Under the pieces are notes generated by a model. The model saw only the letters and a list, made by a program, of their open reading frames with translations. It did not search any database and had not been told where the DNA came from. Positions 1 to 47,373 of a DNA stretch of 47,373 nucleotides are shown piece after piece. This DNA is from Acidimicrobiales bacterium. GTDB lineage: Bacteria; Actinomycetota; Acidimicrobiia; Acidimicrobiales; VFJN01. Position 1 is the stretch's first letter. Every line of letters begins with the position of its first letter. The stretch covers positions 1 to 47,373 of the forward strand of contig JAUXRW010000135.1 in the NCBI GenBank assembly GCA_030681555.1, given 5' to 3'. The position numbers and the translations under genes were made by a program.

Positions 1-13
1 CACCCCTCACCTC

Positions 14-1102
14 ATGGAGGGCTACAGCGCGCAGGAGGACGTCTTCACCCGCACCCTTCCGGCCCTGACGCTGATCCTGCTGCTCGAGGCGGGCGGCGCA
101 CTCAACGCCGAGTTCACGTGGTGGCAGAACGCCCTCGCCGCAGCAGCTGCGCTCGGCCTGCTCCTCGCCGCGTGGGCCGCGGTGAACCGGGCGCGCGGCC
201 GACACGCCCTGGCCCGTCCCGGCCGCGTCGGGTTCGGGGAGATCGCCGTCTTCGTGCTGGTGCCCCCGCTGGTGACGGTGGTGATCGGCGGCCAACTTGC
301 GCAGGGGGCCGGTATCGCCGTGCTCAACGTCGCCCTGCTCGGCAGCATCTACCTCGTCACCAGCTACGGCCTCGTCCCGCTCACCCGGTGGGCGCTCGCC
401 AAGACCGCCCGCGAGGTTGGTGCCGTCGCCGGGTTGCTCGGGCGAGCCCTGCCCCTCCTGCTGCTGATACAGATCGTGCTGTTCATCAACACCGAGATGT
501 GGCAGGTTGCCGACGGCTTCGACGGCTGGTCCCTGGCGCTGGCCATCGGCCTGTTCGCCCTCGTCGGCATCGGCTTCCTCCTGACGCGGCTCCCGCGTGA
601 GCTCGGGCGGCTGGCCACCTTCGCCGACGACGAGGAGCTCGGCGCGGCGGTGGCGGGCACGCCGGCGGAGGCGCTCCTCGGCAGACTGGGTCCGGCGGCC
701 GCCGAGCCATCCCCGCTCTCGAGCCGCCAGCGCGGCAACGTGCTGCTGGTCGCCCTGTTCAGCCAGGGACTGCAGGTGCTGATCGTGACGATCCTCGTCG
801 GCGCCTTCTTCGTGACCTTCGGCCTTGTCACCATCACCCCGGCGGTCATCCAATCGTGGCTGGACCACTCGGGCGACGTGCTGACGACGTTCCCCCTGGC
901 CGGCCGCCAGGTGGAGGTGACGGTCGAGCTGCTCAAGATCTCGGCGTTCCTCGCGTCGTTCAGCGGCCTGTACTTCACGGTCGTCCTCGTCACCGACGCG
1001 ACGTACCGCGAGGAGTTCTTCGACGAGATCCTGGCGGAGCTCCGGCAGACCTTCGCCGTGCGGGCCGTGTACCTGCGGGCCCGGGACGCGGGGCCGGCCT
1101 GA
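14..1102 (+). CDS. Polytopic membrane protein, unassigned (possibly 5' partial)
   Basis: The 362-residue product is strongly hydrophobic, with about seven or eight membrane segments near residues 14-30, 38-57, 76-92, 99-120, 141-158, 171-191, 242-270 and 306-326. A cytosol-like acidic loop lies around 200-240. I recognise no catalytic motif or transporter signature. The frame stays open from the ATG at 14 back to the window edge and no ribosome binding site fits before the edge, so the true start may lie upstream. The next gene begins one base after the stop, which suggests co-transcription. That this is a real membrane protein is secure; its function is unknown. Confidence 0.75.
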   Translation: MEGYSAQEDVFTRTLPALTLILLLEAGGALNAEFTWWQNALAAAAALGLLLAAWAAVNRARGRHALARPGRVGFGEIAVFVLVPPLVTVVIGGQLAQGAGIAVLNVALLGSIYLVTSYGLVPLTRWALAKTAREVGAVAGLLGRALPLLLLIQIVLFINTEMWQVADGFDGWSLALAIGLFALVGIGFLLTRLPRELGRLATFADDEELGAAVAGTPAEALLGRLGPAAAEPSPLSSRQRGNVLLVALFSQGLQVLIVTILVGAFFVTFGLVTITPAVIQSWLDHSGDVLTTFPLAGRQVEVTVELLKISAFLASFSGLYFTVVLVTDATYREEFFDEILAELRQTFAVRAVYLRARDAGPA

Positions 1103-1103
1103 C

Positions 1104-1520
1104 GTGCCCGCATGGACGTGCCCCGAGTGCGGGCGGCAGTTCGCCCGCACCCGCCAGGGCCACGAGTGCGCCCCGGCCATGACCCTCGAGGAGTACTTCT
1201 CGACCGGGCCGGCGCGGGAGCGGCCCATCTACGACGCGGTGCGGGCCCACCTGGACTCGCTCGGCCCCGTGCACGTCGAGCCCGTCTCCGTCGGCATCTT
1301 CATGAAGGCCCCCAGGCTCGTGTGCCAGCTGCGGCCGATGACGAGGTGGGTGGCGCTGTCGTTCTCGGTCGACCGCGTCCTCACCGACCCGCGCATCAGC
1401 CGCAAGCCCATCCCCTACAGCGGCCGGTGGTTCCACGTGGTCAACCTCACGGGCCCCGATGACGTGGACGACGCCGTGCGCGGCTGGCTCACGGAGGCCT
1501 ACCTCGCGGCCCTCGAGTAG
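1104..1520 (+). CDS. DUF5655-like protein with N-terminal CxxC...HxC zinc-finger-like motif
   Basis: The product has 138 residues. The N-terminus reads CPECGRQFARTRQGHEC, a pattern able to bind one metal ion. The rest (TLEEYFSTG, then VSVGIFMKAPRLVCQLRP and WVALSFSVDR) matches my memory of DUF5655-type proteins, small alpha/beta proteins often found in actinobacteria. The GTG start lies one base after the preceding stop, so translation is probably coupled to the membrane protein upstream. The molecular function is not known. Confidence 0.7.
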   Translation: MPAWTCPECGRQFARTRQGHECAPAMTLEEYFSTGPARERPIYDAVRAHLDSLGPVHVEPVSVGIFMKAPRLVCQLRPMTRWVALSFSVDRVLTDPRISRKPIPYSGRWFHVVNLTGPDDVDDAVRGWLTEAYLAALE

Positions 1521-1524
1521 CCGG

Positions 1525-1530
1525 TATCCT
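1525..1530 (+). promoter_or_regulatory. Candidate -10 (TATCCT) for the amphi-Trp gene
   Basis: TATCCT fits the actinobacterial TAnnnT -10 pattern. It would place transcription start near 1537, leaving about 30 nt of leader that carries the strong ribosome binding site AGGAGG before ATG 1567. No clear -35 is visible. Confidence 0.4.
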
Positions 1531-1566
1531 CGGCGCTCCGCCGGTGGGTGACGACAGGAGGTTCCG

Positions 1567-1824
1567 ATGGCAGGGGAGCGCGACGTCGAGAAGGGCTACA
1601 CCGCGCCGGAGTTCGCCGCGAAGCTGCGACGCCTCGCGGACGCGCTGGAGTCGGGGAGCTCGTTCCGGATCCAGGTGGCGGGGGAGCGCTTCCGGGTCCC
1701 GCGCAACGCCGAGATCAGCGTCGAGCACGAGCGCGAGGGCGACAGCGAAGAGGTCGAGTTCCAGCTCACCTGGAAGGTCGCCGACGTCGAGGACGACGAC
1801 GGAGACGAGGGCGACGAGGTCTGA
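1567..1824 (+). CDS. Amphi-Trp domain-containing protein
   Basis: This acidic protein has 85 residues. The central part (EFAAKLRRLADALESGSSF, then a beta-rich segment EVEFQLTWKV) matches the amphi-Trp domain family: an amphipathic helix followed by paired strands ending in an invariant Trp. The C-terminus is a run of Asp and Glu. ATG 1567 is preceded by AGGAGG at good spacing, one of the clearest ribosome binding sites in the window. The family is common in haloarchaea and actinobacteria and its biochemical role is not established. Family assignment is fairly secure; role is unknown. Confidence 0.75.
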   Translation: MAGERDVEKGYTAPEFAAKLRRLADALESGSSFRIQVAGERFRVPRNAEISVEHEREGDSEEVEFQLTWKVADVEDDDGDEGDEV

Positions 1825-1933
1825 CGAAGCTCGCCGTAGGCGGGCACTGGGCACGCGGTCCATCCTGCGGGCCTCGCGTCCGACCCCGAGAGGCTAGACA
1901 ACCGCTGTGGCGACCGACGATCGAGGGACGGCG

Positions 1934-2122
1934 ATGCTCGTGCGCAAGGTGATCGGAGGGCTCGCGTGCCTGGTGGGGATCGTCTGGATCCTGCAGGGGC
2001 TGGACATTCGGAAGGGCGACGGCATGTCGGGCCACGGGGAGTGGGCGTTCCTCGGCGGCATCCTGCTGGCGCTCGGCGTCGGGCTGCTGGTCGGCGCCCG
2101 GCGCGGCTCGCCGTCCGACTGA
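1934..2122 (+). CDS. Small membrane protein with two TM segments
   Basis: A 62-residue protein with hydrophobic segments near residues 7-22 and 38-54 and a short charged C-terminus. I chose ATG 1934 because AGGGA lies just upstream; an in-frame GTG at 1907 would add nine non-conserved-looking residues and lacks a site. It resembles the short two-helix integral membrane proteins frequent in high-GC actinobacteria, but I cannot name a family. It lies immediately upstream of the LexA box of dnaE2 and is probably a separate transcription unit. Confidence 0.6.
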   Translation: MLVRKVIGGLACLVGIVWILQGLDIRKGDGMSGHGEWAFLGGILLALGVGLLVGARRGSPSD

Positions 2123-2147
2123 GCTTCTGCGGTCGCGTTTGACGAGC

Positions 2148-2163
2148 ACGAACAGGTGTTCGA
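2148..2163. promoter_or_regulatory. LexA (SOS) box upstream of dnaE2
   Basis: The 16-mer ACGAACAGGTGTTCGA differs by one base from the mycobacterial/actinobacterial LexA consensus TCGAAC-N4-GTTCGA. It ends 10 nt before the preferred dnaE2 start at 2174 and covers the alternative GTG at 2156, which argues against that start. DNA-damage control of dnaE2 through LexA is established in mycobacteria; here it is inferred from the site alone. Confidence 0.85.
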
Positions 2164-2173
2164 TCATGGCGGG

Positions 2174-5100
2174 ATGGGGTTCAACAACCCGGATGTGAGC
2201 TGGTCGGAGCTCGAGCGCACCCTCTCTGACCGGTCGCGCCGGCCCACCCCGCCCCGTCCCAGCGGCGCCAACGGGGGCGACAGCCCTGCGTGGTCGTCGG
2301 TCCGCTCGGCCTACGTACCGCCCGCCCGGCTCGAGCGACGGGCGGCTTCGGTGCCCTACGCCGAGCTGCACTGCCACTCGAACTTCAGCTTCCTGGACGG
2401 GTCATCGGCCCCCGAGGAGCTGGCCGAGGAGGCCGCCCGGCTCGGCCTCGACGCCCTCGCCCTCACCGACCACGACGGCTTCTACGGCGTGGTCCGGTTC
2501 GCGGAGGCGGCCCGGGCCGTGGGCGTCCCCACCGTCTTCGGGGCCGAGCTGTCCCTCGACCTCACCCGGCCGCAGAACGGTGCCCCCGACCCGGAGGGCT
2601 CCCACCTCCTCGTGGTCGCCCGGGACCCGCAGGGCTACGCCGCGCTGGCGTCCGCGATCAGCGCGGCGCAGCTGGCCGGCGCCGAGAAGGGCAAGCCTGT
2701 CTACGATGGCATCGCCTTCGAGGAGGTCCACCGCGACCACTGGCTCGTGCTCACCGGGTGTCGCAAGGGGGCGGTGCCTCGGGCCCTGATGGCCGACGGT
2801 CCCGCGGCGGCGGCCCGCGAGCTCCAGGCGCTCGTCGCCACGTTCGGCCGCCACAACGTCGTCGTCGAGCTGTGCGACCACGGCCATCCGCTCGACGCCG
2901 CCCGCAACGACGCCCTCGCCTCGCTCGCCATGGTCGCGGGCGTCGAGGTGGTCGCCACCACCAACGCCCACTACGCCACGCCCGCGCAGCGCCGCCTGGC
3001 GACGGCCATGGCTGCGGTGCGGGCCCGCCGCAGCCTCGACGAACTCGACAGCTGGCTCCCGGGGGGCGCCGGCGCGCACCTGCGCTCGGGAGAGGAGCAG
3101 ACCCGCCGCTTCGCCCGGTGGCCCGGCGCCGTGGCGACGGCAGCCGAGCTGGGCCGGGCCTGCGCCTTCGACCTGCACCTCGTGGCTCCGAAGCTCCCGC
3201 CCTACCTGTGCCCCGACGGCCTCGACGAGATGGCCTTCCTCCGGCGGCTCACCGAGGAGGGCGCAACGGCCCGCTACGGCCCGCGCGGTGCCGAGCGGGT
3301 GCCCGGCGCCTACGCGCAGATCGACCACGAGCTGGCCCTCATCGAGGCCCTCGGGTTCCCCGGCTACTTCCTCGTTGTGTGGGACATCGTCACGTTCTGC
3401 CGGCGCAAGGACATCTACTGCCAGGGCCGGGGGAGCGCCGCCAACAGCGCCGTCTGCTACGCCCTCGGCATCACCAGCGTCGACGCCGTGCAGCTCGGGC
3501 TGCTGTTCGAGCGGTTCCTGTCCCCCGAGCGCGACGGTCCGCCCGACATCGACATCGACATCGAGTCGGGCCGTCGGGAGGAGGCCATCCAGCACGTCTA
3601 TGAGCTCCACGGCCGGCGCCACGCCGCGCAGGTGGCCAACGTCATCACCTACCGGGCCAAGTCGTCGGTCCGGGACATGGCCAAGGCGCTCGGCTACGCA
3701 CCCGGCCAGCAGGACGCGTGGTCGAAGCAGGTCGATGCATGGGGACCGCTCGCCGTCACCGCCCGCCAGCAGGCCGAGGCCGGCGGTGGGGACATCCCGG
3801 GCGACGTCCTGGCCCTGGCGGCGGAGATCGAGCACGCCCCCCGGCACCTCGGGATCCACTCCGGCGGGATGGTGATCTGCGACCGTCCCATCGTCGAGGT
3901 GTGCCCGGTGGAGTGGGCGCGGATGGAGGACCGCAGCGTGCTGCAGTGGGACAAGGACGACTGCGCGGCGATCGGTCTGGTGAAGTTCGACCTGCTGGGG
4001 CTGGGGATGCTCGAGGTCCTCCACGGCACCATCGACCACATCGCCGCCACCCATGGCACCCAGTTCGACCTGGCCACGCTCCCGCAGGACGACGAGGTAT
4101 ACGACATGCTCTGCCGGGCCGACTCGGTGGGCGTGTTCCAGGTGGAGTCCCGCGCCCAGATGGCCACCCTGCCCCGCCTGCGCCCCCGCCGGTTCTACGA
4201 CCTCGTGGTGGAGGTAGCGCTGATCCGGCCCGGTCCGATCCAGGGCGGGTCGGTGCACCCTTACATCCGGCGCCGCAACGGCCAGGAAGAGGTCACCTAC
4301 CTCCACCCGCTGCTCGAGCCGAGCCTGGCCAAGACGCTCGGCGTGCCCCTCTTCCAGGAGCAGCTGATGCAGATGGCCATCGACGTGGGCGGGTTCAGCC
4401 CCGGCGAGGCCGACCAGCTGCGGCAGGCGATGGGATCGAAGCGCAGCCACGCCCGCATGGAGCGGCTCCACCAGCGGTTCGTCGACGGCGCCTTGGCCCG
4501 GGAGGTCACGCGGCCCGTCGCCGAGAAGATCTGGGAGAAGCTCGCCGCCTTCGCCAGCTACGGGTTCCCGGAGAGCCACTCGGTGTCGTTCGCGTACCTC
4601 GTGTACGCCTCGTCCTGGCTGAAGCGGTTCTACCCGGCGGCGTTCTGCGCCGGCCTGCTCGATGCCCAGCCGATGGGCTTCTACGCACCGCACACGCTCG
4701 TGCAGGACGCTCGCCGGCACGGGGTGGAGGTGCGCAGGCCCGACCTCAACGCCTCGGCGGCCACGGCCACGCTCCAGCTGCCGGACGGGGTGGTCCCCGG
4801 CGCGGTGGTGCCCGCGGCCCCCTGCGGCGCCGCTCCGGAGACGTGGGGCCGGGGCGGTCCGGCCGTGCGGCTCGGGCTGTCCTACGTGCGGGGGCTCGGG
4901 GACGACCTCGCTGCGGCCATCGCCGCCGGTCGCCCCTACGACGGTCCGGAGGACCTCGCCCGCCGCGTGCCGCTCACGCTGCCCCAGCTCGAGGCCCTGG
5001 CCACCGCCGGAGCCTTGGACTGCTTCGGTGTGCCGCGTCGGGAGGCGCTGTGGGCGGCGGGCGCCGCTGCGCAGGTCGCTCCGGGGCGCGGCGGCGCCCT

Positions 5101-5563
5101 GCGGCTGCCCGGGATCGTCACCGGCCTGGACGCGCCGCCGCTGCCCCCGATGACGCCGGCCGAGCTGGGGCGGGCCGACCTGTGGGCCACCGGGGTGAGC
5201 CCCGAGGGCCATCCCACCCGCTTCGTGCGGCCGTACCTCGACGAGCGCGGGGTCGTCACAGCCGCCGGCCTCGCCGTCGTGGAGCCGGGCACCCGGGTCC
5301 AGGTGGCCGGCGTCGTGACGCACCGCCAGCGCCCGGCGACAGCCGGCGGCACGATGTTCGTGAACCTGGAGGACGAGACCGGGCTCATCAACGTGGTCGT
5401 GTCCGCAGGCTGCTGGCGGCACCACCTCCACGTCGCTCGCACCGCCCCCGCCATGCTCGTGCGAGGTCGCCTCGAGCGAGCCGAGGGCGTCACCAACGTC
5501 ATCGCGGACCGCCTCGAGCGCCTCCCCCTCGACGCCCGCACCCGCAGCCGCGACTTCCGCTGA
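2174..5563 (+). CDS. dnaE2: Error-prone DNA polymerase DnaE2 (ImuC)
   Basis: The 1129-residue C-family polymerase subunit performs translesion and mutagenic synthesis after DNA damage. An N-terminal PHP domain has HCHSNFSF (His66, His68) and LTDHDG (Asp99-Asp101). The polymerase core shows GRGSAANSAVCYALG, the catalytic pair in PDIDIDI (Asp458, Asp460) and a third Asp606 in VKFDLLGL. FQEQLMQMAIDVGGFSPGEA and ASYGFPESHS follow, then a C-terminal OB fold near 1020-1090. The start MGFNNPDVSWSELER resembles the DnaE2 N-terminus, and GTG 2156 lies inside the LexA box. Length and the absence of a long C-terminal tail favour DnaE2 over DnaE1. The usual partners ImuA' and ImuB are not adjacent in this window. 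Confidence 0.95.
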   Translation: MGFNNPDVSWSELERTLSDRSRRPTPPRPSGANGGDSPAWSSVRSAYVPPARLERRAASVPYAELHCHSNFSFLDGSSAPEELAEEAARLGLDALALTDHDGFYGVVRFAEAARAVGVPTVFGAELSLDLTRPQNGAPDPEGSHLLVVARDPQGYAALASAISAAQLAGAEKGKPVYDGIAFEEVHRDHWLVLTGCRKGAVPRALMADGPAAAARELQALVATFGRHNVVVELCDHGHPLDAARNDALASLAMVAGVEVVATTNAHYATPAQRRLATAMAAVRARRSLDELDSWLPGGAGAHLRSGEEQTRRFARWPGAVATAAELGRACAFDLHLVAPKLPPYLCPDGLDEMAFLRRLTEEGATARYGPRGAERVPGAYAQIDHELALIEALGFPGYFLVVWDIVTFCRRKDIYCQGRGSAANSAVCYALGITSVDAVQLGLLFERFLSPERDGPPDIDIDIESGRREEAIQHVYELHGRRHAAQVANVITYRAKSSVRDMAKALGYAPGQQDAWSKQVDAWGPLAVTARQQAEAGGGDIPGDVLALAAEIEHAPRHLGIHSGGMVICDRPIVEVCPVEWARMEDRSVLQWDKDDCAAIGLVKFDLLGLGMLEVLHGTIDHIAATHGTQFDLATLPQDDEVYDMLCRADSVGVFQVESRAQMATLPRLRPRRFYDLVVEVALIRPGPIQGGSVHPYIRRRNGQEEVTYLHPLLEPSLAKTLGVPLFQEQLMQMAIDVGGFSPGEADQLRQAMGSKRSHARMERLHQRFVDGALAREVTRPVAEKIWEKLAAFASYGFPESHSVSFAYLVYASSWLKRFYPAAFCAGLLDAQPMGFYAPHTLVQDARRHGVEVRRPDLNASAATATLQLPDGVVPGAVVPAAPCGAAPETWGRGGPAVRLGLSYVRGLGDDLAAAIAAGRPYDGPEDLARRVPLTLPQLEALATAGALDCFGVPRREALWAAGAAAQVAPGRGGALRLPGIVTGLDAPPLPPMTPAELGRADLWATGVSPEGHPTRFVRPYLDERGVVTAAGLAVVEPGTRVQVAGVVTHRQRPATAGGTMFVNLEDETGLINVVVSAGCWRHHLHVARTAPAMLVRGRLERAEGVTNVIADRLERLPLDARTRSRDFR

Positions 5564-5576
5564 CCTCGTGCCCGTC

Positions 5577-5593
5577 GCGCCCGCCGCGGGCGC
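5577..5593 (+). terminator. Stem-loop after dnaE2
   Basis: GCGCCCG and CGGGCGC form a 7-bp GC stem with a 3-nt loop starting 14 nt after the dnaE2 stop. No U-run follows, as is usual for high-GC actinobacterial terminators, so termination is inferred. Confidence 0.4.
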
Positions 5594-5656
5594 AGGGCAA
5601 GCGCGCAGGGATGCGGCGACCGGTGCACGCTGCCGGCCTCTCACGGCTCCCGTAGA

Positions 5657-5753
5657 GGTTCGGGGCATGACGGGCCCCCGCGGGGCACGGCTGCCCCCTT
5701 CTCGGGCTCAGGGGTTCGGGGCAGGATGAGCCGTCGCGGGCCACGCGTGCCCT
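5657..5753. repeat. Two imperfect direct repeats, each with inverted arms
   Basis: Two units begin GGTTCGGGGCA at 5657 and 5713. Each has exactly 24 nt and then a complementary arm starting TGCCCC (5692) or TGCCCT (5748). In the second unit the arms extend to GGTTCGGGGCA and TGCCCTGAACC, 10 of 11 positions complementary. They fill the 273-bp gap between dnaE2 and the next gene. No coding sequence is apparent there. Confidence 0.5.
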
Positions 5754-5796
5754 GAACCGGTGGGCAGACGTCACCGCTGCTGCGGACGAACGCGCT

Positions 5797-5819
5797 GGGC
5801 TTCCCCGCAGCGGAAGCCC
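5797..5819. repeat. Inverted repeat just upstream of a promoter
   Basis: GGGCTTCC and GGAAGCCC form a perfect 8-bp dyad with a 7-nt spacer. It ends six bases before the -10 hexamer of the following gene, a position suited to an operator as well as to a hairpin. Confidence 0.4.
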
Positions 5820-5824
5820 GGTCG

Positions 5825-5830
5825 TAACGT
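5825..5830 (+). promoter_or_regulatory. Leaderless -10, TAACGT
   Basis: TAACGT lies 6 nt before ATG 5837, so transcription probably starts at or next to the start codon. No ribosome binding site is present. Confidence 0.55.
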
Positions 5831-5836
5831 GCGGTC

Positions 5837-6736
5837 ATGCCTTCGTCGAAGCGGCAACCGTCCAAGCAGAAGCGGGCCAGCCAGAACCGCGCCCAGCGCG
5901 CTGCGCTGAGCGTTCGCCGCGATGCCGCGTCGGCTCCGTCCTCGACGTCGAGCTCCAGCGGTTCCGGGGGCGACGGTCGCTCGTCGCTGCTGGGGCGCCT
6001 GCGGGGGGCGTCGTTCGCTACGCCAGCGGCCCCGCCTTCCGGTGATCGGGCCGCCGACCGCGCCGCCGCCCGCTCCGCCCAGCCCGTCGGCTATCGCGCC
6101 GCGCTGTCCGGCGTCATGGCGGCGGGGGCCGGCCTGCTGCTCTGCCTCGTCTTCATCAAGGTGCCCGTGACCGACGACGGCGATCTGTACACCAAGGAGC
6201 GCCTCAGCGCCGAGTGGTCCGACACCGCGCGGCGCGCCGCAGTCGAGGCGCCGGACGCCACGGCCGACGATCTCGTCGACGACATCGACGAGTGGGCCCC
6301 CGACCGCAGCAAGGACCTCCTGGCCAAGGCGCTCTGGCCGTACTCGGCGTTCATCATCCTGCCGGTGATCGGCGCCGTGCTCGGCTTCCGGGCCGTGTCG
6401 CGCCGTCGCCCCAGCAAGGTGATCAGCCGGGCCATGTTCGCCACCCTCTTCGGGGCGTTCCTGACGCAGGGGCTCTTCCTCATCTTTCTCCCGAGCATCC
6501 TCGCCCTCGGCGTGGCGATGTTCCAGGTGCGCAAGTACGAGACCGCCGTCGCCGCGGCTGCCGCCACCGCCGTCGCGGAGGGCGGCGGCGACGTCATCGA
6601 CGCCGACGTCATCGACGCCGACATCGTGGATGATCCGGACGACCCGGACAGCACCCCGGACGTCGTCAACGCGGAGGTCGTCGACGATCCGAACGGGTCG
6701 GCCGCCGGCGATGCGGCGCACCCCGACCGGAGCTGA
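5837..6736 (+). CDS. Membrane protein with charged N-terminus and acidic repeat tail, unassigned
   Basis: The 299-residue protein starts with a very basic, Ser-rich segment (about residues 1-85). Membrane segments follow near 88-108, 166-184 and 199-228. The C-terminus is Ala-rich and then acidic, with a repeated DVIDA motif around 252-264. I do not recognise the family. Translation probably starts on a leaderless transcript at ATG 5837. The following small ORF starts 6 nt after the stop. Function is unknown, though existence as a gene is likely given codon usage and the promoter. Confidence 0.7.
   Translation: MPSSKRQPSKQKRASQNRAQRAALSVRRDAASAPSSTSSSSGSGGDGRSSLLGRLRGASFATPAAPPSGDRAADRAAARSAQPVGYRAALSGVMAAGAGLLLCLVFIKVPVTDDGDLYTKERLSAEWSDTARRAAVEAPDATADDLVDDIDEWAPDRSKDLLAKALWPYSAFIILPVIGAVLGFRAVSRRRPSKVISRAMFATLFGAFLTQGLFLIFLPSILALGVAMFQVRKYETAVAAAAATAVAEGGGDVIDADVIDADIVDDPDDPDSTPDVVNAEVVDDPNGSAAGDAAHPDRS
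6590..6619 (+). repeat. 15-bp perfect tandem duplication inside the gene
   Basis: GACGTCATCGACGCC occurs twice back to back (6590-6604, 6605-6619), encoding DVIDA-DVIDA in the acidic tail. A degenerate third copy follows. Confidence 0.8.
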
Positions 6737-6742
6737 CCGGCG

Positions 6743-6886
6743 ATGTCCCGCCTGCCATGGATGTGCAGACGGGCGTCGGGGGACGACCTGTGGCGCGACC
6801 TCGTCGACGCGTCATGGGCCAGCCGCTCGGAGGTGCTCGTCGGTCGCATCGACGCCCGGGTGGGGCGCCCGTCGACCGCTGGGTAG
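6743..6886 (+). CDS. Small ORF, 47 residues
   Basis: ATG 6743 follows a GGAG about nine bases upstream, six bases after the preceding stop. The product contains DDLWRDLVDASWASRSEV and has no membrane segment. Its composition is protein-like and it would be co-transcribed with the membrane protein upstream. Nothing identifies its family, and it could be a chance ORF. Its stop overlaps the candidate promoter of the acyl-CoA dehydrogenase. Confidence 0.35.
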   Translation: MSRLPWMCRRASGDDLWRDLVDASWASRSEVLVGRIDARVGRPSTAG

Positions 6887-6889
6887 GGT
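6884..6889 (+). promoter_or_regulatory. Candidate -10 (TAGGGT) for acyl-CoA dehydrogenase
   Basis: TAGGGT would give a leader of about 34 nt ending in the purine-rich GGGGGAGAG before ATG 6930. Confidence 0.4.
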
Positions 6890-6929
6890 GCGCCTGCAGC
6901 AGCAGCGTCGACGCAGGGGGAGAGCCGCC

Positions 6930-8225
6930 ATGGCCTGGGACTTCTCGACCGAGCCGGAGTTCGAGGAGAAGCTCGAGTGGATGCGGGGCTTCGTCCGCGA
7001 GGAGATCGAACCGCTCGAGACGCTCGACCTCGACGACGACACGCTCCGGAGGCTCACGGACCCGCTGAAGGCGCAGGTGCGGGCCCAGGGCCTGTGGGCG
7101 GCGCACCTCCCGGCGGAGCTGGGTGGGGGCGGGTTCGGGCAGGTGAAGCTCGGCCTCATGCACGAGATCCTCGGGCGCTGCATCTACGCCCCCTCGATCT
7201 TCGGCAACAACGCGCCCGACTCGGGCAACAGCGAGCTGCTGGCCGAGGGCGGCACCGAGGAGCAGAAGGAGCGGTGGATGCGTCCCCTGCTCGACGGCAA
7301 GATCCGCTCGGCCTTCTCGATGACCGAGCCAGGGGCCGGCGCCGACCCTACGCTCCTCGTCACGCGCGCCGAGCGCGACGGCGACGAGTGGGTGATCAAC
7401 GGGCACAAGTGGTTCACGAGCAACGGGTCGACGGCCGACATCCTCATCGTCATGGCGGTGTCGAACCCCGACGTCCACCCGTACCAGGGCAGCTCGATGT
7501 TCATCGTGCCGGTGGACACCCCCGGCGTCGAGATCGTGCGCGACATCCCCACCATGGCCGAGCCCCACCACGTCACCGGGCAGCTCGGCGGCCACGCCGA
7601 GATCATCTACCGGGACGTCCGCATCCCCTTCGATCACATCGTGGGTGGCCAAGCCGGCCTCGGACAGGGCTTCACGCTCGCGCAGAAGCGCCTCGGCCCC
7701 GGGCGCATCCACCACGCGATGCGCTGGCTCGGCCAGGGCCAGCGGGCGTTCGACATGCTGTGCGAGCGCTCGCTGTCGCGCTACACCCACGGGTCGACGC
7801 TGGCGGAGAAGCAGATGGTGCAGGACTGGATCGCCACCTCGGCCACGGAGATGCAGGCGGCGCGCCTCCTGACCCTGCACGCCGCGTGGAAGATGGACCA
7901 GGTCGGTGCGTCGAAGTCCCGCGTCGAGATCGCGATGATCAAGTGGTGGGGCGCAAAGGTGCTCTACGAGGTGATCGACCGGGCCATCCAGGTGCACGGC
8001 AGCCTCGGGTACACGACCGACCTGCCGCTCGAGTCGATGTACCGCCATGCCCGCGCCGCCCGCATCTACGACGGCCCGGACGAGGTCCACAAGGTCACCC
8101 TCGCCCGCCAGATCCTGAAGCGCTACGAGCCTCACGACGTGCCGAGCGACCACGTCCCCTCGCGCCGGGCGGCGGCGATCGAGAAGTTCGCCGATCAGCT
8201 CGACACTGCTGCGCTCAACTCCTGA
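6930..8225 (+). CDS. Acyl-CoA dehydrogenase family protein (ACAD10/11-like)
   Basis: A 431-residue FAD enzyme that should introduce a double bond alpha-beta to the thioester of an acyl-CoA. The helical N-terminal domain, the middle motif SAFSMTEPGAGADPTLL and the C-terminal VHGSLGYTTDLPLESMYRHA are all present, so the protein is full length. The substrate-site segment reads IYDGPDEVH, where many family members have YEG with the catalytic Glu. The Asp form is my recollection of the ACAD10/11 branch, so I do not call it inactive. ATG 6930 is chosen because of the GGGGGAGAG upstream; the frame is open further upstream without domain content. The exact substrate cannot be told. Confidence 0.9.
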   Translation: MAWDFSTEPEFEEKLEWMRGFVREEIEPLETLDLDDDTLRRLTDPLKAQVRAQGLWAAHLPAELGGGGFGQVKLGLMHEILGRCIYAPSIFGNNAPDSGNSELLAEGGTEEQKERWMRPLLDGKIRSAFSMTEPGAGADPTLLVTRAERDGDEWVINGHKWFTSNGSTADILIVMAVSNPDVHPYQGSSMFIVPVDTPGVEIVRDIPTMAEPHHVTGQLGGHAEIIYRDVRIPFDHIVGGQAGLGQGFTLAQKRLGPGRIHHAMRWLGQGQRAFDMLCERSLSRYTHGSTLAEKQMVQDWIATSATEMQAARLLTLHAAWKMDQVGASKSRVEIAMIKWWGAKVLYEVIDRAIQVHGSLGYTTDLPLESMYRHARAARIYDGPDEVHKVTLARQILKRYEPHDVPSDHVPSRRAAAIEKFADQLDTAALNS

Positions 8226-8228
8226 GCG

Positions 8229-8843
8229 TCACTCCTCCGTCGCCACCTTGGCGGCGAGCGGTGCCTCCGGGCCGGACGCCTCCTCGATGAGGGCGGCGGC
8301 CTCCACCGCCGGCAGCGCCGGGTCGATGTCGACCGGGGCCGTGAGGACGTGCAGCACGAAGTCGTAGGTGTGCGTGCCGGTGCCCGGCTCGGGGCAGGGG
8401 GCCAGCCATCCGACGGCGCCGGTGCTGTTCACCTGTTCCACCGCGGCCTCGGGCACGCCGGCCTCGCCGAAGCCCTCGATGACCGGGTCGATGCCGGTGA
8501 CGATCCAGTGCACCATCTCGGGCACCTCGCGATCGCGGACGACGAGGGCGAGCTCCACACTGCTCGGCGTGCCCGACCATCGGAGCGACGGCGACAGACC
8601 GTCACCGGTGCAGGTGAACCTCGGCGGGAGGTCTCCGCCGTCGGCGAAGGCATCGCTCGTGAGAGAGAAGACCTCGTCGATCACGGCGCCCTCGGCCTCG
8701 GTGGTGTCGGTCTCGGTAGTCGTGGTCTGACCGGGTCCGATCGGTGCCAGCGTGCGGCCGTCGTCGGAGCATGCGCCGGCGATCGCGGCCACGACGAGCA
8801 CGGCCAGGGCGAGCGGGCGGGGGACGGAGAGGCGGCGAGGCAC
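8229..8843 (-). CDS. YbhB/YbcL (PEBP/Raf-kinase-inhibitor-like) lipoprotein
   Basis: A 204-residue exported protein from GTG 8843. The lipoprotein signal LALAVLVVAAIAGAC ends at Cys25, then comes a Thr/Glu-rich linker. The PEBP fold is shown by GDGLSPSLRWSGTPSSVELAL, the ligand-site segment VHWIVTGIDP and GTHTYDFVLHVL. Bacterial members bind phosphate- or phospholipid-like ligands; their roles are mostly unclear. An upstream start at 8879 is possible but would place extra basic residues before a normal signal peptide. The gene converges on the acyl-CoA dehydrogenase with only a 3-nt gap, leaving little room for a terminator between them. Confidence 0.85.
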   Translation of the reverse strand: MPRRLSVPRPLALAVLVVAAIAGACSDDGRTLAPIGPGQTTTTETDTTEAEGAVIDEVFSLTSDAFADGGDLPPRFTCTGDGLSPSLRWSGTPSSVELALVVRDREVPEMVHWIVTGIDPVIEGFGEAGVPEAAVEQVNSTGAVGWLAPCPEPGTGTHTYDFVLHVLTAPVDIDPALPAVEAAALIEEASGPEAPLAAKVATEE

Positions 8844-8887
8844 GGCGCCAGTGTGGCCTGCCGGTACCCGTCGAACCACCAGGGGCG

Positions 8888-8893
8888 TATCCT
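8888..8893 (+). promoter_or_regulatory. Candidate -10 (TATCCT) for the PhoU/TrkA-C gene
   Basis: TATCCT lies 12 nt before ATG 8906, giving at most a very short leader. No ribosome binding site is visible. Confidence 0.4.
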
Positions 8894-8905
8894 GCGCGCA
8901 AGCCC

Positions 8906-10150
8906 ATGGACGCCAGACCCAAGAACCTGCGGGCCATGCTCTCGGAGGCGAAGGACCTCTCCGAGCTCATGGTCGACCTCGCCTACGCCGCCCTCTACTT
9001 CGGCGATCCGGACATGGCGGAGGAGATCGACGAGCTCGAGAACCGCATGTCCGAGCTCGTGCACGAGATGCGGGCCGTCTCGGTGATGGCCGCCCGTCAT
9101 CCCAAGGAGGCCGAGGCGATGGCGTCGGTGCTCCAGGTGATCTCGTCGATCGAGCGCATCGGCAACGCAGCGGTCGACATCGCAAGGATCGTCACGCACC
9201 GGCTCGGCATCCCCCGCGAGCTCGTGGCCGACCTGTCGAACGCCGAGGAGGTCTCGCACCGCGTCCGGATCCGCGAGGGCAGTCACCTGGCCCGCCGGCC
9301 CCTGGCCGCCCTCGAGCTGCCCGTGCAGACGGGCATGCGGGTCGTGGCCATCCGTCGTGAGCGGGAGTGGATCACCGATGTCGACGGGGACGTCATCTGC
9401 CTGCCGGGCGACGTGATCTTCCTGCGTGGGTCACCCGCCGGGATCTCCCGCCTGCGGGAGCTCGCCGCGGCGCCGCACTGGGAGCCGCCGGTTCCTCCGG
9501 AGGACGGCACGCTGTCCGACCTCGACCGTGCGGTCGACGTCCTCGTGGAGATGAAGAACATCTCCGAGGTGGCCGTCGGCCTGGCGTACTCCGCGCTGGT
9601 CCTGCGCGACCAAGGCCTCGCGGCCGAGGTGCGGCACCTCGAGGACCGGCTCGACGAGATGAAGGACCGGCTCGAGCTGTGGGTGCTACGGGCCAGCAAC
9701 GACCGCATCGACCCGGCACCTCTGCGGGGCCTGCTCCACCTCTCGCAGGCTGCCGAGGACCTCGGCGACTCCGCCCAGCAGATGGTGTGGCTGATCGAGG
9801 CGAAGGAGGAGCTGCACCCGATCCTGTCGATCGCCCTCGGCGACTCCGACGAGGTCGTGGTGCGGGTGCCGGTGGCCGCCGGCTCGGAGGCCGACGGCGC
9901 CTCGCTCTCGGAGCTCCAGATCGACATCGAGCCCGGGTTCCACGTCCTCGCCGTGCAGCGCGGTGGTCGGTACATCTACCGGCCACGCGGCCACGTCCGC
10001 CTGATGCCGGACGACGAGCTCATCGCGTCGGGCCCGGATGAGGGCCACCCGCTCCTCGCCGCCCGTTGCGGCTGGCACCTCACCGAGGACGAGGAGTCCG
10101 GCGCCCACGAGCTCGCCCCGCTCCGCGCCCGTTCGGGAGTGCAGGCCTAG
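8906..10150 (+). CDS. Duplicated PhoU/TrkA-C domain protein (COG3273-like)
   Basis: The 414-residue soluble protein has the order PhoU-like, TrkA-C, PhoU-like, TrkA-C. The first helical half (about 1-125; LSEAKDLSELMVDLAYAAL) is echoed by the second (about 205-310; LVEMKNISEVAVGLAYSAL). The TrkA-C parts show MRVVAIRREREWITDVDGDVI...GDVIFLRG and FHVLAVQRGGRYIYRPRGHV...DDELIASG. TrkA-C domains bind ligands that gate potassium transport and some bind cyclic dinucleotides, so a regulator of ion transport is plausible. No channel or transporter gene lies next to it. Domain calls are firm; the partner is unknown. Confidence 0.85.
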   Translation: MDARPKNLRAMLSEAKDLSELMVDLAYAALYFGDPDMAEEIDELENRMSELVHEMRAVSVMAARHPKEAEAMASVLQVISSIERIGNAAVDIARIVTHRLGIPRELVADLSNAEEVSHRVRIREGSHLARRPLAALELPVQTGMRVVAIRREREWITDVDGDVICLPGDVIFLRGSPAGISRLRELAAAPHWEPPVPPEDGTLSDLDRAVDVLVEMKNISEVAVGLAYSALVLRDQGLAAEVRHLEDRLDEMKDRLELWVLRASNDRIDPAPLRGLLHLSQAAEDLGDSAQQMVWLIEAKEELHPILSIALGDSDEVVVRVPVAAGSEADGASLSELQIDIEPGFHVLAVQRGGRYIYRPRGHVRLMPDDELIASGPDEGHPLLAARCGWHLTEDEESGAHELAPLRARSGVQA

Positions 10151-10172
10151 CCACCACATCCCGACCAGACCT

Positions 10173-10226
10173 GCGAACCGGAGGTCGCTGTTGCCCGGGA
10201 AGGGGTGCAAACGACCTCGGGTTCGC
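10173..10226. repeat. Long inverted repeat between convergent genes
   Basis: Arms GCGAACCGGAGGTCG (10173-10187) and CGACCTCGGGTTCGC (10212-10226) are complementary at 14 of 15 positions. The 24-nt interior contains a second short stem (TTGC/GCAA). It lies in the 110-bp gap between two convergent genes, so a bidirectional terminator is the simplest reading. Nothing else is visible in the gap. Confidence 0.6.
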
Positions 10227-10260
10227 GATGAGGGATGCTGGCGGCGGTCGGCGTGTATGC

Positions 10261-11502
10261 CTAGACGTAGCCGCGCAGGCGGACGGCCGTCGCGACCCGG
10301 GTGATGCCGATGGCGTAGGCGGCCTGGCGGAGCGGTACGCCGTGCTCCTCCGCGAAGGCCTGCGTGAAGCGGTAGGCACCCTGCATCCGGTCGAGGAGCT
10401 CGCTGTTGAACCGCTCTTCCTTCCAGGTGAACTGCTGGATGTTCTGGGACCACTCGAAGTACGAGCCGGTCACGCCGCCGGCGTTGGCGAGGATGTCCGG
10501 GATCACCGTGATGCCGGCGTCCAGGAGGATCTTGTCGGCGCTCGGCGTGACGGGGTAGTTCGCCGCCTCGAGCACGACCCCCGCTCGGACGCGGGCCGCG
10601 TTGGCCTCGGTGATCACCTCGCCGAGCGCGGCGGGGACGAGCACGTCGCAATCGAGCTCGAGCAGCTCCTCGTTCGTGATCACATCGCCGCCACCCGCCG
10701 TGGTGATCGATCCGCCCGACCCGACGTGGGCCACGAGGGCGGGCACGTCGAGGCCGGCCGGCTGCACCAGGGCCCCGCCCACGTCGGAGACGGCCACGAC
10801 CGGCACGCCCCGTGCGTGCAGCTCGCGCGCCACCCACGAGCCGACGTTGCCGAACCCCTGGATCGCCACATTCTGGCTCTTGAGGTAACGGCCGTGGTGG
10901 GTGCAGTGCGCGTCGAGCACGTAGACGCACCCCCGCCCCGTCGCCGCCTCGCGCCCGGGGGCGCCCCCGAGGTCCAGGGGCTTCCCCGTCACCACCGCTG
11001 GGCTGTACCCGTTGACGGCCGAGTAGGCGTCCATCATCCAGGCCATGACCTTGGGGTTCGTGTTCACGTCGGGGGCGGGGATGTCGCGGTACACACCGAG
11101 GACGTGCTTGATGCTCGTCGTGAAGCGCCGGGTGAGGCGCTGGAGCTCGCCCTCGCTCATGCCGGTCGGATCGACCTCGACCCCGCCCTTGGCACCGCCG
11201 AAGGGGACGTCCACCAGCGCGGTCTTCCAGGTCATGAGCGAGGCCAGGGCCCGCACCTCATCGAGGTTCGCGGTGGGGTGGTAGCGGATGCCGCCCTTGT
11301 ACGGCCCCCGGGCGCCGTTGTGCTGCACGCGGTAGCCGCGCACGACGATCAGCTCGCCGTCGTCGAGCCGCACCGGCACCTGCACCGCGATCTCACGGTA
11401 CGGCGTGGTGAGGACCGCGAAGAGCTCCTCGTCCAGGTCGATGGTGTGGGCGGCGTCCGCGAAGTACTGGTTGACGGCCTGGTAGGCCGTGAGCTCGGTC
11501 AT
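10261..11502 (-). CDS. Glu/Leu/Phe/Val dehydrogenase family protein (glutamate dehydrogenase type)
   Basis: A 413-residue NAD(P)-dependent amino acid dehydrogenase interconverting an amino acid and its 2-oxoacid plus ammonium. The N-terminal domain has GPYKGGIRYHPTANLDEV, LMTWKTALVDVPFGGAKGG (catalytic Lys) and PAPDVNTN. The Rossmann domain has VAIQGFGNVGSWVARELHARG. The length is normal for bacterial glutamate dehydrogenase; Leu/Phe/Val specificity cannot be excluded. ATG 11502 begins 5 nt after the stop of the SPFH gene, so it is the third gene of an NfeD-SPFH-GDH operon. The association with membrane proteases or microdomain proteins is unusual for a metabolic dehydrogenase. Confidence 0.92.
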   Translation of the reverse strand: MTELTAYQAVNQYFADAAHTIDLDEELFAVLTTPYREIAVQVPVRLDDGELIVVRGYRVQHNGARGPYKGGIRYHPTANLDEVRALASLMTWKTALVDVPFGGAKGGVEVDPTGMSEGELQRLTRRFTTSIKHVLGVYRDIPAPDVNTNPKVMAWMMDAYSAVNGYSPAVVTGKPLDLGGAPGREAATGRGCVYVLDAHCTHHGRYLKSQNVAIQGFGNVGSWVARELHARGVPVVAVSDVGGALVQPAGLDVPALVAHVGSGGSITTAGGGDVITNEELLELDCDVLVPAALGEVITEANAARVRAGVVLEAANYPVTPSADKILLDAGITVIPDILANAGGVTGSYFEWSQNIQQFTWKEERFNSELLDRMQGAYRFTQAFAEEHGVPLRQAAYAIGITRVATAVRLRGYV

Positions 11503-11507
11503 CTGCG

Positions 11508-12485
11508 CTACTGCGCCTCGGCGGCGGCGGCGTCGTCCGGGACGTTGCTGGGGACGATGATGGCGTTGGTGATGCCGGCGATGGCGCCGGCGATCCCGGC
11601 CAGCTCCGTGGGCACGATGATCTTCGTGGCGGTGCCGTTGGCCATCACCTGAAGGGCCTCGAGGTACTTGATGGTGATCAGGCCGGCATCGGGCTGGCCC
11701 TCGTGGATGGCCGCGTACACCGAGCGGATCGCGGCGGCCTCGCCCTCGGCGACGGTGAGCTGGCGGAAGCGCTCGGCGTCCGCGACCGCCCGGATGGCCT
11801 CCGCCTGGCCCTCGGCCTCGAGGATCTGCTGTTGCCGCTGGCCCTCGGCGTAGAGGATCGCGGCCGTCTTGTCGCCCTCTGCAGTGGTGACGGCGGCGGT
11901 GCGACGTCCCTCGGCCTCGGTGACGACAGCGCGGCGCGTGCGCTCGGCCTTCATCTGCTCGTGCATGGCCGACATCACGTCGGGCGGTGGGTCGATCCGC
12001 TGGATCTCGACGCGCACGACCCGTACGCCCCACTTGTCGGTGGCGTCGTCGAGGATCTGGCGCAGGTTGAGGTTGATCGAGTCCCGGCTCGTGAGGGCTT
12101 CGTCGAGCTGCATGTCGCCGACCAGGTTCCGAAGGTTCGTCTGGGCGAGCTTCGTGATGGCGAGGATGAAGTTGGCGACGTTGTAGATGAGGCGCTGCGG
12201 ATCCGTGGGCTCGTAGTAGACGACCGCGTCGACCGAGACGACGACGTTGTCCTTGGTGATGACCTCCTGGGGCGGGACGTCGATCACCTGCTCGCGCATG
12301 TCGACCAGCCGCACCGACTGGACGAACGGGATGATGATCTGCAGGCCCGGGTCCACCGTGCTCTTGAACTTGCCGAGCTGCTCGACCACCCCGCGCTGGT
12401 ACGGCCGCACGATCTTCACGCCGGAGACGACGTACACGAGGAGGAAGAAGGCGAAGACGATGAGGACGATGACGCCGGGGTTCAT
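11508..12485 (-). CDS. SPFH/Band 7 (stomatin-like, QmcA-type) membrane protein
   Basis: This 325-residue protein has one N-terminal membrane segment (about 4-24) followed by KIVRPYQRGVVEQLGKFKSTVDPGL, the start of the SPFH domain. A central QVIDVPPQEVITKDNVVVSVDAV follows, then a long Ala/Glu-rich coiled coil (about 195-270). Such proteins oligomerise at the membrane and organise microdomains or modulate proteases. ATG 12485 overlaps the stop of nfeD by 4 nt (ATGA), so the two are translationally coupled. SPFH-NfeD pairing is a well-known conserved arrangement and supports both calls. Confidence 0.93.
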   Translation of the reverse strand: MNPGVIVLIVFAFFLLVYVVSGVKIVRPYQRGVVEQLGKFKSTVDPGLQIIIPFVQSVRLVDMREQVIDVPPQEVITKDNVVVSVDAVVYYEPTDPQRLIYNVANFILAITKLAQTNLRNLVGDMQLDEALTSRDSINLNLRQILDDATDKWGVRVVRVEIQRIDPPPDVMSAMHEQMKAERTRRAVVTEAEGRRTAAVTTAEGDKTAAILYAEGQRQQQILEAEGQAEAIRAVADAERFRQLTVAEGEAAAIRSVYAAIHEGQPDAGLITIKYLEALQVMANGTATKIIVPTELAGIAGAIAGITNAIIVPSNVPDDAAAAEAQ

Positions 12486-12937
12486 GCGATGGGCTCCTTC
12501 GGGGTGACGATGACTCGGGTGCCCTCCACGTCGGTGACGCGCACAGGAGTGCCCGCCGCGATCGGCGTCCGATCGACTGCCTCCGCCCGCCACTCCTCAC
12601 GATCCACCCGCACGACGCCCAGCTCGTCGGTGTGGATGTCGCTGAGCACGACGCCCGTCCGGCCGATCAGCCGCCGCGAGCCGATGCCGTCGCTGCCACC
12701 CTCACGATCGAGGCGCCGTGCCAGCGGTCGTAGTGCGAACAGGCACGCCACAGACACGCCGACGAAGGCCGCCCATTCGCCCGCGATCGGGATGTCGGCG
12801 AAGGCCAGCGTGGCGGCGACGACCGCGCCGATGGCGAACGGGGCCAGGAAGAACGCCCCTGGGGTGGCCATCTCACCGATGCCGAACACCACCGCCGCGG
12901 CGAGCCAGACCCACCGCCAGCTCTCGGGCTCGTCCAT
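12482..12937 (-). CDS. NfeD family membrane protein
   Basis: A 151-residue protein of the short NfeD type. Membrane segments lie near residues 9-26, 29-49 and 55-70, with the typical VFGIGEMATPGAFFLAPFAIGA. A C-terminal OB-fold domain (about 88-150) contains RLIGRTGVVLSDIHTDELGVVRV. There is no N-terminal serine protease domain, as in NfeD1b forms. It is the first gene of the operon with the SPFH protein and the dehydrogenase, and has a leaderless-type promoter directly upstream. Confidence 0.9.
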   Translation of the reverse strand: MDEPESWRWVWLAAAVVFGIGEMATPGAFFLAPFAIGAVVAATLAFADIPIAGEWAAFVGVSVACLFALRPLARRLDREGGSDGIGSRRLIGRTGVVLSDIHTDELGVVRVDREEWRAEAVDRTPIAAGTPVRVTDVEGTRVIVTPKEPIA

Positions 12938-12943
12938 GGCCGC

Positions 12944-12949
12944 AGGCTA
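12944..12949 (-). promoter_or_regulatory. Leaderless -10, TAGCCT, of the nfeD operon
   Basis: Read on the minus strand, TAGCCT lies 6 nt before ATG 12937. It overlaps the stop codon of the lipoprotein gene at 12947. Confidence 0.6.
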
Positions 12950-13690
12950 ACTGGCGCCGTCGTCGCCGGGTGGCGCCGGTGCGACCTCGAAGGTCCCCTC
13001 CGGCACCTCGGTGGAGTACGCGGAGGCCACGACGCGATCGCCCTCCACGTCGACCAGGAGCTGGGCACCCTCGGGTGAGACGCAGAGCGTGTCGACGGTG
13101 GGGCCCGTGCCGTCGAGCGTCGCGCCCTCCTTCGGGGCGGTGACGAGGCACCGCGCCTCGACGGCGGCGATCGTCCGCTCCTCGACCGTGAGCTCCAGGT
13201 CGTCGCCAGCGCCGGCCAGCGACTCGGCGAAGGCATCGAGGGCCTCGTCCGAGAACGCGCCGGGCGCCGAGAGGGCACCGGCCTCGCGACGACACGCCAG
13301 CGGGCTGCCGGATCCCTGGGTGGGATCCGGCTGGCAGAGGTAGCTGACGCCGTCGCGCAGGAGCCGGCTCTCGACGACCCGTCCGTTGGTGACCACGTCC
13401 GCCCGCCGGTTCGGGGGCTCCTGGTAGACGATGATCTCAGCGCCTTCCGTGCCCCGGTACGTGATCTGGAACGTCGCCGTCGGACCGCGGGCCGCCAGGG
13501 CGAGCAGGTCGGCGACCTCGTCGGCGAGGCCTGCTGCGGTGGCGGCGTCGAGCACCTGGTCGGACCGGCGGTCGGCGACGCCGGAGCTGTCGTCGTCGCT
13601 CCCGCACGCGCTGGCGACCGCCAGCACGGTGGCGAGCACGACGAGCCCGGCGCGCGCGATGGGGGAGCGAGGGGACGAGGGGCGAGGCAC
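12947..13690 (-). CDS. Putative secreted lipoprotein, unassigned
   Basis: A 247-residue protein from GTG 13690, with signal ARAGLVVLATVLAVASAC (lipid Cys29). The mature part has four further cysteines, in SYLCQPD, PLACRRE, EARCLVT and DTLCVSP, which could form two disulfides. ATG 13738 would give 263 residues but overlaps the start of the divergent gene at 13737 on the same CATG, so I prefer the GTG. The repeated phrases on resistance to hydrolysis, such as RNVVESR-like strands, resemble LolA-like or LppX-like beta proteins only vaguely. Function is unknown; it is anchored outside the membrane. Confidence 0.7.
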   Translation of the reverse strand: MPRPSSPRSPIARAGLVVLATVLAVASACGSDDDSSGVADRRSDQVLDAATAAGLADEVADLLALAARGPTATFQITYRGTEGAEIIVYQEPPNRRADVVTNGRVVESRLLRDGVSYLCQPDPTQGSGSPLACRREAGALSAPGAFSDEALDAFAESLAGAGDDLELTVEERTIAAVEARCLVTAPKEGATLDGTGPTVDTLCVSPEGAQLLVDVEGDRVVASAYSTEVPEGTFEVAPAPPGDDGAS

Positions 13691-13723
13691 GGTGGCGGAG
13701 CGTAGGCCGAGGGGGCGGCGCAG

Positions 13724-13729
13724 TAGCGT
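13724..13729 (+). promoter_or_regulatory. Leaderless -10, TAGCGT
   Basis: TAGCGT ends 7 nt before ATG 13737. No ribosome binding site lies between. Confidence 0.55.
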
Positions 13730-13736
13730 TCGGCGC

Positions 13737-14102
13737 ATGGCGCACCCGCCTCGCACCCACCCGTTGCGGGCCGCAGAGACTCCGTCGCAGGCTGCCCCCG
13801 ATCGCGGTGCGGGAGCGCCGCGCACGCGGCTCCGGTCCGTCCTGCTGGCCCTCGGCATCGGTACGGGAGTCGGCGTCGCCGGCGTGGCGATGGCCTTTTC
13901 GATCATCGCCATCCCCCTGTTCATCGTGGCGTCGACCGAACCCGGTTCGGGCGTGGACCGCGGCCTCGTCCGCAAGGGGCTGTTCCACATCGCGCTGCCG
14001 TTCGGTCTCGTGGCCGGGGTTGGCGCAGGGGTGCTCGTCGGGGTCTGGTACGCCCGCGGCGGGCGTCTCCCGACCGACCGGACTCCGATCCACGGCCGGT
14101 AG
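13737..14102 (+). CDS. Small membrane protein with two TM segments, unassigned
   Basis: The 121-residue protein has an N-terminal polar stretch and two hydrophobic segments near residues 34-62 and 83-105. The C-terminus is basic. The open frame extends far upstream, but that part is antisense to the lipoprotein; the leaderless-type promoter supports ATG 13737. Its stop codon TAG forms part of the -10 hexamer of mca. No family recognised. Confidence 0.6.
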   Translation: MAHPPRTHPLRAAETPSQAAPDRGAGAPRTRLRSVLLALGIGTGVGVAGVAMAFSIIAIPLFIVASTEPGSGVDRGLVRKGLFHIALPFGLVAGVGAGVLVGVWYARGGRLPTDRTPIHGR

Positions 14103-14105
14103 GTT
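14100..14105 (+). promoter_or_regulatory. Leaderless -10, TAGGTT, of mca
   Basis: TAGGTT starts on the stop codon of the preceding gene and lies 6 nt before ATG 14112. Confidence 0.6.
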
Positions 14106-14111
14106 GTCCCG

Positions 14112-14987
14112 ATGTCGTCGCCGCTCTGCTTGCTGTCCGTCCACGCCCACCCTGACGACGAGTCCTCCAAGGGGGCCGGCACGGTTGCCCGCTACCGCAC
14201 GGACGGCGTGCGCACAGTGCTGGTGTGCTGCACCGGGGGCGAGGAGGGCGACATCCTCAACCCCGCCATGGATCGTGACGAGGTCCGGGCCGACATCGGC
14301 GCGATCCGGCGTGCGGAGCTCGAGCGGGCGGCGGCGATCATCGGCTACGACGAGGTCGTCCTGCTCGGCTACCGCGACTCGGGCATGCCCGACAGCGAGG
14401 CCAACGCCAACCCGGCTGCCTTCGCCAACGCCGACTTCGACGAAGCCGTCGGTCGGCTGGTCGCCATCATCCGGCGCACGCAGCCGCAGGTGGTCCTCAC
14501 CTATGGCGACGAGCAGGGGGGGTACCCGCACCCCGACCACCTGCGGGTGCACGACATCACCCACCCCGCGGTGGAGCGAGCCGCCGACCCGGCCTGGTAC
14601 CCCGAGGCCGGCGAGCCGTGGCAGGTGGCGAAGGTCTACTACTCGGTGTGGTCCAAGAAGCGGTCCGAGCTGACGCACGCGAAGTACCTCGAGCTCGGGC
14701 TCGAGTCGCCGTTCAACGAGGAGTGGTTCGACCGTCCGTGGCAGGACGAGCGCATCACCACGAGCATCGACATCGCGGGCTACAAGGGTGTCGGCATGGA
14801 CGCGCTGCTGGCCCACGCCACGCAGATCGATCCGGACTCGCCGTTCTGGTTCGGGCTGCCGCGGGAGGTGTCCGAGGCGATCCACCCGTACGACGAGTAC
14901 ATCCTCGCCTTCTCGACGGTCGACGCTGCCCTCCCGGAGGACGACCTGTTCGCCGGCATCCGGGAGCAGGCGTGGTCCAGCACCTGA
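14112..14987 (+). CDS. mca: Mycothiol conjugate amidase Mca
   Basis: A 291-residue zinc amidase of the PIG-L/LmbE deacetylase fold. It cleaves mycothiol S-conjugates to glucosaminyl-inositol and a mercapturic acid for export, so it detoxifies electrophiles in the cytosol. Metal and catalytic motifs are HAHPDDE (residues 11-17) and HPDHLRVHD (140-148). The long C-terminal region with KVYYSVWSKKR and DIAGYKGVGMDALLAHATQI fits Mca. The close paralogue MshB is the main alternative; the tail favours Mca. The gene is strong evidence for an actinobacterial host. The SCP2-like gene overlaps its 3' end. Confidence 0.88.
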   Translation: MSSPLCLLSVHAHPDDESSKGAGTVARYRTDGVRTVLVCCTGGEEGDILNPAMDRDEVRADIGAIRRAELERAAAIIGYDEVVLLGYRDSGMPDSEANANPAAFANADFDEAVGRLVAIIRRTQPQVVLTYGDEQGGYPHPDHLRVHDITHPAVERAADPAWYPEAGEPWQVAKVYYSVWSKKRSELTHAKYLELGLESPFNEEWFDRPWQDERITTSIDIAGYKGVGMDALLAHATQIDPDSPFWFGLPREVSEAIHPYDEYILAFSTVDAALPEDDLFAGIREQAWSST

Positions 14988-15361
14988 CACCTGAGTGGGT
15001 GGAGCTCCAGCGCACTGCGGCGGAGGGCCTGCCCTCCCGCCCCGGCGCCACCGCTCGGCTCCAGCACGTCGTCACGGGTGCCACCGGCGGCGAGGTGGCC
15101 TGGTCGCTCGTGTTCGAGGACGGTCAGCTGCGCGAGGCCGTGGTCGGCCGTGACGACGCCGCTGCCGACTGCACGTTTCTCATCACGCACGCCGATGCCG
15201 TCGAGATCGCGCGAGGCGACCTCGACCTTCACGCCGGGTTCATGCAGGGACGCGTGAAGATGAGCGGCGCCATGCAGAAGCTGATGGACGTGCTGCCCGT
15301 CACCCAGAGCGAGGACTACAAGGCCGCGCTGGCCCGCGCCGCCGCCGACACCGAGCTCTGA
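14972..15361 (+). CDS. SCP2-like sterol-carrier domain protein
   Basis: A 129-residue protein with the single-domain SCP2 pattern. It includes VAWSLVFEDGQLREAVVG, CTFLITHADAVEIARGDLDLHAGFMQGRVKMSG and the C-terminal MDVLPVTQSEDYKAAL. The fold holds a lipid in a hydrophobic tunnel; actinobacterial copies often accompany steroid or lipid catabolism. GTG 14972 has GGAG five bases upstream and overlaps mca by 16 nt, so the two are translationally linked, though no functional tie is known. Confidence 0.8.
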   Translation: MVQHLTPEWVELQRTAAEGLPSRPGATARLQHVVTGATGGEVAWSLVFEDGQLREAVVGRDDAAADCTFLITHADAVEIARGDLDLHAGFMQGRVKMSGAMQKLMDVLPVTQSEDYKAALARAAADTEL

Positions 15362-15370
15362 TCCTCGGGA

Positions 15371-16204
15371 TCAACCGGTGCGCTGCAGCTCGCGCAGCTC
15401 GCGGTAGCCGGTCAGCACGGCGCCGGCCTGCTCGATGGCATGGCGGACGCCGTCGTCGGCCGTGACGAGGGCGTGGTCGTCCACGCGCGCCTCCCAGTCG
15501 TCGGCAACGTCGCGCAGCTCCGGGGTGTCGAGGGCGGGGTGCACGTAGATCTCGGTGATGCCCGGCCGAAGCGACTGCAGCATCTGGTCGAACGTTTGGC
15601 GGCTGCCGACACCGCCGCGCACCAGGATGAGGTGGTCGGGGAACACGACGCCCTCCTCGGCGGCGAGGCGCCGGAAGGGGAACCCGATGTCCCGCTCGGT
15701 GGAGGCGCCCGAGAGCCGCAGCGGAAGGCCGAACTCGACCGCGAGGTCGAGGTAGACGTCGAAGAACTCGGGCCGCATCTGCAGCGTGCCCATGTGGCTG
15801 TCGAGGTGGCTGACGTCTACGCCCCAGAGGATCGCCCGCTCGACCTGGGCGCGCAGCTCGCGGCGCACCTCGTCGAGGTCGGCGTGGTCCCACACGTCGA
15901 CCATCGTGCGGGGGAAGCCTCCGTCGCCGTCGAGCAGGGACGGGGCCTGGGTGATCGGGCCCCAGCGGTAGCGCTCGTACTCGGCGTTGAGCGTGAGGTG
16001 CACGCCGACGTCCTCACCTCGGTACCGGGCCGCCGCATCCCGCGCCCAGGGGCAGGGGACCATGAGGCTGGCACTCGTCGCCAACCCGTCGCGGAGGGCC
16101 TGGTAAACGGCGAGGTTGGCGGCGTGGCAGACGCCGAGGTCATCGCAGTTGATGATCAGCACGCGGTCGTCGGGGGCGTAGCCCAGGCGCTCGGCGGTGG
16201 TCAC
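15371..16204 (-). CDS. ChbG/YdjC-family carbohydrate deacetylase
   Basis: A 277-residue protein of the TIM-barrel YdjC fold, which removes acetyl groups from chito-oligosaccharides or related sugars using a divalent metal. Signature parts are VLIINCDDLGVCHAANLAVYQ (catalytic and metal Asp pair), DVGVHLTLNAEY, and DVSHLDSHMGTLQMRPEFF (metal His). A late HPAL also fits. GTG 16204 is supported by a leaderless-type -10 seven bases away. The gene converges on the SCP2-like gene with a 9-nt gap. The substrate is unknown. Confidence 0.88.
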   Translation of the reverse strand: MTTAERLGYAPDDRVLIINCDDLGVCHAANLAVYQALRDGLATSASLMVPCPWARDAAARYRGEDVGVHLTLNAEYERYRWGPITQAPSLLDGDGGFPRTMVDVWDHADLDEVRRELRAQVERAILWGVDVSHLDSHMGTLQMRPEFFDVYLDLAVEFGLPLRLSGASTERDIGFPFRRLAAEEGVVFPDHLILVRGGVGSRQTFDQMLQSLRPGITEIYVHPALDTPELRDVADDWEARVDDHALVTADDGVRHAIEQAGAVLTGYRELRELQRTG

Positions 16205-16211
16205 CCCTGCG

Positions 16212-16217
16212 ACGCTA
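16212..16217 (-). promoter_or_regulatory. Leaderless -10, TAGCGT
   Basis: On the minus strand TAGCGT lies 7 nt before GTG 16204 and begins on the stop codon of the nuclease gene. Confidence 0.5.
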
Positions 16218-16745
16218 CCGACGCGGCTCGCCGATCGGCACGTCGGTGCCGCCGCAGGTCGGCCAGAGGCCGCGGCCGGCGGCGCGGGCGGCGTGCTCCG
16301 CTCGGTCGAAGTCGCCCTGATGGGCCAGGTTGGGGGCGTAGGGGAACGATTCGGCGTAGCCCTCCTCCACCAGGACGAGGTTGACGAGGACCCCGTCCTC
16401 GGCCCGCACGACGTAGGCGAGCAGCCGGTCGTACTGGTCGCGCGCCTCCACGTCGCGTTCCAGCAGCACCCTCGTGCCTTCGGGCAGCAGCTCCGCGAGC
16501 CGGGCCTTCGCCTCCGGGCCGTAGCACTCCATCGGGCGGTCCCGAGCCACCGACTCTGGCGTGTCGATGCCGATGAGCCGAACCGGCTCCTCGGCCGAAC
16601 CGATCCGCACCACGACGGTGTCGCCGTCGACGGGGTGCCCCACCACTGCCGCGCCCGGGGGGCCCGGTGGCGGGCCGGAGCCATCTCCGCAGGCGGATGC
16701 GGAGGCGAGGGTGACCACCAGGGTGGCGAGGAGGAGCGTGCGCAC
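16215..16745 (-). CDS. Thermonuclease-family (SNase-like) lipoprotein
   Basis: A 176-residue exported nuclease-fold protein. The signal VRTLLLATLVVTLASASAC ends at Cys19. The SNase domain has VDGDTVVVRIG, VRLIGIDTPE (Arg56, Asp61, Thr62, Glu64, matching staphylococcal nuclease Arg35, Asp40, Thr41, Glu43) and QYDRLLAYV (Arg107, matching Arg87). All catalytic positions are therefore kept. GTG 16745 follows GGAGG at five bases, which decides the start over a longer upstream frame. It would degrade DNA or RNA at the cell surface. It lies 10 nt upstream of the deacetylase gene. Confidence 0.88.
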   Translation of the reverse strand: MRTLLLATLVVTLASASACGDGSGPPPGPPGAAVVGHPVDGDTVVVRIGSAEEPVRLIGIDTPESVARDRPMECYGPEAKARLAELLPEGTRVLLERDVEARDQYDRLLAYVVRAEDGVLVNLVLVEEGYAESFPYAPNLAHQGDFDRAEHAARAAGRGLWPTCGGTDVPIGEPRR

Positions 16746-16837
16746 GACGACCTCCGTCGTCGGGGGCAGGAACTGGCCGGCTGGGCCGGCGAGGGGGAGC
16801 TGGGGGAGGCGGGGAAGCGGCGGTGACGCCGGGGTGG

Positions 16838-18016
16838 CTACAGCCGCTCGATGATGGTGCCGGTGCCGAGGCCGCCGCCGCAGCACATCGACACGAGGCC
16901 GTAGCGGCCGCCGGTGCGCTCGAGCTCATGCAGGGCCTTCGTCATCAGCACGGCGCCGGTGCCCCCGAGGGGGTGCCCGAGGGCGATGGCGCCCCCGTTG
17001 GGGTTGGTCTGCTCGGGCGTGAAGCCGAGCTCCTTCTGCCAGGCCAGCACCACGGAGGCGAAGGCCTCGTTGACCTCGGCGACGTCGATGTCGGCGACGC
17101 TGAGCCCCGTGCGCTCGAGGAGCCGCTGGGTGGCGTCGATCGGCCCGGTGAGCATGAGCACCGGGTCGACCCCGACGAGGCACGTGTCGACGATGCGGGC
17201 ACGGGCCCGCAGCCCGAGCGCCTCGGCTCGCTCGGCCGCCATCAGGAGCACGGCGGCCGCGCCGTCGGAGATCTGCGACGAGGTGCCGGCCGTGTGGACG
17301 CCGTCGGGTCGGGCCACGGCCTTGAGCTCGCCCAGCCTGGTGAGGGAGGTCTCGCGCAGGCCCTCGTCCCGGCTGACGTTGTGCGTGGTGCCCGTAGGCT
17401 TGCCGTCTTCGTCGACGTCGGGGGCGTCGACCGGGACGATCTGGGAGCCGAACCGATCCTCGGCCCAGGCCGCCGCAGCGTTCTGCTGGGAACGGAGACC
17501 GAAGGCGTCCGTCTCGCCCCGGCTGATGCCCCACTTCTCGGCGATGCGCTCGGCGCCCTCGAACTGGGAGGTCATCTCGTACTGGGGGAAGTACGACTTG
17601 GGGATCGGCACGCCGAGCCCGAGGTCCTTGCGGCCGCTCGACCCGATCGGCACCCGGCTCATCACCTCGACACCGCAGGCGATGGCGGCGTCGACGACGC
17701 CCGCGCCCACGAGGCCGGTGGCCAGGTTCGTGGCCTGCTGGGACGATCCGCACTGGGCGTCGACCGTGGTGTTGGCGACCGTGAGCGGGAGGCCCGCCGT
17801 CAGCCACGCGGTGCGGCCGACGTTGAAGGCCTGCTCGCCCACCTGGCTCACGCAGCCGGTGACGACCTGGCCGACCTCGGCAGGGTCGATCCCGGACCGG
17901 TCGACCACCGCCCGTTGCACGGCGGCGAGGAGATCGGCCGGGTGGATGGTGGACAGGCCGCCGCCCCGGCGACCGACGGGGGTGCGGGCGGCTTCGACGA
18001 TGACGATGTCAGTCAT
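16838..18016 (-). CDS. Acetyl-CoA acetyltransferase / 3-ketoacyl-CoA thiolase
   Basis: A 392-residue thiolase, which cleaves 3-ketoacyl-CoA with CoA. The nucleophile is Cys89 in VDAQCGSSQQA; NEAFAS, GGAIALGHPLGGTGA (His) and MCCGGGLGTG (second Cys, 378) complete the active site. The length is normal. The long loop with SRVPIGSSGRKDLG resembles actinobacterial thiolases active on steroid side chains such as FadA5, but substrate is inference. A leaderless-type promoter precedes ATG 18016. Neighbouring genes on this strand are unrelated, so it may be a single-gene unit. Confidence 0.92.
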   Translation of the reverse strand: MTDIVIVEAARTPVGRRGGGLSTIHPADLLAAVQRAVVDRSGIDPAEVGQVVTGCVSQVGEQAFNVGRTAWLTAGLPLTVANTTVDAQCGSSQQATNLATGLVGAGVVDAAIACGVEVMSRVPIGSSGRKDLGLGVPIPKSYFPQYEMTSQFEGAERIAEKWGISRGETDAFGLRSQQNAAAAWAEDRFGSQIVPVDAPDVDEDGKPTGTTHNVSRDEGLRETSLTRLGELKAVARPDGVHTAGTSSQISDGAAAVLLMAAERAEALGLRARARIVDTCLVGVDPVLMLTGPIDATQRLLERTGLSVADIDVAEVNEAFASVVLAWQKELGFTPEQTNPNGGAIALGHPLGGTGAVLMTKALHELERTGGRYGLVSMCCGGGLGTGTIIERL

Positions 18017-18022
18017 GGAGGC

Positions 18023-18028
18023 AACCTA
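18023..18028 (-). promoter_or_regulatory. Leaderless -10, TAGGTT, of the thiolase
   Basis: On the minus strand TAGGTT lies 6 nt before ATG 18016. GCCTCC, not a ribosome binding site, fills the gap. Confidence 0.6.
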
Positions 18029-18068
18029 TCCGGGGGCGTTAGGGACGGGCGACCCGGGCCGGCCCGGC

Positions 18069-18308
18069 TCAGGCGGCGGTGCGTCGCCGGGTGCCCTCCT
18101 GGCGCTTCGGACGGGCGCTGCGGGTGCTGCGCGGGGTCGCCGGGGCGGGGGTGCTGGAGGCCTCGTCCGCAGGGTGCCCGGCGATCGCGGCCCGCAGGGT
18201 GGCCCGGGCGTCCGCGACGCCCTTGCGACCGGCCGAGCGGGTGGCTTCGTCGAGCCGCCACGAGGGCGGGGTGTCGAGGAGGGTGAGCTGACGTGCCATG
18301 TCCTCCAT
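18069..18308 (-). CDS. Small basic protein, unassigned
   Basis: Up to 79 residues with a conserved-looking start LTLLDTPPSWRLDEATRSAG and RKGVADARATLRAA, followed by a Pro/Thr/Ser/Arg-rich tail likely to be disordered. The start is uncertain: ATG 18308 or ATG 18299; GGAGG lies only two bases before the latter. I cannot name a family. The structured half looks protein-like and the basic tail could bind nucleic acid. Confidence 0.5.
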   Translation of the reverse strand: MEDMARQLTLLDTPPSWRLDEATRSAGRKGVADARATLRAAIAGHPADEASSTPAPATPRSTRSARPKRQEGTRRRTAA

Positions 18309-18459
18309 TCAACCCAGGGGGTGTGACATCCATGCCCCGGCGTGGTCAGGGGTGACCGATGGCACCCGGGCCGCGCGGTCGCACGGGCGCTCGAGGGGAC
18401 GGGTCGCCTCGACACGCGGTGAGCTCCGCCGGCGTCCTGCGCTTCGAGCACAGCCATGA

Positions 18460-18689
18460 CGTGGCGCTCGCCGACTGGCAGCAGATCTCGCCGTCAACCC
18501 GACGGGCACGTCCCGTGTTCGGCTCGGCCAGAACGCCGGGGACCTCGACGGTTACCGGCGCGTCGCTGACGCCGGGGCACGCACCTCATCCCGATGCTGC
18601 GGTACTTCTGCGCCGGCGAGGACGCCGACCACCTGGCCGGCGAGGTCGACGCATCCCGGCTCGCGGACGACGTCATCGCGAAGTGGTGA
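18460..18689 (+). pseudogene. Frameshifted C-terminal remnant, perhaps of an LLM-type oxidoreductase
   Basis: Protein-like sequence runs in one frame as DLAVNPTGTSRVRLGQNAG and DLDGYRRVADAG from 18484. It continues one frame over as THLIPMLRYFCAGEDADHL and ends DASRLADDVIAKW with a TGA at 18687. One missing base near 18577 in a G run explains the break (ADAG.THLIPML). The pattern resembles the C-terminus of luciferase-like oxidoreductases, but this is weak. No start or N-terminal half is seen. The rest of the 407-bp gap from 18309 holds nothing clear. Confidence 0.45.
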
Positions 18690-18703
18690 GGGCCCGCACG
18701 CCA

Positions 18704-18709
18704 TAGCCT
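18704..18709 (+). promoter_or_regulatory. Leaderless -10, TAGCCT
   Basis: TAGCCT lies 6 nt before GTG 18716, which makes GTG the probable first codon. Confidence 0.6.
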
Positions 18710-18715
18710 GGCGCG

Positions 18716-19045
18716 GTGGACGTGCTGCTCGAGGAGCCCCCGGAGGACCCGGGCGACTGGACCGAGGAGCAGTGGCGGGAGTGGCTCACCCAGGCGCCAC
18801 CCGATCCGGACACCGGGCGGGCCCATCCGCTTTCGCGCGCCACGTCCTCCAGCGGCGGCGTCGCCCTCGGGGCGGCGATGCTCGGCCTCCAGCAGGCCAT
18901 CTACGGCGATCGCCCGAAGGTGGAGATCGTGGCCGAGGTGGACGCCGACGGCCTCGACCTGGGCCACATCGAGCTCGACGACGAGGACCCCGGTCTGTCG
19001 CGCGTTCAGCTCGACCATCCCGGCGGGACCTCGCCAACGTTTTGA
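18716..19045 (+). CDS. Acidic small protein, unassigned
   Basis: A 109-residue protein, very acidic, with an N-terminal DWTEEQWREWLTQAPP segment. A central GGVALGAAMLGLQQAIYG could be a short amphipathic helix, and EIVAEVDADGLDLGHIELD follows. Nothing identifies a function. It looks like a genuine gene because of its promoter geometry and regular codon usage. It is followed by the paired hairpin repeats. Confidence 0.6.
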   Translation: MDVLLEEPPEDPGDWTEEQWREWLTQAPPDPDTGRAHPLSRATSSSGGVALGAAMLGLQQAIYGDRPKVEIVAEVDADGLDLGHIELDDEDPGLSRVQLDHPGGTSPTF

Positions 19046-19121
19046 CCAGGGACAACGCCGGTCAGTCGACGTGTATCCAAGTGCAACAGGACCAGGCCGC
19101 CGTCGTCCTCGCCCCTCAGCT

Positions 19122-19152
19122 CAGCCCGGCTCCGGCGGGCGAACCAGGGCTG
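19122..19152. repeat. 31-bp hairpin repeat, copy 1
   Basis: Copy 1 begins CAGCCCGGC, has the core TCCGGCGGGCGAA and ends CCAGGGCTG. It is identical to copy 2 at 29 of 31 positions. The outer bases can pair (CAGCCC/GGGCTG). Confidence 0.75.
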
Positions 19153-19171
19153 AGGACGGCACGGCGGACGT

Positions 19172-19202
19172 CAGCCCTGGTCCGGCGGGCGAACCAGGGC
19201 TG
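19172..19202. repeat. 31-bp hairpin repeat, copy 2
   Basis: Copy 2 has perfect 9-bp arms CAGCCCTGG and CCAGGGCTG around the same 13-nt core as copy 1. The two copies are 19 bp apart, a 50-bp period, and lie 36 bp upstream of the phosphoesterase gene. They resemble repetitive extragenic palindromes. Confidence 0.75.
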
Positions 19203-19237
19203 CGGCCCGCACCGACGGGACGGGTCATGCTGGAGCG

Positions 19238-19771
19238 ATGGCTCCCCGCCCTCTCGACGGCGTGCGCGTGCTCGTCTTGTCCGATACCCACCTCACGGCG
19301 AGCACGCTCGACCGGATGCCCGCCGAGGTCTGGGCGCTCGCCGAGCGGGCTGACGTCGTGCTGCACGCCGGGGACGTCGTGGATCGGACCGTCCTCGACG
19401 CACTGGCGGAGCACGCCCCCGTGCTGGCCGTCCTCGGCAACAACGACCGCGGCATGCGTGCGGAGCTGCCGGAGGTCGTCGAGGCGACGTTGGGCGGTGT
19501 TCCGCTGGCGATGGTGCACGACAGCGGCGAGCGTGCGGGCCGGGCCGCCCGGATGTCCCGTCGGTTCCCCGCCGCCGCTGTGGTCGTGTTCGGGCACAGC
19601 CACGACCCGATGGTGGAGCGGCCCCCGGAGGGCCCCCTGCTCGTGAACCCGGGGTCGCCGACGCAACGACGCCGGCAGCGGGTGCACACCGTCGGCACCC
19701 TCGAGCTCGCGGCCGGCCAGGTCCGTGAGGCGCGGCTCGTGGAGGTCGGGCCGCTCGCCGGTCCCCGGTGA
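19238..19771 (+). CDS. YfcE/MJ0936-family metallophosphoesterase
   Basis: A 177-residue calcineurin-fold phosphodiesterase using two metal ions. Signature motifs in order are LVLSDTHL, VLHAGDVVD, VLGNND, VHDSGE and VVFGHSHDP, followed by LLVNPGSP. All metal ligands are present and the length is right for the family, which hydrolyses small phosphodiesters. In the VHDSGE motif the usual second residue is Gly-His or His-Gly; here it is His-Asp. CATGCT lies 6 nt before ATG 19238, one mismatch from the leaderless -10 pattern. Confidence 0.87.
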   Translation: MAPRPLDGVRVLVLSDTHLTASTLDRMPAEVWALAERADVVLHAGDVVDRTVLDALAEHAPVLAVLGNNDRGMRAELPEVVEATLGGVPLAMVHDSGERAGRAARMSRRFPAAAVVVFGHSHDPMVERPPEGPLLVNPGSPTQRRRQRVHTVGTLELAAGQVREARLVEVGPLAGPR

Positions 19772-19819
19772 GACCCCCCTGGCCCCCGCCACCGTCGCCC
19801 GCTGGGCCATGATCCGAGG

Positions 19820-20788
19820 ATGGACCAGCGCTACGGCATGACCATCCCCTTCGACGGCGTCCCGTTGCACGCGCAGCGGGACTGGATCGTCGAGCTGGCC
19901 GACCTCGGCTACACGGACGTGTGGTCGTCGGAGGCCAACGGGGCGGACGCCTTCACCCCGCTGACCCTGGCGTCGGCCTGGGCGCCTTCGCTCCGCCTGG
20001 GCACGGCAATCGTCCCGGCCTTCACGCGCGGTCCAGCGTGCATCGCGCAGTCGGTGGCGTCCCTCGCCGACGCCGCGCCGGGCCGGCTCGCCTTCGGCAT
20101 CGGGACGTCGTCGAACGTCATCGTGGAGGGTTGGAACGGGATCCCGTTCGAGGCGCCGTACCAGCGCACGCGCGACGTCGTGCGCTTCCTTCGCACCGCG
20201 CTGTCCGGTGAGAAGGTGACGATGGAGACGGAGTCGTTTGCGGTGAAGGGCTTCAAGCTCGGGATCGTGCCGGAGCAACCGGTGCCCATCCTCGTCGCCG
20301 CCCTCCGGGCGGGGATGCTGGAGCTGGCCGGGCGGGAGGGCGACGGGGCCATCATCAACTGGCTCTCCGCCGACGACGTCGCCACGGTGGCGCCGATCGT
20401 GCAGGCCGCCGGTGACGGCACGCCCAAGGAGATGGTCGCCCGGATCTTCGTCGCTCCCACCGAGGATGCGGACATGGTCCGGGGGATGGGGCGCTACGCG
20501 ATCGCCGCCTACCTCAACGTGCCCGTGTACGCGGCCTTCCACGGGTGGCTCGGGCGGGGCGAGGTGCTGGGCGACATGTGGCGCTTCTGGAAGGCAGGCG
20601 ACCGCAAGGCGGCCCTCGCCGCCATCCCGGACCACGTCATCGACGAGCTCATCGTGTGGGGACCGCCCGAGTGCTGCCGGGAGCACGTGCAGCGCTACGT
20701 CGACAACGGTGTGACCACGCCCGCCCTCGCCCTGCTTCCCTTCGGCATCGACGCCCGCCAGGCGATCCGCGACCTGGCTCCCCGCTGA
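19820..20788 (+). CDS. LLM class F420-dependent oxidoreductase
   Basis: A 322-residue TIM-barrel protein of the luciferase-like family. It has ELADLGYTDVWSSEANGADAF, LRLGTAIVPAFTRGPACIAQ and GRLAFGIGTSSNVIVEGWNG. These are typical of F420-linked actinobacterial members. The flavin-type cofactor is inferred from phylum and family, and the substrate is unknown. CATGAT lies 6 nt before ATG 19820, again a near-match to the leaderless promoter. It is close in architecture to the enzyme at 25062-26048. The next gene starts 4 nt after its stop. Confidence 0.87.
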   Translation: MDQRYGMTIPFDGVPLHAQRDWIVELADLGYTDVWSSEANGADAFTPLTLASAWAPSLRLGTAIVPAFTRGPACIAQSVASLADAAPGRLAFGIGTSSNVIVEGWNGIPFEAPYQRTRDVVRFLRTALSGEKVTMETESFAVKGFKLGIVPEQPVPILVAALRAGMLELAGREGDGAIINWLSADDVATVAPIVQAAGDGTPKEMVARIFVAPTEDADMVRGMGRYAIAAYLNVPVYAAFHGWLGRGEVLGDMWRFWKAGDRKAALAAIPDHVIDELIVWGPPECCREHVQRYVDNGVTTPALALLPFGIDARQAIRDLAPR

Positions 20789-20792
20789 CGAC

Positions 20793-22826
20793 ATGACGCC
20801 GCCGCGGGGGCGCGGGATCGGGCTGGCGCTCGCCGGGCTGTCGGTCGTCGCCGCTCTCGCCGCGGTGCCCGCCGCGCAGGGGCGGAGCCCGGCGACGGCC
20901 GCGCCCGCCCAGGTAGCGCCGGCCTGCGCCCCCGGCGGCCCCCCGGTGGCGCACACCGGAGCGGTCGGGCCCGAGGACGCCACGACGTACCGCGTGCTCC
21001 CGTTCGAGGTGGCGCCCGGGACCACTCGGGTGGAGGTGGGCTACTCGTGGACGGACGAGCTGCCGTTGCCCGACGTGCCGGTCGTCAGCGACCTCGTGCA
21101 GACCGTGTTCGACCTCGGCCTGTGGGACGAGGGAGGGGTCGGCACCGTCGAGGGCTTCCGCGGGTGGTCGGGCAGTCGCCAGGGCCGAACCGCCCGTGGC
21201 CAGGACCCCATCTGGGTGCAGGCGGACTCCGCCGACCGCGGCTACCGGCCCGACCCCGTGCGCCCGGGCACGTGGCATGTCGACCTCGGCGTAGCGGCGG
21301 TGGCGCCGCTCGGCGCGACGTACGAGGTGGTGATCCGCTGCCTCGGGCCCGCCGTGGGCGAGCCGTTCGTCGACCAGCCCGTGGACGCCACCCATGTCGC
21401 CGATCCCGACCCCGGCTGGTACTCGGGCGACCTCCACCTGCACGGCTACCACTCCAACCCGAACGCCCCCGATTGGGACGGCGTGGTCGAGTTCGCCCGG
21501 GCCGCCGGCCTCGACTTCCTCCCGATCACGGACTACGTCACCAACCAGCACCACCGGGAGCTCGGACCGGTCCAGGCGGCCAACCCCGATCTGGTGGTCT
21601 GGCCGAGCCGCGAGGTGATCACGTACTTCGGGCACGCCACGGTGTTCGGGGAGACGCCGCATGCAGTGGACTGGCGGCACGGCCACCCGGGCGTGACCCT
21701 CGGTGGCATCCAGGCGGCCAGCGTGGCGGACGGCGCGCTGTTCGGCGTGGCCCACCCGACGATCTTCCCGACGGCCGTGTTCGCCAGCCTCTGCCGGGGG
21801 TGCGAGTTCCGGCTCGGCGGTGCCGTCGACTGGGATGTCGTCGACACGATCGAGGTGATCACGGGCCCGACGATGGTGGACGACAGGCAGCTGGGCGGCC
21901 CCGGCCTCGGCGTTCAGATCCAGAACCCCTTCATCCTCACCGCCCTCGAGCTGTGGCAGCGCCTCCTCCGCGAAGGGCACAAGATCACGGCGGTCTCCGG
22001 GAGCGACGACAAGCTCGGTCCCGGCTACGGCACCACGGTGACTGAGGTGTACGCGGAGCAGCTCTCGCGCCCCGCGCTGGCCGACGCCCTGCGCGCCGGG
22101 CACGCATACATCCGCGCGCTCGGGGCGCAGGCCAGCCCGACCGTCGAGATGACGGCGGTGACCGCGGACGGCCAGCGCGGCATGTTCGGCGACGTGCTCC
22201 ACGCCGACAGCGCCACCGTCCGCGTGCGGGTCCGTGGCGCTGCCGGCCAGGCCTTGCACGTGTCCCGGGACGGGCTCCCCGCCGACATCGTGCCCATCCC
22301 CTCCGACGACGTCACCCACACCTTCGTCGCGACCCGATCGCCCGGTTCCGGCCCGCTGGGCACCTTCTGGCGGGTCGACACCGTCGACCTCCGCTCGATC
22401 ACGACCATCGGCAACCCGATCTTCCTGGCCGGCGCGGGCGCCGGCGCCGGGCCCCCGACCGCGAGCCCCACGTGGCCGTCGCCGGCAGGCGAGGAGCGCG
22501 GGGGCGTGCTTCCCAAGACCGGCGGTGGCGGCGGGTCCGCCCTGCCGCTGGTGCTGGCGCCACTGGTGCTGCTCGCCGCCGTCCTGCACCGCATGGGCCG
22601 TTCCCCCGCCGGCGGCGCCGCTAACGTGCCGCGCCTGCCGCCGCAGAGCGAAGGAGAAGGCTTGCTGGCGTTGGGTCGGGCCTGGAGCAAGGCGGCGCGG
22701 CTGCGCATCGCAACCGTGCCCGGGCCGCATCACCGGACGAGTGGGAGGCCGGCCGCCTCGCGCGGGTCCGGGACCATGCCCGGTCGTACCAGCCTGTCGC
22801 GCAGATGTTCTCGACGGCGGCGTTGA
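20793..22826 (+). CDS. Secreted PHP/CehA-McbA-like metallohydrolase with LPKTG motif
   Basis: The 677-residue frame begins with an export signal (LALAGLSVVAALAAVPAAQG). A beta-rich N-terminal domain comes next. A PHP-type metal site follows: GDLHLHGYHSN (His215, His217), LPITDYVTNQHH, GVAHPT and VSGSDDKLG. These resemble CehA/McbA-family phosphoesterases. Near the C-terminus LPKTG (573-577) is followed by a hydrophobic stretch and HRMGR, the layout of a sortase-anchored protein. About 70 further residues after this have poor composition (Arg/Ser-rich end), so the natural stop has probably been lost. No sortase gene is in the window. Export and PHP fold are likely; the substrate is unknown. 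Confidence 0.78.
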   Translation: MTPPRGRGIGLALAGLSVVAALAAVPAAQGRSPATAAPAQVAPACAPGGPPVAHTGAVGPEDATTYRVLPFEVAPGTTRVEVGYSWTDELPLPDVPVVSDLVQTVFDLGLWDEGGVGTVEGFRGWSGSRQGRTARGQDPIWVQADSADRGYRPDPVRPGTWHVDLGVAAVAPLGATYEVVIRCLGPAVGEPFVDQPVDATHVADPDPGWYSGDLHLHGYHSNPNAPDWDGVVEFARAAGLDFLPITDYVTNQHHRELGPVQAANPDLVVWPSREVITYFGHATVFGETPHAVDWRHGHPGVTLGGIQAASVADGALFGVAHPTIFPTAVFASLCRGCEFRLGGAVDWDVVDTIEVITGPTMVDDRQLGGPGLGVQIQNPFILTALELWQRLLREGHKITAVSGSDDKLGPGYGTTVTEVYAEQLSRPALADALRAGHAYIRALGAQASPTVEMTAVTADGQRGMFGDVLHADSATVRVRVRGAAGQALHVSRDGLPADIVPIPSDDVTHTFVATRSPGSGPLGTFWRVDTVDLRSITTIGNPIFLAGAGAGAGPPTASPTWPSPAGEERGGVLPKTGGGGGSALPLVLAPLVLLAAVLHRMGRSPAGGAANVPRLPPQSEGEGLLALGRAWSKAARLRIATVPGPHHRTSGRPAASRGSGTMPGRTSLSRRCSRRRR

Positions 22827-22887
22827 GCGCGGTGCGAGGCGCCAGCTCGGCCAGGCCGAGGTCCTGGACGACGGGGAGCCCAAGCTG
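22762..22887 (-). pseudogene. Coding-like minus-strand remnant, unassigned
   Basis: In one minus-strand frame the gap reads QLGLPVVQDLGLAELAPRTA then LNAAVENICATGWYDRAWSR, much more protein-like than the other frames. It has no start codon of its own and runs into Arg-rich nonsense. It partly overlaps the degraded tail of the PHP gene on the other strand. Family unknown. Confidence 0.3.
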
Positions 22888-22944
22888 GGGTGGACCCCTC
22901 GCCGTGCCAGAGACCGCCGGCCAGCTCGAGGAGGTCGGTCGCCG

Positions 22945-23946
22945 CTACTCGGCCAACCCGACCGGTTGCCCGTCGACCAACTGGTCGAGGTACTCCGAGA
23001 GGCCGTAGCCCGTGCGGCCGTCGTCGAGGCTCCACTCGGTCATGCCCTCGGAGATGCGGGTGACGAGCTGGTTGCCCTCGGGGTCTCGGCGGCGGTTGCG
23101 CAGCGGGATCAGGTCGAGCACCTTCCCCGTGACCTTCCACTCCCGCTCGCCCGAGCGCAGTGTGGCGCGGATCGCTCGGTGGTACCGGTCGCCGTCGGTC
23201 CACTCGGTCGCGATCTCGAGGTTGTCGCACACGTGGAGCTGCCCGTCCTCCCAGACGAACCCACCCCGGGTGCCAGCGCCCTCGCGCCGCGCGATGCGGG
23301 AGCCCATGAACCCGAAGTCCGCACCGAAGTTGGCCGTCAGCCAGCGGTAGTACCAGGGCGCCTGCCAGTAGCGGGGCCCCCACGAGTGGTCCCGGAGGCC
23401 GTGGCCGGCGACCTCCCACTCCTCGTCCCCGACGCGGATCGTGCCCCGCCCGGCGATCAGCTGCTCGTAGTGCCCCTTGGCGAACTCCTCGCCCGGCTTC
23501 TCGTGGGAGGTCTCGGGTTCGCCCCCGAACATGGCCGACGCGCCGGTGTACTCGATCCGCACCTCGCACTCGGCGTACGGGTTCTCGCTGAAGGCCCGCT
23601 TCGGGTTCGCCATCTGGAGCGGGTCGTCGAGGACCACGACCTTGCCCGTGTAGCGCACGTCGAGGCGCTCGAAGGGCGTGACCACGTCGAAGCGGATGCC
23701 GCCGGCGTCGAAGGCGTCGTTGCTCGAGATCTCGGGGCGCTTGTACATGAAGGCCACCCGGCCGCCCGGCAGGTAGATGCACACGGTCATCTCCGCGTAG
23801 CCCTCGTTGGCGCGGTTGCCGCACCGGAACCAGCCTCCGACGCCGTGGATGGGGTCGTAGAGGTTGAAGTACATGCTCTCGTTGAAGTTCGCTTCCGGGC
23901 CGAGCTCGTGCATGTACTCGTCGATCGGTTCCAGTCGCAGCGCCAT
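22945..23946 (-). CDS. Lipocalin-like (CrtC/AttH-type, DUF7064/7065-like) protein
   Basis: This 333-residue protein is rich in aromatic residues. It begins NFNESMYFNLYDPIHGVGGW, then RANEGYAEMTVCIYLPGGRV, and near residue 190 has GHGLRDHSWGPRYWQAPWYY. The DHSWGPR and WYYRWLTANFG parts recall hydroxyneurosporene hydratase/AttH-like double lipocalins, which actinobacteria often encode near lipid or steroid genes. Enzymatic activity is uncertain. ATG 23946 has a leaderless-type -10, and a perfect 14-bp palindrome lies immediately upstream of that, so it is probably controlled by a TetR-type repressor. Confidence 0.72.
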   Translation of the reverse strand: MALRLEPIDEYMHELGPEANFNESMYFNLYDPIHGVGGWFRCGNRANEGYAEMTVCIYLPGGRVAFMYKRPEISSNDAFDAGGIRFDVVTPFERLDVRYTGKVVVLDDPLQMANPKRAFSENPYAECEVRIEYTGASAMFGGEPETSHEKPGEEFAKGHYEQLIAGRGTIRVGDEEWEVAGHGLRDHSWGPRYWQAPWYYRWLTANFGADFGFMGSRIARREGAGTRGGFVWEDGQLHVCDNLEIATEWTDGDRYHRAIRATLRSGEREWKVTGKVLDLIPLRNRRRDPEGNQLVTRISEGMTEWSLDDGRTGYGLSEYLDQLVDGQPVGLAE

Positions 23947-23952
23947 CGACGG

Positions 23953-23958
23953 AACCTA
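23953..23958 (-). promoter_or_regulatory. Leaderless -10, TAGGTT
   Basis: On the minus strand TAGGTT lies 6 nt before ATG 23946. Confidence 0.6.
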
Positions 23959-23960
23959 CG

Positions 23961-23974
23961 TGACCGGGCGGTCA
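23961..23974. promoter_or_regulatory. Palindromic operator candidate TGACCGGGCGGTCA
   Basis: Perfect 6-bp arms TGACCG and CGGTCA with a 2-bp centre. It lies 15 to 28 bases before the expected transcription start at 23946, between -10 and -35. TNACCGNNCGGTNA is a common TetR-family operator form in actinobacteria. The site overlaps the stop codon of the upstream glycosylase gene. Confidence 0.6.
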
Positions 23975-24472
23975 AGTGTGGGCGAGCTCCAGCGCAGCGC
24001 GCAGGTGGGCGATCAGCGCGTCGAGGCCCGTGGCGGCGTTGAGCCCACTCGTCGACGGCATGAGGTAGACGGGCCGCCCGCCGAGCCGTGGCTCCTGCGG
24101 ACCCGCCACCGCGGTGCGGTCGACGGCCTTGCGCCACCCCGCGAGCCCGACGATGCACACGGCACCGGGCTGCCACCGCCGGCACAGCCGGTCGAGCCGG
24201 TCGACGCCGGAGCCGTACTCCGCAGCGGTGAGCCTGTCGGCCCGGGGCGAGGCGCGAGCGACGAGGTCCGTGAAGCCGACGCCGTCGACCTCGAGGGCGT
24301 GCCGGGGATCGCGGTCGGCGGTGACGAGCCCGGCAGCCAGCGCTGCAGGCCAGAACCGGTTGCCCGGCGTGACGTAGCCCACCCCGGCCTTCGCCGCGTG
24401 GAGGCTGGGGTTGAGCCCGCACACCAGCAGCCGCATGCCCGGTCCGACGACGTCGGGCAGCGGGCGCCTCAC
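23972..24472 (-). CDS. mug: Mug-type G/T(U)-mismatch DNA glycosylase
   Basis: A 166-residue uracil-DNA-glycosylase-fold protein that should remove uracil or thymine from G mismatches. It opens PLPDVVGPGMRLLVCGLNPS, with the GLNP motif (19-22) typical of Mug. Later motifs are GNRFWPAALAAG, GFTDLVARASPRADRL and MPSTSGLNA. GTG 24472 overlaps the stop of the preceding gene by 4 nt (GTGA) and gives the canonical N-terminus. The position after a DNA-binding-like small protein and next to LLM genes suggests no special pathway beyond base excision repair. Confidence 0.85.
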   Translation of the reverse strand: MRRPLPDVVGPGMRLLVCGLNPSLHAAKAGVGYVTPGNRFWPAALAAGLVTADRDPRHALEVDGVGFTDLVARASPRADRLTAAEYGSGVDRLDRLCRRWQPGAVCIVGLAGWRKAVDRTAVAGPQEPRLGGRPVYLMPSTSGLNAATGLDALIAHLRAALELAHT

Positions 24473-24774
24473 CGGTCGAAGATGCCGAGCTGTTCGTCGC
24501 GCGACGCCCGGTCGGCGACCGGTTCCCACACCGTCCGGCCGCGCTTGCCCGTCGTCCGGATCTGCAGGCGGTCGGTCGGAAGGGCCCGCGCCGAACCCCG
24601 CTCGTCCCGGATGCCGACCGATCCGTCGCGCTCGCGACACTCCACCCGGCCCTCCTGCCAGGCTCCACCCTCGCGGCGACGGAACCGCACCCGGTCGCCG
24701 GGGCGGAGACCGATCTCCAGCAGTGCGCTGTCGGCGAGCGGTGTGGGGACGGGCCCGGTGGGCTTCCGCGTCAT
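24469..24774 (-). CDS. Small protein with SH3-like barrel features, unassigned
   Basis: A 101-residue basic protein. Its middle ([20 protein letters not shown], then [17 protein letters not shown]) alternates in a way typical of small beta-barrel nucleic-acid-binding folds. Its ends overlap both neighbours: ATG 24774 overlaps the truncated SDR stop (ATGA) and its TGA overlaps the mug start (GTGA). That tight coupling suggests joint expression with the glycosylase. The C-terminal DEQLGIFDR recalls a clamp-binding QLxxF-type motif, but this is weak. Confidence 0.55.
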
Positions 24775-25055
24775 ATCGTGCCGCGCACCCGGCGCTGCAG
24801 CGTGCGCATCCCGGAGATCCACCGGTCGGGGTCGGCCGCCTTGCGCTGGACGTAGTCGGGGACCTCCGGGTGGGGGAGGATGAGGAACCGTTCCTCGGCC
24901 AGCCCGAGCCCGTCGGCCACGGCTGTGGCACCCTCGACGGTCCGGTCGACGACGGCCACCCCGGCCGCGCCCTCGGCCGCGAAGCGCTGGCACAGTGCCC
25001 GACCGATCCTGTGGGCCCCGCCGGTGACGAGGGCCACCTTCCCGTGCAGCAGCAC
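24771..25055 (-). pseudogene. Internally deleted short-chain dehydrogenase
   Basis: The 94-residue frame joins two ends of an SDR. Residues 1-52 are the N-terminal Rossmann start ([20 protein letters not shown]). Residues 55-94 look like an SDR C-terminus ([20 protein letters not shown], then [10 protein letters not shown]). The NNAG motif, the catalytic Ser-Tyr-Lys and about 150 residues between are missing, with the frame kept. It cannot be a working dehydrogenase. GTG 25055 lies 6 nt after the LLM gene stop. It remains translatable and couples to the next gene. Confidence 0.72.
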
Positions 25056-25061
25056 CTGCGC

Positions 25062-26048
25062 TCAGCCCCCGCCGACGCCGGCGCGGAGGGCGCGCTCGGC
25101 GGAGGCGCGTCGGTCGGCGCCCCACGGCAGCGGCATGAGCACCGGCACGTCGACCCCTGCGTCGGCGTAGGCCCGCATGGTGGCGAGGACCGTGTCGTCG
25201 TCGCCCATGACGTCGATGGCATCGACCATCCGTTCGGACACCGCAGCGACAGCGGCCTCCCGATCACCAGCTCCGTGGGCCTCGCGTATCGCCGCCACCT
25301 CGTCGGCGAAGCCGGCGCGCTCGAAGCTGCGGGCGTAGGAGTCGACGACGGCGTAGGAGAAGAGGTCGCGGCGGGCCAGCTCGATGCCTTCGTGGCGCTC
25401 GCACACCCCGGCGTGGACGTAGGCGTAGATCTCGGCGGCCCCGCCCGTGCGCACCTGCTGGACCGACCACGGCACGTGAGAGGCCGGGAGGTAGTTGAGC
25501 AGCACCCCGTCGGCCACCTCGCCGCCGAGGCGGAGCATGGCCGGGTTCAGCGCGCCGAGCACGACCTTCGGACGCCGATCGCCCAGCCGCACCCCCAGCC
25601 GGAACCCCTTCACCTCGTAGAAGTCGCCGGCGAAGTCCACCTTCTCCCCGGAGAGGCAGGCCTTCAGCAGGGTGACGTACTCGCGTACGCGCGCCACCGG
25701 GCGGTCGCCGTAGGGCACGCCGTGCCAGCGCTGCGTGACCACCGGGGAGGAGATCCCCACACCGAGGAGGATGTCGCGATCGGGGTGGAGGGCCTGGAGC
25801 GTGGCACCGGCCATCGCCACGACCATCGGCGTGCGCAGCTGGAGGGCGAGGACCCCGGTGCCGAGGTCGAGCGACGGCGCAGCGGCCCCGGCCGCCGCGA
25901 GGATGGAGAAGGCCTCCGGTCCGGTGGTCTCCGCCGTCCAGTACGACGCGTACCCCACCGATCCCGCCAGCGTCGCCATGTCCACTGCGGCCGCCGGACC
26001 GAGCCCCATCAGGCTGGCGAAGGTAAGGCCGGCTCGCTCCATCCCCAT
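25062..26048 (-). CDS. LLM class F420-dependent oxidoreductase
   Basis: A 328-residue luciferase-like TIM-barrel protein. It has DMATLAGSVGYASYWTAETT, LDLGTGVLALQLRTPMVVAM, DILLGVGISSPVVTQRWHG and the C-terminal DAGVDVPVLMPLPWG. ATG 26048 has a leaderless-type -10 seven bases upstream, which decides it over ATG 26042. It leads an operon of LLM enzyme, deleted SDR, small protein and mug, with overlapping or nearly overlapping joints. Cofactor F420 is inferred. Confidence 0.87.
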   Translation of the reverse strand: MGMERAGLTFASLMGLGPAAAVDMATLAGSVGYASYWTAETTGPEAFSILAAAGAAAPSLDLGTGVLALQLRTPMVVAMAGATLQALHPDRDILLGVGISSPVVTQRWHGVPYGDRPVARVREYVTLLKACLSGEKVDFAGDFYEVKGFRLGVRLGDRRPKVVLGALNPAMLRLGGEVADGVLLNYLPASHVPWSVQQVRTGGAAEIYAYVHAGVCERHEGIELARRDLFSYAVVDSYARSFERAGFADEVAAIREAHGAGDREAAVAAVSERMVDAIDVMGDDDTVLATMRAYADAGVDVPVLMPLPWGADRRASAERALRAGVGGG

Positions 26049-26055
26049 GGCGGCG

Positions 26056-26061
26056 ACCCTA
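26056..26061 (-). promoter_or_regulatory. Leaderless -10, TAGGGT
   Basis: On the minus strand TAGGGT lies 7 nt before ATG 26048. Confidence 0.55.
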
Positions 26062-26091
26062 ATCGGGGGGTGCGACGCTCCTGTCCGCGGC

Positions 26092-27504
<1,413 letters not shown>

Positions 27505-27511
27505 GAGGGGC

Positions 27512-27517
27512 AGGCTA
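27512..27517 (-). promoter_or_regulatory. Leaderless -10, TAGCCT, of the kinase
   Basis: On the minus strand TAGCCT lies 7 nt before GTG 27504. Confidence 0.6.
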
Positions 27518-27607
27518 GGGCTGGCGGGCAGGTGCCCAAACCCGGGTCCGAGCGTGGACGTTCTGTGACGAGCGTCGCCATGACGCATCGTCGCCGCACG
27601 GCGTGGG

Positions 27608-27613
27608 TAACCT
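27608..27613 (+). promoter_or_regulatory. Leaderless -10, TAACCT
   Basis: TAACCT lies 7 nt before ATG 27621, divergent from the kinase promoter across about 90 bp. Confidence 0.6.
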
Positions 27614-27620
27614 GGCGCCA

Positions 27621-27860
27621 ATGACTGAGACCGAGGACGTCATCACCACCAACGTTTCCGAGACCAGGGTGATCGACGAGGCCGTGATCGACGAGGCGCT
27701 GCGCCTCATCGACAGCGGGCTCTCCGACCTCCTCCATCGCGAGCTCGTCTCCACCGATGAGGTGTCCGACCTGCTCCTCGACGTGCGGATGATCCTGACG
27801 GCGGCCGAGCTGGCGTCCACGGGTGCCCCGCTCATCGAAGAGGCGCCCGTCGGCGCCTAG
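27621..27860 (+). CDS. Small acidic helical protein, unassigned
   Basis: A 79-residue acidic protein. The core VIDEAVIDEALRLIDSGLSD and STDEVSDLLLDVRMILT looks like two or three amphipathic helices. It is transcribed divergently from the Ser/Thr kinase, each from a leaderless-type promoter, so shared regulation is possible. I do not recognise a family. Confidence 0.6.
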   Translation: MTETEDVITTNVSETRVIDEAVIDEALRLIDSGLSDLLHRELVSTDEVSDLLLDVRMILTAAELASTGAPLIEEAPVGA

Positions 27861-27887
27861 GGCTCTCCACGCTCCCGTCCGCCCCGG

Positions 27888-28054
27888 TCAGCCGGCGGCG
27901 ATGAGTGCTGCGAACTCGGCGCGATCGCGTCCCGCAGTGCAACCGGGTCGGCGACCGCACGCCAGACGTGGAGCGTGACGTGCATCGTCGACCGACGTCG
28001 CCGTTGAGCCCCATGGCGAGCATGCCGTCGTAGGACATGGGTCAGGTTCCAGGC
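27888..28054 (-). pseudogene. C-terminal remnant of a wax ester synthase/DGAT (WS/DGAT)
   Basis: Three minus-strand frames read in order give a WS/DGAT C-terminus. First comes WNLT (near 28050), then one frame over MSYDGMLAMGLNGDV (27998-28040). VADPVALRDAIA follows in another frame and EFAALIAAG ends with TGA at 27888. The MSYDG..GL.GD pattern is the conserved end of this family, which makes wax esters and triacylglycerol. At least two or three small indels break it, and the catalytic HHxxxDG half is absent. It fills most of the gap 27861-28115. Confidence 0.65.
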
Positions 28055-28115
28055 CTCCGGTCGGGCCTCGGTCATCCGACGCCGGCGTGGAGCGGTCGTT
28101 CGCGGGGCTCCCGTG

Positions 28116-28733
28116 CTACCGGGGGATCGACGTGTGCTTGAACTCGTTGAGGTCGGTCCAGGTCATCAGGTCGAGCACCCGCTCGATCGTGCGGGTGGCG
28201 TGGGCGCCGTCGCCCTCGGGTCGGTCCATGATGCGGGCGAACACGGCCTGGTCGCCGAGGAGGAAGGTGGGCACCCCCCAGGCGGCGTGCTCCTTCACGG
28301 AGGCCTCGTGCTCCTGGCGGACGGTGAGCAGCGGATCGCCCGTGGCGATCGCGGCAAACACTGCGTCGGCGTCGACGCCGACCCCGAGGAGAGCATCGCG
28401 CACGGAGGCCTCGTTGCGGAGGTGGCCGCCGTGGTCGTGCCGGAGCGCGAAGAGGGCCTCGTGGGCGTCGAGGAAGCGGTCGGGCCGGGTGTCGCGGACG
28501 ACCACGCCCGCCTGGAGGGCGAGCAGGCCGGTGTCGTCCTGGGGCCGCTCCCAGATGTCGGGCTCGCCCTCGACGACATGGACCTGGCCCAGCGAGAAGG
28601 CGACGAAGCGGACGTCCCACGCTGCGCCGGCGCGCAGGCCGGCCACCAGGTGCTCGTGGACGTTCCGCGCGAAGGGGCAGCGGTAGTCCCAGGTGACGGC
28701 GAAGGCGGTGGCGGGCGAGGGGTCGGTGGTCAC
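28116..28733 (-). CDS. DsbA-family thioredoxin-fold protein
   Basis: A 205-residue cytosolic-looking protein with no signal peptide. The active-site region is TWDYRCPFARNVHEHL (Cys19), giving CPFA in place of CxxC; only one cysteine remains, as in FrnE-like and some mycothiol-linked members. An inserted helical domain (about 60-155) and the cis-Pro loop GVPTFLLGDQAVF are typical. It probably transfers electrons with a low-molecular-weight thiol such as mycothiol; that is inference. The start is GTG with AGGA nearby. The 3' neighbour is the PAP2 gene on the same strand side. Confidence 0.83.
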   Translation of the reverse strand: MTTDPSPATAFAVTWDYRCPFARNVHEHLVAGLRAGAAWDVRFVAFSLGQVHVVEGEPDIWERPQDDTGLLALQAGVVVRDTRPDRFLDAHEALFALRHDHGGHLRNEASVRDALLGVGVDADAVFAAIATGDPLLTVRQEHEASVKEHAAWGVPTFLLGDQAVFARIMDRPEGDGAHATRTIERVLDLMTWTDLNEFKHTSIPR

Positions 28734-28772
28734 GGTCCTGCCAACCGGCGCCGCCGGGCGAGCATTCCCCCG

Positions 28773-29312
28773 TCAGCTCGCCCACACCTTGTTGGCCACC
28801 GCCGCCATCCCGGCGCCGAGGAGCGCGCCCGCCACGACGTCGGTGGGGTGGTGGATGCGCACGTACACCCGGCTCGTGGCCACCACCGCGGCGACGCCGT
28901 AATACAGCGGCCAGAGGGGGTCGCCCCGCGCCGCGAGGATGCCGGCAGCGGTGAAGGCCGAGCTGGCGTGGCCCGACGGGAAGCTGCTGGTGCGGGGCGT
29001 GCGAAGCCGGTGCGGGCGCGGGTCGACGCCCTGCCAGACCGGGCGGCGGCGCCGGAAGAGGCGCTTCACGCCCATGTTCACAACGACGGACTCGACGCCG
29101 AGGAAGGCGGACAGACGGACGGCCGACGCCGGCGACCGACCGGGGAGCAGGGCCTGCCCGGATCCGATGAGGTGCCAGATGAGCGACCAGTCGCCCAGCT
29201 CGGAGGCGCCGTACATGACGCGGTCCACCGTGCGGTGGCCGCGGACCCTGTCGATGTGGAGCTCAACGGCGTCGTCGAACCGAGCGGCGAGCTCCTTCGC
29301 TCTCTGCAGCAT
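28773..29312 (-). CDS. PAP2-superfamily membrane phosphatase
   Basis: A 179-residue integral membrane acid phosphatase of the type-2 phosphatidic acid phosphatase family. It has KRLFRRRRP (Lys83, Arg90, Pro91), SSFPSGHASSAF (PSGH 112-115) and SRVYVRIHHPTDV (Arg148, His154, Asp158), the three canonical motifs. It should dephosphorylate lipid phosphates or polyprenyl diphosphates at the membrane. ATG 29312 lies 2 nt after the stop of the RecB-like gene, indicating an operon. Confidence 0.88.
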   Translation of the reverse strand: MLQRAKELAARFDDAVELHIDRVRGHRTVDRVMYGASELGDWSLIWHLIGSGQALLPGRSPASAVRLSAFLGVESVVVNMGVKRLFRRRRPVWQGVDPRPHRLRTPRTSSFPSGHASSAFTAAGILAARGDPLWPLYYGVAAVVATSRVYVRIHHPTDVVAGALLGAGMAAVANKVWAS

Positions 29313-29314
29313 GC

Positions 29315-30124
29315 TCAGGCGGTCAGCTGCAACCGGTGGGCGTCGGCCAGGCCGATGTCGCCGCCGAACGACGGGCAGTAGGCCTTGAAGCCGCACCAGT
29401 CGCACAAGCGTGAGGGGTTGGGCCGGAAGTCCTCGCGCTCGCAGGCGCGCTCGACAGCCGTCCAGACGGCGGCCAGCTTGCGCTCGACCCCGCGCGTCGA
29501 CCGGTCGGTCGGGATCGAGATGATGGCAACGGGATCCGCCAGGTACAGCAGCTGCACGCGGGCCGGGCGTCGGCCGAAGAGCCGCTCGCACAGGAGCGAG
29601 TAGAACGCGACCCCGGCGAGGCGCTGCTGCTCCTGACGCTCGCCCGGGGCCCGGCCCGTCTTGTAGTCGGTCACGACGAGCGCGCCATCGGCGTCGAGCT
29701 CCAGCCGGTCGATGATGCCGCGGAGGTGCACGCCCGCCAGCTCGACCTCGAGCTTGAGCTCGATGCCGATCGGGGTGATCGTCGTCGGGTCCTCCAGGAG
29801 GAAGTACTTGTCGAGCAGCGTCGCCGCGTCGGAGCAGAACGTGGCCCGGGCCTCATCGTCGAGCTCCAGCATCGTGTACTCGGGGTCGTCCTCTAGCGCG
29901 TCGATCGCCTCGGCGAGACAGACGGTGGCGGCCGCTCGCGTGCGGACCGCAGGCTCGAGGGTGAAGAGCCGCTCGAGGGCGGCGTGGACCAGCGACCCAC
30001 GGGTGGCGGCCACGGACGGCGGCGCCGGCAGCCGGTCGATGGCCGAGAAGCGGAACGCCAGTGCGCAGTCCGTGAACGACGTCACCTTCGACGGCGAGAG
30101 GCTCGTGGGAAGCGGCAGGGCCAT
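29315..30124 (-). CDS. RecB/Cas4-type PD-(D/E)XK nuclease with Fe-S cluster motif
   Basis: A 269-residue nuclease. Motifs in order are SFTDCALAFRF (Cys20), GSLVHAALERLF (His47), GIIDRLE (Asp139), VVTDYKTG (Asp153, Lys155) and CDWCGFKAYC (Cys241, Cys244, Cys250). One early and three late cysteines match the 4Fe-4S staple of AddB and Cas4 nucleases. There are no CRISPR genes nearby, so a role in recombination or repair is more likely. ATG 30124 has a leaderless-type -10 six bases upstream. Confidence 0.88.
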   Translation of the reverse strand: MALPLPTSLSPSKVTSFTDCALAFRFSAIDRLPAPPSVAATRGSLVHAALERLFTLEPAVRTRAAATVCLAEAIDALEDDPEYTMLELDDEARATFCSDAATLLDKYFLLEDPTTITPIGIELKLEVELAGVHLRGIIDRLELDADGALVVTDYKTGRAPGERQEQQRLAGVAFYSLLCERLFGRRPARVQLLYLADPVAIISIPTDRSTRGVERKLAAVWTAVERACEREDFRPNPSRLCDWCGFKAYCPSFGGDIGLADAHRLQLTA

Positions 30125-30130
30125 GTGTGC

Positions 30131-30136
30131 AGGCTA
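30131..30136 (-). promoter_or_regulatory. Leaderless -10, TAGCCT
   Basis: On the minus strand TAGCCT lies 6 nt before ATG 30124. Confidence 0.6.
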
Positions 30137-30176
30137 CGCGTGCGGTGTGACATCCCGTGGGACGCCGGCCGGCCGC

Positions 30177-31010
30177 TCACAGGCCGAGGGCGAAGGCCTG
30201 CACCGCAGCCGCCACGCGGGCGGGCGCCTCCAGCGGACCGAAGTGGCCGAGGTGCGCGAAGCGCTCGAGCCGGCCGTTCGGGAGCGCCCCGACGACCGAC
30301 GGCGCGAAGGCGACCGGCCCGGAAGCGTCGTCGCCCACCGCGACCACCACCGGACAGCGCACCTCGCCCAGGCTGGCGAAGGCGTCGTGCCCCCCGGCGT
30401 TGCGGTACACCCGGGCCTCGTCGGCCGGCCGGCACACGAGGTGCACCGACCCGTCCTCACCCTGCGTCAGCCCGTGCCGGACGTAGGCGTGCAGCGCGTC
30501 GGCCCGCAACTGGTTGAGCGGCGGTTTCGACGCGTAGTTGGCCAGTGCCTCGGCGTGCGACGGAAAGGACGGGCGGCGTCGGACCGCCGCGTTCGCCATC
30601 GGGTCAGCCGGGTCGGTGCGGAGTCGCTGGGGCGAGACGATCGGCTCGTAGAGGAACAGCCCGGCGAACGTGCCCGGACGCGCCTGTTCTGCGAGCACGA
30701 GCGCGGCGCCGCCCATCGAGTGGCCGACGCCGAGCACCTGCCCGGCGGGGAGCCCGAGGCCGTCGACCGCCGTGAGCACGTCCGTGCAGAATTCGGTCCA
30801 CTCGAGGGGCTGCTCCGCGGGGACCACCGAGGTGCCGTGGGCCCGGAAGTCGATCGCCCATCGCTCGAGGTCGGGGCCGAGGGCGGTCGCGAAGGGCTCC
30901 CACATCGCGCCGTGGAAGCCGGTGGCGTGGCACAGCAGCGCGGGACGGCCTGCGCCACCGAGCTCGTGCACGGCGAGGGTGACGCCGTCGACGGTGGCGA
31001 GCGAGCGCAT
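30177..31010 (-). CDS. Alpha/beta hydrolase
   Basis: A 277-residue alpha/beta-hydrolase-fold esterase or related enzyme. It has the oxyanion region LLCHATGFHGAMWEPF, the nucleophile elbow GVGHSMGGAAL (Ser98), an acid-loop VVAVGDDASG and the catalytic His in FAHLGHFGPLEAP (about 255). All three catalytic elements are present. The substrate cannot be inferred. GAGG lies seven bases before ATG 31010. Confidence 0.85.
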   Translation of the reverse strand: MRSLATVDGVTLAVHELGGAGRPALLCHATGFHGAMWEPFATALGPDLERWAIDFRAHGTSVVPAEQPLEWTEFCTDVLTAVDGLGLPAGQVLGVGHSMGGAALVLAEQARPGTFAGLFLYEPIVSPQRLRTDPADPMANAAVRRRPSFPSHAEALANYASKPPLNQLRADALHAYVRHGLTQGEDGSVHLVCRPADEARVYRNAGGHDAFASLGEVRCPVVVAVGDDASGPVAFAPSVVGALPNGRLERFAHLGHFGPLEAPARVAAAVQAFALGL

Positions 31011-31065
31011 CCCGCATCCTCGCCCGAGCCCGCCTCGGGGTGCGAAGTGACGTCCGCCCAGCCAA

Positions 31066-31071
31066 TAGGGT
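31066..31071 (+). promoter_or_regulatory. Leaderless -10, TAGGGT
   Basis: TAGGGT lies 7 nt before ATG 31079. Confidence 0.6.
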
Positions 31072-31078
31072 CATTGCC

Positions 31079-31474
31079 ATGGCGAGCGAGGACACGGCGG
31101 ACGAAGCGGCGGTGCGGGCCGCCCACCGTGCCTTCTACGACGCCTTCGAGGAGCGGGATCTCGACGCCATGTCCGAGGTCTGGGAGCACAGCGACCGCAT
31201 CGTCTGCACCCACCCGGGCTGGCGCACGCTCCGCGGCTGGGGCGCGGTGTCCGGCTCGTGGTTCGCGCTGTTCGGGGGCCCGAACCCGCTGCAGTTCATC
31301 CTCACCGACGAGGTCGTCGCCGTCGCCGGCGACGTGGCCTGGGTCTCGGTCGACGAGAACCTGATCGGCCCCGACCTCGGTGCGACCGTGGCCGCCCTGA
31401 ACGTCTTCCAGCGCGACGGCGGGCGCTGGCGGCTCGTCGCCCACCATGGCTCGCCGGTGTCGCAGCAGGGCTGA
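31079..31474 (+). CDS. SnoaL/NTF2-like domain protein
   Basis: A 131-residue protein of the cone-shaped NTF2/SnoaL-like fold. AAVRAAHRAFYDAFEERDLDAM begins it, SDRIVCTHPGWRTLRGWGAV and WRLVAHHGSPV follow. The CTHPGW...G and HHGS parts are conserved in a small actinobacterial subfamily. Members bind or convert small molecules; the role here is unknown. It is the first of two plus-strand genes ending with a TetR regulator. Confidence 0.75.
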   Translation: MASEDTADEAAVRAAHRAFYDAFEERDLDAMSEVWEHSDRIVCTHPGWRTLRGWGAVSGSWFALFGGPNPLQFILTDEVVAVAGDVAWVSVDENLIGPDLGATVAALNVFQRDGGRWRLVAHHGSPVSQQG

Positions 31475-31492
31475 ACGTAGACTGCACGCGCC

Positions 31493-32089
31493 GTGCAACA
31501 AGAGACCTCGACCGCCCCCATCGACGGCCGCACCATGCGGTCCTTGCGCACCCGAGAGGCCATCGTCGACGCCACGGTCGCCCTCCTCGAGCAGGGCGAC
31601 CTCCGCCCGACCGCACCGAGGGTGGCCGAGGCGGCATCGGTGTCGGTGCGCTCGATCTTCCAGCACTTCGATGACCTCGAGCGCCTGCACGCCGCCGTGG
31701 CGGAGCGCCTCGTTGGGCGCGTGTCCCTGCTCGTCGTCCCGATCCCGCCGGACCTCCCGTTCGAGGAGCGGCTCGAGCGGTTCGTGCACCAGCGGTCGCT
31801 GCTCCTGGAGGCGGTCAGCCCCATCCGCCGCGCCGCCGACGTGCACGGCCCCTTCTCCAGCGAGATCACGGCCAGGTTGCAGGCCGGTCAGGCCTTCCTG
31901 CGCGAGGAGCTCGTGCGCACCTTCTCGACCGAGCTCGACGCGGCCGGGGCGGACCGCGACGAGGTGCTCGACGCGCTCGACGCCGCGCTCTCGTGGCGCA
32001 CCTGGGAGGGGATGCGGGCCGGCCTCGGCCGAGACCAGCCCTGGGCCGAGCAGGTCCTCCGGCGCCTCGCCCGCGCCGTCCTCGCCTGA
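31493..32089 (+). CDS. TetR-family transcriptional regulator
   Basis: A 198-residue repressor-type protein. The helix-turn-helix lies in residues 17-62 (TREAIVDATVALLEQGDLRP, then VAEAASVSVRSIFQHFDDLE). The helical C-terminus should bind an effector. It follows the SnoaL-like gene by 18 nt and is divergent from nothing, so its target is not obvious. A TAGACT lies 9 nt before GTG 31493. The palindrome at 23961-23974 is one possible target in this window, purely by form. Confidence 0.88.
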   Translation: MQQETSTAPIDGRTMRSLRTREAIVDATVALLEQGDLRPTAPRVAEAASVSVRSIFQHFDDLERLHAAVAERLVGRVSLLVVPIPPDLPFEERLERFVHQRSLLLEAVSPIRRAADVHGPFSSEITARLQAGQAFLREELVRTFSTELDAAGADRDEVLDALDAALSWRTWEGMRAGLGRDQPWAEQVLRRLARAVLA

Positions 32090-32136
32090 TCCGTCTGCCC
32101 CCCGCTGCGACACCTGCGGCGTTCTTGCGCTCCCAT

Positions 32137-32151
32137 CCGCCGTCAGGCGGC
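32137..32151 (+). terminator. Weak stem-loop after the TetR gene
   Basis: CGCCG and CGGCG flank TCAGG, a 5-bp GC stem about 48 nt after the TetR stop. No U-run follows. Confidence 0.25.
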
Positions 32152-32195
32152 GTCTCACAGTGCAGGAACGCGGCCGTTCGCTGGATGTTCGGGCA

Positions 32196-32309
32196 CCTGC
32201 CGTTCACGGCCACCAGCGCGCCGCCGGGCCAGCTCGAGGGCGTGCGAGTGTCCGGGACCACCTCCGCCGCCCGTGATGATCGCCCCCGGCCGTCGAAACC
32301 GAGATCAAC
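32196..32309 (-). pseudogene. N-terminal remnant of a short-chain dehydrogenase
   Basis: The minus strand reads VDLGFDGR from 32309. After a one-base loss it continues IITGGGGGPGHSHALELAR, the nucleotide-binding start of an SDR. After a second shift it gives GALVAVNGR, the second strand (usually GAxVVVND). Nothing after this continues an SDR. It lies in the 315-bp gap 32090-32404, which otherwise looks noncoding. Confidence 0.62.
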
Positions 32310-32404
32310 CGTGCCTGCTCCTGTCGCACCTGCGCGCTGTGCCGGGGTCGGCGGACGGTTCGGAGCGTTGCGCGCCTGCCGGAGGGTTCGAGTCGGCCCG
32401 CCGG

Positions 32405-32566
32405 CTAGCGCGGGCGGGAGCGGTGGTCGAAGAAGGAGGCCAGCGCGAGCACGAGGTAGGTGGCCCCGACGCAGATCGTGAGCGTGCGGAACTCCTCCTC
32501 CGCGAGCGGGACCAGCACAGCGCAGATGAGGGCTGCGAGGGCGAAGAAGGCGGCGCGACGGTCCAT
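32405..32566 (-). CDS. Small membrane protein coupled to PiT
   Basis: A 53-residue protein with two hydrophobic stretches (FFALAALICAVLVPLAEEEF, then YLVLALASFF) and a basic end. ATG 32566 overlaps the PiT stop by one base (TGATG), indicating translational reinitiation. It may be an accessory subunit of the phosphate transporter, but no family is recognised. Confidence 0.6.
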   Translation of the reverse strand: MDRRAAFFALAALICAVLVPLAEEEFRTLTICVGATYLVLALASFFDHRSRPR

Positions 32567-33561
32567 CAGGCGAACGCCTCCACCGCGTAGTACGTGAGCG
32601 CCGAGATGAGGAACGCGCCCGGGATGGTGAGGACCCACGCCCACACCACCCGCCCGGCCACGCCCCACCGCACGGCACTCAGCCGTCGGGCGGCCCCGAC
32701 GCCGACGATGGCCCCGGTGATCGTGTGGGTCGTCGAGACGGGTACGCCAGCGGCCGACGTGAAGAAGAGCGTGGCGGCGGCGGCCGTCTCGGCGGCCACG
32801 CCGCCGGCGGGCTGGAGCCGGGTGATCTTCGAGCCCATCGTCTTCACGATGCGCCAGCCGCCGGCGAGGGTGCCTAGGCCGATGGCCGTGTGGGCGGCCA
32901 GGACTACCCACAGCGGCACCTCGCCGTTGTCCGCCACGTGCCCGCCGGCGATGAGGAGGGCGAGGATGATCCCCATCGTCTTCTGGGCGTCGTTGGCCCC
33001 GTGGCCGAGGCTGAACGCCGCGGCCGAGACGAGCTGGCCCCGCCGGAACCCCTTGTTCAGCCGGTCGAGCCGTCGCACCCGGAAGAATGCCCAGCTGATC
33101 ACCACGGTGAGGATGAGGCCCACCGCGAGGCCGATCAGCGGCGAGAGGATGATGAACAGGCCGATCTTTCGCAGCCCCTCGGACACGAGCACGTCGAACC
33201 CGCCCTTGGCCACGGCGGCGCCGGCCATGCCCCCCACGAGAGCGTGGGAGGAGCTCGTGGGCAGGCCGAACCAGAAGGTGATGAGATCCCAGACGATCGC
33301 GCCCACCAGTCCGGCGAAGATCACCCCGATGGACAGGACGCCCTGCTCCACGACGTCCTTGGCGATGGTGGTGGCGACGTGGGTGCCGAACACCAGGAAG
33401 GCGATGAAATTGAACGACGCTGCCCAGGCCACCGCCTGCCGTGGCGTGAGGACGCGGGTGGAGACCACCGTCGCGATCGAGTTGGCGGCGTCGTGGAAGC
33501 CGTTGACGAAGTCGAAGCCCAGGGCCACGACCACCACGAAGATCAGCGTTGCGTCTTCCAT
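32566..33561 (-). CDS. pit: Inorganic phosphate transporter, PiT family
   Basis: A 331-residue, about ten-segment membrane protein importing phosphate with protons or sodium. The two inverted family signatures are both present: NGFHDAANSIATVVSTRVL near residue 20 and GHGANDAQKTMGI near 190. A third motif, PVSTTHTITGA, near 280 also fits. It lies 26 nt after the DUF47 protein, the usual partner of such transporters. No strong ribosome binding site precedes ATG 33561. Confidence 0.93.
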   Translation of the reverse strand: MEDATLIFVVVVALGFDFVNGFHDAANSIATVVSTRVLTPRQAVAWAASFNFIAFLVFGTHVATTIAKDVVEQGVLSIGVIFAGLVGAIVWDLITFWFGLPTSSSHALVGGMAGAAVAKGGFDVLVSEGLRKIGLFIILSPLIGLAVGLILTVVISWAFFRVRRLDRLNKGFRRGQLVSAAAFSLGHGANDAQKTMGIILALLIAGGHVADNGEVPLWVVLAAHTAIGLGTLAGGWRIVKTMGSKITRLQPAGGVAAETAAAATLFFTSAAGVPVSTTHTITGAIVGVGAARRLSAVRWGVAGRVVWAWVLTIPGAFLISALTYYAVEAFA

Positions 33562-33587
33562 TGGTCAGTGTTCGTCGCCCGTGCGGG

Positions 33588-34199
33588 TCACGCGTGCTTC
33601 AGGACGATGGACTCGACGACGTCGCCGATGTCCTCGATGGTGTTGAGTGCTCCTTCGAGCGCCTCGACGACGCCCTTCCACCGGAGCACTTCGAGCGCCT
33701 CGATCTCGCCGCTGTAGAGCCGGGAGAGGATGCGGCGGTAGACGCCGTCGCCCTCGCTCTCGAGCCGGTCGATGGCGTCGAGATGGGGTTCGACGCCCTT
33801 CATCGACTGCAACCGGCCGACGAGCGCCTCGGCCTCCACGGCCATCCGCACGAGGAGCTCGGCCTGCTCGTGCATCTCGGGCAACGTGGTGGTGACGTGG
33901 GTCACCAGAAGCAGCTGGGAGACGGTGTGGATGTCGTCGACCACGTCGTCGAGCTCCTCGGCGAGGGCGTGGATGTCCTCCCGGTCGAACGGCGTGACGA
34001 AGGTGGAGTGCAGCCGCTGGAGGATGGCCCGGGTGAGCTCGTCCCCCCGGTGCTCGCAGTCGTTGATCCGCTGGTGCCCCTCGGGCGAGCCGTCGGCGAT
34101 GACGTCACGGAGGTGTCGTGCGCACTCCGCCGCGTTGGACGCGGCTTGGTCGAACAGCGGGAAGAACTTGTCGTCAGCGGGAAGCAGCCGGAAGCGCAC
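33588..34199 (-). CDS. DUF47 PhoU-like PiT accessory protein
   Basis: A 203-residue all-helical protein of the DUF47 family, found next to PiT transporters and thought to modulate them. It opens RFRLLPADDKFFPLFDQAAS, then ECARHLRD, INDCEHRGDELTRAILQRLHSTFVTPFDREDIHALAEELDDVVDDI in pieces. It leads the three-gene phosphate operon. GTG 34199 has a leaderless-type -10 six bases upstream. Confidence 0.9.
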   Translation of the reverse strand: MRFRLLPADDKFFPLFDQAASNAAECARHLRDVIADGSPEGHQRINDCEHRGDELTRAILQRLHSTFVTPFDREDIHALAEELDDVVDDIHTVSQLLLVTHVTTTLPEMHEQAELLVRMAVEAEALVGRLQSMKGVEPHLDAIDRLESEGDGVYRRILSRLYSGEIEALEVLRWKGVVEALEGALNTIEDIGDVVESIVLKHA

Positions 34200-34205
34200 C
34201 GGCGG

Positions 34206-34211
34206 AGGCTA
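34206..34211 (-). promoter_or_regulatory. Leaderless -10, TAGCCT, of the PiT operon
   Basis: On the minus strand TAGCCT lies 6 nt before GTG 34199. Confidence 0.6.
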
Positions 34212-34266
34212 ATCCCTGCTGTTCACCGCTTGTCCAGAGGCCATCCACCGGAACGACGCGGAGCGC

Positions 34267-35067
34267 TCAGTCCCGGGACTGCAGCTTGGCGAGGAGCCGG
34301 AGCAGCTCGAGGTACAGCCAGATCAGGGTGACCAGGAGGCCGAAGGCGGCGTACCACTCCAGGTGCTTCGGGGCGCCCGCCTCGACGCCTTTCTCGACGA
34401 AGTCGAAGTCGAGGAGCAGGTTGAACGCTGCGATGCCGACGATCAGCAGGCTGATGCCGATGCCGAGGGCGGACGAGTCGTGGAGGAGGGGCAGCTCGCC
34501 GCCGAACAGGTTCACCACCATGCTGACCACGTAGACCAGCATCACGCCGAGCGTCGCCGCCACGATGCCCGCTCGCAGCTTTTCCGTGACCCGGATGATG
34601 CGGGTGCTGAAGAGGAACAGCATGACGAGGAACACGCCCACCGTGAGGCCGATGGCCTGCACGACGATGCCGTCGTACTGGTCGTTGTAGAGCTTCGAGA
34701 TGGCGCCGAGCAGCGCACCTTCGAGGATGGCGTACACGGGGGCGGTGAACCGAGCCAGGTGGGGCTTGAAGATGGTGAGGATGGCGACGCCCAGGCCGCC
34801 GATCGCCACGATCGGCAGCCACCCGGGGATGGCCAGCTCGTCGGGGCTCGAGCTGGAGCTGCTCCAGCCGAAGACGCCGGCCGCCATGACCAGCACGATG
34901 AGGGCGCCGGACGCCCACGCGACGCCGTTGAGCGTCATGGTGTCGTCTCCGGCGACCGGGCCGCGGTAGGCCGGCGCAGCGTACGCCTCGGTGGCGGCCG
35001 CCCACCCCGTTTCGGTGCCGGCTCGCTCGAAGGCCTTCTCGTTCAACGCGGGGTTGGAGGAGCGCAT
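34267..35067 (-). CDS. Bax inhibitor-1/YccA-family membrane protein (DUF4282/YccA-like)
   Basis: A 266-residue protein whose first 40 residues are polar (SSNPALNEKAFERAG). Seven or so membrane segments follow. MTLNGVAWASGALIVLVMAAG, GALLGAISKLYNDQYDGIVV and GISLLIVGIAAFNLLLDFDFVEKG are characteristic of the Bax1-I form with a long N-terminus common in actinobacteria. Homologues conduct calcium or affect proteases such as FtsH; the role here is unknown. The gene stands alone between the PiT operon and phoU. Confidence 0.88.
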   Translation of the reverse strand: MRSSNPALNEKAFERAGTETGWAAATEAYAAPAYRGPVAGDDTMTLNGVAWASGALIVLVMAAGVFGWSSSSSSPDELAIPGWLPIVAIGGLGVAILTIFKPHLARFTAPVYAILEGALLGAISKLYNDQYDGIVVQAIGLTVGVFLVMLFLFSTRIIRVTEKLRAGIVAATLGVMLVYVVSMVVNLFGGELPLLHDSSALGIGISLLIVGIAAFNLLLDFDFVEKGVEAGAPKHLEWYAAFGLLVTLIWLYLELLRLLAKLQSRD

Positions 35068-35087
35068 GCCCCCATTGTGCCCCCTGT

Positions 35088-35735
35088 TCAGCGAACTGCG
35101 CGTGCCACCCGGGCGCCGATGTGCACGGCGTGGTCGCCCAGCCTCTCGTAGAACCGGGCAACCAGGGTGGCGTCAGCGGCCAGGCCGGTGGCCACGGAGC
35201 CGCTGAGGAGCTCGGTGGTGAGTGCGGTGTGGAGGTCGTCGAGCTCGTCGTCGGCCTGCTCGAGGCCCTCGGCGGCAGGGGCGTCCCGGTCCGCGAAGGC
35301 GTCGGCTGCGGTCCGCCAGATCTGCTCGGCCACGATGCCCATGCGCTCGAGCATCCCGCGGGCGGTGGGGGTGAGCTGGGGAGCGAGGCCGCTGCCCGCG
35401 CGCTTGGCGATGTGCTCTGCAAGGTCGCCCGAGCGCTCGAGCTCGGGCACGATCCGGATGAGCGTCAGCGCGTACCGCAGCTCCCCGGCCACCGGCGCCT
35501 GCAGCAGGAGCAGCCGCTCGATGTCGTGCTCGAGCTCGACCATGAGCTCATCGATGGTCGCTTCGCCCGCCCGGACGTTTGCCAACGCATCGGTGTCGTC
35601 GGCGAGCAGAGCGAGGTTCGCGGCTGCCACCGCCTCCGACACCAGCGCGAACAGCCGGATGACCTTCTGGTCGATGGCGTCGAGCTCCCGGTGGTACCCG
35701 ACGCGCAGCGGCTGCGCGGGCGTCGGCTCGCTCAC
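35088..35735 (-). CDS. phoU: PhoU-family phosphate regulator
   Basis: A 215-residue protein of two three-helix PhoU repeats. The first contains REL, DAIDQKVIRLFALVSEAV and the second GIVAEQIWRTAADAFADRD; RIVPELERSGDLAEHIAKRA and RFYERLGDHAVHIG are the metal-binding-type signatures. PhoU represses the phosphate regulon through PhoR and the Pst transporter, neither of which is in this window. GTG 35735 overlaps the stop of the acyl-CoA synthetase gene by 4 nt (GTGA). Confidence 0.87.
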   Translation of the reverse strand: MSEPTPAQPLRVGYHRELDAIDQKVIRLFALVSEAVAAANLALLADDTDALANVRAGEATIDELMVELEHDIERLLLLQAPVAGELRYALTLIRIVPELERSGDLAEHIAKRAGSGLAPQLTPTARGMLERMGIVAEQIWRTAADAFADRDAPAAEGLEQADDELDDLHTALTTELLSGSVATGLAADATLVARFYERLGDHAVHIGARVARAVR

Positions 35736-37351
35736 GTGGAGACCTGATCGGCGGCCCAGCTCTTCAGCCGTTTGTAGTCCACCTTGCCGTTGGGGGCGCG
35801 TCCGATCGTGTCGATCGGCAGGACGCGCTTCGGTGCCTTGTAGGCCGCCAGGCGTCCCTTCACGTGGGCGATGACGTCGCTCTCGTCGAGGGCGGTGCCC
35901 GGGCGCAGCTCCACGACCGCCGTGATGGCCTCGCCGAACTTGTCGTCTGGGAGGCCGACCGCCACGGCGTCGGCCACGGCCTCGTGGGTCTTCAGCGCCT
36001 CCTCGACCTCCTCGGGGTACACCTTCTCGCCGCCCGTGTTGATGCACACGGACCCGCGGCCGAGCAGCGTGAGCGTGCCGTCCGCCTCGACCATGGCGTA
36101 GTCCCCGGGCACCGAGTAGCGCCGCCCCTCGAAGCTGATGAAGGTGGCGGCGGACTTCTCCGGGTCCTTGTAGTAGCCGACGGGCTGGAAGCCGCCAACG
36201 GCGACCCGACCGGTCTCGCCGGAGCCCGGCTCGACGGCCCGCCCGTCGTCAGTGATGACCTTGGTGTGCTCGCCGAGCGTGAACTTCGCGGTGGTGGACG
36301 TTCCGCCGGCAGTGGAGACGGACTGGCCCATGCCGAGGGCCTCGGAGGACGAGAAGGCGTCCACGATCAGCATTCCGGGGTGGTGGGCCAGGAGCGCCTG
36401 CTTGCTGGCCTCGCTGAACATCACCCCCGACGACGAGATCATGAAGAGGCTGCTGATGTCGTACGTTCCCGGTGCTGCGTCGAGGGCGCGGATCATCGGC
36501 TTTGCGAAGGCGTCCCCGACGATGGCGATCGTGTTGACGCCCTCGCGCTCGATCGTGGTCAGGAGCTCGTCGATGTCGAGGCTCCGGGACTCGAGCGTCA
36601 CCGAGCATCCGCCCGCCGACAGGACGACCAGCTGAGTGAAGAGCCCGGTGCCGTGCATCAGGGGGCACGCCGGGAGCCCCACCATCCCGGGCGCGGTGAC
36701 GGCGCCGCGGATCAGGGAGAGCTCGTCGTCCGGGTCCTCGTCCTTCACGGCCGGGTTGAGGGTGCCGACGAGCGACCGGAAGAGGTCGTCCTGCCGCCAC
36801 ATGACGCCCTTGGGCATCCCGGTGGTGCCGCCGGTGTAGAGGAGCAGGAGGTGATCGCCGTCGCGGCCCCAGGGACCGACGACCTTCGTGGTGGTGCCCG
36901 CTTGCGCGGCGGACTCGTAGGGCAGGGCCCACTCGGGGCACGACCCGCTCCCGTCGTCCACCCACAGCCACGTGTGGATGCGGGGGAGCCGCTCCCGGAG
37001 GCCCTCGATCCGCTCGGCGAACGTGCCGTGGAAGACCACCGCGACGACGTCGCCGTTGTCCCAGAGGTACGCGAGCTCGTCGTCGAGGTAGCGGTAGTTC
37101 GTGTTTATCGGCGCCAGCCCCGCCTTGAAGGTGGCGAAGACGGACTCGAGGTACTCCGGGCCGTTGTAGAGGTACTGGGCGACCTTGTCCTGCTCCGCCA
37201 CGCCGGCGTCCAGGAGGTGCTGCGCGATGCCGTTGGCCCGCCGATCGAACTCGCTCCACGTCGTGCGCCGGTCGCCATGGACCGAGGCGATGGCGTCGGG
37301 CAGCAGCTCGGCCACGACCTCCCACGTGTCAGCGAAGTTCCAGCCCGGCAT
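35732..37351 (-). CDS. Acyl-CoA synthetase (AMP-forming), FadD-like
   Basis: A 539-residue ANL-superfamily ligase that adenylates a carboxylic acid and transfers it to CoA. The P-loop is LLYTGGTTGMPKGVMW (about 170-185), followed by ETGRVAVGGFQPVGYYKDPE, LLGRGSVCINTGGEKVYPEE and the catalytic Lys523 in PNGKVDYKRL. The architecture and length are complete. ATG 37351 follows AGGGGGAA. Overlap with phoU suggests joint transcription, an odd pairing with no obvious logic. Substrate is probably a fatty or steroid-side-chain acid (inference). Confidence 0.92.
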   Translation of the reverse strand: MPGWNFADTWEVVAELLPDAIASVHGDRRTTWSEFDRRANGIAQHLLDAGVAEQDKVAQYLYNGPEYLESVFATFKAGLAPINTNYRYLDDELAYLWDNGDVVAVVFHGTFAERIEGLRERLPRIHTWLWVDDGSGSCPEWALPYESAAQAGTTTKVVGPWGRDGDHLLLLYTGGTTGMPKGVMWRQDDLFRSLVGTLNPAVKDEDPDDELSLIRGAVTAPGMVGLPACPLMHGTGLFTQLVVLSAGGCSVTLESRSLDIDELLTTIEREGVNTIAIVGDAFAKPMIRALDAAPGTYDISSLFMISSSGVMFSEASKQALLAHHPGMLIVDAFSSSEALGMGQSVSTAGGTSTTAKFTLGEHTKVITDDGRAVEPGSGETGRVAVGGFQPVGYYKDPEKSAATFISFEGRRYSVPGDYAMVEADGTLTLLGRGSVCINTGGEKVYPEEVEEALKTHEAVADAVAVGLPDDKFGEAITAVVELRPGTALDESDVIAHVKGRLAAYKAPKRVLPIDTIGRAPNGKVDYKRLKSWAADQVST

Positions 37352-37428
37352 GTGTCTTCCCCCTGGTTGCGGACGGGCGATCGTACCCCGCACCGAAGCG
37401 TGACCGTGCCGTCGAGGGAGGAGGGGTG

Positions 37429-37536
37429 GTGCGGGACGCGCCGGAGCGCGAGGGCATCTCGTACGTCATCTGCCGATGGACGGGGGGGGGGCATGGACAG
37501 CACATCATGCGGCTCGCCAAGGACCTCGCCGGCTGA
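37429..37536 (+). other. Short ORF or gene remnant with a G10 run
   Basis: GTG 37429 to TGA 37534 gives 35 residues ending HGQHIMRLAKDLAG, preceded by GGGAGGAGG that looks like a ribosome binding site. It contains ten consecutive G (37482-37491), which could slip in replication or translation. Too short to assign; it may be a remnant of a larger gene. The rest of the gap 37352-37594 shows nothing. Confidence 0.3.
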
Positions 37537-37594
37537 GAGGCTCCCGCCGCGCCGGGTTGCGCCGGCCGTGTGGCGCCGGGCCAGACTGTCCGCC

Positions 37595-37969
37595 ATGTCC
37601 GGCCTGCTGACCGAGATCGACCTCAAGCGCCACGACAAGGTGCGCGCCCACGTCGACCTCCCGGGCGTGCCCGCGGGCACCCCCGGCAAGGTCCTCGTCG
37701 TCTCCGGCGTCACGTGGATCCGCTACCGGGTGCTGTTCGACAACGGGGTCGAGGTGGGCCTGCTCGACGGTCGGCACCTCGTGCGCCCGAAGGAGTTCGT
37801 CCCCGTCGACCAGCGCGTCGAGGTCGAGGCGCCGGTCGCGGTGGCGGGCAACGGGGCCGCCGCGGAGGCGGTCGACGACGGCGCCGGTGCAGCCGACAAC
37901 GCCTTCGGCGTGCCGGCCCACCTGCTCGAGCGGTCGAAGAACGCCCGGGCTCGGCTCACCGGCGGGTAG
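37595..37969 (+). CDS. Small protein with SH3-like fold features, unassigned
   Basis: A 124-residue protein. The first 70 residues (KRHDKVRAHVDLPGVPAGTP then GKVLVVSGVTWIRYRVLFDN) suggest a small beta barrel. An Ala/Gly-rich linker follows and the tail reads FGVPAHLLERSKNARARLT. CAGACT lies 7 nt before ATG 37595, one mismatch from the leaderless pattern. No function assigned. Confidence 0.6.
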   Translation: MSGLLTEIDLKRHDKVRAHVDLPGVPAGTPGKVLVVSGVTWIRYRVLFDNGVEVGLLDGRHLVRPKEFVPVDQRVEVEAPVAVAGNGAAAEAVDDGAGAADNAFGVPAHLLERSKNARARLTGG

Positions 37970-38007
37970 ACCGTCCGCCAGGCACATCGCGACGACAGGG
38001 GAGAACC

Positions 38008-39045
38008 ATGAGGCTGTCCACGCAGCTCAACTACGCCGGCGGCATCCGCGAGGCGGTCGAGCAGGTGATCGCCATGGAGCAGGGTGGTCTCGACATGGTG
38101 TGGGTCGCCGAGGCCTACAGCTTCGACGCGGTCAGCACGATGGGCTACCTCGCGGCGCGTACCGAGCGCGTCGAGATCGCATCAGGCATCCTGCCCATCT
38201 ACACCCGCACGCCGACGCTGCTCGCCATGACGGCCGCCGGCGTGGACTCCCTGTCCGACGGTCGCTGCGTGCTCGGGTTGGGCGCGTCGGGCCCCCAGGT
38301 GATCGAGGGCTTCCACGGCGTGCCCTACGACCGGCCGCTCGGCCGCACCCGGGAGATCATCGACATCTGCCGGCAGGTGTGGCGGCGCGAGCGCGTCGTC
38401 CACGAAGGGACCAGCTACACCATCCCGCTCCCCGAGGGGCAGGGCACCGGGCTGGGCAAGCCACTCAAGCTGATCAACCACCCCGTCCGGAGCGAGATCC
38501 CGATCTACGTCGCGTCCCTCGGCCCCAAGAACGTGGAGATGACCGCGGAGCTGGCCGACGGGTGGATGCCGCTCTTCTACCTGCCCGAGAAGGTGCAGGA
38601 CGTGTGGGGCGCCGACCTGGCGGCGGGCCAGGCCAAGCGGGCGCCCGAGCTCGGGCCGCTCGAGGTGGTCGCCGGCAGCCTGCTCTCGGTGGGCGAGGAC
38701 GCCGCCAGCATCCGCGAGTTCGCCCGGCCCGTGCTCGCGCTGTACATCGGGGGCATGGGGGCCAAGGGTCGCAATTTCTACAACGACCTGGTGCGCCGCT
38801 ACGGCTACGAGGCGGAGGCCGAAGCCATCCAGGACCTCTACCTCGACGGCAAGAAGGACGAGGCGGCGCGCCTCGTGCCGGACGAGCTGCTGGAGCAGAC
38901 GACCCTCTGCGGCCCGGAGGGCTACGTCCGGGAGCGCATCGCGGCCTTCAAGGAGTCCGGCACCACCGTCCTCAACGTCACGCCGATCAGCCCCGACCCG
39001 GTCAAGCTGCTCGAGCAGGTGAAGGGCTGGATCGACGACGCCTGA
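38008..39045 (+). CDS. LLM class F420-dependent oxidoreductase
   Basis: A 345-residue luciferase-like protein. It begins RLSTQLNYAGGIREAVEQVI. It has DMVWVAEAYSFDAVSTMGYL, RVEIASGILPIYTRTPTLLA and CVLGLGASGPQVIEGFHGVP, and ends near TTLCGPEGYVRERIAAF. It is longer than the two other LLM enzymes here and resembles the family often annotated in actinobacterial lipid clusters. ATG 38008 has AGGGGAG upstream, so unlike the other two it has a true leader. Confidence 0.87.
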   Translation: MRLSTQLNYAGGIREAVEQVIAMEQGGLDMVWVAEAYSFDAVSTMGYLAARTERVEIASGILPIYTRTPTLLAMTAAGVDSLSDGRCVLGLGASGPQVIEGFHGVPYDRPLGRTREIIDICRQVWRRERVVHEGTSYTIPLPEGQGTGLGKPLKLINHPVRSEIPIYVASLGPKNVEMTAELADGWMPLFYLPEKVQDVWGADLAAGQAKRAPELGPLEVVAGSLLSVGEDAASIREFARPVLALYIGGMGAKGRNFYNDLVRRYGYEAEAEAIQDLYLDGKKDEAARLVPDELLEQTTLCGPEGYVRERIAAFKESGTTVLNVTPISPDPVKLLEQVKGWIDDA

Positions 39046-39069
39046 TCGGGCGAACGCCGCGGTGACCGT

Positions 39070-39087
39070 GCCGAGGGCGTCCTCGGC
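39070..39087 (+). terminator. Stem-loop after the LLM gene
   Basis: GCCGAGG and CCTCGGC pair as a 7-bp stem with loop GCGT, starting 25 nt after the stop at 39045. No U-run. Confidence 0.45.
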
Positions 39088-39138
39088 CTCGCGCAAGGGG
39101 CGGTGCACCAACTCACCCGCGGGCACTGCGATCTGGCC

Positions 39139-39161
39139 TGACGTGACCGGCGGTCACGTCA
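39139..39161. terminator. Perfect 23-bp palindrome at a convergent gene end
   Basis: TGACGTGACCG and CGGTCACGTCA are perfect 11-bp arms around one G (39150). It covers the last codons and stop of the reductase gene. It may be a terminator of the convergent pair or a protein-binding site; its half site TGACCG matches the operator candidate at 23961. Confidence 0.55.
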
Positions 39162-40392
39162 TGCCGGACACGTCGGCCCGGTAGGCGCCGGGGCCGCTGA
39201 GCATGCCCCGCCGCCAGCGGCGCGGCGTGGCGACGAGCGCGCGCGGGTAGTCCTCGAACAGCCACCGGGCGAAGTTGCGGCGGGTCCAGGCACTGGCGCC
39301 CGCCACCCGCACGGCCGCGCGGGCACCCTTCCGGTGGCGCAGTGCCCGGATCAGCAGCAGCGACATCTTGTGGTCGGCCTCCAAGGACTGCAGCACCGAT
39401 CGCTCGTAGGTCGCCATCGCCTGCGGCGCGACCAGCCCTGCGGCCGCGATGGCTTCGGCGGCGAGGACCCCTGTGAGGAGCGCCTGGCCGATGCCCTCAC
39501 CGGTCAGGGCGTCCGTGGCCGCCGCAGCATCACCGACGAACATCGTGCGAGCCGTGTGGAGCACCACGTCGTCGATCCGGGCCGGGATGGGCCACGCCCG
39601 ATGGGGTGACTCGGGGCGGGCGTCGGGCCCGAGGACGGCACGGATGTGGGGGCGGGCGAGGATCTCCGGCCAGAGGCGCTTCATGTCCTGGACCCGCTCG
39701 ACCTTGCCGCTGTCCCGCTGGATGCCGAACCCCACGTTGGCGCGGCCGTGGGGGAGCGGGAACGACCACACGTAGCCGGGCAGGAGGTCGGGCTCGAACC
39801 ACACGAACAGGTCGGCGGCCGCCCGCGGACCGACGTCGGTGAAGTACTGCCGGAACGCGTGCCACTCGCCGAGGTACCCCGGCGTGGCCACCCCCAGGTG
39901 CTTGCGCATCGGGGACCACATGCCGTCGGCGGCGATGGCGTAGCGGGCGTGGACCGGTCCGAGGCCCTCCACATCCAGCACCACGCGGTCGGCCCGCTCG
40001 TCCGCACCCGTGACCGTGTGGCCCTCGCGGACGTCGACCCCGGCCGCTCGGGCCACGTCCACCAGCGCGGCGTCGAGCTCCGCTCGTCGGGCCACCGCCG
40101 CGTAGGTGCCGGCGCCGCGGGGCAGCGGGAAGGTCGCCGACCGGCCCGACGGCGACGTCACCACCACGTCCTCCACGGGCTGCCAGGACGGCACGCGGGC
40201 AGGATCCAGGCCGAGGGCCTCCAGGTGGCGGAGCGCACCGGTGGTGAGCCCGTCGCCACAGATCTTGTCCCGCGGGAACGTGGCCTTGTCGACGAGCAGC
40301 ACGCTCCGCCCCGCTCGGGCGACGGAGACGGCGGCGGCGGCACCGCCGGGGCCGGCGCCGATGACCACGACGTCGACCGGTGCGACCGCCAC
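39154..40392 (-). CDS. Geranylgeranyl-reductase-family FAD protein (MenJ-like)
   Basis: A 412-residue flavoprotein that saturates isoprenoid double bonds in menaquinone or archaeal-type lipids in characterised relatives. It has VVVIGAGPGGAAAA (9-22), DKICGDGLTTGALRHLEALG (Cys45), and GDAAAATDALTGEGIGQAL. MenJ of mycobacteria reduces the beta-isoprene of menaquinone; that role is likely here but not proven. GTG 40392 shares its G with the stop codon of the VanW gene (TAGTG), so translation is coupled. The substrate-binding tail with YPRAL is also family-like. Confidence 0.87.
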   Translation of the reverse strand: MAVAPVDVVVIGAGPGGAAAAVSVARAGRSVLLVDKATFPRDKICGDGLTTGALRHLEALGLDPARVPSWQPVEDVVVTSPSGRSATFPLPRGAGTYAAVARRAELDAALVDVARAAGVDVREGHTVTGADERADRVVLDVEGLGPVHARYAIAADGMWSPMRKHLGVATPGYLGEWHAFRQYFTDVGPRAAADLFVWFEPDLLPGYVWSFPLPHGRANVGFGIQRDSGKVERVQDMKRLWPEILARPHIRAVLGPDARPESPHRAWPIPARIDDVVLHTARTMFVGDAAAATDALTGEGIGQALLTGVLAAEAIAAAGLVAPQAMATYERSVLQSLEADHKMSLLLIRALRHRKGARAAVRVAGASAWTRRNFARWLFEDYPRALVATPRRWRRGMLSGPGAYRADVSGMT

Positions 40393-42137
40393 TAGCAGTT
40401 GATGCCCTCGGCAGGGCGGTAGCGGGCGAAGACCGAATCGCGCTCGACCCGGCCGTCGAGGTAGGTGCGGGTGCGGGGGGTGGTCCACTTCGTGCAGTTG
40501 CCGGCCGGGCTCGGGCTCGGCTCGCCGACCGCGACGTCGACATACCTCGTGGAGTACAGGTGAACCGTGATGCTCGTGTCCGTGTAGGTCGGCCACACGA
40601 GCACCCCGTAGGGGGTGGTGTTCCTGATCTCCAGGTCGGGCGACGGGAAGGACAGCGTGGCCTCGTGCCCTCGCGGGTAGCGGCTGATGTAGAGCGAGTG
40701 GCTCTGGTACTCGCCGAAGTCGAGCCCTGCGTAGAGCGCGGCGTTGAAGAAGGTGGTGGCGAACTGCGAGATGCCGCCGCCGATGCCCTTGCCCACGCGA
40801 CCGTCGATGATCGCGCCGCCTTCGGTGAACCCGTTGCCCACCGTCCGGCGGCCCACGTGACTGTTCACGGAGAACGTCTCGCCCGGCTCGATCACCTGTC
40901 CGCGGATCAGGTCCGCGATGCGGTGGATGTTCTGCACCCGCGACTCGCAGCAGGCGTGCATCGTCGTGGGACCGAACACCGACGGCTGGCCGACCTCCTC
41001 GACGATCCCGAGCTTGGCCGCCTCGGCCGCGGTGAAGGCGGGGGCGCCGTCGACGAGATCGAGCGTGACGGTCCGGGTGCCGGTCCGGAGCGCGTCGATG
41101 ATGCGTGCCGCCGGGTCGCCGCCGCAGCAGACCTTGCCCGCCTGCTCCGGGATGATGACGGGCTTCCCGCCCTCCACCGTGAACCGGGCGTCGACCGGGC
41201 CGCCGGCGATGTCGTCGAAGTGCTCGCGCAGGGACGGGTCGACCTTGGCCGGGTCGAGGTCGACGGCGACGGTGCCGTCCGGCGCAGTTGTGAGCACGAC
41301 CCAGGTGCGAAGCTCCTCCGAGGAAATCGTGCGGTTGCCGCCGCTCGTCTGGATCTCCACCGGCGCGCTGACGAGGGCCTCGGCCCCGGCGGCCGCCTGC
41401 TCGGCGGCTGCGTCCTCCCCGAGCGGGGGGATGGGACCACGTTCGAGCTCCACGCGGATCGGGCCGTCGCCCTCGCCCACAGCGGCGGCCGCGGCCGGCA
41501 GCGCGGCCGCCACCTCGGCGGGATCCAGGCCCGTGCCGGCCTTGCCCGGCACGACGCGGAACGACCCCTCGACGAGCTCCACCGTGGGCTCGGTGGCGGG
41601 GACGCGATCCTCGCCCTCGAGCTCGACCGTGGCCGTCGCGACCTGATCGCCGTTCACCTGGTAGGCCACGGGGGCGTCGTGCTCGGAGAGGAAGGACCGG
41701 GCCCACTCGAACGGCCGGAGGAGGGCGAACGTGTCGTGCCCGACGTCGAGGGTTCCCTCGACCGTGCGGTCCTCATCGATCCGCAGCCCGATGGCGTCGG
41801 CGGTGGTCGCGTACGTGTCTCCGTCTGCCACGATCTCGACGGGCGCCTCGGTGAACTCCTCCGCCAGGTCGGCCACCTCCGCCGCCAGCTCGGCCTCGGA
41901 AAGGTTGCCGACGTCCGTGCCGGCGAGCTGCACGTTTCGGGCGACGCCGCCGGAGCTGGTGTCGACGGCCCACGCGATCACGAGGACGATGAGGACGACG
42001 AGCGGGGTGAGCAGGGCCGGGAGCAGCCAGCGGCGGCGCGGGCGGGCCGGTTCGCCGTCGTCTCCGGGGCCGGCCTCTCCCGGGCTCCCGGGAGGCCGAG
42101 GCGCGTCCGCTGACGTCTCGGTGATCGTCTCGTCCAT
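40392..42137 (-). CDS. VanW-family protein with PG_binding_4-type repeats
   Basis: A 581-residue cell-envelope protein. It has a disordered Pro/Glu-rich N-terminus, one membrane segment (about 37-57) and two repeated extracytoplasmic domains (about 80-330), with YATTADAIGLRID typical of peptidoglycan-binding-like domain 4. The VanW domain follows: NIHRIADLIRGQVIEPGETF, NGFTEGGAIIDG, GGGISQFATTFFNAALYAG and SLYISRYPRGHEATL. Paired cysteines CC occur at KVCCGG and HACCES. VanW is associated with vancomycin resistance loci, but its biochemical activity is unclear. The upstream region shares a 136-bp divergent gap with the SDR. Confidence 0.9.
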   Translation of the reverse strand: MDETITETSADAPRPPGSPGEAGPGDDGEPARPRRRWLLPALLTPLVVLIVLVIAWAVDTSSGGVARNVQLAGTDVGNLSEAELAAEVADLAEEFTEAPVEIVADGDTYATTADAIGLRIDEDRTVEGTLDVGHDTFALLRPFEWARSFLSEHDAPVAYQVNGDQVATATVELEGEDRVPATEPTVELVEGSFRVVPGKAGTGLDPAEVAAALPAAAAAVGEGDGPIRVELERGPIPPLGEDAAAEQAAAGAEALVSAPVEIQTSGGNRTISSEELRTWVVLTTAPDGTVAVDLDPAKVDPSLREHFDDIAGGPVDARFTVEGGKPVIIPEQAGKVCCGGDPAARIIDALRTGTRTVTLDLVDGAPAFTAAEAAKLGIVEEVGQPSVFGPTTMHACCESRVQNIHRIADLIRGQVIEPGETFSVNSHVGRRTVGNGFTEGGAIIDGRVGKGIGGGISQFATTFFNAALYAGLDFGEYQSHSLYISRYPRGHEATLSFPSPDLEIRNTTPYGVLVWPTYTDTSITVHLYSTRYVDVAVGEPSPSPAGNCTKWTTPRTRTYLDGRVERDSVFARYRPAEGINC

Positions 42138-42273
42138 GGGGGCACAACCCTCGCACGTCCGGCCACCGTCGTGGAACTCGCCGGCCACCGGCCGAGCAGA
42201 GATTTCGCCCGACGCGCGATCGTGCGCTAGACGAGGACACCACTGGTCGTCGCACATGGGGAGAAGTACGCGC

Positions 42274-43179
42274 ATGAGCAAGCTCTGCGAAGGGCGGGTC
42301 GCCGTCATCACGGGGGCCGGCCGCGGGATCGGGCGCGAATACGCGCTCCTGCTCGCCCACCACGGCGCCAAGGTCGTCGTGAACGACCTGGGGGCGGCTC
42401 GGGACGGGGAAGGGGCCGACGTCGGCCCTGCCCAGGAGGTCGTCGACGAGGTCGTGGCCGCCGGTGGCGAGGCCATCGTGAACGGTGACGACGTCAGCGA
42501 CTTCGAGGGCGCCGAGCGGATGATCCGGTCGGCGATCGACACCTTCGGCGGGTTGGACATCCTGATCAACAACGCAGGGATCCTCCGCGACCGCATGCTC
42601 ACGAACATGACGGAGGCGGAGTGGGACGCCGTCATCAAGGTGCACCTCAAGGGCACCTTCGCCCCGGCGCGGCACGCTGCGGCCTATTGGCGTGAGCGGT
42701 CGAAGGCGGGCGAGACCAACGACGCCCGGATCATCAACACCTCGTCGCCCTCCGGCCTTTACGGCAACGTCGGCCAGACGAACTACGGCGCTGCGAAGGC
42801 CGGCATCGCGAGCTTCACGATCATCGCCGCCAAGGAGCTGAGCCGGTACGGCGTCACCGTCAACGGCATCGCCCCGGCCGCCCTCACCCGCCTCACCGAG
42901 GACCTCGGGATGGGCTCGGCCGACGAGGCCACGAAGGAAGCCATGTCCCCGGCCCACATCGCACCGATCGTGGCGTGGCTGTCCAGTCCCGAGTCCGCCC
43001 ACGTCACCGGGCGCTTGTTCGACGTGAGCGGCCGCATGATCTCGGTGAGCGAGGGTTGGCACCGCGGCCCGACGCTCGAGAACCCCACAGACGACGTCGC
43101 CGAGCTGGGGCCGCAGGTGTCCGAGCTCGTGGCCAAGGCCCGGCCCAACGCCAACATGTTCGGCTTCGACGAGTCGTAG
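42274..43179 (+). CDS. Short-chain dehydrogenase (MFE-2-like 3-hydroxyacyl-CoA dehydrogenase type)
   Basis: A 301-residue SDR. NAD binding: VITGAGRGIGREYAL (12-26), VVVNDLG, NNAG (99-102). Active site: NTSSPSG (Ser157-158), Tyr171 and Lys175 in NYGAAKAG. The extended VVVNDLGAARDGEGADVG is the style of peroxisomal-type multifunctional enzyme 2 dehydrogenases, which oxidise 3-hydroxyacyl-CoA in fatty acid or steroid degradation. ATG 42274 follows GGGGAGAA. A MaoC-type dehydratase remnant lies right after, which supports an original hydratase/dehydrogenase pair. Confidence 0.9.
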   Translation: MSKLCEGRVAVITGAGRGIGREYALLLAHHGAKVVVNDLGAARDGEGADVGPAQEVVDEVVAAGGEAIVNGDDVSDFEGAERMIRSAIDTFGGLDILINNAGILRDRMLTNMTEAEWDAVIKVHLKGTFAPARHAAAYWRERSKAGETNDARIINTSSPSGLYGNVGQTNYGAAKAGIASFTIIAAKELSRYGVTVNGIAPAALTRLTEDLGMGSADEATKEAMSPAHIAPIVAWLSSPESAHVTGRLFDVSGRMISVSEGWHRGPTLENPTDDVAELGPQVSELVAKARPNANMFGFDES

Positions 43180-43222
43180 TCCGACCGCCCGTCCCGGCCA
43201 CCGACCAGGAGACCCACCACCC

Positions 43223-43355
43223 CGGTTCTCCTCGCCCGTCATGCCGGGGGAGGAGCTGACCGTGAAGGCCTGGACCGCCGGCGACGGTCTTCCAGAGGCT
43301 CGGCGGTGACGGTCGGGTCGTCATCGACGCCGGGCGCGTCACCTACACCGCGTAG
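43223..43355 (+). pseudogene. C-terminal remnant of a MaoC-like (R)-enoyl-CoA hydratase
   Basis: RFSSPVMPGEELTVKAWTAG is read from 43223, the hot-dog-fold motif of MaoC dehydratases. After a frameshift near 43283 the frame TVFQRLGGDGRVVIDAG then RVTYTA ends at TAG 43353. The catalytic His region is missing, so only the last 40 or so residues survive. It follows the SDR by 43 nt and shows that a hydratase gene was deleted here. Confidence 0.68.
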
Positions 43356-43358
43356 CTC

Positions 43359-44018
43359 TCAGAACAGCGAGGTCTGCGCCCGCTCGATCCCGCGCAGCGC
43401 GTCGTAGTCGACCTCGACGCAGATGATCCCGCGCTCCGCGGCCAGGGTCTTGGCCTGCGGCTTGATGACCTGGGCCACGAACATGCCCCGGACCGGCCGG
43501 AGCGCGGGGTCGCGCTCCATGAACTCGAGGTAGCGCACCAGCTGTTCCACGCCGTCGATCTCCCCGCGCCGCTTGATCTCGATGGCGACGGCGCGGCCCG
43601 ACGCATCACGGCACAGGAGGTCGACCGGCCCGATCTCGGTGCGGTGCTCCCGGCGGACGAGGATCATGCCGTCCTCCAGCGTGTGGCAGGCGCCGGCGAG
43701 CAGCTCCTGGAGGTGCGCCTCCACCCCGTCCTTCTGCAGGCCTGGATCGACGCCGAGCTCGTGGCTCGAGTCGGACAGCACCTCGTCGATGGTGATGATC
43801 AGCTGCTCGCCCTTGGGGTTGGTGACCATCCACCGGCCGGGGGCCTCGACGACGACGTTCGGGCTGTTCATCCAGTTCAGCGGCTTGTACGCGCCGCCGT
43901 CGGCGTGGATGGCGACGCACCCGTCTCGCTTCACCATGATCAGGCGCGTGGCCATTGGGAGGTGCGCGCTGAGCCGGCCCTCGTAGTCGACCGCGCAACG
44001 GGCGATGACGAGCCGCAC
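43359..44018 (-). CDS. nucS: Mismatch-specific endonuclease NucS (EndoMS)
   Basis: A 219-residue nuclease that makes double-strand cuts at mismatches. It provides the non-canonical mismatch repair of actinobacteria lacking MutS/MutL. The N-terminal DNA-binding part has [21 protein letters not shown]. The RecB-like catalytic part has GPVDLLCRD (Asp133), [20 protein letters not shown] (Glu147, Lys149). It ends QTSLF (215-219), a good match to the beta-clamp-binding motif. GTG 44018 lies 4 nt after the ABC1-kinase fragment. Confidence 0.93.
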
Positions 44019-44022
44019 GCGT

Positions 44023-44454
44023 CTACCGGCCCCGGCGCTGCAGGCGGCTCACCTGATCGCGGCACCTCGTGAACTCGGTGACAGACTCGGGCGGGGAGAT
44101 GCCCTCGCCCGAGGACAGGATCTGGCCGAGCTTGACGTAGGTGGGCCCGAGCGCCTCGGCCGCGATCCGCAGGCGGCGCGACAGGTCGGCGATGGACTCT
44201 GGACGGCCCCGCCGCCGGGCCCCGACGGCCCACCCCGACAGCGCCCGGCCAAGCCGGGCGGTGGTGCGCACGACGCGCATCCCGGGCGGCACCCGCCCGG
44301 GCCGGACGAGGTCGGGCAGATCCGTCGCGATCTGGCGGCGCAGCCCCGGGACGGCCCCACGCCACGGCATGGCGTCCGGGTCGACGATCCAGGGTCCGTC
44401 GTCGCTGAAGCTGCCGAGGGCGAGGTCGGGCGGGGGTCCCGTGGTGGCGCTCAT
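44023..44454 (-). pseudogene. Truncated ABC1/AarF (UbiB-like) atypical kinase, N-terminal fragment
   Basis: The 143-residue frame ends in the KxGQ region of the ABC1 family, ALGPTYVKLGQILSSGEGIS, and PPESVTEFTRCRDQV. It stops at SRLQRRGR, before the ATP-binding and catalytic parts. Complete members have about 300 more residues. Other frames downstream are occupied by nucS. ATG 44454 overlaps the stop of an enoyl-CoA hydratase fragment (ATGA). The 3' part was probably deleted. Confidence 0.68.
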
Positions 44455-44576
44455 CGCCCGGCGAGTCTGGCAGCAATCCCGCCCCCGCTCAGTAGGCCGT
44501 AGCAGGCGAGGACGATGCCGACGCCCGCCGCCGGGCCGTTGATGGCTGCCAGCACCGGCAGGCGCAGCCGGTAGGC
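44451..44576 (-). pseudogene. Enoyl-CoA hydratase/isomerase fragment
   Basis: The minus strand from about 44576 reads AYRLRLPVLAAINGPAAGVG and IVLACYGLL, the oxyanion-hole region of crotonases (KPVIAAINGPAxGxG). It then runs into SGGGIAARLAGR and a stop at 44451. About 25 residues of a normal 260 remain. It lies between cysQ and the ABC1 fragment. Confidence 0.6.
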
Positions 44577-44593
44577 CCCAGCCGGCGTCCACC

Positions 44594-45346
44594 TCAGCGG
44601 GCGGCGCCAAGCGCGCCGAGCGCCGCTTCGGCCAGCTCGGGCCGACAGATCAGGAGATCCGGCAGCCAGGGGTCGGCCCGGTTGTAGCGCAGCGGGCTGC
44701 CGTCGAGGCGTGTGGCGTGCAGCCCGGCGGCCAGCGCCACCGCGGCCGGCGCCGCGTTGTCCCACTCGTACTGGCCGCCCGCATGGGCGTAGATGTCGAC
44801 GTCGCCGAGCACGACCGCCATCGCCTTCGCGCCTGCGGACCCGAGCGCCACGAGCTCGCCGTCGAGGGCGTCCGCGATCAGCCGCGCCTCCAGCGGCGGC
44901 CGGGTGCGCGACACGACGACGCGCACCGGCCCCGGGGTCCGCTCCGGCACGACCGGGACCGGTACGGACGCGAGCGTGAGTCCGACTGCGGGGAGCGCCA
45001 CCGCGCCCGCCTGCACCACCCCGTCGATGGCCAGGGCCACGTGGACGGCCCAGTCGCTGCGACCGGGCTCGCTGAACTCGCGGGTGCCGTCGAGCGGGTC
45101 GACGATCCAGACACGGGAGCGCTCGAGCCGCCGCAGGTCGTCCCGGCCCTCCTCGGAGAGCACGGCGTCGCCCGGGGCCGCCTCGGCCAGCAGGCGCACG
45201 ATGAGGTCGTGGGCGAGGCGGTCGCCCTCGTCGCCGACGTGGAAGCCGGGCGCGCCGGCCAGATCGCGCCGTACGCCGAGGAGCAGCTCACCGGCCGCGG
45301 TGGCCACCTCGGCGGCCAGCACGTGGTCGGCGGCGGCGGCGGGCAC
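44594..45346 (-). CDS. cysQ: 3'(2'),5'-bisphosphate nucleotidase CysQ
   Basis: A 250-residue inositol-monophosphatase-fold enzyme that removes the 3'-phosphate of PAP or PAPS in the sulfate pathway. It has VLSEEGRDD (Glu65, Glu66), VWIVDPLDGTREF (Asp83, Asp86) and QYEWDNAAPAAVALAAG, the three metal and substrate motifs. It lies divergent from cysD, matching its role in sulfate activation. GTG 45346 has TAAGCA six bases upstream, one mismatch from the leaderless -10. Confidence 0.9.
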   Translation of the reverse strand: MPAAAADHVLAAEVATAAGELLLGVRRDLAGAPGFHVGDEGDRLAHDLIVRLLAEAAPGDAVLSEEGRDDLRRLERSRVWIVDPLDGTREFSEPGRSDWAVHVALAIDGVVQAGAVALPAVGLTLASVPVPVVPERTPGPVRVVVSRTRPPLEARLIADALDGELVALGSAGAKAMAVVLGDVDIYAHAGGQYEWDNAAPAAVALAAGLHATRLDGSPLRYNRADPWLPDLLICRPELAEAALGALGAAR

Positions 45347-45375
45347 GACGATTGCTTACCAGTTCGCTCAGGATT

Positions 45376-45381
45376 TACCCT
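45376..45381 (+). promoter_or_regulatory. Candidate -10 (TACCCT) for cysDN
   Basis: TACCCT lies 10 nt before ATG 45392, so any leader is only a few bases. The 45-bp gap also holds the cysQ promoter. Confidence 0.45.
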
Positions 45382-45391
45382 GATCGGTCCC

Positions 45392-46306
45392 ATGCCCGAC
45401 ACCGCCTACGAGCTCTCGCACCTCCGCGCGCTGGAGGCCGAGGCGATCCACATCATCCGGGAGGTCGCCGCCGAGTTCGAGCGCCCCGGCCTGCTGTTCT
45501 CCGGGGGCAAGGACTCCATCGTCATGCTCCACCTGGCGGTCAAGGCCTTCAGCCCCGCGAAGGTGCCGTTCCCGGTCATGCATGTCGACACCGGCGAGAA
45601 CTTCGACGAGGTCCTGGCGTTCCGGGACGAGATGGTGCACCGGGTCGGCGCCCGCTTGATCGTCGCCAGCGTGCAAGACGACATCGACGCCGGCACCTCG
45701 GTCGAGGACATGGGCCCTCGGGCCACCCGCAACCGACTCCAGACGGCCACGCTGCTGCGGGCCATCGAGGAACAGCGCTTCGACGCCGTGTTCGGCGGCG
45801 CCCGCCGGGACGAGGAGAAGGCCCGGGCCAAGGAGCGGGTCTTCAGTTTCCGCGACGAGTTCGGGCAGTGGGACCCGAAGAACCAGCGACCGGAGCTCTG
45901 GAACCTCTACAACGGCCGGGTCCGGAAGGGAGAGCACATCCGCGTGTTCCCCCTGTCCAACTGGACCGAGCTCGACATCTGGCAGTACATCGCCGAGGAG
46001 CAGATCGCGTTGCCGGCGATCTACTTCGCCCACCAGCGCAAGGTGTTCCGGCGCGACGACATGTGGCTGGCCGACACCAAGTTCATCACCCTGCTGGAGG
46101 GCGAGGAGATCGTCGAGAAGCAGGTGCGCTTCCGCACCGTGGGAGACGCCACCTGCACCGGCGCCGTGGAGTCCGATGCCGCCACCCTCGAGGACGTGAT
46201 CGCCGAGGTCGCCGCCACCCGGATCACCGAGCGCGGCGCGACCCGGGCCGACGACCGCATCAGCGAGTCCGGCATGGAAGACCGCAAGCGCGAGGGCTAC
46301 TTCTGA
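45392..46306 (+). CDS. cysD: Sulfate adenylyltransferase subunit 2 (CysD)
   Basis: A 304-residue PP-loop ATPase; with CysN it forms adenosine 5'-phosphosulfate from sulfate and ATP. The PP-loop is LLFSGGKDSIVML (Ser37-Ser42), followed by PVMHVDTGENF, GGARRDEEKARAKER and WDPKNQRPELWNLYNGR. IRVFPLSNWTELDIWQYIAEE and EDRKREGYF end it. Length is normal. The stop TGA shares its A with the ATG of the following tiny ORF. Confidence 0.96.
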   Translation: MPDTAYELSHLRALEAEAIHIIREVAAEFERPGLLFSGGKDSIVMLHLAVKAFSPAKVPFPVMHVDTGENFDEVLAFRDEMVHRVGARLIVASVQDDIDAGTSVEDMGPRATRNRLQTATLLRAIEEQRFDAVFGGARRDEEKARAKERVFSFRDEFGQWDPKNQRPELWNLYNGRVRKGEHIRVFPLSNWTELDIWQYIAEEQIALPAIYFAHQRKVFRRDDMWLADTKFITLLEGEEIVEKQVRFRTVGDATCTGAVESDAATLEDVIAEVAATRITERGATRADDRISESGMEDRKREGYF

Positions 46307-46410
46307 TGGTTTCGGTCTCGAAGCGGAGCTTCTCGACCGAGCTGTTCGGCGCTCCGGCCGACCGGCGGAGCCGGCTCGGCCCTCGCACGGAGGGACCTGC
46401 CCGTGGCTGA
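46306..46410 (+). CDS. Tiny ORF between cysD and cysN, 34 residues
   Basis: ATG 46306 overlaps the cysD stop (TGATG) and its TGA at 46408 lies inside the beginning of cysN. The product starts [17 protein letters not shown] and is basic, with no membrane segment. Both joints suit translational reinitiation, so ribosomes may pass from cysD through it to cysN. It may be only a spacer that carries translation, a real small protein or chance. Confidence 0.4.
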
Positions 46411-47373
46411 GCTGCTGCGGCTCGCGACGGCGGGCTCGGTCGACGACGGGAAGTCCACCCTCATCGGGCGGCTGCTCTACGACTCGAAGGCAATCTTCCA
46501 GGACCAGCTCGACGCCGTGGAGCGCACGTCGCGCGAGCGGGGCGACGAGTACACGAACCTGGCGCTGCTGACCGACGGCCTGCGGGCCGAGCGCGAGCAG
46601 GGCATCACGATCGACGTCGCCTACCGCTACTTCGCCACCCCGAAGCGCAAGTTCATCATCGCCGACACCCCAGGCCACATCCAGTACACGCGGAACATGG
46701 TGACGGGGGCGTCCACGGCCGACCTGGCGCTGATCCTCGTCGACGCCCGGAAGGGCATCGTGGAGCAGTCGCGGCGCCACGCGTTCCTGTCCTCGCTGCT
46801 CGGCATCCCGCACCTCGTCCTGTGCATCAACAAGATGGACCTCGTCGACTGGTCCGAGGAGCGGTTCGAGGAGATCAAGGACGAGTTCCGCGCCTTCGCC
46901 ATGAAGCTCGACGTGCACGACCTCAGCTTCATCCCGGTGTCGGCCCTCCACGGCGACAACGTGGTCGACCGGTCGGCCCACATGGACTGGTACGAGGGGG
47001 GTTCGCTGCTGCACCACCTCGAGGAGGTGCACATCGCCTCCGATCGCAACCTCATCGACGCCCGCTTCCCGGTGCAGTACGTGATCCGCCCGATGAGCGA
47101 CGCCCACCACGACTACCGCGGCTACGCCGGACAGGTGGCGGGCGGCGTGCTGAAACCGGGCGATGAGGTCGTGGTGCTCCCCTCGGGCATGATCAGCACC
47201 ATCTCCTCCATCGATACGCCCGACGGGCCGGTCGCCGCCGCCTTCGCGCCCATGTCGGTCACGGTCACCCAGGCCGACGACGAAGACGTCAGCCGCGGCG
47301 ACATGATCGCCCGTCTCAAGAAACAGCCACACGACGGCCACGACATCGAGGCGATGGACTGCTTGATGTCGGA
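46403..47373 (+). CDS. cysN: Sulfate adenylyltransferase subunit 1 (CysN), 3' partial
   Basis: The first 323 residues of the GTPase subunit, which drives APS synthesis by CysD; the gene runs off the window. GTPase motifs are GSVDDGKS (11-18), [18 protein letters not shown] (87-92) and NKMD (143-146). The EF-Tu-like domain 2 starts near 210. GTG 46403 follows GGAGGGA about ten bases upstream. A C-terminal APS kinase (CysC) fusion is possible but lies outside. Confidence 0.95.

Follow-up and report, generated by a model that had tools for sequence, protein, structure and literature searches.

The window analyzed in this work is the complete 47,373-bp contig C110 of genome G000, and all coordinates given below refer to it. 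G000 consists of 3.28 Mb distributed in 162 contigs, with estimates of 98.23% completeness and 2.35% contamination. Its best matches among named records come mostly from Acidimicrobiia or other Actinomycetota, and we take G000 to belong to the Acidimicrobiia. The main comparisons were made with the loci L028 to L030 of G001, G002 and G003, three genomes of the same genus that will be referred to as the congeners. All three congeners share the gene order cysD, cysQ, an ABC1 gene coding for 526-530 amino acids, nucS, a MaoC-like dehydratase gene and a short-chain dehydrogenase (SDR) gene, and this order is collinear with the window. The features found in this part of the window are the following:

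44594 to 45346, minus strand: cysQ-like gene of the inositol-phosphatase family, intact
44491 to 44577, minus strand, approximate limits: remnant of a crotonase (enoyl-CoA hydratase-like) gene, about 28 codons of the gene core; its frame ends at the TGA at 44453-44451
44023 to 44454, minus strand: ABC1/UbiB-like kinase gene, its middle very probably deleted in frame; 143 amino acids comprising the N-terminus to residue 135 including KLGQ, one junction residue, and the native C-terminus as residues 137-143
44026 to 44046, minus strand: native end of the ABC1 gene, last seven codons (RLQRRGR) followed by TAG, with the deletion junction immediately before
43359 to 44018, minus strand: nucS, intact, 219 amino acids, GTG start; NF002876 match of 350 bits, cut-off 252
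43222 to 43355, plus strand: remnant of the C-terminal end of a MaoC-like dehydratase gene, lying in two frames and flanked by the SDR gene and nucS
42283 to 43179, plus strand: SDR gene, intact, collinear with the congeners

Thus both flanks of nucS are decayed and nucS, cysQ and the SDR gene are whole. The MaoC-like remnant, on the other side of nucS, is a third one in addition to the two described in the earlier note.

The minus-strand ORF that starts with the ATG at 44454 and ends with the TAG at 44023 has 143 codons and is separated by 4 nt from the GTG of nucS at 44018, a gap that is found in all four members of the genus. These limits and spacing, together with the ATGA in which the TGA of the crotonase frame overlaps the ABC1 ATG, had been noticed before and were confirmed on the minus strand. 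The interval between cysQ and nucS, which the earlier note had suggested comparing with relatives, includes in all three congeners a full-length ABC1 orthologue in the corresponding place, directly before nucS. In a translated comparison residues 10-135 of the fragment and residues 9-134 of a congener protein are identical at 88 of 126 positions, a similarity far above chance. The last seven residues preceding the stop codon are RLQRRGR in the fragment and RLQRRGQ in the congener. When the congener C-terminus was compared with the 1084 seven-codon stretches preceding a stop codon on either strand of the window, six of seven positions matched in a single one, the end of the ABC1 frame, and the next best were three stretches with four matches. 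When the window DNA is aligned to the three congeners one by one, there is a single break point: window bases down to 44045-44046 align to the N-terminal coding part and the next bases align to the very end of the gene and to nucS. In the alignment with L029, the break falls between bases 2355 and 2356 of the reversed stretch, which correspond to L029 bases 4963 and 6124, 1161 bases apart. Since the net loss relative to the congener is 1161 nt, or 387 codons, the deletion is in frame, as an arbitrary deletion is one time in three. The 143-codon frame can be considered, with good confidence, as a deletion remnant: a single ABC1/UbiB-type kinase gene from which one internal deletion removed a segment in frame, joining codon 135 or thereabouts to the last seven codons. 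The proposal that the ABC1 gene stops after the KxGQ region was correct in that the kinase core is absent but not as to the end of the frame, because the last seven codons and the stop are the native end of the gene.

The family profile PF03109 matches residues 130-372 of the congener protein with 205.6 bits, and no match to PF03109 or any other Pfam family was found in the fragment up to an E value of 1. TIGR01982 matches the fragment partially (34.1 bits, cut-off 487.55), the full congener gene being also below this cut-off (301.7 bits). The KxGQ motif is present as KLGQ at residues 108-111 of the fragment, with K and Q invariant in an alignment of 30 rows. Compared with the copy of this atypical kinase family that lies beside nucS in Acidimicrobiia, the fragment has in common the N-terminal part to residue 135 with KLGQ, the native last seven residues and the chromosomal place, but it lacks the kinase domain. 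The deleted part includes the columns at congener residues 167-190 and 323-345, which we take to be the Ala-rich loop, the catalytic lysine, HGD and the DFG-type site. We know of no function for a KxGQ extension without its partner domain. The motif names were drawn partly from a study of the human relative ADCK3, in which the KxGQ extension is described as occluding the active site by folding into it (PMC4718504). This behavior is one of the reasons to consider that a KxGQ N-terminal extension could still be made as a short protein, acting alone or on another ABC1 kinase. The structure model of the fragment is in part compatible with this idea as it includes five predicted helices with a mean pLDDT of 72.8, but its pTM is 0.39 compared with 0.88 for the model of the full congener protein (mean pLDDT 87.5). 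A search of solved structures returned chains of the ABC1 family, COQ8A and COQ8B among them, and, less strongly, ordinary protein kinases. If made, the 143-residue product would consist of the N-terminal KxGQ helices without a kinase core and probably have no function.

The crotonase stretch matches PF00378 with an E value of 0.037 (13.8 bits, cut-off 27), and is 60.7% identical over 28 residues to the crotonase encoded upstream of ABC1 in a relative (E 4e-7). A full crotonase gene lies upstream of ABC1 in 3 of 13 stretches from relatives (G029, G012 and G019); none of the three congeners has one there. The crotonase piece is a relic of a different gene belonging to the same locus. Both this short match and the full-length genes of the relatives agree with the earlier view that the crotonase and ABC1 pieces are remnants. 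That note had also described them as two truncated genes fused end to end. The ATGA overlap on which the idea rests is real, but the two frames differ, so that no fusion protein would result; in addition, the ABC1 C-terminus is native and a crotonase was already upstream of ABC1 at the locus in the relatives mentioned. A new gene generated by the fusion of two unrelated truncated genes is consequently hardly credible, and the ABC1 frame is better described as one gene with an internal in-frame deletion. In the cysQ-ABC1 interval of the three congeners, where other relatives have the crotonase gene, there is an ORF of 781-803 residues on the opposite strand that by eye looks GGDEF/EAL-like. As for the MaoC-like remnant, about 238 codons are missing from its start relative to the gene, which is full in the three congeners, and inspection by eye indicated that its frame is shifted by a net loss of 8 nt with respect to a congener.

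The 143 residues were searched in 298 genomes of the order, and 200 of these had matches at E ≤ 1e-18. Among the matches listed the only open frames shorter than 400 amino acids were those of G000 (208), G154 (200), G207 (329) and G220 (361). The remainder of the G154 gene begins at base 1 of another contig, and the matches in G207 and G220 are too close to the contig start to hold the rest of the gene; these three short frames would then represent contig ends. In a set of 41 relatives, a match at E ≤ 0.001 was obtained for 35, including a weak one with a frame of 82 residues (G004:C49, E 5e-4). Homologues of exactly the same length, which the earlier note had named as the sign of a real short protein, were looked for, and no conserved homologue of this short length was found among the matches listed in the 298-genome search or in the 41 relatives, which argues against a retained short protein. 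At E ≤ 1e-90, a threshold unable to show fragments, a search with the full protein detected it in 177 of 248 genomes.

The phylogenetic tree and the column counts were based on 48 rows, from which duplicate retrievals of a locus, the distant loci L076-L124 and L070, a short sequence whose match starts at a contig edge, had been left out. In the tree the fragment clusters with the three congeners with support 100/98. Rates were compared using trees of the N-terminal 127 residues, nucS, cysQ and cysD. For the N-terminal 127 residues, the window lies at distances of 0.77-1.30 from the outgroups and the three congeners at 0.80-1.46, indicating no acceleration, and the third-position GC of the fragment (0.938) is in line with that of nucS (0.959) and cysQ (0.936). 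The fragment departs at 2 of 41 conserved columns, by F120S and L124S, both near the junction; more of these columns are changed in 14 of 47 relatives. Beyond the deletion and these two substitutions there is no sign of lost function, and this pattern would be the same for a very recent deletion, an assembly error and a retained short protein. The simplest reading of an N-terminal part that is not accelerated is that the deletion is recent, and we consider this to be probably the case for the ABC1 gene. An open frame with normal codon positions and no acceleration would also be expected of a short protein still in use, but the recent deletion accounts for the missing acceleration, and position 120, occupied by F in all 47 relatives, is S in the fragment. 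Taken together with the structural features and the homologue counts, a retained short protein seems very unlikely.

Other homologues of the lost genes are present in G000. Contig C135 includes a full second ABC1 gene coding for 524 amino acids (60% identity to the congener gene), and C151 a piece of a third one that is cut by the contig end (62%). These two are 77% identical to each other and in our reading would belong to another subfamily. In a midpoint-rooted tree the C135 ABC1 splits from 46 other rows with support 100/97. Relocation of the missing middle elsewhere in G000 was rejected, as the best matches to the full congener gene were these C135 and C151 sequences at only 60-62%. At E ≤ 1e-20 there are 14 ABC1 matches in G000, counting the fragment, located on contigs C135, C16, C3, C36, C116, C80, C147, C151 and the window, versus 2 in each congener; three other genomes of the family have 3, 5 and 3. 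Two of the G000 matches (L031 and L136) are near genes that, judging from their sequence, look like those of flavin monooxygenases. Each congener has one ABC1 match of comparable score and one MaoC match, both at the locus, and in G000 there are two full MaoC homologues (58% and 48%), with 1, 5 and 2 MaoC matches in the other genomes of the family. The additional ABC1 and MaoC copies are located on other contigs of a bin with an estimated contamination of 2.35%, and could stem from such contamination. The TETRA correlation of C135 to the window (0.79-0.88) does not decide its origin, since two other genomes of the family also score 0.84-0.86; the other sampled contigs range from 0.755 to 0.924 and C151 has a value of 0.55. 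As all seven genomes have numerous crotonase matches (20-58), redundancy says nothing for this gene. The high number of ABC1 matches in G000 is a point in favor of a retained short protein. A more specific version, the conversion in one step of the kinase gene to a stand-alone regulatory KxGQ domain that is made from the nucS transcript and acts in trans on the other ABC1 kinases of G000 that the congeners lack, is in our opinion extremely unlikely.

Gene loss in the window extends beyond this locus. A simple script was used to pick 47 genes from the part of G003 that is collinear with the window. Of these, 29 are full in the window (a class that includes at least two matches to paralogues only), 8 are partial and 10 are absent. 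By our own reading the eight partial genes comprise five remnants in place, one gene with a missing domain, and two that are not remnants, one being a match to a paralogue and the other an antisense-type frame. The five remnants are those of ABC1, MaoC, the N-terminus of a metallo-β-lactamase-fold-like (MBL-type) gene, the C-terminus of a methyltransferase gene and the C-terminus of an LLM-type gene, the last three names being read from the sequence, and those of MaoC, MBL and LLM are each in two frames. The partial genes located away from nucS are:

18529-18686 and 18836-19012, plus strand: remnant of an LLM-type oxidoreductase gene in two frames and the adjacent methyltransferase C-terminus remnant, both full in G003
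22798-22948, minus strand: metallo-β-lactamase-fold-like N-terminal remnant in two frames, full in G003
23996-24460, minus strand: C-terminal DNA-glycosylase-like half of a 356-residue G003 protein, the N-terminal methyltransferase-like half being unmatched (names read from the sequence)

In the reverse direction, 36 window genes were found in G003 as 22 full, 4 in part and 10 not at all, and no clear remnants were seen in G003 among them. As a control, 23 of 23 G003 genes are full in G001, although this control is imperfect, the window being much more distant from both genomes than they are from each other.

These losses bear on the possibility that the real genome has a full ABC1 gene whose middle was dropped by the assembler. 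The record is made of 162 contigs, the N-terminal part is as constrained as those of intact genes, and the junction is overlapped by two imperfect repeat pairs, one direct (20 nt, 85%) and one inverted (33 nt, 76%). However, the scan of 42200-45500 that identified them showed many repeats of similar quality elsewhere in this GC-rich stretch. The sequence CGCGATC occurs close to the left end in the window, and close to the right end in two of the three congeners, but it does not coincide with the junction. A congener-like lost middle was not found elsewhere in G000, the crotonase and MaoC genes next door are also decayed, and the partial loss of several other window genes argues against a one-off assembly error. 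We consider an assembly artifact unlikely.

The most likely explanation for the locus is normal gene decay, in which deletions removed dispensable genes but did not reach nucS. The genes of the locus may have become dispensable, perhaps through the other full-length ABC1 and MaoC homologues in the genome. One internal in-frame deletion would have removed nearly all the ABC1 catalytic domain, and most of the crotonase gene and most of the MaoC-like gene would have been lost in the same stretch, in agreement with the earlier estimate that several deletions are needed and that the 143-codon frame is still open. These deletions would have been tolerated while the nucS start region remained, the boundary perhaps being set by the need for nucS expression. 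In Mycobacterium smegmatis the nucS promoter is located within a short gap before the gene, according to a published study (PMC12649562). As the gap is only 4 nt in all four members of the genus, nucS is likely to be expressed from further upstream, a prediction based on gene spacing. The deletion kept the stop codon and the 4-nt gap, so translational coupling of the upstream frame into nucS may be preserved. A scan for promoters and terminators between 43150 and 45400 found no sites of either kind, a result that is uninformative given the GC-rich genome.

The features of the locus are those of bacterial pseudogenes and gene remnants as described in the Pseudofinder report (PMC9336565): a frame much shorter than its orthologues, synteny with the intact gene of relatives, and neighboring remnants without a full frame. 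The ABC1 remnant differs from the pseudogenes described there in that, owing to the in-frame deletion and the native end, its frame is still open, and little or no drift is apparent as yet. It is an ordinary deletion remnant, which is now better explained. The consequence is mainly one for annotation: the 143-residue ORF should be labelled as a remnant of this kind instead of a novel small protein or a fused gene. The locus illustrates neatly how neighbors on both sides of the repair gene nucS can be deleted with nucS and its start region spared, in a genome that holds other homologues of two of the lost genes.
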